A stretch of 38,816 nucleotides of DNA from contig JAAXHO010000159.1 of NCBI GenBank assembly GCA_012270795.1, forward strand, positions 416 through 39,231. The letters are read 5' to 3'. The DNA is from Candidatus Poribacteria bacterium. GTDB taxonomy: Bacteria; Poribacteria; WGA-4E; WGA-3G. This document shows positions 1 to 38,816 of the stretch, one piece after another (the stretch's first letter is position 1; the number at the start of each line of letters is the position of its first letter). The notes below the pieces were generated by a model. The model was not told where the DNA came from. It did no database searches and worked only from the letters and a program-made list of their open reading frames with translations. The position numbers and the translations under genes were made by a program.

Positions 1-27
1 TTATTGCTGGTTGGGGTACCTCTCTTC

Positions 28-71
28 GGTAGGAGCGACCTCCCGGTCGCGACCGGGAGGTCGCTCCTACC
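28..71. repeat. 44-bp perfect GC-rich palindrome
   Basis: Two 22-base arms (28-49 and 50-71) are exact reverse complements with no loop. The arms begin GGTAGGAGCGACCTCCCGG. The block is strikingly GC-rich against AT-rich flanks. This fits a REP-like or other short palindromic dispersed repeat. It could also act as a hairpin at the end of a transcript, but no T-run follows on either strand. Confidence 0.85.
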
Positions 72-313
72 AGAACATTTTGACAAATGGCATCTTATTT
101 TTTAGAAATGGTATAAAAAACTGTTCCAGCAGTATCAATACCTTCGTCAAAATGATTGAACAAATTGGTCAGATGATCTAAAACGAAAAAGCCAAATAAT
201 GACTATGAAAGGTCAATCACCTATTCAAGAAATTATAACACTTTTTATGTTGTTTATACCACATTTATCCGCAACAACAATACGCGAACTATCGTGAATT
301 GTCGTATTGAATA
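72..313. other. AT-rich intergenic stretch, nothing recognised
   Basis: No open frame with a ribosome binding site, no tRNA and no strong terminator is visible between the palindrome and the end of the PhyH gene. Confidence 0.5.
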
Positions 314-1087
314 TCATCTAATTCTGCCGACAGAAGATCGGGTAGCGAAATGATTCCAACCCCGAAGTACTAATTGCACGTTGGTGTGCCGATTTTCTCC
401 CTCGATCTGATCGTCACCTGCGTGCATTTGGACAAATACACTCTTGCGCGTTTCATTTGAACGGTTCGGCATTGACCCGTGCAGTGTGAAGTAACTAAAG
501 AAAAGCACATCTCCCGGTTCCGCCTCTAATACGGTAGCATCTTCAATCGGGTATCGTTTCGTGATTTCCTCATTCTGTCCGCCGCCCATCATACCATCGG
601 TACGTCCAAGTTCCTTGTGAGAACCTGGATATACCCGAACACATCCCATCTCATCTGTGGCATCTGATACATATATGATGGCAGCGATCATCGTATCTTT
701 GACTGAGGGGAAATACTGCCAATCCTGATGCATCGGGAATGGAGAGCCTTTCTCTGGCGGTTTGCAGAAAAGTTTTGAATGATGGAGCATAATATCTGGA
801 CCAAGGATCGCTTCTGCGACATCAAGGAATCTCTCTTGCTGAAATGCCTTCATCCACACACCCGAAAAACTTTGAATATTGTGTGTATGGATAACAATAG
901 ATTCTCCACCATCAAGGGCATCCATCAACCTACCGCCCCAACGTGCATTGATGTTCTCATCGCTTTTTACCAACTGGTCTACGGCACGATCAAAATCGTG
1001 TTCCATGAGTTTGACCTCTTCGGGGGAATAGACACCCTTTGCGAAATAGTAGCCGTTCTCTTGAAAGAAATTGCCGATTTCTGACAT
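314..1087 (-). CDS. Phytanoyl-CoA dioxygenase (PhyH) family protein
   Basis: A 257-residue Fe(II)/2-oxoglutarate-dependent oxygenase of the PhyH family, which hydroxylates small organic substrates in the cytoplasm. The double-stranded beta-helix metal site is visible: H120 and D122 in the PMHQDW motif and distal H203 in FTLHGSMP. R214 is in the place expected for the 2-oxoglutarate carboxylate. Length is normal for the family. The start codon overlaps the TAA stop of the upstream ABC ATPase gene by one base (TAATG), so the two are probably translationally coupled; a GGAGG lies 13 bases upstream. The substrate cannot be read from sequence. PhyH paralogues are typically numerous in Poribacteria-like genomes, and a second, longer one is at 20434. 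Confidence 0.9.
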   Translation of the reverse strand: MSEIGNFFQENGYYFAKGVYSPEEVKLMEHDFDRAVDQLVKSDENINARWGGRLMDALDGGESIVIHTHNIQSFSGVWMKAFQQERFLDVAEAILGPDIMLHHSKLFCKPPEKGSPFPMHQDWQYFPSVKDTMIAAIIYVSDATDEMGCVRVYPGSHKELGRTDGMMGGGQNEEITKRYPIEDATVLEAEPGDVLFFSYFTLHGSMPNRSNETRKSVFVQMHAGDDQIEGENRHTNVQLVLRGWNHFATRSSVGRIR

Positions 1088-1860
1088 TACGTTTTTGTAA
1101 CCTCCATATAGTGTTCAATAAGCCAGTTTGATTGAAGTTCCTCTGAATTATTTGTATCTTTAATAATTTTCTGTAACTGTGTAAAAGTATTCAAAACAGC
1201 GAACTGTCCATCTTTGAGAATTCCTATAAGATTATCTTTTTGCGAGCTGCTTGATTCTAAATCACAAAGTTTATGAACATCTTCAATACGATTGGTGGCA
1301 ATGACAAGTGTTTTTCCCATTGTCTGAAGTTCACCCAATAGTTCTATCATCTCAATTTGCCCGAGTGGATCAAGAACCGTTAGTGGTTCATCAAGCAACC
1401 ACAACTGCGGTTCGTGCAGAAAGGTTTTTGCAAACAGGAGACGTTGACGTTCCCCTGTTGACAATGAACCAATTCTGATGTTCCTTAGATGTTGAATGTC
1501 CATTAATTCAAGCGTAGCATCAATTGCAGCGGTGCGTTCCTGTTTCTCTAATCTGTATGCAGCCGCGAAAAAATTGAGATAGTCAACAGCAGATAATTCT
1601 GGGTAACCCTCAAAGTCAACCGGTATATAGCCGATTTGGGGTCGCACCTGTTTCAAGTTGGAAAATGCATCTATTCCGCCAATATGCACAGTGCCTGATG
1701 TCGGTTCAACCAAGGTTGCCAAGGTGTTTAGCAGAAGTGTTTTTCCCGTGCCGTTTTTTCCGAGTAAGATAAGCGATTGTCCCGCTGCCACCTGAAAAGT
1801 GAGTTCTGTGAAAAACGGCTTTTTGTCAATGGATTTGCAAAGGTTTTGGACATCAAGCAA
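1087..1860 (-). CDS. ABC transporter ATP-binding protein, atypical Q- and H-loops
   Basis: A 257-residue ABC nucleotide-binding domain, closest in style to single-domain exporter ATPases (CcmA/ABC-2 type). Walker A is GKNGTGKT (34-41), the signature is LSTGE (133-137), and Walker B with the catalytic glutamate is LWLLDEP (153-159). Two switch residues are missing: the Q-loop reads GYIPVDFEGYP, with V where Gln is usual, and the H-loop reads ATNRIED, with N190 where the switch His is usual. No permease gene is adjacent; the nearest ABC-2 permease is at 34672. The start is TTG with AGGAG seven bases upstream. It follows hicB by 25 bases and overlaps the PhyH gene by one base, suggesting one minus-strand transcript. 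ATP binding is likely; efficient turnover is uncertain. Confidence 0.88.
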   Translation of the reverse strand: MLDVQNLCKSIDKKPFFTELTFQVAAGQSLILLGKNGTGKTLLLNTLATLVEPTSGTVHIGGIDAFSNLKQVRPQIGYIPVDFEGYPELSAVDYLNFFAAAYRLEKQERTAAIDATLELMDIQHLRNIRIGSLSTGERQRLLFAKTFLHEPQLWLLDEPLTVLDPLGQIEMIELLGELQTMGKTLVIATNRIEDVHKLCDLESSSSQKDNLIGILKDGQFAVLNTFTQLQKIIKDTNNSEELQSNWLIEHYMEVTKT

Positions 1861-1885
1861 TTATATTCTCCTATAGTAACCAGAT

Positions 1886-2248
1886 TCACCGGGTGTCAGT
1901 TCTTGTTATCCCAGCTAATTTTTGTGCCACAAATGCGTAGAGACTCATTCCTGCTTTTGAAGCTTCATCTGTTAAGCGGTAATATAGCAGGGGATCAACA
2001 GGGACATTGAACGGCGCGTCATTTAATTCTCGTGCTGGTGCTTTTGGAACAGGAATGTTATCCTCTTGATAACATTCTTTCATCAACTCCCATGCTGTTT
2101 TTAATTCAATCAACGCTTCCGCAGGGGTAGGTCCGAAAGCGGAGACATTTGGCAGTTCAATAAAATGGGCAAGATAATCACTGTCTTCGTCAAGAAATAT
2201 CTTAATGGTAAAACCATCAAAATCGTCATGATTATTCTTCATCTTCAT
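1886..2248 (-). CDS. hicB: HicB-family antitoxin
   Basis: A 120-residue type II antitoxin. The N-terminal half (about 10-75) is the HicB partial RNase H-like fold (motif HFIELPNVSAFGPTPAEAL). The C-terminal part (about 80-118) has the ribbon-helix-helix DNA-binding pattern, VDPLLYYRLTDEASKAGMS. HicB proteins bind and inhibit the mRNA-cleaving toxin HicA and repress their own promoter. The partner is encoded immediately upstream in the same direction and its reading frame overlaps this start by 17 bases, the classic hicA-hicB order. This antitoxin appears intact although the toxin reading frame is disrupted at its 5' end. An in-frame ATG two codons downstream (2240-2242) is an alternative start. 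Confidence 0.85.
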   Translation of the reverse strand: MKMKNNHDDFDGFTIKIFLDEDSDYLAHFIELPNVSAFGPTPAEALIELKTAWELMKECYQEDNIPVPKAPARELNDAPFNVPVDPLLYYRLTDEASKAGMSLYAFVAQKLAGITRTDTR

Positions 2249-2478
2249 TTTCCTTGTAAAATTGTGTTAAAAATTGCCTTACTTGATACCCTTTAGCCAT
2301 TGACTTATTCGGTTGAACTGATAATCTGTATCCTCTGAGAGAATACCATATTCGATGACTACCTCGTTGTCGGCGTTGGGTCCATCCACATTCTCGCATA
2401 AGCCGTTCAAACTCGGAAAACTTTAATCCGTTTGGATTTCGCCTCGCTTTTTCAAATAGAGCTTCTCTTCAGATTCAT
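2232..2478 (-). pseudogene. hicA: HicA-family toxin, frameshifted at its 5' end
   Basis: Minus-strand translation ending in TAA at 2232-2234 gives a clear HicA double-stranded-RNA-binding-like domain: LKFSEFERLMRECGW, then QRRQRGSHRIWYS with the GSH active-site histidine, then KGYQVRQFLTQFYKE. The frame is open from 2468 but contains no ATG, GTG or TTG before an internal ATG at codon 24. An ATG at 2476-2478 lies in another frame and reads MNLKRSSI then stops. Removing one base between 2463 and 2476 would join them as MNLKEALFEKARRNPNG, a plausible HicA N-terminus. The gene is therefore either inactivated by a 1-base indel, misread in the assembly, or starts internally to give a roughly 55-residue protein. 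Confidence 0.75.
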
Positions 2479-2586
2479 GTTGTATCTTATCGATTAAGTT
2501 AAGTAGTAAGATTTTTTTCTACCTCACATAATATCAGTATGTCAACTGAGATCAACCTTGACAGGTCTTTCGATGTCAGCGGACTG

Positions 2587-3543
2587 CTATGCTGCTTCGG
2601 TTAGTTGGATAACACGCAATCCGTTTTCAACACCGATAGGATTTTCTGTTCGTTCACCACGAATCAGTTCAATGAAGACAACATCTTTGTTGTCACCTTT
2701 GGGCAGCTCGGCATTATCAACGGGAGTCGGTTTGCCACCTTGACCTTGGCGATAGAGCTGACCTGCGCGAAGAAATAGTGCGCCGTCCTCCATCCATATA
2801 GAGAAGTCCTCTTGTACACCGCCGTGTGCGTGTCCAACGATACTGATATTGCACAATGCTCCCGTGTCAAATTTGATGGACATTGCGGTGAGTACATCTA
2901 CCTCAATGTCTAAGTTATCTATCATTGCATAGACAGTGTCTGGACTTGCTTCCAATACCCATAGGAGGATGTCTATGAGATGACTGCCAGAGTCGTTCAG
3001 TTGTCCACCGCCACCGAGGAATGGGTCCTGTCGCCATTTCCCCTGCTGATTCCGATACCAATTCTGTGATTGATGTGCTGCAACGAAGTTCACTTTCCCA
3101 AGTTCTCCACTTTGTACGACTTTGCGACAGTATTGATAGGTGGGACTCAAGTGGCGTTGGTAGCCGATCATGAGATGTAAACCGGTTTCTTCTACTTTTG
3201 CCCTGACTTGTTTGGCATGGTCTACAGTGCAGACCATCGGTTTTTCGGTATGCACGTGGCAGCCTGCATCAAGTGCAGACATGATGTGTTCGAAATGCAA
3301 TCCGTGTGGTGAACTGATGACAACCGCATCCGGCTTTGCAGCAGCCAACATTTCATTGTGGTCTGCGTAGGTAGGGATTGAATCGTCTAAACCGACGGTA
3401 TCCTTCAATGCTTTGAGAGCGTTTTCGCTTGGGTCGGCAAGTGCAACTATTTCAATATTTTCAACGCCAGAGACACTACGCCCATGCCCTCGTGAGTTAC
3501 CACCACACCCGATAAATCCAAATGTTAATTTCTGTTTTGCCAT
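2587..3543 (-). CDS. Gfo/Idh/MocA family oxidoreductase
   Basis: A 318-residue NAD(P)-dependent sugar or inositol-type dehydrogenase. The N-terminal Rossmann fold begins with GFIGCGG (9-15). The family's EKP motif is at 100-102, and the C-terminal alpha/beta domain holds the catalytic-type GSHLID motif (H188, D191). Length is slightly short for the family (usually 330-380). The start has GAGGAA six bases upstream. It reads towards hicA but about 110 bases separate them. The substrate is unknown; genes of this class in Poribacteria-like genomes are usually assigned to carbohydrate or inositol catabolism. Function to family level is secure. Confidence 0.92.
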   Translation of the reverse strand: MAKQKLTFGFIGCGGNSRGHGRSVSGVENIEIVALADPSENALKALKDTVGLDDSIPTYADHNEMLAAAKPDAVVISSPHGLHFEHIMSALDAGCHVHTEKPMVCTVDHAKQVRAKVEETGLHLMIGYQRHLSPTYQYCRKVVQSGELGKVNFVAAHQSQNWYRNQQGKWRQDPFLGGGGQLNDSGSHLIDILLWVLEASPDTVYAMIDNLDIEVDVLTAMSIKFDTGALCNISIVGHAHGGVQEDFSIWMEDGALFLRAGQLYRQGQGGKPTPVDNAELPKGDNKDVVFIELIRGERTENPIGVENGLRVIQLTEAA

Positions 3544-3790
3544 AGATGTTCCTCGTTCAATTCTTTTTGTTTTAAGTTACCACGACCTTTGACAAAATGC
3601 AAGAGATTATTTTTCTGTTTCACAAATCTAACTGTCCAACAATTGAACAGGACTGACCAAATTTTGACAGGAAAAGTGTTAAAAACACCATTATTTTGCA
3701 TATTTTGTTGGCATATAATTTGCTCATATAGTATCACGGAAGTTGAAGATGGAAAAAAGATGATACCTGAAAAATGTTTGGAGAATTGTA
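3544..3790. promoter_or_regulatory. Divergent promoter region upstream of the TonB receptor
   Basis: The 247 bases between two divergent genes are AT-rich. A perfect TATAAT lies at 3714-3719 on the plus strand with no good -35 at 17 bases; a TTGACA at 3664-3669 is too far upstream to pair with it. A small GTGTT/AACAC hairpin lies at about 3676-3688. No cobalamin or other riboswitch core was recognised before the receptor gene. Confidence 0.35.
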
Positions 3791-6136
3791 ATGCGTAAAG
3801 TGCTTTCTCTGTTTTTAGTAATAAGTTTGGGGTTATTTATAAGTTGGGCACCGAGTGTGTACGCGGATGCTTATACTGACATTGAGATGCTGGAGGGCGA
3901 AGCGGTCGTAGAACTGCCAGAGGTGTCAGTGACTGCCACACGGACAGAAAAAGATACATTTAGAACACCAAATTCTATACACATACTTAATCAAACGCAG
4001 CTTGAAAGATCCAATGCGGATATTGCTTCTAACTTACTATGGGATGTTGTTGGTGTTATAGCACAAGAGACGACAGTTGGACAAGGTTCACCGATGCTTC
4101 GAAGTCTAACCGGTTACCAGACGGTGATACAAGTTGACTGGGTGCGTCTTAATAATTCAACGTTCCGATCAGGACCGAATCAGTATACGGCAACGATCAC
4201 ACCAGAAATAATAGATCGTGCTGAAGTACTGCTCGGTTCAAGTTCTATGTTGTATGGCAGCGGTGCGATGGGAGGTGTCGTCAACTTCTTTACGAAGGAT
4301 ATAACGTTCAATCCATTACAGGAAAGATGGGAGATCCATCCGCGATTCCTTGCTCGCTATACAACAGCAACACAGGAACGGCTTGGTAGGTTAGAGGTAA
4401 CAGGTAGTAACAGTCAATTTGGATTTAGTGTTAGCGGGGGTGTACGCTACTACGGTGACATCAATGCTGGCCGTGGATATGATCTCCATTACGACAATCG
4501 GAAGTTTGAAATCGTCAGCGGAATACCGAGCGGTGTGAGACTCTATGATTACGACGAGGTGCATGAACTGTCAAAAGAGAATATCCCAGACAGATGGTTG
4601 ATTGACAGCGAAGGTCCATTGAGTTGGAAAGCTTACGATGGTAATGCCAAAATAGTGTATCAACTCAACCCCGCAAGCACATTAAATGTCTCCTACCAGA
4701 TGTGGCGGCAGCCGAAAACACCCCGATATGATAAAATTGCTCCACAGGAGTTTAATGAATTCTATTTTGAACCTCAAAATCGGGACCTCGTCTATGTTGA
4801 TTATCAAACTGAACCTGAAAGTGGCATTGACCAATTTCGAATGACTGTCTCCTATCATCGTCAACAAGAGGGACGCAACGAGGTGAAACGCGGTGCGACT
4901 TCACGTACACACAGAAATGATACTGTCAATACCATCGGTGTGAGCGCGCAAGCAGTCAGTTCAGTACTAACTCGCCAACGGATTGTCGGTGGTGGTGAGT
5001 TTTACTTGGATACGTTGCAGAGTCAAACCGTCCGAACAGATGCAGCAGGGAATGAAACTGTTGACAAAAACCTTGGACGTTTTATCAACGGTTCACAGTT
5101 CTGGGATGCAAGTTTATACCTACAAGATGAGATTACATTACACGATAGAGTTAAATTGACACTCGGTGGACGCGCTACGTTTTATCAGACCCACGCTGAT
5201 CTTTCCATCCGCGCTGAAGATTTTGAGGAATTTAATGAATTCGACAGCAGCTTGACAGGTAGTGCTGGGGTCGTTGTCGGTTTGACTGAGTCGTTGAACC
5301 TTGTTGGCAATGTTGCGACTGCGTTCCGCGCACCCTCGCTGAATGATACGACAGCGGTGGAAGTTACCAATGAAGGTGTTACTGCCCCAAGTCCTGACCT
5401 TGACCCAGAAACTTCGTGGACTGTTGAGGGTGGACTCAAGGTAAAACATTCATTTTTTAGAGGTTCACTAACGTTATTCCATAGTCGTGTCAACGGTTTG
5501 GTTGCACGCAGAACTGTGCAAGAGGCATACAAAGAGGGCGAAATTCCACAACTCCATCAAGACCTCATCAATGAATACGAAGGTATTGATATCCTTGTGT
5601 TTGACAACGTTGATGAAGCACAGTTTCAAGGGGTTGAATTAGCAGGATTTATTCCGATTGATTCTGCTTGGTCAGTTTATGGAAATGCAGCATTGCTACG
5701 CGGAGAGGTACTGCTGATTAACAGCATGGAACCAGACCCAGAGAAACCGTGGGAAGCACGGACTCGTAGAGAACCCCCTCTGAATGGTGTTGTAGGGGTT
5801 CAGTGGGAACCTATAAAAACGAATTATTGGGTAACCCTGTTTGTGCGTGCTGCAGCAGAACAAAGACGACTGAACCGAAGCGACATTCGAGACCCGCGCA
5901 TACAAGGAAAAACACGTGATCCTGCGGAAGTTGAGTTTGATGCCAACGGTGCTGCAGTGGATGCGGGTACACCGGGATGGTGGACGCTCAATGTGCGGAC
6001 AGGTATTAAGCTTCAGGAATACACACGTTTGACATTAGCATTTGAAAATCTGCTGGATCGTCGGTATCGTGTACACGGGTCAGGTGTGAATTCCCCGGGT
6101 TTCAATGTGAGTATCAGTTTAGACAATAGGTTCTAA
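3791..6136 (+). CDS. TonB-dependent outer-membrane receptor
   Basis: A 781-residue outer-membrane active transporter. A signal peptide spans residues 1-25 (hydrophobic core, then SVYA-DA). A TonB-box-like VSVTATR follows at about 46-52, then the plug domain (about 55-165, with AEVLLGSSSMLYGSGAMGG and VVNFFT) and a 22-strand-type beta-barrel. The C-terminus is NVSISLDNRF, ending in the Phe typical of BamA-recognised barrels. The plug segment FRSGPNQY is seen in haem or cobalamin-receptor-like members, but the ligand cannot be decided. GGAG lies seven bases before the ATG. Convergent with coaD; no TonB/ExbBD genes are nearby. Confidence 0.93.
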   Translation: MRKVLSLFLVISLGLFISWAPSVYADAYTDIEMLEGEAVVELPEVSVTATRTEKDTFRTPNSIHILNQTQLERSNADIASNLLWDVVGVIAQETTVGQGSPMLRSLTGYQTVIQVDWVRLNNSTFRSGPNQYTATITPEIIDRAEVLLGSSSMLYGSGAMGGVVNFFTKDITFNPLQERWEIHPRFLARYTTATQERLGRLEVTGSNSQFGFSVSGGVRYYGDINAGRGYDLHYDNRKFEIVSGIPSGVRLYDYDEVHELSKENIPDRWLIDSEGPLSWKAYDGNAKIVYQLNPASTLNVSYQMWRQPKTPRYDKIAPQEFNEFYFEPQNRDLVYVDYQTEPESGIDQFRMTVSYHRQQEGRNEVKRGATSRTHRNDTVNTIGVSAQAVSSVLTRQRIVGGGEFYLDTLQSQTVRTDAAGNETVDKNLGRFINGSQFWDASLYLQDEITLHDRVKLTLGGRATFYQTHADLSIRAEDFEEFNEFDSSLTGSAGVVVGLTESLNLVGNVATAFRAPSLNDTTAVEVTNEGVTAPSPDLDPETSWTVEGGLKVKHSFFRGSLTLFHSRVNGLVARRTVQEAYKEGEIPQLHQDLINEYEGIDILVFDNVDEAQFQGVELAGFIPIDSAWSVYGNAALLRGEVLLINSMEPDPEKPWEARTRREPPLNGVVGVQWEPIKTNYWVTLFVRAAAEQRRLNRSDIRDPRIQGKTRDPAEVEFDANGAAVDAGTPGWWTLNVRTGIKLQEYTRLTLAFENLLDRRYRVHGSGVNSPGFNVSISLDNRF

Positions 6137-6175
6137 ATATACAAATTTGTGGGCGCGGTTCAAACGTGTCTACCT

Positions 6176-6688
6176 TTACTGCACATGAAACTTCTGCTTG
6201 ATAAACTCAACGACAACCGGTGGTACCATTTCCAACAACTTCTCTTCACTTAACTTGCCTTGTCCCATCTCTACTACCTCCATCACAAGTGTTGAGCTAA
6301 TATGGGCATATTGTTTATTTGCGACCATAAAGAGCGTATCAATCTCTGGGGCGATCTGTTGATTCATGCGTGCCATTTTGAATTCCCATTCAAAGTCGGA
6401 GATTTCGCGTAGTCCGCGGATGATTGCACATGCACCATGTGCTTGTGCGTAATGCACCATCAACCCAGCATCCCCAGCAATAGAGGCTTTCGGATAGGGT
6501 TTGATGACCGCTTCAAGCATCTGGATACGTTCTTCTATCGTGAACCGTTCCTGTTTTGCGGGGTTCACACCGATAACGATTATAAGTTCATCAAAAACGT
6601 CAAGTTTGCAAACCCGATCTATCAAGTCTACATGGCCGAGGGTGATCGGGTCGAAACTTGCTGGGAAGATTGCGATTCTTTTTGACAT
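6176..6688 (-). CDS. coaD: Phosphopantetheine adenylyltransferase
   Basis: A 170-residue enzyme that transfers AMP from ATP to 4'-phosphopantetheine, the penultimate step of coenzyme A synthesis. The nucleotidyltransferase signature is ASFDPITLGH (10-19), containing the TxGH-type motif. The RGLR substrate-binding motif is in CAIIRGLREISDFEWEF, and the C-terminal motif ISSTLVMEV corresponds to the family's ISSSxVKE. Length matches the family (155-170). AGGAG is six bases before the ATG and lies in the 22-base gap after the upstream WD40 gene, so coaD probably ends a WD40-WD40-coaD transcript. The association with propeller genes has no obvious metabolic meaning. Confidence 0.95.
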   Translation of the reverse strand: MSKRIAIFPASFDPITLGHVDLIDRVCKLDVFDELIIVIGVNPAKQERFTIEERIQMLEAVIKPYPKASIAGDAGLMVHYAQAHGACAIIRGLREISDFEWEFKMARMNQQIAPEIDTLFMVANKQYAHISSTLVMEVVEMGQGKLSEEKLLEMVPPVVVEFIKQKFHVQ

Positions 6689-6710
6689 CTGTTCTCCTTT
6701 CTTGTGTGTT

Positions 6711-8792
6711 CTATTGGTCTTTATCTGTTTCTGATGTTTCCTCTATAATACTGAATTCCCGTGTTGCGATGTTTCCATGCATATCAATCATGCGGAGCTC
6801 AACAGTTGTTATTTCAGGATTAGATATTTGGAATGTAATAGTTGCTTTCTCTTTCCCGTTGAGTGCTTGACATTCGTAAAACTTCTTTCTCCATCTTTGA
6901 CTATCCATATTTATCGGTATGAACAGTTGTGCTTGGTGCATGCCATCTTCATCTGCAACCTCAAAAATGAAGTGTCGCAGACCACTTGTTTTTGGAAGGG
7001 ATACACGCATTTCCATCTTTGGGGTTTTGTCAAAGAAAGGTTGGTTTGGATTAAAGAAACGACTCTTATCTAACCATTCTGCTTCACATTTGGACAGTTT
7101 TGCCAATCTATTGCCAAAGAAAAGGCGTTTTAAAACGTTTGGTTTATGCTGAAGAGGAGTATGATAAGGTATACCGAAAGCATCTCTAAGAACGTACGTA
7201 AGAGGTTTCTGCTTAAGGTCATTTAAGGACGCATATACAAGTTGTCCATGCGTGTATCCTTTAATTCTTCGCTGCCGGATGATGTCTTGTGCAGAATAGT
7301 TGTTATTGCTGGTGTACTCAAATACCTCATTATCGTCAGTATAGAGTAATTCTATAACTGGCAAGGAAGAAGTATCAAAAAATCCGTCTGAAACTGCAAG
7401 CCAGAGACCGTTTGAAAAATTAGCATGTTCAACTTGTTTGTCTGTACCCAGATATATTTTTGCTTTTCCATTTTCATCTGTCTCATACGTAAAGGTTTTT
7501 CTGCCAAATCCGTGGCGTTCCATTTCATTAGCGTAATAGTCTTGTGCTTTTCTTATTGCCTTATCTATTTTTTCTGTAATGTTTATTCGGGTTTTTTTAT
7601 CTTTATTTAGGAAATATATTTTATCTGGGAAATAAATTATTCGTACGACATCGGCATCCGTTGTTGGAAACTCTAAATGTTGAGATGTTAGTTCCCACAA
7701 CTGGACAATTCCGTCCTCACTCCCAGTAGCGAGCATCTTCCCATCTGGTGAAAACGCAACAATAGGTGTTTCTATCGGTAATGAAGCTATTGGTGCCCCG
7801 CTTTCAACGTTCCATATCTCAACACCGTTCTTAAAAGAAGACCACAAATTTGCATAGGCACATATCTTCCCATCTGGCGAAAACGCAAGGTTATCCAGAT
7901 GTCCGCGCTGTACTTCCCCGTACCGTTTCCAACTCGGTAATTCCCACATGATACAGCTCCAAGGTCGGTGTCCTTTCCAGCGTTTGTTGTCTCTGAATAT
8001 TAACTGCGGTCCTCCACATGCTAATAGTTTGTTGTCTGGTGAAAACTTAAGAAATTCCATCTCTATCAGCGGTGTTTTTAAGGATTTTACATGGTGTTTG
8101 GTCTTAAGATCCCAAACGTTTACAGTACCGTTGGCATATCCAGCGGCAATCAACTTACCATCAGGTGAAATGTCAACTGCACATACCCAACTTTCGACTC
8201 TATAGGATTCATCAAATGGTAATGTGTCTACCTCTATTTTCTGTTTTGGATTGCGAATATCAAACAATTTCACTCCATTTAGAACTATTGCAAGTTGTTG
8301 CCCATCTGGGAAAAACGCGAAATCAAGCGTGCTTTCAAACGTATTGATTTTGTTTCCTGAAGCAACGTCCCACAATACGAGTTTCCCAGAACCAGCACTT
8401 GCAAGCAGTTCACCTGTGGGTGAGAAATCGATGAATGGGAATACGCCAGGATGTTTAAGAGTTCTTATTGGTTTTTTAGTGTTGTTGGTGTTCCACAAAT
8501 TAATGGTCCCGCCTCCATTGATACTCGCTACGAGAGAAGTATCTATCGGGAAAAATGAGACAGCATAAATTGGTGGCGCGTATTTTGAAGAAAAACCTTC
8601 TGGGTAAACTATGTCAGAATTAAGCGTTGCATTGTGATTAAATTCAGCGATGCGTTTGGGTTTTGTTGGTAGATGCGCGAATGTCTGTGGGTGCAAATCC
8701 TCATCCTGCGGACGAGAGATGAAGAAGACTACAACACTAACACCGGCTATAACCAAAACCACGAGTAAGAGTAATATTTTTTTATTCTTCAT
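6711..8792 (-). CDS. Membrane-anchored WD40-repeat protein with extra C-terminal domain
   Basis: A 693-residue protein. Residues 5-27 form one hydrophobic helix after MKNKK, which fits a signal anchor with the rest outside the cytoplasm. WD40 blades run from about 75 to 370, with FSPDGK-type turns followed by LWD/IWN strand ends (INLWNT, LVLWDV, VNVWDL, VEIWNV, VQLWEL). Beyond about 395 lies a non-propeller region containing MERHGFGRKTF and later all-beta segments; I do not recognise its function. The ATG overlaps the TGA of the upstream propeller gene (ATGA), so the two are coupled. The pair look like duplicates, since both start with a short signal anchor followed by an AEFN-type segment. 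A scaffold or sensor role is inference. Confidence 0.8.
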   Translation of the reverse strand: MKNKKILLLLVVLVIAGVSVVVFFISRPQDEDLHPQTFAHLPTKPKRIAEFNHNATLNSDIVYPEGFSSKYAPPIYAVSFFPIDTSLVASINGGGTINLWNTNNTKKPIRTLKHPGVFPFIDFSPTGELLASAGSGKLVLWDVASGNKINTFESTLDFAFFPDGQQLAIVLNGVKLFDIRNPKQKIEVDTLPFDESYRVESWVCAVDISPDGKLIAAGYANGTVNVWDLKTKHHVKSLKTPLIEMEFLKFSPDNKLLACGGPQLIFRDNKRWKGHRPWSCIMWELPSWKRYGEVQRGHLDNLAFSPDGKICAYANLWSSFKNGVEIWNVESGAPIASLPIETPIVAFSPDGKMLATGSEDGIVQLWELTSQHLEFPTTDADVVRIIYFPDKIYFLNKDKKTRINITEKIDKAIRKAQDYYANEMERHGFGRKTFTYETDENGKAKIYLGTDKQVEHANFSNGLWLAVSDGFFDTSSLPVIELLYTDDNEVFEYTSNNNYSAQDIIRQRRIKGYTHGQLVYASLNDLKQKPLTYVLRDAFGIPYHTPLQHKPNVLKRLFFGNRLAKLSKCEAEWLDKSRFFNPNQPFFDKTPKMEMRVSLPKTSGLRHFIFEVADEDGMHQAQLFIPINMDSQRWRKKFYECQALNGKEKATITFQISNPEITTVELRMIDMHGNIATREFSIIEETSETDKDQ

Positions 8793-9976
8793 TTATTTTC
8801 CTCTATCTTCCTCATATCCCAAATCCGAACAAAACCATCCATGTCACCACCTGCAAGTAAACTCCCATCTGGAGAAAAAATAATGTGTTTTGCACCAGCT
8901 AAAAAGATGTCGTTCTTCTGTAAATCAATTGGTATTTGACTTTCTTCCAACCAGATTTTTATTCTTTTATAACTTGAAGTTGCGAACATCTTTCCATCGG
9001 GTGAAAAGGCTATATCAACGATTCCCGGTTCGTTTACTTCCCGGTAAATGTTCCATTCTGGCAGTGACAAAATAGTCAATTTCTCCTTACTTACAACAGC
9101 AAAAAAGCGGTTGTCCGGTGAAAATTTGATAGTTCGGAAATCACTATAATAATAGTTTGGTTGAAAGTTGTCCGGTAGATTAACTTCAATAACCTTGAAT
9201 AGTTTTTTACTGCTAAGATCCCAGACCTTTATCATGTCAATTTTAATTTTTCGGTTGTAGTCATACATATCTCCGACCGCGGCAATCCACTTCCCATCAT
9301 GGGAAAAATCTATAAATTGATAATGCTGATTTATTGTTTCATTATGGTGTTTTATTGCACGTTTCGTATGATGATATGCAGTCCACATAACATCTTCGTG
9401 CAACATGGCTTGTTGTCCTATATTTGGGGGCAAGACATACGTCCCTTTTATCTCATTGGGTATACTGATATCCCATAATTTTATGTCCCCTAAACCTGTT
9501 GCAAGAACAGGACTGACGGGAGAAATAGCGGCAGAGAAACAACGCATATCAGTGGGATGTTTATTTTCTGTATATAATAACTTACCGGAAGGCATACTCC
9601 ACATATTGAATGTATCATAAGTTTTACAAGCAAGCCATTCTCCTGACTGTGAATATGCAAGACAATCAACAGTAGTGGAAATTACTGTACCAATATGACC
9701 GACCAGTATTTTTTCTGGTGTTTCTGTATTGTTTATGTTCTATATTTTTATTTGGTCTTTCATACCCGCGACTGCAATAAGATTCGGATTCGTCGGTGAA
9801 AATGCAATTGCGTCAACCCTATCACCATTGTTAAACTCAGCAATTGGACTAAGTGCTTTTGCTCGTGCTGGAATCTTTATTGAATGAATATACCAATGAC
9901 GTATTGCAAAAAACGCCAATGTCCACGCAAAAACTATTATAATCGAGATTAGGATTGATTTTTTGTGGATTTTCAT
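8789..9976 (-). pseudogene. WD40-repeat membrane protein interrupted by an in-frame TAG
   Basis: Residues 1-78 (from 9976) give a signal anchor and the first blade, ending MKDQIKI followed by TAG at 9740-9742. Translation straight through in the same frame gives NINNTETPEKILVGH and runs unbroken into the WD40 sequence that ends at 8789. The stop sits exactly where a propeller strand should read KIWN, so one TGG-to-TAG change explains it. Read through, the product would be 396 codons. An internal ATG at 9604 could make only the later blades without an export signal. TAG is used as a normal terminator by neighbours (for example the peroxiredoxin), so genetic-code reassignment is unlikely. The 3' end overlaps the next WD40 gene by four bases. 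Confidence 0.82.
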
Positions 9977-10380
9977 TTTGAGTTCCCAGTAGACTATATT
10001 TTACTCATGAAATTAGTGTATTTTTTAATCGGTTTCTTATGTATATTTCATAACCTTACTGACAATATCATATCACAATTTATTGAAATATGTAAGTAGA
10101 TTTTATTAGGAATATAAAGTTTCTGTACGATACATATTTTTGTTCGTTTTTTGTGTTGATTAAATAGAATTATTCATTCAATGTTATATTATACATTATT
10201 TTTTGGTGAGAACAATTCTGTTTTGTTTTTTGGTTATTGGGATTTCCAATAAGTTTGAAAGTGTATTTGGAATTATTGCAAAATTTCAGTACAAAAACTT
10301 CTTACTCACAACGAAACTATTGACATCCCTACCGAAATACGTTATCCTTGTACATCAAAGACAATACGATAGGAGACACA
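9977..10380. other. AT-rich intergenic region
   Basis: About 400 bases of very AT-rich sequence upstream of the broken WD40 gene and of the Rpn remnant, which point away from each other. It presumably holds their promoters. No convincing -35/-10 pair at good spacing, no RNA gene and no repeat was recognised. Confidence 0.4.
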
Positions 10381-10733
10381 TTGCAAACAGATACGAAAAT
10401 AGCAGAATTAGAAGAAATACGCACTTTATTTAATACGAAAGTTGGACATTTCTCGGACAAAAGCGCAAGATGGTTATTCAAAAAAAGTAGGTAAAAAACA
10501 TCATTATGACAGGTGCAGAAGCTCTTGTACAACAAGGTAAAGTTGAAGGTTTACAACAAGGTGAGATACAAGCAAAACGTGAGTTCCTTTTGAAATTACT
10601 CGATATACGCATCGGTAATGTTCCCGATACTATTTCCCGTAAAATCTCAAGGATGCGAAGCCGCTCTCGTCTTGAAACGCTTTTAGAGCAGGCGGCAACC
10701 GCACAAACACTTGATGATATTGAATGGCAGTAG
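10381..10733 (+). pseudogene. Rpn-family PD-(D/E)XK nuclease/transposase remnant, middle deleted
   Basis: Two short frames together resemble the two ends of an Rpn-type (recombination-promoting nuclease, often called putative transposase) gene. The first, 10381-10494, starts at TTG five bases after GGAG and encodes 37 residues, including KVGHFSDKSARWLF, like the family's N-terminal segment. The second, 10506-10733, encodes 75 residues with the family's charged tail: GKVEGLQQGEIQAKREFLLKLL, broken here as GKVEGLQQGE and IQAKREFLLKLL, ending AQTLDDIEW. The catalytic core between them (usually about 200 residues) is absent and the second frame has no ribosome binding site. Family assignment rests on remembered family features, so it is moderate; the alternative is two unrelated small genes. 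Confidence 0.55.
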
Positions 10734-10736
10734 TCT

Positions 10737-10772
10737 TGTAGGTTGGAGTGAGCAAGCGAAACCCAGCCTACA
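10737..10772. repeat. REP-like 36-base palindrome (GTAGG...CCTAC family)
   Basis: The arms TGTAGG and CCTACA bracket an imperfect hairpin reading GTAGGTTGGAGTGAGC then AAGCGAAACCCAGCCTAC. On the minus strand it aligns over 34 bases with the palindrome that surrounds the insertion at 14058-14237, so the two are copies of one family. It lies a few bases after the Rpn remnant. Confidence 0.7.
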
Positions 10773-10779
10773 ATGTAAT

Positions 10780-10926
10780 TTGTCTGAACCAAGATTTTCA
10801 GAATTTGTAGATTACAAGGATTTTCTTAACTAAGGTTTTGATATGTATTGATGCGGATTTAAGAAAGAAAATCTAATACGATATATCCTGAAAATCTATA
10901 TATCCTGATAATCTTGGTTCAGACAA
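10780..10926. repeat. 147-bp inverted-repeat element
   Basis: A perfect 17-base terminal inverted repeat, TTGTCTGAACCAAGATT at 10780-10796 against its reverse complement at 10910-10926. Further partial symmetry inside includes TTTTCAG near the left end and CCTGAAAATC near the right end. No coding capacity. Elements with a TCTGAACCAAGATT end are, from memory, scattered through several unrelated bacterial phyla. It sits just upstream of the peroxiredoxin promoter region. Confidence 0.75.
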
Positions 10927-11054
10927 GTGCATATAACTTTACACATCCTTCTGATGATAATGTTCTGTTTTAATTTGGTTTTCTAACAGATATATGGTAT
11001 CATTTTAATAGACAATTTATTGTAATTTTTCCCTTATATTTTAGGAGGTTTTTT

Positions 11055-11519
11055 ATGGCAGAAATAGGAAGTGCTGCTCCAGAGTTTTCATTAACAGGAT
11101 CAACAAATCAGGAAGATACAGAAGTTTCATTGTCTGACTTTAAAGGCAAAAAGTTGGTCTTACTTTTTTATCCATTAGATTTTTCACCTGTCTGTTCCGA
11201 ACAAGTGCCAGATTTTAATGAGAATTTAGATGCTATCCGTGCAAAAGGTGCGGATGTAGTTGCGATAAATCGAGATTCAACTTTTGCCCACAAAGCGTGG
11301 AGTGAGTCTCTTGGTGGTGTCGATTTTCCACTCCTCTCAGATATGAATCTTGAAGTTTCGAAACAGTATGGTATGGCATTGGATGAGGTCGGCATTACGA
11401 CACGCGGTGTTTTTATTCTTGACGGTGCTGGTAAAATCGCATTCAAACACGTGGAAGATGCGCCACCAGACAATACATTGACTGCTGAACAGGTTTTGAG
11501 TGAACTTGATAAACTATAG
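11055..11519 (+). CDS. Peroxiredoxin, AhpC/TSA family, 1-Cys type
   Basis: A 154-residue thiol peroxidase that reduces hydrogen peroxide and organic hydroperoxides. The peroxidatic motif is YPLDFSPVCSEQ with P40, S44 and C47; R117 in ITTRGVFIL completes the active site. C47 is the only cysteine, so there is no resolving Cys and the enzyme must use an external thiol, as in AhpE/BCP-like 1-Cys members. The usual Thr of PxxxTxxC is Ser here, a common substitution. AGGAGG lies six bases before the ATG. A terminator follows at 11544, so the gene is probably monocistronic. Confidence 0.93.
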   Translation: MAEIGSAAPEFSLTGSTNQEDTEVSLSDFKGKKLVLLFYPLDFSPVCSEQVPDFNENLDAIRAKGADVVAINRDSTFAHKAWSESLGGVDFPLLSDMNLEVSKQYGMALDEVGITTRGVFILDGAGKIAFKHVEDAPPDNTLTAEQVLSELDKL

Positions 11520-11543
11520 ATAGCATTGCACATTGATTTAACG

Positions 11544-11577
11544 AAGGCGGGTGATTGCATTGCCTGCCTTTTGTTTT
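11544..11577 (+). terminator. Rho-independent terminator after the peroxiredoxin gene
   Basis: Stem AAGGCGGG (11544-11551) pairs with CCTGCCTT (11563-11570), with one G-T pair, around an 11-base loop. It is followed by TTGTTTT. Position 25 bases after the stop codon is typical. Confidence 0.8.
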
Positions 11578-11634
11578 ATGAAGTCGCGTTTGATTTTATG
11601 AAAATGAATACCTTTGCGAAATTGTATCTTATTC

Positions 11635-11663
11635 TTGACAACCTCAACGAGATATGATATAAT
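11635..11663 (+). promoter_or_regulatory. Full-consensus sigma-70 promoter for tRNA-Gly
   Basis: TTGACA at 11635-11640, exactly 17 bases of spacer, and TATAAT at 11658-11663. The tRNA begins 15 bases later, so initiation around 11670 would give a very short leader. Perfect promoters of this kind are usual for stable RNA genes. Confidence 0.85.
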
Positions 11664-11678
11664 TCTATAAGGAAGGGC

Positions 11679-11750
11679 GCGGGTGTAGCTCAGCGGTAGA
11701 GCGTCAGCTTCCCAAGCTGAGGGTCGCGGGTTCAATTCCCGTCACCCGCT
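11679..11750 (+). tRNA. tRNA-Gly, anticodon CCC
   Basis: Acceptor GCGGGTG (11679-11685) pairs with CACCCGC (11743-11749), with discriminator T at 11750. The D-arm is GCTC/GAGC. The anticodon stem TCAGC/GCTGA encloses the loop TTCCCAA, giving anticodon CCC for GGG codons. The T-arm GCGGG/CCCGT has the loop TTCAATT. The CCA end is not encoded. Confidence 0.95.
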
Positions 11751-11781
11751 TGTAATGTTAACACTATTTCTTGAGGAAACC

Positions 11782-12945
11782 ATGGCGCAAAATAAACGAT
11801 TAACAAAAGAAGAAATACAAGAAGATAAATTTATTAACTTTGTTCTGCAATGTTACGAATTTTTGAAGGACAATGTCAGAACCATCATCATAGTGCTGGC
11901 AGTTGTCGTTGTCGGCGTGTTTGCTTATATTGCTTATTCACAAAATAAGGAAAAAAAACATGTGGAAGCTTCCGCTAACTTCGCTGATGCATCAGAAGTA
12001 TATAAGGAAGCTGAAAAGAATTACTTAGATTTATCCACACCTGCTGAGAATCAAGATGACAACGAAGATGAAGCGGACACTGAGAAAACTACTTTCCAAG
12101 ATGCAGAAGAAAATCTAAAGGCATTTTCTGAGAAGTATGCAAATACCGCATTAGTTGATAAAGCAAGATTTGATTATGCAAAGACACTCTACTATCAGGG
12201 GAAGTACGCTGAAGCTCGCGCACAATTTGAACACGTTATCAAAACACATAAACCCGAAAATCAGATTTATGCACTCTATGCACAGAAAGCAATTGGCAAT
12301 TGTTATGAACAGGAAGGCAACTACGAAAAGGCGATTTCCGCGTATGACGCACGAGCATTTCCAAAGACAGCCAACCTTGCACCAGAGATACACAGATATG
12401 TAATTGCAAACGCAAAGTATAATCAAGCTCTCTGTTATGAAAAAATCAAATCAGTAGAAGATGCGAAAACAACATATAAGGACATTCTTGATGAATTCCA
12501 GGAAACAATTCAAAATGGACTTCAGCAGAAAAGCATTGAACTGATAAAAGAGGCGAATGAGGTGCTCACCGTTATTGAGGAATCTATAGATCTTACTGCA
12601 GCGAAACAATTGGAAACGGAAGAACTTTACTATGACGCATTCATTGCGTATACAGATACAATTCGCCAGTTTAAGGTAGAAAAAGATATTTCGGGAGGGT
12701 TGTTAGCGGAAGTCAGAAAACGCATCCGCACCTTTGAAGATCAGGCAACCACCTTTATTGGTAATATAAGAGATGCCAGAAATTCGGAGAAATCTGGAGA
12801 TCAAAGTGCTGCACTTGGTGGTTATAACCGCGCTTTAGAATTTGATAAGTTAGGATTAAACCGAGATTTATACGACCGCGCGCTTCTAAACTATGATCGG
12901 CTTACAATTACTGAAACAGAACCAGAGGTGTTGAATGGAGAATGA
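11782..12945 (+). CDS. TPR-containing single-pass membrane protein
   Basis: 387 residues from the chosen start, MAQNKRLTKEE. An upstream in-frame ATG at 11755 lies only four bases after the tRNA and would leave no leader, whereas 11782 has GAGGAA just before it. A transmembrane helix (IIIVLAVVVVGVFAYIAY) lies at about residues 34-53 after a charged N-terminus, giving N-in/C-out topology. Beyond it is a long acidic helical region with tetratricopeptide-like pairs (TLYYQGKYAEARAQFEHVI and CYEQEGNYEKAISAYDARA). The layout resembles YfgM- or BamD/YbgF-like TPR proteins of the inner membrane and periplasm. It overlaps the next gene by 11 bases, so the two are coupled. Confidence 0.82.
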   Translation: MAQNKRLTKEEIQEDKFINFVLQCYEFLKDNVRTIIIVLAVVVVGVFAYIAYSQNKEKKHVEASANFADASEVYKEAEKNYLDLSTPAENQDDNEDEADTEKTTFQDAEENLKAFSEKYANTALVDKARFDYAKTLYYQGKYAEARAQFEHVIKTHKPENQIYALYAQKAIGNCYEQEGNYEKAISAYDARAFPKTANLAPEIHRYVIANAKYNQALCYEKIKSVEDAKTTYKDILDEFQETIQNGLQQKSIELIKEANEVLTVIEESIDLTAAKQLETEELYYDAFIAYTDTIRQFKVEKDISGGLLAEVRKRIRTFEDQATTFIGNIRDARNSEKSGDQSAALGGYNRALEFDKLGLNRDLYDRALLNYDRLTITETEPEVLNGE

Positions 12946-13951
12946 TATAAGTTTGGCGTATTTTCATGCTATAAGAAATATAAAGAAACTACTTTTTGGG
13001 CTCATGTTCCTTCTTTTCTGTCTGCCTATCGCTGTTGAAGCGGAACTTTCCGGGCGGATAGCTTATGCGGTCTCAGGATTTAATGAAAGAGAAGGGAGAT
13101 TAGCTTATAACCTCTACATGACAACTTTCAAAAACGATGATGATTATACGACCCTACCTTTGAATCAAACGGGGTTGTACACAACATGGGCACCACATGA
13201 AGATACACTCTACTTTGTTCAACGCGTCAACACTGAATTCCACATCTTTTCTATTGATGTAAATAAACCGAGACAAAAGACACGATTGACAGAGGTTGGC
13301 GGCACTTACCGGTTCCTCGCCGTTTCTCCCAATGGAAAAAAACTCGCTTTCAACGGGTATACAAGTGAGCAACAACAACAGGAAAACCAAATCTGGATTA
13401 TGGACCTAAAGACAGGTGAAATGGAAAAAGCTACTTCAATACCCCATTTCGGCCGGACTTTTTTCTTTTATGGAATCTCATGGGGACCTGAAAGTAGAAG
13501 GCTTGTGTTTTCTCTTGAACGATCAGGTGGGTTAGAACAACTCTATCTCTTAGATACAGAAACTAAAGAAGTAGAAGTACTCACTGAATTTAATATAGAC
13601 TACTATCCTGTTTGGTCTCCCGATGGACAAAAAATTTTATTCAAACGGTGGAATAGAGAATTTGACACCTTATACACGATTGATGTAGAAACAAGACAAA
13701 TCGCAGCACTCTTTGATGTAGATAAGAGTACCAGCATGTGGTCAGATTGGTCGGATGATTCACAATCTATTATCTATTCCCGGTGGGGTGCATTCTATCT
13801 GTATGACGTTGAAGAAGAAAAGACAAGAAGATTGTTTGAAGTTGATGGAGGAATTTTTACTATTTCTTGGTGGCGGGCAGAGCCACTTCCAGTTGAACCG
13901 AAACGGAAGTTAGCAACAACATGGGGGACTGTCAAGCGTAAATTAAGATAA
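12935..13951 (+). CDS. Exported TolB-like (PD40) beta-propeller protein
   Basis: 338 residues. A hydrophobic segment (LLFGLMFLLFCLPIAVEA, about 19-36) followed by ELSGRIAY looks like a signal peptide with cleavage after VEA. The body has WD40-like PD40 blades: VSPNGKKLAF, YYPVWSPDGQKILF and WSDWSDDSQSIIY, the pattern of the TolB propeller. The ATG lies inside the last codons of the upstream TPR gene. The pairing of a TPR protein with a periplasmic propeller suggests an envelope function but nothing more specific. A true TolB would be longer, with an N-terminal alpha/beta domain that is not visible here. Confidence 0.78.
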   Translation: MENDISLAYFHAIRNIKKLLFGLMFLLFCLPIAVEAELSGRIAYAVSGFNEREGRLAYNLYMTTFKNDDDYTTLPLNQTGLYTTWAPHEDTLYFVQRVNTEFHIFSIDVNKPRQKTRLTEVGGTYRFLAVSPNGKKLAFNGYTSEQQQQENQIWIMDLKTGEMEKATSIPHFGRTFFFYGISWGPESRRLVFSLERSGGLEQLYLLDTETKEVEVLTEFNIDYYPVWSPDGQKILFKRWNREFDTLYTIDVETRQIAALFDVDKSTSMWSDWSDDSQSIIYSRWGAFYLYDVEEEKTRRLFEVDGGIFTISWWRAEPLPVEPKRKLATTWGTVKRKLR

Positions 13952-14050
13952 CATTTTTAGTGTGTTTTCTGTTACCACAGTTTTATTATCACCTCTGTTT
14001 TGAACCTGTCACACATCAAAAACATTTTAGCGTGAATTCTGGATTTAATT

Positions 14051-14244
14051 GTAGTTCGGGTTTCATAAACTCTACCCATAAGCGTCAATTTAGGGTTACT
14101 CTACCCCATTTCCCTCTTGTTGGAGGGGTTTCTAACTCCGATAGCAGAGTGGAATGGCAAAGAATCGGGGTTAGAAACCCCTTCAACAAGAGTTTCATTT
14201 CTTAAATTGACGCTTATGGGTTTCATAAACTCTACCCGACCTAC
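14051..14244. repeat. REP-like palindrome split by a MITE
   Basis: Joining 14051-14077 to 14238-14244 restores a 34-base palindrome that begins GTAGTTCGGGT and ends ACCCGACCTAC. It aligns with the reverse complement of 10738-10771 at the same length. The MITE described separately lies within it. Confidence 0.65.
14058..14237. mobile_element. MITE-like element with nested inverted repeats and target duplication
   Basis: Perfect 18-base inverted ends, CCCATAAGCGTCAATTTA at 14075-14092 against 14203-14220, enclose a second inverted repeat (14114-14142 against 14164-14192, 27 of 29 matching) with the core TTGTTGGAGGGGTTTCTAAC. The unit is bounded by a 20-base direct repeat, GGGTTTCATAAACTCTACCC at 14058-14077 and 14218-14237, whose outer three bases at each junction coincide with the inverted ends. 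It has no coding capacity. The core recurs at 25849-25921. The element occupies the gap before mutS2 and may contribute transcript structure there. Confidence 0.75.
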
Positions 14245-14278
14245 GAAAGATTGCTACATAATCACATAGGTTAGACCC

Positions 14279-16711
14279 ATGCTACCCGGCGTAGAAAAAG
14301 CCTTAGAATACGATAAACTCAAGATACGCTTAAAAAGGTATACCGCATCTGAATTAGGAGATGCACGGGTTAATAAACTTGTGCCTTTCAACACGCCCGA
14401 TACAGTTTATCATCTCTTGAAGTTATGTTCCGAAACAAAAACCTTTTATCAGAAATTTGGTGAAATACCTTTAGATGGGTTAACAGACATCACTAATATC
14501 CTACGCCAACTCTCTAAATCACATGCTATATTAGTCCCCGAAGATTTGCTAAACGTTGCGAAAGTTGCAAAACTATCGTCCGCCATCAAAAAGAAGTTCA
14601 GAGGTCAGAGTCGTGATCTGTTTCCTCGACTCCTAAAGATTATAGACTCCCTGCCCGTTTTTGATGAACTTGTTGAATCCATATTTTATTGTATCAGTCC
14701 TGAAGGCGTTGTTCTCGATCGTGCAAGTGCAGAGTTGCGTTCTATCCGCCGCAAACTCCAAAAAATCCGCAACGATATTCATGAGAAATTAGAAGCAATC
14801 CTCCGTTCTTCCGACCATCAAAAATCCATCCAAGAATCGGTTATTACCTCACGCAACAACCGATACGTGATACCGATCAAACAAGATGCCAAAGCATTTT
14901 TCCGCGGTGTCGTTCAGGGGAAATCTACCAGTGGTGCTACCTACTTTATGGAACCTTTGCCAATCGTTGAAATGAACAACGCACTCCACACGGCTGCTGA
15001 AGCAGAACAGGACGAAATACGCAGAATTCTCCTGCAATTGTCTGATGAACTCCGTGAACGCCTTACCGATCTTGAACTTGTACTTGACATGCTCGCGGAA
15101 CTTGACTTTCTAAGTGCAAAAGTACGTTTCAGTTTAGATTTAAATGCTGTTGAACCGAAAATAAATATGGATGGGATGGTTAACCTCGTTGAGGCGCGAC
15201 ATCCTTTGCTTGAATTCCATACACACGCCAATCTGCAAGCCAAAAAACAGAAACTCGAACTACCTGAAAACACAACTCAACCTACAAAAGTTATTCCTAC
15301 CGATGTTCATGTCGGAGAGAATTTCAACACACTCGTTATCACAGGACCAAACACCGGCGGAAAAACGGTTGTTCTCAAAACGCTTGGTTTGTTGTGTCTC
15401 ATGGCACAATCTGGCTTGCACATTCCCGCAGCAAGAGGGAGCCAACTGCCTATTTTCAACCAAATCTTTGCTGATATTGGGGACGACCAGAACATTGAAC
15501 AAAGCCTCAGTACTTTTTCCTCACATATCACAAAAATTTCCGAAATGTTGGAGGCAATTGAGTGTTCCGAATCAGCACACTCACTTGTCTTATTAGATGA
15601 AATCGGTGCTGGTACTGATCCCGCTGAAGGCACAGCACTCGGTATTGCAATTCTAACATGGTTAAGCAAGCGAAAAGCCAGAACCATTGTTACAACACAT
15701 TACGGAGCATTGAAGGCATACACGCATACACAAGACAACATGGAAAACGCCTCAATGGAATTTGATTGGAGCACACAACGGCCAACATACAGATTACAGA
15801 TAGGTGTACCGGGAAGTAGTAATGCAATTAAAATCGCCGAACAACTCGGTCTCCCAAAACAGATCCTCACTGATGCTGAAACCCATTTAGGGAGTAACAA
15901 CGTTGCTATAGACGATCTGCTAATAAAACTACAAAAAACCCAAGCCGAATTGGATACCGAACGCGAAATACTTCAGGAAAAAATTCACCATGCTGAAACT
16001 GAGCATCAGAAATATAAAGCACGGCTTGAAACTTTTGAAGCAGAAGAGAAAACGCTGCGACAGCATGCAGAAAAACAGGCTTACGAAATAATCGCCACAG
16101 CACGAAAAACGGTAGACAATGTGGTCACTGATATACGCCAAGAACAAGCTACCACAATAAGCATCAGAGACGCTTATGAAAAAATTGAAGCAGCCAAAAA
16201 ACAACTCAAACCTGACCCGCCTAAAAAACCACCTAAAAAAAATATACTCAAAGTCAATATCGGCGACAAAGTCCACATAAAACAACTCAATCGGTTTGCA
16301 GAGGTCACTGCTATTACCGAGCAAAGCAACGCACCGTTGCAAGTCCGTGTCGGGAATATGCAGATGCAGCTTACTTATAGCGATATAGATTCTGTCCTGC
16401 CGAAAAAAGAGTCCGGTAGACTTTCAACGTCTGTCCTTGATATTCAACATAACAAAGCGAATACAATCAAAGAAGAAATCATGCTGCGCGGAATGTTGGT
16501 CGAAGATGGAATAAGACTTACTGATAAATATCTGGATGACGCATACCTCGCGGGGTTATTAACTGTCCGAATTACACATGGGAAAGGTTCTGGGGCAATG
16601 CGAAGTGCGGTTCACAAGATATTAGATGACAATCCGCATGTAGCAGATTATCATTCAGCATCTTATGCTGAAGGTGGAGAAGGGGTAACATTTGTTAAAT
16701 TTAAAGAATAA
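14279..16711 (+). CDS. mutS2: MutS2 endonuclease/ribosome-rescue ATPase
   Basis: An 810-residue MutS2. It has a MutS core and clamp (about 1-330) without the mismatch-recognition domain. Walker A is GPNTGGKT (356-363), Walker B is VLLDEIGAGTDP, and the following TTHYGALKAYTH holds the switch His. A long coiled coil spans about 540-630, with a KOW-like patch near 665. The C-terminal Smr domain (about 733-810) has LRGM and HGKGSG motifs. MutS2 suppresses recombination and, in Bacillus, acts on collided ribosomes. The Smr nuclease motif LDLRG reads IMLRG here, so the first Asp typical of nuclease-active Smr is not seen. First gene of the mutS2-dnaG-rpoD cluster. Confidence 0.95.
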   Translation: MLPGVEKALEYDKLKIRLKRYTASELGDARVNKLVPFNTPDTVYHLLKLCSETKTFYQKFGEIPLDGLTDITNILRQLSKSHAILVPEDLLNVAKVAKLSSAIKKKFRGQSRDLFPRLLKIIDSLPVFDELVESIFYCISPEGVVLDRASAELRSIRRKLQKIRNDIHEKLEAILRSSDHQKSIQESVITSRNNRYVIPIKQDAKAFFRGVVQGKSTSGATYFMEPLPIVEMNNALHTAAEAEQDEIRRILLQLSDELRERLTDLELVLDMLAELDFLSAKVRFSLDLNAVEPKINMDGMVNLVEARHPLLEFHTHANLQAKKQKLELPENTTQPTKVIPTDVHVGENFNTLVITGPNTGGKTVVLKTLGLLCLMAQSGLHIPAARGSQLPIFNQIFADIGDDQNIEQSLSTFSSHITKISEMLEAIECSESAHSLVLLDEIGAGTDPAEGTALGIAILTWLSKRKARTIVTTHYGALKAYTHTQDNMENASMEFDWSTQRPTYRLQIGVPGSSNAIKIAEQLGLPKQILTDAETHLGSNNVAIDDLLIKLQKTQAELDTEREILQEKIHHAETEHQKYKARLETFEAEEKTLRQHAEKQAYEIIATARKTVDNVVTDIRQEQATTISIRDAYEKIEAAKKQLKPDPPKKPPKKNILKVNIGDKVHIKQLNRFAEVTAITEQSNAPLQVRVGNMQMQLTYSDIDSVLPKKESGRLSTSVLDIQHNKANTIKEEIMLRGMLVEDGIRLTDKYLDDAYLAGLLTVRITHGKGSGAMRSAVHKILDDNPHVADYHSASYAEGGEGVTFVKFKE

Positions 16712-16722
16712 CGTTATAATTT

Positions 16723-16741
16723 ATTGAAGTATAACTTCAAT
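16723..16741 (+). terminator. Weak hairpin between mutS2 and dnaG
   Basis: ATTGAAGT, loop ATA, ACTTCAAT: a perfect 8-base stem 12 bases after the mutS2 stop. No T-run follows, so it is a weak terminator at best. It may instead set the mutS2/dnaG expression ratio. Confidence 0.35.
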
Positions 16742-16750
16742 GATTGACGT

Positions 16751-16772
16751 TAATAATAATAATAATAATAAT
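16751..16772 (+). repeat. (TAA)7 microsatellite upstream of dnaG
   Basis: Seven uninterrupted TAA units lie 38 bases before the dnaG start codon. Length changes would move any promoter or leader element around it without affecting a reading frame. Confidence 0.9.
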
Positions 16773-16809
16773 TGATTCTACAACTTGCATCTCAATTTGA
16801 GGTTATCTT

Positions 16810-18678
16810 ATGGCAACAAAAAACTATATTCCGACAGAAACTATTGACGAAATTCGAAGTAGAAATGATATTGCCGAAGTCATAGCCGAATGTGGTGTCC
16901 CTTTGACACAGGTCGGTTCGAACTACAAAGCACTCTGTCCGTTTCATCAAGAAAAAACACCCTCTTTTTCTGTGTCTGCAGAAAAACAGATATTCAACTG
17001 TTTTGGATGTAATACGGGTGGAAATGTCATCAGTTTCTTGCAAAAACATGAGGGCAAAACCTTCATAGAAGCAGTTGAATGGCTTGCGGAACGCGCGAAT
17101 ATACCGTTGCCAACAAGGGACCCTAAATCCACTGCACGCCAAAAACTAATCAATGACCTGAGCGAACTCAATAGGTTCGCCGTGAAATATTATCACGAAC
17201 TCCTGCGGACAGGACAGCATAGCCAGCACGCCAGAGAATATATCAAAAATCGCGGACTGCTTTCACAAACCGTCCAACGCTTTCAACTCGGTTATGCAAA
17301 GTCACAACGCAAGGAGTTAGTCAAGACTGCAACACATCAAGGATGGTCAATACAGCAATTAGTTGATGTAGGTTTAATTAAAAACGAAGAACACGGTCCA
17401 CAAGATCGTTTTTGGAACCGAATTCTATTTCCGATATATAATGAACGCGGTGTCCCTGTCGGTTTTGGCGGACGCTCCCTTTCTGATGCACATCAACCGA
17501 AATACCTGAATTCTCCCGGGACAATCCTATATAACAAAAGCAGAATCCTTTTCAATCTTGACAAAGCAAAACAATCTATTTCCAGAAAACAGAATGTACT
17601 GCTCGTAGAAGGTTATATGGATGTCCTAATGCTCCATCAACACGGGATTGACAACGTAGTTGCTTCGTCTGGTACATCTCTCAGTGAAGAACACGCAACA
17701 CTGCTGAAACGGTACACACCTGAAGTTGTGATCGTTTTTGATGGAGATGCTTCTGGCATCCAAGCTGCACAACGTGGATTGCATAGACTCATCGGGGAAG
17801 GACTACGCGTCCGTATCGCTTTAATACCAAAAGGGGACGATCCAGATTCTTTTGTCAAGAAAAACGGTGTTGATGCATTTGATGAACTGGTAAAGAAAGC
17901 AATAAATCTGGTTGAATTTCAGATCCAATCTGCAATACAACCAGACAACATCCGGCAACCTGATGTCAAAGCGAAAGTGATCAAAGATATTGCCGAAATA
18001 CTTGTGAATATCCAAGACCGCTTTGAACGAACTGAATATGTGAAATATACGGTTAAGGAGTTAGAAATAGACGAAGGGCTGCTCTGGAGAGAATTGCGCG
18101 ATTTAGGTTTGAAAGAAACCTCAGTATCTAATCAAGGATCAAAGCGAACAACACCGACAAGAAAGTTGTCAGCACGTGAAAAAATCGAATTTCAACTCAT
18201 ACAAACAATAATCCAATTCCCAGAACATCTTTCAACATTAAAAACACAATTTCATTACCAAGATATTACAAATCCGCATCTTGCAGGAATAGCAAAAATC
18301 CTTTGGGATGTGAGTGATACCGAAGATACTATTGATATGCAACATGTTCTTAACACGTGTGAAGACGACACACAAAAAAGTATTATTACCAACGCACTGA
18401 TTCGCACTAAAAACAATCCAAACCCCAGCGCAAGAATCGCTGGTTGTATAAGAGAACTGAAATGTTATATTGTCCGAGATATTGAACACCGTGTTCGATT
18501 AAACACACAGGCAGAAGAAGACGGTGATTTTGAAACCCTTAGACAACTTGTGGAACTATCAAATCAAAGACGTGCTTTTGCACAAAAAAAGCACACTGGT
18601 CAAAAACAAAACACACAGCAAACTGACGAAGTAACGGACACTTCCGAAAGTGCTGATAACATCAAAAAGGAGAGTTAA
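16810..18678 (+). CDS. dnaG: DNA primase
   Basis: A 622-residue primase that makes RNA primers for replication. The N-terminal CHC2 zinc finger has C43, H46, C64 and C67. The RNA-polymerase core contains FGGRSL, and the Toprim domain contains EGYMD (267-271) and DGDASG (D311, D313). The C-terminal helicase-binding region (about 450-600) is less conserved. Length is normal. The rpoD ribosome binding site AGGAG lies inside the last codons, so dnaG and rpoD are cotranscribed, the classic macromolecular-synthesis arrangement without rpsU. Confidence 0.97.
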   Translation: MATKNYIPTETIDEIRSRNDIAEVIAECGVPLTQVGSNYKALCPFHQEKTPSFSVSAEKQIFNCFGCNTGGNVISFLQKHEGKTFIEAVEWLAERANIPLPTRDPKSTARQKLINDLSELNRFAVKYYHELLRTGQHSQHAREYIKNRGLLSQTVQRFQLGYAKSQRKELVKTATHQGWSIQQLVDVGLIKNEEHGPQDRFWNRILFPIYNERGVPVGFGGRSLSDAHQPKYLNSPGTILYNKSRILFNLDKAKQSISRKQNVLLVEGYMDVLMLHQHGIDNVVASSGTSLSEEHATLLKRYTPEVVIVFDGDASGIQAAQRGLHRLIGEGLRVRIALIPKGDDPDSFVKKNGVDAFDELVKKAINLVEFQIQSAIQPDNIRQPDVKAKVIKDIAEILVNIQDRFERTEYVKYTVKELEIDEGLLWRELRDLGLKETSVSNQGSKRTTPTRKLSAREKIEFQLIQTIIQFPEHLSTLKTQFHYQDITNPHLAGIAKILWDVSDTEDTIDMQHVLNTCEDDTQKSIITNALIRTKNNPNPSARIAGCIRELKCYIVRDIEHRVRLNTQAEEDGDFETLRQLVELSNQRRAFAQKKHTGQKQNTQQTDEVTDTSESADNIKKES

Positions 18679-18681
18679 CTC

Positions 18682-20295
18682 GTGAACTTAAGTAACAGTA
18701 ATACACGCCCATTTGATATAAATGAAACAGATAATATAGATCAGAACGAATTTGACGATATCCTTGATTTGCCACCTGGAGAAATCAGTGAACGGGAAGA
18801 CATATTAAAGACATATCTGCGCGAAATGGGAAAAATACAGTTACTTGACAAGGATGAAGAAATTGAACTTGCTCAGCAGATTGAGATGGGACTACGTCAA
18901 GAACAAGAGGCAACTTTTACTACCAGATTAGCTGTCGCAGAAGTCCGTAAACTGCTATATAAAATTATCATCGCTAAAAAACGGGCATCCGATATTATTG
19001 ATATGGTGATTTCCAGCAACTCAACCCGAGATAAAGAACGTAAACTACGTGACAAAGTTGAAAAAGCAATGCAAGTCATCGAAAAATTAGAATTAGAATA
19101 TCTTGCTGCTATGAAGAAGGCCGCAAACAACGGGACATTGGTGGAAATTGACACTGTCGGTAATCACGCAAATTTTGTCAAACTACTCGGACAACTCAAA
19201 ATTGACCATGAAGAAATTAGTAAAATCTCTGGACAAGTTAAGGACGTTGAACGTGAAATTAGTTATAGGGAGCAAGAAATCTTGCGTCTTCAAAAGACAC
19301 ATAAAATACCCGATGAATGGTTCAACGGAAGACTTGATCCCAAAAAACATAAATTCAAGAATGTTGCTGCGAAAGAGGCATATATTACAATCGTCCGTTA
19401 CCAACGCGAGATTAAACATTATATCAACGTTATCGGTATCTCACGGGACAAACTCCAAGCAGTTACCAAACAGATTTGTATCGGTGAAGCGAATGCAGAA
19501 GATGCCAAGCATACAATCGTAAAAGCAAATCTCAGGTTAGTCGTTAGCATCGCGAAGAAATATCGTAACCAAGCTCCAGGACTGGAATTCATTGATTTGA
19601 TATCGGAGGGGAACATTGGGTTAATGCGAGCTGTCGACAAGTTCGATTATCAACGCGGGTTCAAGTTTAGCACTTATGCAACTTGGTGGATACGCCAAAG
19701 TATCACCCGGGCTATAGCTGACCAAGGACGCACTATCCGAATACCTGTCCACATGCATGAAAGAATTAACAAACTCAGGCGAACCGAACGATCGCTACTC
19801 CAAGAATTAGGACGAAAACCTACACCGGAAGAGATCGCAAAAGATATGAACATTCCCGCCGATAAAGTTCGGGAAGTGTTGCGGAGTATACCAGAAACCG
19901 TTTCCTTAGAAACACCTATCGGAGATGACGACGATGATAGCCAATTGGGCGATTTTATTGAAGATACAACCGTCCTATCCCCCGCAACTGAAGCTGAACT
20001 AAGCATCCTCAAAGAACGCATCCAAGAAGCACTGACAGACCTGTCTGAACGGGAACGCGAAGTCATTATACTTCGCTTCGGTATTGAAGATGATGCTGTG
20101 AACCCGCTCCTTTCTGAAACAACACGCAAAAGAATCTCCGCATTGTGTATTACCACAGGTTATCCAAAAACGCTTGAAGAGGTCGGTGTCGTCTTTAATG
20201 TCACCCGTGAACGTATTCGCCAAATTGAAGCAAAAGCCCTCCGTAAACTCCGCCATCCGATCCGAAGCCATCGCCTGCGCGGTTTCATAGAGTAA
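18682..20295 (+). CDS. rpoD: Primary sigma factor RpoD with an insertion in region 4
   Basis: A 537-residue housekeeping sigma-70. The start is GTG, nine bases after GGAG. Region 1.2 is [17 protein letters not shown] variable helical segment (about 75-255) follows, then region 2 ([33 protein letters not shown]), region 3 ([15 protein letters not shown]) and region 4 ([20 protein letters not shown]). Region 1.1 is very short. The usual junction [16 protein letters not shown] is split by 22 extra residues (471-492, [20 protein letters not shown] then TT), encoded at 20092-20157, just before the -35-binding helix-turn-helix. The frame stays open and both flanks match the family, so the protein is probably functional. 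The consensus promoters seen here imply normal -35/-10 recognition. Confidence 0.96.
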
Positions 20296-20347
20296 AAACC
20301 ATTACACAAGAATAGATAACAGTTTTCAGAAATTCACACCATAATTT

Positions 20348-20376
20348 TTGACAAATTTACATTTTAATGCCATAAT
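20348..20376 (+). promoter_or_regulatory. Sigma-70 promoter for the second PhyH gene
   Basis: TTGACA at 20348-20353, 17 bases of spacer, and CATAAT at 20371-20376 (one mismatch from consensus). It lies 57 bases before the start codon, which has AGGAAGG upstream. Confidence 0.65.
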
Positions 20377-20433
20377 TCCCACACCTTAATCTACCAGAAA
20401 TAACCCCGCACACACAGAAAGGAAGGTTGAACT

Positions 20434-21588
20434 ATGGACACAAATAAATCAGTCAAAACAGAAACTTACCGCGCAACCACATTCGCTGATTTCAATCCAG
20501 AACACACAGCCCCCGGTGTAACACCAGAACGTTTAGCACACTTGAAAGAACACGGCTTTGTCATCATCAACGACTTTGTTGGCAATCCATGGATACCAGA
20601 ATTACGTGAAGCAGGTAGACGTGTTACAGAAGCATGTGCACCGGAAAATAAGTACGATGTAATTGACTGCTCAAAAGGGTATGTCCACCGAACAGGACAA
20701 GACCAACCGTGGGCAATTCGCGGAATCATTCATCCCGCTTTCGGTGAATCCTGTTTCGCTGAATTCCACGGTTCAACTGAATTCTTAGATTTCGTCGCAT
20801 CCTGGTGTCACGGACTTCAACCGGAAGACCTAACATTCAGCGGCATGCTGCTGTGGGCAAATCCACGAACCCATGAAAACAAACTCGGATGGCACAGAGA
20901 CGTGACATGGTGGGGGACAGGGAAAAGCTACTTTGCACAACGCGAAGTCCGTGGCGATGGCCCTGAAGCTTACTCTGAAGAGGTTGAAAGGAAAATTTGG
21001 CAGGAAATCCAAGAAAGGAACGCTAAGAACATAGAAAAACGGAACGGTGTAAGTATGTTCTTAGCACTCGTTGACGATGAATGCCATGAACTCATCCCCG
21101 GCAGCCATGACAGATGGCGTACACCTTATGAACACGATGTACTACTACCAAAAGCAATGAAAGATCAAGGTGTACCTCATACACCAAGCTGGAATGGGAC
21201 AGCCCCCTTACCCGGACAGGTCGCAATACGCCTAAAAGCAGGTGAAGCACTTATACGAAACGGCGCAACAATCCACACTGGACATACTGTACCTGAACGC
21301 GAACGCAACACACTCTCAATCGGTTGGTCAAAATGGGGAGGCGAATTCACTGGAGAACCGTCAGTCACAGATGTCCGACACGCATGGCAACTGGATCCTG
21401 CCGTAAGAGAAGCACTACCCCACGAATGGATGAAAACTGCTTGGGACCGCTGGAACGCAACCCAAAAACTTGGAGATACCCTTGAAGATCGCTACGTTGG
21501 ATTCGATATCAGGCACATCAAATCTGGGATGGTCCTCGGATGGCGCGGGGAGTTAGAACAGAAAGCCGCAGCAGGTGAAGAAATCTAA
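20434..21588 (+). CDS. PhyH-like Fe(II)/2-oxoglutarate dioxygenase, long form
   Basis: A 384-residue oxygenase of the phytanoyl-CoA dioxygenase superfamily. The metal ligands H154 and D156 lie in LGWHRDVTWW. The distal ligand is H281 or H284 in ATIHTGHTVPE, with R289/R291 after it for 2-oxoglutarate. It is over 120 residues longer than the PhyH protein at 314-1087, with an insertion between the metal motifs (about 165-205) and a C-terminal helical tail, so the two are not recent duplicates. A near-consensus promoter lies upstream. The stop overlaps the end of the convergent glycosyltransferase gene by four bases. The substrate is unknown. Confidence 0.88.
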   Translation: MDTNKSVKTETYRATTFADFNPEHTAPGVTPERLAHLKEHGFVIINDFVGNPWIPELREAGRRVTEACAPENKYDVIDCSKGYVHRTGQDQPWAIRGIIHPAFGESCFAEFHGSTEFLDFVASWCHGLQPEDLTFSGMLLWANPRTHENKLGWHRDVTWWGTGKSYFAQREVRGDGPEAYSEEVERKIWQEIQERNAKNIEKRNGVSMFLALVDDECHELIPGSHDRWRTPYEHDVLLPKAMKDQGVPHTPSWNGTAPLPGQVAIRLKAGEALIRNGATIHTGHTVPERERNTLSIGWSKWGGEFTGEPSVTDVRHAWQLDPAVREALPHEWMKTAWDRWNATQKLGDTLEDRYVGFDIRHIKSGMVLGWRGELEQKAAAGEEI

Positions 21589-22775
21589 TGCATCACTGAT
21601 TCATAAACACCAAGCAGCTGCTTCCCGATGTTACGCCAATCGTAATCCTGTTCAACGCGCGCACGACCACGCAGCCCTATTTTTTGACGTAACGAGGTGT
21701 CTGTTAACAGGCGGATGACCGAATCAGCAAACGCTTTCGGTTCATCCGCAATAAGTATCTCTTCGCGGTCTCGTAGTGCCAACCCCTCTGCGCCAATAGT
21801 AGTGGACACAACCGCTTTCCCCATTGCCAATGCCTCAAGTATTTTTAGGCGCGTCCCACTGCCGATACGTAAAGGCACAACAAAAACTGTCGCTTCAGCA
21901 AAATACGGTTTGATCTCTGGTACACGTCCTGTGACCACAACACCTGCCCGTTCCGCTAACCTTTGTACCCGTGCCGAAGGATTACCACCCACAATGGAGA
22001 ACTTGACATCCGGAACACTGCCCTGAATTAACGGCAACACGTCCTCAGCAAAGAACGAAACTGCATCTTCATTCGGATACCAATCCATACTACCGATATA
22101 GATGAGATGCGCGGAGGCTCCAGGTGCTAAATCAGGAGAGAAATGCGAAACATCCACACCGTTCGGTACGACCTTCACAGCACCATCTGCACAATATTTC
22201 TGAAAAACCGAAGCATCAATATCAGATGTGCATGTAACCGCATCAAATTTCGGGCTTATCACACGCTCATAACGTTGAAATGCATGTTTCTGTGTCCAAT
22301 ACGCGAACTTGTAGAATAGATTCGTCGTTTCCCCCTGTAGGCGTTCCCAGATCGCAGAGTCAACATTCTGCAATGAAAGCACACTCGGAAGGTCGGTTTC
22401 TTTATGAAACTGTGCAGTGTGAAACATCTCATAGTGAACAACGTCATAAGTTTCAGATGACAACAATTCTTTGAATTTCTGCCTATATGCACCCACATTG
22501 TAACGGGCAACGGTGATAGGTTGTCTTTGGAAAAATGCAGAGAGGAGTGTGCTAAGGGAAACGCGGGGTAACTTAGTCGAATTAGGCACAAGGTGAACCT
22601 CAATACCTAATTCCTGGAGATGTGAGATACTATCCGCGTCTGTCGGTTGTGTCTCCAAAGCGAGCAGTGAGACATCGTTTTTCTCTGCAATCTGTTTCAA
22701 GAGGTTATAAACGCGAATACGTCCACCGTCTGTGAGGGGATAAGGGACGGTAGGCGAGAGGAAAAGTATCTTCAT
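21585..22775 (-). CDS. Glycosyltransferase, GT4 family (GT-B fold)
   Basis: A 396-residue enzyme with an N-terminal MKILFLSPTVPYPLTDGGR segment typical of GT-B acceptor domains, a central VPNGVDVSHFSP motif, a YIGSMDWYPNEDAV donor-domain start, and the nucleotide-sugar motif GSGTRLKILEALAMGKAVV with the conserved glutamates. GT4 enzymes transfer a sugar from a nucleotide donor with retention, usually for cell-surface glycans. The opening resembles transferases often found with exopolysaccharide or PEP-CTERM loci, but no such cluster is present. It lies 42 bases after the membrane-protein gene upstream; no clear ribosome binding site. Confidence 0.9.
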   Translation of the reverse strand: MKILFLSPTVPYPLTDGGRIRVYNLLKQIAEKNDVSLLALETQPTDADSISHLQELGIEVHLVPNSTKLPRVSLSTLLSAFFQRQPITVARYNVGAYRQKFKELLSSETYDVVHYEMFHTAQFHKETDLPSVLSLQNVDSAIWERLQGETTNLFYKFAYWTQKHAFQRYERVISPKFDAVTCTSDIDASVFQKYCADGAVKVVPNGVDVSHFSPDLAPGASAHLIYIGSMDWYPNEDAVSFFAEDVLPLIQGSVPDVKFSIVGGNPSARVQRLAERAGVVVTGRVPEIKPYFAEATVFVVPLRIGSGTRLKILEALAMGKAVVSTTIGAEGLALRDREEILIADEPKAFADSVIRLLTDTSLRQKIGLRGRARVEQDYDWRNIGKQLLGVYESVMH

Positions 22776-22817
22776 GTTTGGGGAAAAATTATTGCTAATA
22801 AAAAACTAACGGGATTA

Positions 22818-23873
22818 TCACTTCCCTGTCAACCCATCAAAAAACGAAACCAACTTCTCTTTAAGTTGCTGACGTGAACTGAGAGAATGTTGGGGCGGGG
22901 TGAAAATAGTACCCCGTTCTCGCTGTACCCATCCTGTCAAACTCCCACTCGCACGGATAAGAATCCATTTGCTTTCAAGATCAAGAAAAACCTTCAATAT
23001 ACCATTCTTATTTCGGATGCTGTATTTTTGCGTGCCGTCTACCACTTGCCAACTGACATCCGCCTCTATTGTACTGAGTTTCGCATTCCGTGATAACGGT
23101 ATCTCCAGCTTCGCGAAACCTTGTCTGATTTCTTCAGAAAAGTTCCCTTCCTTCAAGGCACTCATAGAGGTTAAATCCACACTAAAAAGAGACATCACAA
23201 CAGGATACTTAGATTGTTGAAATACATCCAGTTTTTTGGTGCCTTTTCGAATTTCATAAGTCTGTTGTGTTTTGTTGTCAGTAATCAGCCACGATTTACC
23301 AATCTTTTCAATTGTAGATTTTGAATCCGTTGAAAGTGTAATGCGTTTATTGTTAAATGCCTCCCGTAAATCCGGAAGATAGATATCAAGACTATTACCA
23401 GCCTTCTCAACCCTATAAGCAGCCCCAGTACTATCAGCAAGAACCCAATCCTGACCACTTATTAACACATCCAACTTATGTGCACCTGAACTAAAACTCA
23501 CATTTACTTCCGCATCAGCAAACATTTGCTGCCAGCTATACTTGGTTTTTAATTCTTCGTCTAATAATTCGGCACCATATCGGGAACGCATACCCAACAC
23601 AACGCTGAACAATAATTCGCCTGAAAGCACGCCATAGTTCAAGTTGCTAATATACTTTTGGTCTATGCTGAATAGATAAACATTTTTGGTATAAAACCTC
23701 GGTTTTGAGTTGACCGTTGGTCTGCCCCGCCCTGATGTACGCGAATGCACTTGCAGCTTCGGCGATTCTGCCTCTGGAATAGTGGGTGCTTGTAAAATAT
23801 AAACACAAAAGCAGACACCGATAAATACAATAATGAGAAAAACTAAGCCAATGCTTTTAAATACTGATTTCAT
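22818..23873 (-). CDS. Membrane-anchored protein with three internal repeats and an SH3-like end
   Basis: 351 residues, not recognised by name. Residues 7-29 form one transmembrane helix after a short basic start, so most of the protein is probably periplasmic. Three related segments occur: DWVLADSTGAAYRVEKAG (about 141-158), SWLITDNKTQQTYEIRKG (about 193-210) and SWQVVDGTQKYSIRNKNG (about 273-290), each followed by a hydrophobic LDV/LDI/LKV strand. The C-terminal WILIRASGSLTGWVQRE matches the pattern of a bacterial SH3 (SH3b) domain, which often binds peptidoglycan. Likely cotranscribed with the glycosyltransferase, suggesting a cell-surface role. Confidence 0.65.
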   Translation of the reverse strand: MKSVFKSIGLVFLIIVFIGVCFCVYILQAPTIPEAESPKLQVHSRTSGRGRPTVNSKPRFYTKNVYLFSIDQKYISNLNYGVLSGELLFSVVLGMRSRYGAELLDEELKTKYSWQQMFADAEVNVSFSSGAHKLDVLISGQDWVLADSTGAAYRVEKAGNSLDIYLPDLREAFNNKRITLSTDSKSTIEKIGKSWLITDNKTQQTYEIRKGTKKLDVFQQSKYPVVMSLFSVDLTSMSALKEGNFSEEIRQGFAKLEIPLSRNAKLSTIEADVSWQVVDGTQKYSIRNKNGILKVFLDLESKWILIRASGSLTGWVQRERGTIFTPPQHSLSSRQQLKEKLVSFFDGLTGK

Positions 23874-24046
23874 AACAATTTTTGGGAATGAAAAAACATT
23901 TCTAATTTTAAAACAATCTCTATTGTTTAATTATAATATTAAATCACAGGTATATGCAAGGAATATTAATTAACAGGGAACCAGGGTTATTTAGTAAAAT
24001 GTTGTGTGTCGTTCCGCTTTGCCAAACCTACGAATATCCTTTGGCT

Positions 24047-24107
24047 GTAGCACATTCATCCTTGATTGTGCTTGTATTTGTAGCACAATCAAGGATGAAT
24101 GTGCTAC
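24047..24107. repeat. Perfect 26-base hairpin repeat
   Basis: GTAGCACATTCATCCTTGAT plus six bases at 24047-24072 is exactly repeated in reverse complement at 24082-24107, around a 9-base loop. Long perfect arms imply a recent or maintained palindromic element. It lies between genes and could also form a strong transcript hairpin. Confidence 0.85.
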
Positions 24108-24458
24108 CCCTCCCATCAATCTCCAACAAATAGTTCTGTTATTAGAATGGGTTTGATCTGTCTGTAGCATAATCTAACAGAATGTGCTAACAGATTCAGG
24201 GTGCGTTTGGAATCTATTTCACTAACCTAAATGTATCAGATCTGTGCGTTTGCCGTTGCTCAGACCCTTCGTTTCCAGTTTCGGTTTGTGTTCTTGGAAT
24301 TGAAAACCTTACCAAGTTCGAAAATCCCTGATATTTATTTCAAACCGAATGTTGTTTTATCTTACTGTATGTCACCAATTATAATGTTGGTTTCCAAAAA
24401 TGTCAACCTAAAATTATATCAGAATCGCGAATTTCGCGAAGGACGCGGATTTGGGGTT

Positions 24459-24641
24459 CGGAATGCGCGGAGTACACGAAAGACACGGGGTGTGTACGGA
24501 ATCACGGAATGCACTGAAAACGCGGAAGACGCGGAAAAGACCGCATCATCATGCTTCTTTGCTAAGAATAAACTTTATCCTAATAAAGACGGGTTATCGC
24601 CCCACTCTTCTCCGCGTATTCCGTTTACTCCGCGCATTCCG
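24459..24641. repeat. GC-rich inverted repeat with CGGAATGCGCGGAGTA arms
   Basis: 24459-24478 (CGGAATGCGCGGAGTACACG) pairs with the reverse complement of 24622-24641 at 19 of 20 positions. Additional short ACGCGGAA- and ATCACGGAAT-type motifs fill the left half in loose tandem. This style of degenerate ACGCGGA/ACACGGA repeat occurs in intergenic DNA of several phyla (from memory). No coding capacity. Confidence 0.7.
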
Positions 24642-24866
24642 CGATTCCGAAAACCCTGAAATCACAAATGTCATCAAACCCCGCAATTCAAAACAAAAAA
24701 ACACAAAATCCTCCAAACAACAATAGAATCCCAATAAATTATACATGATATCTATTGTTCGCAAAACAGAAAACACAACAAACACACACCCCCATAAGGT
24801 ATAATATTACTCATACACTTATATGAAATCCAAACTTTTACCCTTATACAAACAAGGAGCACAAAA

Positions 24867-25685
24867 ATGACCGACGGACAAATCAAAGAACACATTAGCA
24901 AAGTTCACGCACGAAACCACAATTGGGAAATCAATAAAGGCGCATTCAAATACGGACAACAACTCTGGGAAGCCACACTCCAATGTATAGAAAACAGAGA
25001 TACCAATGACGACGAAACCAACGCAAATCAAACATTTCACATACTCTCCGCAACAGGAAGTCTCTCAAAATGTCTTACAGACAATTTCAGAAAAATTGTC
25101 ATATCCTATCACGCACGCGGACTCACAACCACTCAAGCCATAGACCAGATTTTATACGACGAAGATCTAAGATACGATACCCCCTTTCACGTCTTCAAAT
25201 TCGCAAACGTCTGCGGATACGACAATATAAAAAAATTCTTACTACAACGAATCAGCTACCTAAAACCGACAGACCCACGATGGCCACACAAAAAATTCGG
25301 GGAATACTGGAAAAAAGAAAGACAAGAATACTTAGAGGCAATTGAGGACATGCCCTTCTCAAACACAAAAGAACAAATCGCTTCACTATACGAACACTAC
25401 ACAGCACTCAACACCCACTTAAATAGTGCAAAGGAAGCCATTGACATAGAGAGACTCCACAGATGCAAATTACAAACCATCGCTGCAATAAATATACTCA
25501 CACGTACAACAGAAGTAGAAATTCACCATCAAGCTGTTTTCCAAAAAAACATCCCAAAAATCCTACTTGAAGCAATATCTGGCACACCCGTAGAAAACCA
25601 ATTACACACCCAAATTCAAAAGCAACTGACAAGTCCAAATCAACAACAAAAATTAACAACAAAAAACGATGAAAAAGCCATTTAG
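24867..25685 (+). CDS. Hypothetical protein, unrecognised
   Basis: 272 residues with AGGAGC nine bases before the ATG, so likely translated. No family recognised. It is hydrophilic and mostly helical, without signal or membrane segments. It has a DPRWPHKKFGEYWKKERQEY patch (about 155-174) and a Gln/Asn/Lys-rich tail. The first 80 residues carry HISKVHARNHNW and a Gly-Leu-Thr-Thr-Thr helix start. The coding strand is extremely A/C-rich, continuing the bias of the flanking non-coding DNA, and repeats lie on both sides. This suggests acquired or selfish DNA, but no integrase, transposase or phage gene is present. The stop codon sits in the left arm of an inverted repeat. Confidence 0.6.
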   Translation: MTDGQIKEHISKVHARNHNWEINKGAFKYGQQLWEATLQCIENRDTNDDETNANQTFHILSATGSLSKCLTDNFRKIVISYHARGLTTTQAIDQILYDEDLRYDTPFHVFKFANVCGYDNIKKFLLQRISYLKPTDPRWPHKKFGEYWKKERQEYLEAIEDMPFSNTKEQIASLYEHYTALNTHLNSAKEAIDIERLHRCKLQTIAAINILTRTTEVEIHHQAVFQKNIPKILLEAISGTPVENQLHTQIQKQLTSPNQQQKLTTKNDEKAI

Positions 25686-25792
25686 TTGTTTTTTTAAATT
25701 TCGCAAATTCGTAAAACTCCCATAAACCCATACCAAGACAAGCTCGAGAACACTTGTAAAAAAAATGCAAAAACCCCAAAAAAACAACTAAA
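25681..25792. repeat. 15-base inverted repeat bracketing the end of the orphan gene
   Basis: TTTAGTTGTTTTTTT at 25681-25695 is the exact reverse complement of 25778-25792. The left arm contains the stop codon of the orphan gene. The arms are low-complexity, so they could be the ends of a small element or a weak bidirectional terminator. Confidence 0.5.
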
Positions 25793-25820
25793 ATTTTTCA
25801 CGAGCGGACAGTTTCGCGAC

Positions 25821-25949
25821 AGAGGCATTCAATTTTCGGATTTCGTTGTTGTTGGAGAGGTTTCTAACCCCGATTGGAGATACAAAGCAGCAGAAATCGG
25901 GGTTAGAAACCCCTCCAACAATGATGTCGGGTGACAATTGAATACCTCT
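25821..25949. mobile_element. MITE-like element sharing the core of the mutS2-upstream MITE
   Basis: The inner inverted repeat 25849-25874 against 25896-25921 (25 of 26 matching) has the same core, TTGTTGGAGGGGTTTCTAAC, as 14117-14192. The outer ends differ: AGAGGCATTCAATTTT at 25821-25836 pairs imperfectly (14 of 16) with 25934-25949 and is unrelated to the ends of the other copy. No coding capacity. It lies about 100 bases upstream of the aminotransferase start. Confidence 0.7.
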
Positions 25950-26048
25950 GAGTTTCACGAACACCGCTATTGTGTTGAACAGAATATTTATGGTAAAATA
26001 TCTTGTGAATTGCGAAAATGCTTGTCCAAAAAAATAGGACTTACTGAC

Positions 26049-27389
26049 ATGCATACACTAAACCCATTAGCAGCCGAATTAAACCAACAGATCCGCGACA
26101 CTTCTCCAGAAGTCTACGCGCTTCTCTCCGATTTAGGCAAACATATCTATCTACCAAAAGGAATCCTAAGTCAAAGTGCTGAAGCAATAGAAAAAGCTTC
26201 TCGTTATAATGCAACACGCGCTGTAGCATTAGCAGAAAACGAAATAATGCACCTAAACGTTTCGCATCAATTCGTCCCTGAACTAACACCTGAAACCGTA
26301 TACAGCTATCCACCTATACTCGGCAACCGGGAATTACGAACTGCATGGCAAAATCATATTCGCATACAAAATCCACTTCTTACAGAAGCAACACTCAGCC
26401 TCCCGATTGTGACAAGCGGAATGACACACGGTTTCAGTCTACTCGCAGATCTATTTGTCAATGTCGGTGACACGCTTATACTTCCAGACAAGATATGGGG
26501 AAATTACAAACTTATATTTCAAACCAAAGCAGGTGCGAATTTACAAACCTACCCATTCTTTAACAGTGACAGATGCTTTAATATCAGAGGATTGAGCGAT
26601 ATCCTTTCTAAACATACTGGAAACAAATTGCTGATTCTGTTGAATTTTCCCCACAATCCGACTGGATACGCAATCACACATGCCGAAGCACAACAAATCA
26701 GGGATACACTTGTAAAACATGCCAAAACAGGATGTCGTATTCTCATAATGATAGATGATGCTTATGCTGGCTTCTACTACGATGACACAGTCATGCAAGA
26801 ATCACTTTTCGGTATGTTTTTAAACTGCCATACAAATAGCATCGCAGTGAAAATTGATGGGGCAACAAAAGAAGAATACGCATGGGGTTTACGCGTAGGT
26901 TTTTTGACATTCGGGCTTGCAGAAACGGTGATGAAAGGAATTGAGGGGAAGGTAAGCGGACTCATCCGCGCAAATACATCCGGAGCATCGCAAATCTCTC
27001 AAACGCTTATACTTCAAGCAATGAACGCACCAGAGTATACAGAACAAAAACAACACAACTATGAGATACTAAAGGCACGAGCATTGAAAGTAAAACAGGT
27101 TGCTACTGACAAAAAATATGCAAACCTCTGGGAAGTCTACCCAAACCATGCAGGTTACTTCACATGCCTATCCCTTAAATCAGGAAATGCTGAAGAAGTC
27201 CGTCAAACGCTTCTTGAGGAACACGGAATTGGCACAATCGCACTGAGTGAAAATGAAATACGAATTGCTTATTCCTGTCTCCAAGAATCTGATATTGAAG
27301 TTGTCTTCCATAAAATCGCACAAGTTATCAGAAAGTGGAGCACGCAACGGAGTAATCAACCGAATTCACAACATTGCGTGCTTCACTAA
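26049..27389 (+). CDS. Class I/II aminotransferase-like PLP enzyme
   Basis: 446 residues from the chosen start, MHTLNPLAAELNQQ. The frame is open upstream to 25938 but that part runs through a repeat, whereas 26049 has AGGA nine bases before it. Fold-type I features: a VTSGMTHGF cofactor-binding turn, LLNFPHNPTGY (substrate/PLP ring contact), MIDDAYAGF (Asp to the pyridine nitrogen), and the Schiff-base lysine in DGATKEEYAWGLRVGF with the phosphate-binding Arg after it. It has no obvious operon partner; the next gene is convergent. The substrate is unknown, and the nearest named families (aspartate/alanine transaminases) are only superfamily matches. Confidence 0.9.
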   Translation: MHTLNPLAAELNQQIRDTSPEVYALLSDLGKHIYLPKGILSQSAEAIEKASRYNATRAVALAENEIMHLNVSHQFVPELTPETVYSYPPILGNRELRTAWQNHIRIQNPLLTEATLSLPIVTSGMTHGFSLLADLFVNVGDTLILPDKIWGNYKLIFQTKAGANLQTYPFFNSDRCFNIRGLSDILSKHTGNKLLILLNFPHNPTGYAITHAEAQQIRDTLVKHAKTGCRILIMIDDAYAGFYYDDTVMQESLFGMFLNCHTNSIAVKIDGATKEEYAWGLRVGFLTFGLAETVMKGIEGKVSGLIRANTSGASQISQTLILQAMNAPEYTEQKQHNYEILKARALKVKQVATDKKYANLWEVYPNHAGYFTCLSLKSGNAEEVRQTLLEEHGIGTIALSENEIRIAYSCLQESDIEVVFHKIAQVIRKWSTQRSNQPNSQHCVLH

Positions 27390-27395
27390 AAAGGA

Positions 27396-27998
27396 CTATT
27401 CTGAAAGTGTTATAACACCACAACTCACTTGCGTGCCATCTGCTAAACTACCAGTTCCAACCTGTTCGTGAATGACAACCACTTTACCGAGTATATCGGT
27501 TGATGGATTGGTGTCAAAAGTGAGGTCAGTGAGGTAACTATTGATCCCTACACCATGTTCATCAGTTGTAAAAGAATAGGATTTAAATCCTTCAACATCC
27601 CAGATACTACCAGGCGCATCGCAACTATTACCAGTATAGATATATGCTGCGTACTTACGGCCAGGGACCGCATTCTGAATCTCAACATCAAAGTTCTGAA
27701 TCTTATATGAACCGGAGGATCCTGTATCTGAATCTACATATTCCATAAAAATCGCTGTACCGGTAATCCCACTGCCATCCTTTTCACCAAGTGTTACTGT
27801 AACTGTTCTGTTTAGATCAAGAAAACCTTCGTCAAAAGCTTCAAGCAGCCTTGTTGAAAAACGTGATGATGAACCGCTTTCACAGCCTATAGTGAAACAC
27901 GCTGCAAGGATAAGAATAGCTAACATGGATAACGCCTTATGTTTTACCGTAAAGACATTTTGTACGCCACAATAAAGGACGTTTAAATTTTTGTACAT
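27396..27998 (-). CDS. Cu/Zn superoxide dismutase-like lipoprotein lacking most metal ligands
   Basis: 200 residues. A hydrophobic stretch (26-38) ends in the lipobox FTIGC with lipidation at C39, so the mature protein is membrane-attached. The body follows SodC order: VPGRKYAAYIYTGNSCDAPG aligns with the SodC segment around HGFHIHE-G-C, and GKVVVIHEQVGTGSLADGT with VSCGVI aligns with the C-terminal VVIHAGxDD...ACGVI. The structural cysteine pair (C126, C193) and one ligand-like H177 are kept, but the HxH copper ligands are Ala/Tyr. Dismutase activity is therefore unlikely; a structural or metal-handling role is possible. AAGGA precedes the ATG; an internal Met25 is an alternative start. Confidence 0.62.
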   Translation of the reverse strand: MYKNLNVLYCGVQNVFTVKHKALSMLAILILAACFTIGCESGSSSRFSTRLLEAFDEGFLDLNRTVTVTLGEKDGSGITGTAIFMEYVDSDTGSSGSYKIQNFDVEIQNAVPGRKYAAYIYTGNSCDAPGSIWDVEGFKSYSFTTDEHGVGINSYLTDLTFDTNPSTDILGKVVVIHEQVGTGSLADGTQVSCGVITLSE

Positions 27999-28002
27999 TT
28001 TG

Positions 28003-28391
28003 CATTTTCCTTTTCTTACGCCAAAATTTGGCGGTTTTGGTTAATTTGTTCTCCGTTTTGGAGACTTCGTTTATTCAATAAAAGAGACATGCCCTTGCAT
28101 CTGTCCTCCAAATAAAATATTATCTGGTAAACTTCAGGTGCCCTATAGAGTTTATGAACTAAAAAGATCGGGCATATCTCATATCCCCGTAAAACAACGG
28201 GGACGTTCTTTGCGTTAGACTTTAGTTATACTAAAGTGCTTTGTTAACTTTGTCAAAGTTACGATTGACTTCTTTAGATGTAAGTGCGGAGGTTTAAAGT
28301 CTCCCCGCAAGACTCAAAACGTTTTTTGTTTTAACTCATTCGGTGGATTCTTTCTCTACACGCGTCCACCTCTCGCGAGTCCTTGGTGGCT
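28003..28391 (-). other. Hairpin-rich intergenic region, possible IS200/IS605 (tnpB) end remnant
   Basis: Five stem-loops lie between two minus-strand genes. Perfect stems are CGCCAAA/TTTGGCG (28019-28033), CCCCGT/ACGGGG (about 28184-28202), ACTTTAGT/ACTAAAGT (about 28219-28237) and AACTTT/AAAGTT (about 28246-28260). TGCGG/CCGCA lies near 28285-28309. Upstream of them on the minus strand, one frame reads TKDSREVDACRERIHRMS, a stop, then SCGETLNLRTYI, which recalls the ragged C-terminus of TnpB followed by its structured right end. This is a weak resemblance; the region may instead be the leader of the SodC-like gene, whose start has a hairpin 20 bases upstream. Confidence 0.35.
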
Positions 28392-31300
28392 TTACTGTGG
28401 AAAGTCTTCAAGCCCAATAACCTGCAAACCGCTGTTTTCAGTACCGACATAAAGTATGCCATTGGAAACAGTGATAGAAGTAGCATCGTCCAAAATTTCT
28501 GGTGTTATCCGTTCCCAAGTGCTATCTGCACTTGTTAATCGATACACGCCACCTTGAACATTTTTTGAAGTACACACAGCATATAAAGTTGTGTCATCCA
28601 AAGCAAAACGGTCAAATATCAGCTGTTGTCCGTCAAAATCGTTGATAATGTTCCATTTCGTGCCATCGTTTGAATGCAAAGCACCTTTGTCGGTAGCAAT
28701 GTAGACGGCTTCGTCAGTGATGAGTATCTGCTTGAAAGAATCAACAGATATTGGTAGCGGGACGGTTTTCCAATTACTCCCTCTATCAACAGAGTGAAGT
28801 AAAATACCATCAGGTTTGCCAACGTAGACAGTGTCACCAGAAACCCCAAACTTGAAACTATTAGGAGAAGTTAAGTCTGCAATGTCGCGAGTATCTTCTA
28901 TCTTGGTATCGGACCAACCTGTGCCGTTGTTCATTTGAGATGAAGGATTCCATATTAGAAGTTTCCGTCTGCGTTCAACATAGAACGTGTTCCCGCTCAC
29001 AGCAAATGCCCCCAGAAATCTGTTCCCATGCTGAGGAATTTTCCTTGCAAATTGCTGGCATTATTTTCATTTGCATCCTTAATTGCATTCATAAATTCTG
29101 CTATGAGATCCCTTTCACCAAAGTCAGGAACACCTTCGACCGGGACAAGCGTCCCATTTTGTTCGTCTAAACGAAAAAACTCTGGTTGAAAAACAATGTG
29201 TCCCTTTGCGTAAAGAATTCCATCTGCTTCTAATATTTGTTGTATTCTTACTATTTGTTGTGTTCTTGCCTTGGAGAGCGGGTGTTTAGTGTTGAAAAAA
29301 GTTATATGCGTCTCATCAGCATTCACAGGAATTGCGTTCCATGACCGTCCACCGTCAACTGATGTAATAAGTTTATCATCCGCTACTGCGTAGAGTTTAT
29401 TCTTAAAGACAGTTAGATTTTGTATTTTGCCACCTAATCCTGTATTAAATCGTTTCCATGAATCACCGCCATCGGTTGACCGGCGGATTCCGTTGCCATC
29501 CCCTATGTAAAATTGGGACTTGGCACTTGTAGTGTGCTGTTGATTAGGGGATTCATCGTTGCTTTGGACTTTCAAAGCAGCAACAACACTCATACCTGAA
29601 AACCTTTTGTAAGGAGCTGCTTTATCAACGAGCATCCATGTTTTCCCCTCATCCGTTGAGCGCAAAATATCCTCGGAACCTATTAACACCACCGTTTTTC
29701 CTGCAGCAACAATCTTGAGAGTTGTAGATATTTCATCTTTTTGAAAATAGTTTTTTGGTGTAATATCTGTCCACGAGTTACCTTGATCTGTTGATTTAAA
29801 AACTTTCCATATATACAGTTGACTTAGAGGTGTCTTCGCCATCGCCGCAATATCTATAAAATTCATATCAGCCGTAATTTTGCGATTTCCTACAAGAACA
29901 TAAAGACGATGTTCAGACACTGCAAATGCGTGAATAGATTTAGATTCCGCTACCAGTAACTTTTCCCACACACCCGATCTATCAAGACCATCTTCCGAAT
30001 TCGGTTCCGGGTTGAAGCGGAAAAGTCCTCTATCGGTACCAGCAAATAGTGTATTTTCATGAGAGGTTAACGTATAGATTTTTCTGAATGCCAAACCTTT
30101 TTTTAGAGGTGTCCAAGAGATACCTGCATCATCAGAGTAATATATTCCCTGAAGAAGCGCGAGGTAAATTTCAGTAGAACCTTGTGCATTATCTTTTACG
30201 ATCAAGTCCATTGCCCGTCCTTTCGGACGAGGACCGAGAGATTTCCATGTTTCACCTTTATCTTTTGAAGCGAAGACTGCCTCGTCAGTCACAATATAGA
30301 GAATATCATTTTGCTCAGCTATCGGCATCTTTCTGTGTGTGATAGGGAGGTTCCTGTTGATTAAGTGCCACCCTTTGTTTGCAGTCGTCAATCGATAAAG
30401 TCCTATTGGTGTCACCGCATAAAGGTCATTTGTTTTCGTGGCAAATAGCGTAGATATTTTTACCGGATCAGGGCTGTCAAATTGAGTCCACCGTTCCGTT
30501 GAGAGTGGCACCTCTGTTTCAATCGTTGGAATAACATTGGTAAAATTTACGTTTTGAGATGTGTCCACTTTTTCACCAGTGCCTTGACTTTTACTGGAAA
30601 TATCGGTGGTTCCGAGTTGATTACGCGAATCAGGTTTTATTTTTCGGACAGCACTAACAGGCGTATCAACAATTTCAACCGTTAACATTGATTCGGAATC
30701 GAGATCGTACGGTTGGAAAGAGATCGCAAGGTGTTGGACTCCAATACCTATTAATAATAGAACCAAAATAGCAGAGGCAGCAGAAACTAACCACGGTAAA
30801 AAAGGCTTGCTGCTTGATGGAACAATAGGATTGATGCGCGAGGTCTCCTTTATTATATTTTCTGTAAATTGTGTTGGTAGTTGAAAACTGCTAAGGTTTT
30901 CGCGAATTATCGCTTCCTCTTTCCTTAAACGGTTGCGCGCGCGACTGAGTCGGCTTTTAATCGTATTTGAGGACACACCGAGCATCTTGCTAATTGCTTC
31001 ACATGTCATTTCTCCAAGATAGTGGAGTGCCATGACTGTGCGTTCGCTCTCAGGCAATTTTTTGAGCAGTTTTTGGACGACTTCGCGCCGGGCTTCAGCC
31101 GCTTCAGTGTCTCGTTTCTCTGCCATATATCGTGAATGTGACACTTGATCAATCTCCGCAACGTCGGTAGTTTCTAAAGATTGGGTCGGAACCTTCTTTT
31201 TTCGATGCCATTCGGTGCATAGGTGAGACGCAATTACATATATCCACCCCGGAAACAAACTGTGGTCTTTCAAAGTCCTGAGTCTTTGATAAGCTCTGAG

Positions 31301-31459
31301 AAAAGCATCTTGCGTAATTTCTTGTGCAATATGAAAATCCCCGATTTTGCGCCAGGCAAGTGCGTGAATTCCCTTTTGATATTTTTCAACGAGCTCGGTA
31401 AATGCCGTTTGATCACCGTCCAATGTCCGCTGAATCAGTTCAGGATCGTTATTTTGCAT
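28392..31459 (-). pseudogene. ECF sigma factor fused to a membrane helix and Asp-box beta-propeller, frameshifted near the 3' end
   Basis: The start is taken at ATG 31459 (GGAG eight bases upstream) rather than the GTG at 31468. Residue numbers count from that GTG. Sigma region 2 (about 15-90, ITQDAFLRAYQRL) and sigma region 4 (about 127-182, LGVSSNTIKSRLSRARNRLR) are complete. A single transmembrane helix (224-247) and a flexible linker follow. The large extracytoplasmic propeller has Asp-boxes SKDKGETW, SDDAGISW, STDQGNSW, STDEGKTW, STDGGDSW and SVDGGRSW. The frame closes at 28997 but propeller sequence (LGAFAVSGNTFYVE, then SVDRGSNW) continues in the -1 frame to 28392. One missing base between 29009 and 29027, perhaps in the five-G run, would restore about 1020 residues. 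Alternatively a GTGA overlap makes a second protein. Confidence 0.8.
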
Positions 31460-31693
31460 AAAAAGCACTCCGGAGTGGTATCACTACTTAATTAAAGTGA
31501 CGAGTTTTAAAATTAAAAAGGTTGCATTATTTTTGTGGATTTTATAGCAAATCCAAAAAATCCGCCATCGGGGAATAACACGTGATTGTAAAATTCTAAG
31601 TTGTTGTTCAAGTTGTACCCAAGTTTATAGTTTAGACGTTAAAATTATAGAATAATTTACCATTAAAATTGGCAAAAAAATGGAGTTAAAAAA

Positions 31694-33637
31694 ATGCAAT
31701 TGAAAACTCTCGTTCTTATCAGTGTTGTAGTGATTGTGTTAGGAAATATAATGGTTGCAGAGGGAACATCAGGCATAGACAATCGCGATATCTTTGTCGG
31801 CGCAAGCGCACGAGCTGTCGGCATGGGCAGCGCATTCACCGCTGGCCCCTCAGCAAATAACGGGTTTCTCTGGAATCCCTCCTCACTTGGGTTCATGAAC
31901 GGTTTGGAAGTGAACATGGGCGGTATTCCGTTTACTGGAGAATCTTCAGGCCCCGATCAAGCATTTTCATTAGCAGCAAGTCCAAACAGCCTCGGTTTGA
32001 CGAATAAAAACATCGGAAATCTCTCTATAGCGTCTTGGTTCAATGGATGGAATAATAACAACAACGAATCTACTCAGATTGTGCTTTTAGGATACGGTAT
32101 AGCACTTGGGAAACAAGCCTCCGCAGGTGCAAACTTACGGTACTATCAGAACAATATACCGATCAGGACGAATTATCTTTGGAGTGTGGATATCGGCATG
32201 CAATTTACTTATCCGCTGGAAAAGTTGGGTGATTCGGTCACGATAGGCATGAATCTGTCAGAATTGAGCAATGGAATTCGGGATGCTGAAGGTGCGTTGA
32301 TTGAGCCTTTAGATGAAAGTATGCCGTTAACAACACGTTTTGGTTTGACATATCGCCCAGATAGTTCAACTTTATTATCCGCTGATATGGCTATCCGTGG
32401 AAAAAATGATGCAAGTTGGGGAGAAAGACTGCGGATGCATTTCGGGGTAGAACGTTGGTTATTCAACAAACATTTAGGACTTCGCGTAGGATATACTGCA
32501 CTCACCGCCTCTGAAAGATTTAGTTCAGGTCAATGGACACAAGGAATTAGTTTTCAAAACGGAGCGGGACAGTTAGATTATGCCCATGTTAGAGGCGGTG
32601 ATTTAGATCAAAGTTTACATTGGATTTCGGCGACGCTGCGGTGGGGCGGAAAAAGGAAAGAGGTTACACATATTGAGGACACTCCTTCTGTCACAGAGGT
32701 TAAACACCAGGATGTTCCTGATATAGACATAACACCACCGATTCTGATGCCAAAAACACTGGTGCCGGATACTGAAAATGTCGTATCAACTGGGGAATTA
32801 CAACTCTCGGAAGCTGCAATTTCACCAAACAGTGATGGTATCGCAGATACAACAACATTCCGCTTTCAGGTTAGAGCCACTGACGAATGGAAATTGACAC
32901 TCCGTGATGCATATACAGAACAGGTGTGGGAAAAAACTGGAACCGGTTCGCCCCTCGAAGGTGTTGTCTGGGATGGAAAAAGCAATGCCGATAAATTAGT
33001 ACCTGATGGAGATTATGTCGCGCAACTATACATCATAGATGAAAAAGGCACTCCGCATCTCAGAAGCAGCAAAAAAGTTACTGTTGATTTAATTCCAGCA
33101 ACATTAGAAATCTCTAAAAAATCAGCTGCAAGTGTCGCAGTGAAAACATGGGATATCAATCCTATTGCTGATTGGAAACTGGAGATCTACGACACGGCTA
33201 ATAAATTAGTCGAAAAAAGCGAAGGGAAAGGGGCACCACCAGAAAACATCGTCTTGACGAAAATCCCGCAGTCAACATCAAAAACCTACAAATTTGCTTT
33301 AAGTGTTAGAGATATTGCTGGAAATCAAAGTGTTCATCAGGCACAACTTCAGTTCGGCAGTGGACAAACCGACAGCGGAAATGAGACAGCAGATGAACCT
33401 AAGTTAGTCCTCATGGTTGGGTCATTCACTGAACGGCGTAATGCCGATATGTTGGCTGATAATCTAAAACACTTATATCCGAATGAGAAGGTCCAAATAT
33501 ACACTGTATCGGTAAATGGTACAACAATGCATCGGGTGACAATTGGGGAATTCGCACAACGTTCAGAAGCGGCGGGCCTCAAACAGCAAATTCAGGAGTC
33601 GCAAGGGGTTGAACCTATTCTAATTACGCCTCAATAG
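31694..33637 (+). CDS. PorV-like outer-membrane protein with FlgD-like and SPOR domains
   Basis: 647 residues. A signal peptide (1-24, ending VAEG or nearby) is followed by a PorV/UPF0164-type beta-barrel (about 30-320) opening with ASARAVGMGSAFTA and WNPSSLGFM. Next come one or two FlgD-type Ig modules: AISPNSDGIADTTTF with VVWDGKSNADKLVPDGDY (about 370-465), then a second, more divergent copy to about 550. A C-terminal SPOR domain (about 570-645, LMVGSFTERRNADMLADNL) would bind denuded peptidoglycan glycans. FlgD-like modules elsewhere form part of C-terminal sorting in PorV-associated secretion. GGAG lies eight bases before the ATG. Divergent from the ECF fusion gene. Confidence 0.82.
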   Translation: MQLKTLVLISVVVIVLGNIMVAEGTSGIDNRDIFVGASARAVGMGSAFTAGPSANNGFLWNPSSLGFMNGLEVNMGGIPFTGESSGPDQAFSLAASPNSLGLTNKNIGNLSIASWFNGWNNNNNESTQIVLLGYGIALGKQASAGANLRYYQNNIPIRTNYLWSVDIGMQFTYPLEKLGDSVTIGMNLSELSNGIRDAEGALIEPLDESMPLTTRFGLTYRPDSSTLLSADMAIRGKNDASWGERLRMHFGVERWLFNKHLGLRVGYTALTASERFSSGQWTQGISFQNGAGQLDYAHVRGGDLDQSLHWISATLRWGGKRKEVTHIEDTPSVTEVKHQDVPDIDITPPILMPKTLVPDTENVVSTGELQLSEAAISPNSDGIADTTTFRFQVRATDEWKLTLRDAYTEQVWEKTGTGSPLEGVVWDGKSNADKLVPDGDYVAQLYIIDEKGTPHLRSSKKVTVDLIPATLEISKKSAASVAVKTWDINPIADWKLEIYDTANKLVEKSEGKGAPPENIVLTKIPQSTSKTYKFALSVRDIAGNQSVHQAQLQFGSGQTDSGNETADEPKLVLMVGSFTERRNADMLADNLKHLYPNEKVQIYTVSVNGTTMHRVTIGEFAQRSEAAGLKQQIQESQGVEPILITPQ

Positions 33638-33649
33638 ATTTCGCATTTT

Positions 33650-33673
33650 GCGTATGCATCCTACGCGTTTTTT
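33650..33673 (+). terminator. Terminator after the PorV-like gene
   Basis: GCGTA, 7-base loop, TACGC, then GTTTTTT, 12 bases after the stop codon. The right arm includes the TAG stop of the convergent amidohydrolase gene. Confidence 0.55.
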
Positions 33674-34509
33674 ATCTTGTAGAAATCTAAAGCATTTTGG
33701 TAGAAAAGTCGGTTTTTTTCTGCATCGGACGCATCGTCAATAGCCGAGAGTAGTGCTTCTAACCACTCACGGTATTTGGCAGCTAAGGTGCAGACAGGCC
33801 AATCGCTGCCAAACATGAGTCGCTCAAAGCCGAAGATTTCTACAAGATGATGGATGTAAGGTCTTAGTTCTTCAGCTGTCCAGTTTTCACTGGCAGTTGT
33901 CACAATACCTGATACTTTGCAGTAAACATTTTCAAAGGTGGCGAGTTCGCGCATGTTGGTAGCCCACGGCTCAAACACTCCATCTTTTATGTTCGGACCG
34001 CCACAGTGGTTGACAGCATGTTGGATCTCAGGTGTCTTTTTCACCAGTTCTACTGCAGCAGGAAGTTGATCGTGTTTCGCACAGAGGTCAAAAGAGAGGT
34101 TATATTTCGCCAATAATTTCACACCGTTCATAAGTTCGGGAGTAGCGTAAAACTGATTGTCCGTGTGGTGCCATGCCATTCGACGAATACCCACGACGAG
34201 ATCAAACGCCGCAAGTTGTTCCAAAATAACCTCAACATTTGGCTTTTCCAGCGGTGCTGCGGCGACAATGGCACCTATCATCCCATCTGTTTTTGCGATG
34301 TTCGTTAGTCATTCCACTTCTCGCACAACATGAGTCTCGGCAGGATCACCTTCCACATGAACAGATTTGACGACGTTTATGTCCACGATAGCATCACGGT
34401 AATCCTGTGGTGTGTATTTCTGTTGGAGTAGGTCAAATCCCTCTAACCACGGATATTCTAAAATAGAGGTATCCCACAGATGTTGATGTGTATCAATTAT
34501 TTTTTGCAT
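33661..34509 (-). pseudogene. Amidohydrolase (amidohydrolase_2 family) interrupted by an in-frame TGA
   Basis: The 5' part (34509-34312) encodes MQKIIDTHQHLWD, carrying the metal-binding DTHQH, and ends VVREVE followed by TGA at 34309-34311. Reading straight on gives LTNIAKTDGMIGAIVAAAPLE in the same frame, then GIRRMAW, HCGGPNI and GFERLMFGSDWPVC with the late active-site Asp, to a TAG at 33661. Relatives have Trp at the interruption (E-x-x-W-L), so TGG-to-TGA explains it. The intact product would be 282 residues, normal for this TIM-barrel hydrolase family (lactone- or dicarboxylate-type substrates). GGAGG precedes the ATG. TGA ends other genes here, so it is presumably a true stop. Confidence 0.85.
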
Positions 34510-34536
34510 GTGCCTCCTTATTCAACTGTCACTAAA

Positions 34537-34575
34537 ACCTATTCATCTGATGGTATAGTACCACACAGAATAGGT
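34537..34575. promoter_or_regulatory. Nested inverted repeat between divergent genes
   Basis: ACCTATTC (34537-34544) pairs with GAATAGGT (34568-34575); inside, TGGTA (34551-34555) pairs with TACCA (34559-34563). It lies 28 bases upstream of the amidohydrolase start and about 100 bases upstream of the ABC-2 permease start, a position fitting an operator or a leader hairpin. Confidence 0.45.
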
Positions 34576-34671
34576 ATCAAAACATAAAATCTCTAAACAA
34601 AGATTGGCAAAATCTGTGGTTTTATGATACCATACTACATAGAGAAATTCAACTATTAGAAAGTGCCTTGA

Positions 34672-35451
34672 ATGTTAGTTAAACCTGCCTATTTTGCCCT
34701 ATTTAAATTGACCCTCCGCCAACTATTCTGGAGTCGAAGAGGACTGCTGATATTGATTGGCAGTCTGCTACCGTTGGTCATCGCGCTGATTTTTCGGTTT
34801 AAAGTTAACAGTACAACGGGTGTAAACTCTTTTATTCCGCACATAACGTTTTTTCTTTATGGATTTTTGACCAGTTTGTGTGCAGTTTTCTACGGTTCAG
34901 CTATCGTTTCAGATGAAATTGATGGTAGAGGTTTAACTTATCTCCAAATGCGTCCTCTTAAGAAACAACAGATTCTACTGACGAAATTCGCTGCATACTT
35001 GGTAGGGTGCACCATTTTTATTATTGTTTCCCACCTACTTTTGACAGGTATTATACAGACACATCCGAAACTGAAAGACCGTGGCTTGGTGTTAGCAGTA
35101 AGTTTTCTATATACTGGTTCACTATCATTGGGATTGCTTGCCTATGGAGCTTTTGCGATGCTTTTGTCTGTTCGATTTAAACATCCTGTTCTTTGGGGTT
35201 TATTGTTTGTGTTCGGTTGGGAAAAGATCACATCAATTCCTCCAATGCCGAGTGGAATCAAACGTATCTCATTATCACATTACTTGATGACACTGTTTCC
35301 GGATTTCAAATTACGCGGTGACATACTTGATGATTTTTTAGGGAATACGCCGCCAGCCGTGTGGATAGCAGCGTTAGTAATCTGCTTGTTAACTGCAGGC
35401 GCGATGTGGCTCGCCGTTCGGATTTTCAAGGAACGAGAGTATTTGGTGTAG
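34672..35451 (+). CDS. ABC-2 type transporter permease
   Basis: 259 residues with about six hydrophobic segments (near 24-42, 56-80, 105-127, 137-165, 172-186, 228-250). The cytoplasmic loop SDEIDGRGLTYLQMRPLKKQQ (given as SDEIDGRGLTYL and RPLKKQQIL) has the ABC-2/NosY pattern E-I-x-G-x-L...R-P-x-x-R preceding the third helix. It would form the membrane pore of an exporter with a separate ATPase. No ATPase gene adjoins it; the only ABC ATPase in the window is some 33 kb away. The ribosome binding site is weak. Convergent with the kinase gene after it. Confidence 0.82.
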   Translation: MLVKPAYFALFKLTLRQLFWSRRGLLILIGSLLPLVIALIFRFKVNSTTGVNSFIPHITFFLYGFLTSLCAVFYGSAIVSDEIDGRGLTYLQMRPLKKQQILLTKFAAYLVGCTIFIIVSHLLLTGIIQTHPKLKDRGLVLAVSFLYTGSLSLGLLAYGAFAMLLSVRFKHPVLWGLLFVFGWEKITSIPPMPSGIKRISLSHYLMTLFPDFKLRGDILDDFLGNTPPAVWIAALVICLLTAGAMWLAVRIFKEREYLV

Positions 35452-35486
35452 AAAAACCAAGCGACGACCAATGCAACTTTAAAGAA

Positions 35487-36683
35487 CTAATTGGATAACA
35501 CCCGGGCAGTTTCACGGGATACAATTAGTTCCTCATTCGTAGCAACGACAAGGATTTTTGCGCGGCTGTTTTTGGTTGAAAGGTTGGCCTCCCCAATAGC
35601 ATTCTCATTTTTTTCTGAGTCTAAATGGATACCACACCATTCAAGTCCTTTGCAGATTTGGGCGCGTGCCGTTGAACTTTTCTCTCCGATACCACCCGCA
35701 AAGGCAATGACATCAACGCCACCAAGTGCAGCAATATAAGCACCGATATACTTCTTCACACCGTAAGTGTATGTCTCCAATGCTAAACGGGCATTGTCGT
35801 TTCCAGCATCAATCGCCGCCTCTACATCACGCATGTCGCCACTGGTACCAGAGATGCCTTTTACACCTGACTCCTCAATCAGTTGTCGTCTAATCTCGTC
35901 GGTAGAGTAACCTTCTTTGTCCATCAGATACAAAACGGCAAAAGCATCTAAATTTCCGCACCGAGTAGATTGGACCATGCCGTATTGTGTGGAAGCACCC
36001 ATTGAGGTATCAATAGATTTTCCGTTTTTGATGGCACAGATAGAGGAACTTCCACCGAGGTGGCAGGAGATAATCCGAAGCCCTTCGCCATTTTTCTGAC
36101 CGAGCATTTGCGGCACGCGTTCGGATATGTAGCGGTGGGATGCGCCGTGAAATCCATATTTGCGGATGCCGTGCTTTTCTACCCAGAAACGTGGCACTCC
36201 GAATTCGTAGGCGTAATCCGGAATAGTTTGGTGAAACCATGTCTCAAAGACAGCAACGAGCGGTGTGTTCGGGAGCAGTTCCTGAAAAGCACGGATAGAG
36301 GCAATATATGCAGGATTGTGCATCGGAGCAAGCGGTGTGGATGCTTCCAGTGCATCGATAACGTCTTCTGTGATCTGTGCTGAACGCCAGTATCCTTTTG
36401 CAAGAATGGTTTTGAACCCGACACCGTCCAATTGGTTCAGGTCTGTAAGACAACCGACTTCCGGATCGGTGATGAGTTGCATGGCATGTGCTATGGCGTC
36501 AATGTGTGATTGTGCAACAATTTCACCTTCGCGAGGTGGTTTACCCGGTACTGTGTGTGTGAAGGCAGATGGCGAATTGCCGATACGGTCTATACCTCCC
36601 TTGACGAGGGAGGCGGTTGTTTCCATGTCTATGATTTGATATTTGAACGAGGTGCTTCCTACGTTTGCACAGAGTATACGCAT
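35487..36683 (-). CDS. Acetate/propionate kinase-family protein with altered active site
   Basis: 398 residues, aligning end to end with acetate kinase (ASKHA fold): ANVGSTSFKYQ (N7 kept), PLAPMHNP, FHQTIPDYAY, YGFHGASHRY (H179 kept), DTSMG, ISGTSGDMRD, KKYIGAY and FAGGIGE. Departures from canonical enzymes: the HRVVHGG segment reads FKTILAKG (Arg to K91), the catalytic Asp of FDTAFHQT is E147 in FETWFHQT, the CHLGNGSS loop reads CHLGGSSS, and FTPLEGLMMGTRSGD reads ASTQYGMVQSTRCGN (R241 kept). A phosphotransferase is likely, but acetate as substrate is doubtful. No phosphotransacetylase gene is nearby. No clear ribosome binding site. Confidence 0.8.
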   Translation of the reverse strand: MRILCANVGSTSFKYQIIDMETTASLVKGGIDRIGNSPSAFTHTVPGKPPREGEIVAQSHIDAIAHAMQLITDPEVGCLTDLNQLDGVGFKTILAKGYWRSAQITEDVIDALEASTPLAPMHNPAYIASIRAFQELLPNTPLVAVFETWFHQTIPDYAYEFGVPRFWVEKHGIRKYGFHGASHRYISERVPQMLGQKNGEGLRIISCHLGGSSSICAIKNGKSIDTSMGASTQYGMVQSTRCGNLDAFAVLYLMDKEGYSTDEIRRQLIEESGVKGISGTSGDMRDVEAAIDAGNDNARLALETYTYGVKKYIGAYIAALGGVDVIAFAGGIGEKSSTARAQICKGLEWCGIHLDSEKNENAIGEANLSTKNSRAKILVVATNEELIVSRETARVLSN

Positions 36684-36723
36684 GGTGGTTTATGTTACTT
36701 TTGAAGTTTTTATAAGAACAGTG

Positions 36724-37482
36724 TCACACACTAATCTTATTATAAGCAAGAGGTAAAGCATCCCAAGTTTTACCTTCTAAAATTCTATCACCTTTCTTTT
36801 TATTTCGTCCACCCCACTGTTTGAAAAAGAAAGGTACCGAGGCTTGTTCACATTGGTCACGAATATCAATTACCCACTTTTCTTCAATAGGTCGCGCCCC
36901 AGGTCCAGATTCTCCTCCGACAATAACCCAATCTATATCCGTTAAATCAAGGTTTCGGAGTTCACCTATAAGCGGCTCAAGGGACAAAAATTTGATGTGT
37001 GCATCCGTTTCTCGCAAATCATCAATGCGGAATTTATAGTCTTGATTTTCAACACTGACACCCATCCACACATTTTCGGGCCATTGTATCTTGTCGTTAA
37101 GTTTTACCAACTGTTTTGATCTTTTTGTGAGTACTTGGAAATCATGTTGATTTGCCTCATTCATTGTCTTGAAAACCCTTTGAATAAATTTTAAAGGAAC
37201 GGTTTCATGAAACAAATCACTCATGGAATTGACAAAAATCAACTGATGTTTTTTCCACTTTAAAGGTAAATCAAGTAATTCTTCAACAAGTCGCACCTCA
37301 TTTGACCACCTTGGTCCTGCTTTTGTCATTTTTGCAAGTCCTTCATAAGCAAGACCTTCTTTTGAAAATCGAGCTGCGATTCGTTCTGCGTAACAAAACT
37401 GACATCCTTCAGAAACTCGGGTACAGCCTCTCACAGGATTCCAAGTTGATTCTGTCCACTCAATTGCGGATTTAGTTGCCAT
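36724..37482 (-). CDS. DUF5131 / phage Gp37-Gp68 family protein (three-Cys-motif protein)
   Basis: 252 residues from the chosen start, MATKSAIEWTE. AAGGAGG lies eight bases before it; the frame is open nine codons further, to an ATG overlapping the upstream stop, but that start lacks a binding site. Cysteines C20, C27 and C30 form the CxxxxxxCxxC cluster that names the family, within RGCTRVSEGCQFCYAERIA. Later hallmarks are FVNSMSDLFH, GVSVENQDY, FLSLEPLIG, VIVGGESGPGARP and FFKQWGG. The layout suggests an iron-sulfur, radical-SAM-like TIM barrel, but biochemical function is not established. It forms a two-gene unit with TcmP upstream, a pairing known from many genomes and phages. Confidence 0.88.
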   Translation of the reverse strand: MATKSAIEWTESTWNPVRGCTRVSEGCQFCYAERIAARFSKEGLAYEGLAKMTKAGPRWSNEVRLVEELLDLPLKWKKHQLIFVNSMSDLFHETVPLKFIQRVFKTMNEANQHDFQVLTKRSKQLVKLNDKIQWPENVWMGVSVENQDYKFRIDDLRETDAHIKFLSLEPLIGELRNLDLTDIDWVIVGGESGPGARPIEEKWVIDIRDQCEQASVPFFFKQWGGRNKKKGDRILEGKTWDALPLAYNKISV

Positions 37483-37508
37483 TTGAGGTCCCTCCTTAGG
37501 TAGGAACA

Positions 37509-38624
37509 TTACTCGTCTTTGGATGGAAAAGTGGCTTTGACCGTGTCGGCAAAAGTATTTTTTCGACGTTTATCAACGGGCGGATCCGTTTGGATCTTTC
37601 CCTGAGTCTCGAGTTTGGCAAGAATCTCTTTATAGTTCCTTGAAATATACGGTGTGCCAACGTTGTGATCATCAAAAATCTGCTTCATCGTCATTGTTCT
37701 ACCTGCGTATTCTGTCAATAACATTTCAGCTAAATCATCAAGAGGACGTGAATAACCAAATAAAAGGAGTTGTTTCTCGGTAGCAGAAGTATATTCAAAC
37801 GAAGGAACACCTTGCTCTGAGTCCGTACTTTCTTTAGCCATGATATCCTTCATAATTTGATAACCTCTTTTATGCTTGGAAACGAAGATTAAATGATGAC
37901 TCGGACGCTCACCATATCCCTTTTTAAAACAAAATGGCAGAACATACTCACCACCTTCTGATTTTAAAGATTGACTTATTGCTTCAACTATAGTTAACTC
38001 TCGTTCCAATGGATTCATAGCCTGAAGACTATGTCGAAGTTCTTCCGCTCGTTCACTACCGAAAAGCGCATTCATGTGTTCCTCAACTTTTTCATTATTA
38101 ATACCCATATTTATACGGTTATAATTAAAGAAAAAAATACAATCACAACCCCAGTTTTTTACGGCAGGACTAATAAGTTGAAGGGAAAGTCCTTTATAAC
38201 CCCACGGGTCCACAAAAAATAGGGTTGGAACCGTTTTCACGCTTTCTAAGATCTGAGCTACTTCTTCACCAACTTCCTTGTTAATTACAGTAGGTTTGTT
38301 TTTGAGACTATCTATTCCTGGAATTGAGTTGATAGCATCTTCAAGATTTTGGACAAACCCTGGTTCAATATCGTTAAAAGTACTAATGAGCATATCCGAT
38401 ATATCTTTTTCTTCAATTGCTTTCTCAAGCACAAGAATTGGCGTAGATTTAGATCCATCATCATATCTTCCAGGACCAGCAAAGAGGTCTACATAACCAA
38501 TATTGCTTTCCCACTCCTTGGCGTGAGGTATTATGACTTTTGCCCAAGCCCAAAAATATTTCTCAACAATTCTTGTTTTTACCTGTGACGATTCTTTAGA
38601 TTCCTCAAAGAAATTATTATTCAT
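37509..38624 (-). CDS. tcmP: Three-Cys-motif partner protein TcmP
   Basis: 371 residues. The N-terminal helix SQVKTRIVEKYFWAWAKVI is followed by YVDLFAGPGRYDDGS (a methyltransferase-like motif I, about 44-58), then LFFVDPWGYKGL (motif IV-like) and a region with CDCIFFFNYNRI. The C-terminus (about 300-345, MTMKQIFDDHNVG then ISRNYKEILAKLETQGKI) looks like a winged helix. Proteins of this family occur next to DUF5131 genes, hence the name. The Rossmann-like motifs suggest S-adenosylmethionine or nucleotide binding. AGGAAG precedes the ATG by three bases. The stop is 26 bases before the DUF5131 start. Its presence at the window edge among non-core genes fits a mobile or defence-type cassette, which is inference. 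Confidence 0.85.
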   Translation of the reverse strand: MNNNFFEESKESSQVKTRIVEKYFWAWAKVIIPHAKEWESNIGYVDLFAGPGRYDDGSKSTPILVLEKAIEEKDISDMLISTFNDIEPGFVQNLEDAINSIPGIDSLKNKPTVINKEVGEEVAQILESVKTVPTLFFVDPWGYKGLSLQLISPAVKNWGCDCIFFFNYNRINMGINNEKVEEHMNALFGSERAEELRHSLQAMNPLERELTIVEAISQSLKSEGGEYVLPFCFKKGYGERPSHHLIFVSKHKRGYQIMKDIMAKESTDSEQGVPSFEYTSATEKQLLLFGYSRPLDDLAEMLLTEYAGRTMTMKQIFDDHNVGTPYISRNYKEILAKLETQGKIQTDPPVDKRRKNTFADTVKATFPSKDE

Positions 38625-38666
38625 ACTCTTCCTTTATAACGACTTGTGCTAATTACTATTCATAAT

Positions 38667-38700
38667 ATACAACATGTTGTATTGTTTATTTATGCATAAA
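38667..38700. promoter_or_regulatory. Two palindromes upstream of the TcmP-DUF5131 operon
   Basis: ATACAACATGTTGTAT (38667-38682) and TTTATGCATAAA (38689-38700) are both perfect palindromes, with centres exactly 20 bp apart, about two helical turns. They lie 43-76 bases upstream of the tcmP start, where its promoter should be, so they may be operators for a dimeric repressor. A frame open from the window edge (38815) to a TAA at 38690 on the minus strand could be the tail of another gene, but 41 open codons is weak evidence. Confidence 0.5.
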
Positions 38701-38816
38701 CAACATCTTTTAATGCCATCAACTTACGACCTAAACATTTATTTATGAAAACACCGAGTGTGAAACCACCAAACTTGTTGTTCATCCGTGTCAAAAAACC
38801 CAAATGGGTTCTGGCA

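Follow-up and report, generated by a model that had tools for sequence, protein, structure and literature searches.

The DNA analysed here (hereafter the window, 38,816 nt) comes from Candidatus Poribacteria (assembly GCA_012270795.1, contig JAAXHO010000159.1, positions 416 to 39,231 of the forward strand), and belongs to a draft genome with 298 contigs. On the minus strand, an open reading frame (ORF) of 823 aa (28997-31468), whose probable start codon is preceded by a Shine-Dalgarno-like CGGAG, encodes a sigma factor fused to a transmembrane (TM) helix and a propeller (Table 1). The sigma part contained regions 2 and 4 only, both past their family cut-offs, as is typical of ECF (group 4 sigma-70) factors. 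PF04545 and PF07638 also scored above the Pfam cut-off in this ORF, and the NCBIfam model TIGR02937 (sigma70-ECF) matched with 95.1 bits vs. a cut-off of 42.9. The hydrophobic helix occupies residues 225-244 approximately, and its 19-residue hydropathy was about 2.5 in the ortholog L021. The propeller part of the ORF matched Sortilin-Vps10 (E 4e-16) and BNR (E 3e-9) of Pfam, and six Asp-boxes were legible in it.

Table 1. Coordinates of the fusion gene and of associated features in the window.
Feature	Position	Strand	Basis or remark
ECF-type promoter TGCAACC(-35)...AAAACTCGTC(-10)ACTT, AAC-N18-CGTC, towards the sigma gene	31495..31526	-	Near-identical at 8/8 orthologous loci
Sigma-TM-propeller gene, frame-shifted copy	28997..31459	-	ATG 31459, stop 28997
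Sigma-70 region 2	31193..31393	-	Pfam PF04542, aa 26-92, E 2e-10
Sigma-70 region 4	30926..31084	-	Pfam PF08281 (Sigma70_r4_2), aa 129-181, E 2.9e-14
Juxtamembrane segment with amphipathic helix SSFQLPxxLTENIMxEI, probably cytoplasmic	30824..30910	-	Conservation; predicted helices
Single transmembrane helix	30737..30796	-	Invariant flanking Pro, SAASA patch, invariant Gly
Juxtamembrane motif FQ-PY--SE-TVEI-DAP----KPD-RNQ-G, probably extracytoplasmic	30605..30736	-	Conservation across unrelated ectodomains
Asp-box tandem propeller, predicted GH74-like fold, split by the frameshift	28395..30490	-	AlphaFold, Foldseek, profile match
Single-base deletion relative to ortholog L021	29010	.	Comparison with L021
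ORF with the C-terminal propeller part	28392..29000	-	GTG overlaps the TGA stop of the upstream ORF
Conserved structured RNA in the gap between fusion gene and lipoprotein gene	28084..28180	-	97 nt; two inner hairpins within an 11-bp closing stem
Downstream lipoprotein gene, lipobox FTIGC	27396..27998	-	Sole neighbour kept at 7/7 orthologous loci

The initial annotation of this DNA had described sigma regions 2 and 4, one TM helix, a linker and the Asp-boxes as lying in one frame across 28392-31459. All of these parts are present, but the frame is not continuous. A single missing base, which makes a run of five C and is the only net frame-changing difference from L021 inside the gene, moves the final ~200 residues to another frame. 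This frameshift may have inactivated the copy in the window, or it may reflect a sequencing error. The fusion is nonetheless genuine. All seven close Poribacteria orthologs have one unbroken ORF of 1022-1049 aa, and 61 full-length relatives keep the same order, each with a sigma domain, a TM helix at residue ~220 and 3-7 Asp-boxes. Separate sigma and propeller genes, which would have pointed to an artefact of assembly, were not found in the relatives, and an artefactual fusion is excluded by the intact orthologs and full-length relatives together. That the window holds a pseudogene or a sequence error within a family that is otherwise functional is suggested by the run of five C and by four paralogs in the same genome (L102, L104, L105 and L108) that are likewise split by frameshifts or stops, through decay or assembly error. 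We consider it improbable as an account of the locus, given that the sigma domain, TM helix and promoter are intact, that the core is 94% identical to that of L021 and that both ORFs remain open; in a draft of this kind, an error is also as likely as a mutation.

The family is abundant in this phylum and may be confined to it. The best 75 loci from a scan of one genome per species were all from Candidatus Poribacteria. An 82-residue query comprising the juxtamembrane, TM and post-TM segments (the chassis) matched 68/85 genomes of the phylum; it was found in 59/59 genomes of the family to which the window belongs, with 1-62 copies each, and in 0 to 3 copies in the other families. The closed chromosome G007 (5.3 Mb) encodes 18 copies with full sigma domain and chassis plus five relatives that lack the TM chassis, and the closed chromosome G082 (6.7 Mb) encodes 56 and 18, respectively. 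Ordinary ECF factors are distinct from this family, with only ~22-36% identity.

The chassis was compared over 87 copies with differing ectodomains. Beyond region 4, the conserved elements were the helix NLTENIM-EI, KP--PW at the entry of the TM helix and LMLG near its end, followed outside the membrane by RFQ-PYS-A-SE-TVEI-DAP----KPDVRNQ-G. Among 64 Asp-box members, the mean entropy of the post-TM segment was 1.03, compared to 0.85 for sigma region 2, which is similarly conserved, and 1.5-1.9 for the much less conserved propeller. That ectodomains with no relation to one another have this outer segment in common hints at a shared interactor, for example a protease or a lid. In the full-length model of L021, the sigma domains had a pLDDT of about 85-90 and the helices at residues 182-191 and 198-206 were predicted at ~80; residues 213-306, which comprise the TM helix and the post-TM linker, were under 50, and the coupling of sensor to sigma domain is not visible in the model.

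Only ~35 residues separate region 4 from the TM helix, and a zinc-finger anti-sigma domain would not fit there. No anti-sigma family was found among the Pfam matches or the NCBIfam top 25 of the window protein, no conserved Cys was found between region 4 and the TM helix in the alignment of Asp-box members, and no anti-sigma gene was recognised near the fusion gene. These results agree with the earlier proposal that the protein works without a separate anti-sigma factor.

From hydropathy and from the sigma domain's need for the cytoplasm, the sigma domain should lie inside and the propeller outside. A cytoplasmic propeller, with a hydrophobic stretch that is not a membrane helix, would be compatible with L107, L230 and L231, in which a propeller comes straight after the sigma domain with no TM helix between them. 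We regard this arrangement as very improbable for the chassis members, nearly every one of which has, at a fixed position, a stretch with a hydropathy of 1.6-2.7, Pro-flanked ends and an invariant Gly.

What lies beyond the membrane varies widely. In the 74 full copies of G007 and G082, the outer part contained Asp-box repeats (8 + 24), WD40 repeats (5 + 15) or other domains (5 + 17). Pfam matches among the last included Kelch, Reg_prop, leucine-rich repeats, CarboxypepD_reg with C-type lectin, PD40 and an M16-like domain, and several were unnamed. The class of ectodomain switched at least 22 times on a tree of the sigma domains, which is a quick tree with many weak branches; when its starred branches are taken alone, Asp-box must have changed at least 6 times and WD40 at least 9 times. 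Copies with a TM helix carried binding or repeat domains, and TM-less copies carried mostly other or enzyme domains. In three of the latter (L258:320-1114, L202:329-1495 and L264:320-1474), the sigma core is in frame with a DNA polymerase III beta clamp (DnaN), called from a Pfam match for L258 and by eye for L202 and L264, which look alike. Further TM-less copies had methyltransferase, S9 peptidase, thioredoxin-like, M61 or crystallin domains.

We also noticed copies in which the sigma domain is lost but the juxtamembrane helix, TM helix and ectodomain are kept (L106:1823-3076; L301, from G007:C1:3044376 on; and L302, from G007:C1:1691877 on), which are possibly decoys or co-receptors. A reading of L106:1823-3076 as a lipoprotein was weakened by a better start with a ribosome site upstream; its LLSGC may therefore just be part of the TM helix.

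The AlphaFold model of the L021 ectodomain, built from 61 sequences, had a pLDDT of 80 and a pTM of 0.72. In a Foldseek search with this model against PDB, the top matches were GH74 xyloglucanases (2cn3, E 8e-22; TMq 0.56-0.60 over ~850 columns), followed by two periplasmic sensor domains from Bacteroides (BT4673 and BT4663), with PorZ lower. The sequence profile ranked the families similarly, with E 8e-24 for GH74, about 1e-6 for sialidases and a far weaker match for sortilin. By Foldseek and profile match, rather than by blade count, the ectodomain is thus predicted to have the tandem-propeller fold of GH74. The sialidase-type propeller of the initial annotation has to be revised in this respect: GH74 is closest, sialidases (GH33) rank lower, and Asp-box propellers are only one ectodomain among many.

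While the ectodomain is like that of the GH74 xyloglucanases in being a tandem propeller, their conserved catalytic Asp pair was not found in the Poribacteria fusion. With moderate certainty, no Asp reached 90% conservation in the corresponding stretches, whose positions were deduced with the help of a partial HMMER alignment. Since no conserved Asp stands at these catalytic places, binding is more likely than hydrolysis as the function of the ectodomain. The predicted fold, of a ligand-binding type, lends support to the earlier suggestion that the ectodomain serves as a sensor. The Bacteroides hybrid regulators (HTCS) BT4663 and BT4673 likewise place an extracytoplasmic glycan (heparin) sensor on a one-piece regulator, but their output is a kinase, whereas that of the Poribacteria fusion is a sigma domain.

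Eight orthologous upstream regions have TGCAACCTT-...-AAAACTCGTCACTT in common, and the sequence farther upstream diverges. The TGCAAC-N18-CGTC in this element, which precedes the fusion gene at all eight loci, contains AAC at -35 and CGT at -10, the hallmark of ECF promoters (PMC8103513). The promoter of the window occurs with 0 mismatches at one place in the genome. In its general form, TGCA[AC][CT]-N17..19-[CTA]GTC, the promoter was found upstream of 71/91 family members and own paralogs, compared to 0.1 in dinucleotide shuffles, with a peak of spacing at 18; this contrast overstates independence because the 91 upstream sequences are related. Upstream of the copies in the closed genomes, the general form was found for only 28/74 TM members and 10/23 TM-less members. 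When one exact form was searched in whole genomes, 6/7 matches in the window's genome (G000), 5/6 in G007 and about 10/20 in G082 preceded genes of the family. The reversed control pattern had 4 matches in G007 and 2 in G082, and a control with a spacer of 17 had one exact match in 13 genomes vs. 7 with a spacer of 18. Because the promoter stands upstream of many copies, including that of the window, and is rare elsewhere, autoregulation is likely. To judge from these sequence patterns, the fusion sigma factors are likely active and auto- or cross-regulated; the motif could also be read by one common sigma factor and not by each protein itself.

That the clearest matches precede family genes would also be expected if the sigma domain mainly drove its own gene, in a self-amplifying cassette whose working product is the ectodomain, as an adhesin, a binding protein or a surface scaffold. 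The high diversity of fusion partners, including the enzymes in TM-less copies, and the sigma-less copies described above are compatible with such a cassette. The promoter is, however, also found before genes outside the family in G082, where further matches lie before genes for an ABC ATPase, two exported proteins and a STAS-domain protein, and the membrane chassis, which cargo alone would not need, is strongly conserved. We therefore see the cassette as a credible but unlikely explanation.

The STAS-like protein in G082, which looks by eye like an anti-anti-sigma factor, has a family-type promoter about 200 bp upstream (L286, G082:C1:1305472), and a regulatory link is possible. In the window's genome, an exact family promoter (L144:4023-4052, G000:C111:80022) lies before a broken gene that by eye has a lipoprotein-like start and then, in another frame, a SpoIVB/S55-like part. 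A peptidase S55 at C111 was dismissed as a regulon member, given that the gene is merely broken and has no Pfam match.

The divergent PorV-FlgD-SPOR gene had been put forward as a candidate target, with the advice that ECF-type motifs be mapped upstream of nearby genes including 31469-31693. Such a motif does lie upstream of the sigma gene, but none was found towards PorV-FlgD-SPOR: the sole ECF-type promoter in the intergenic region faces the sigma gene. The divergent gene adjoins the fusion gene at 4/7 orthologous loci (L021, L022, L024 and L025), is ~5 kb off in L035 and was not found within 6 kb in L023, and the upstream sequence of L026 is too short to tell. On adjacency and motif, we no longer consider it a target. 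The downstream lipoprotein is the best local candidate instead. Its immediate upstream region yielded no TGCAAC-N18-CGTC-type promoter, so the lipoprotein would be reached by read-through. It has a weak Cu/Zn-SOD-like similarity (E 0.02).

In the gap between the two genes is a putative structured RNA. With an extra upstream hairpin, the region (28080-28208 of the window, minus strand) folded with an MFE of -47.7 kcal/mol (z -5.3). Counterparts were found at L021:9146-9274, at six other orthologous loci and at L065:3232-3352, and in the genomes searched there was one copy per genome, solely at the fusion-lipoprotein locus. As covariation is slight, the structure rests mainly on folding energy. 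No Rfam match was found around the fusion gene and the structured RNA.

We propose, with a probability of roughly 0.6, that the fusion proteins are one-polypeptide transmembrane sigma receptors that are activated by proteolytic release and subject to positive feedback. The sigma domain would reside in the cytoplasm, one helix would cross the inner membrane, and the GH74-like propeller would lie outside and bind a ligand that might be a glycan or glycoprotein, either from the sponge or from the envelope. Binding would expose the juxtamembrane or TM segment to a common RseP-type site-2 protease and so free the sigma domain. The free sigma domain would then act on TGCAAC-N18-CGTC promoters, first on that of its own gene, as positive feedback, and probably on a small further set. 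A chassis that is kept across unrelated ectodomains is what would be expected of a shared membrane step fed by exchangeable sensors. The genome encodes an M50 site-2 protease in which, as in RseP, a long insert parts the two halves; M50 proteases were found in 14/14 control genomes, and their presence is for that reason weak evidence. The existence of TM-less members indicates that the sigma core is usable without a membrane tether as well.

The sigma domain might instead act while tethered, with the holoenzyme assembling at the membrane, close to nascent targets, and its activity being tuned by the ectodomain via conformation or clustering, so that no cleavage takes place. No anti-sigma domain was recognised, hence release may be unnecessary, and the small-residue SAASA patch of the TM helix could mediate dimerisation. 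A tether this short (~35 residues from region 4 to the membrane), however, leaves the polymerase little freedom, and the sole studied precedent of this layout, IutY, is freed by Prc and RseP (PMC8999054). Tethered activity is, in our judgement, a little less likely than even the self-amplifying cassette.

The principle of joining sigma factor, membrane helix and sensor is not new, because ECF52, ECF48, ECF53 and IutY have already been described. In ECF52, such as SCO4117 of Streptomyces coelicolor, a sigma factor, a TM region and an extracytoplasmic carbohydrate-binding module form one chain, for which positive autoregulation has been suggested and activation by proteolysis proposed (PMC5826349; PMC8999054). 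Like ECF52, the Poribacteria fusion carries sigma, TM and outer binding domain on one chain with no separate anti-sigma factor, and it shares with ECF52, ECF48 and ECF53 a C-terminal TM helix and an extracytoplasmic extension. Unlike in these groups, no ZAS-type zinc-finger anti-sigma domain was found between its sigma domain and TM helix. ECF52 has such a domain and a proline-rich linker, whereas the Poribacteria fusion has no zinc finger and carries propeller or repeat ectodomains; ECF52 is single-copy in S. coelicolor and found in Actinobacteria only, compared to 1-62 copies per genome here.

In the cellulolytic Clostridia, the SigI/RsgI systems comprise many paralogues with a shared signalling core and exchanged extracellular polysaccharide-binding domains. 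Their sigma factor and membrane anti-sigma sensor are, however, two proteins, while the Poribacteria fusion is one. Sigma-I paralogues are also mentioned in PMC10575876. IutY of Pseudomonas putida (ECF243) is a sigma factor fused C-terminally to a membrane-bound anti-sigma part (PMC8999054); neither its TonB cell-surface signalling system nor its anti-sigma portion was recognised in the Poribacteria fusion. ECF57 of Planctomycetes has WD40-like C-terminal repeats, and its regulation is suggested to proceed by protein interaction (PMC8999054). It is likewise an ECF sigma factor with a C-terminal beta-propeller, to which the Poribacteria fusion adds a TM helix between the two as well as Asp-box and other ectodomains.

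The novelty lies in ectodomains made of propellers or repeats, in having no recognisable anti-sigma domain, in sensors that are exchanged on a shared chassis and in how many copies a genome carries. No description of sigma fusions in Poribacteria was found in the literature searched, the partial coverage of which does not by itself prove novelty. An analysis of Poribacteria single-cell genomes reported many WD40 and leucine-rich repeat proteins, some with TM helices, and left sigma factors unmentioned (PMC3909097). GH74 was reported to rank second in abundance among the carbohydrate-enzyme families of Poribacteria (stated in PMC6081418), and part of that count could be the receptors proposed here. 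Our tentative broader view, held at somewhat less than even odds, is that these are modular, phylum-specific receptors, which pair one sigma/TM chassis with exchangeable ectodomains, number up to about 60 per genome, each act on their own ECF promoter and need no anti-sigma factor, and that many "GH74 enzymes" are sensors. If so, one-piece receptors would replace much of the usual sensor and anti-sigma machinery, an arrangement described so far in a few single cases, and would offer sponge symbionts a route to reading many host or envelope molecules. How a sigma factor stays off without an anti-sigma domain would become testable, and synthetic receptors could be modelled on this naturally modular chassis.

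Elsewhere in the window, the amidohydrolase ORF at 33661-34281 matched Pfam positions 82-289 only, its N-terminus being missing or in another frame, and its relatives had the same aligned extent.
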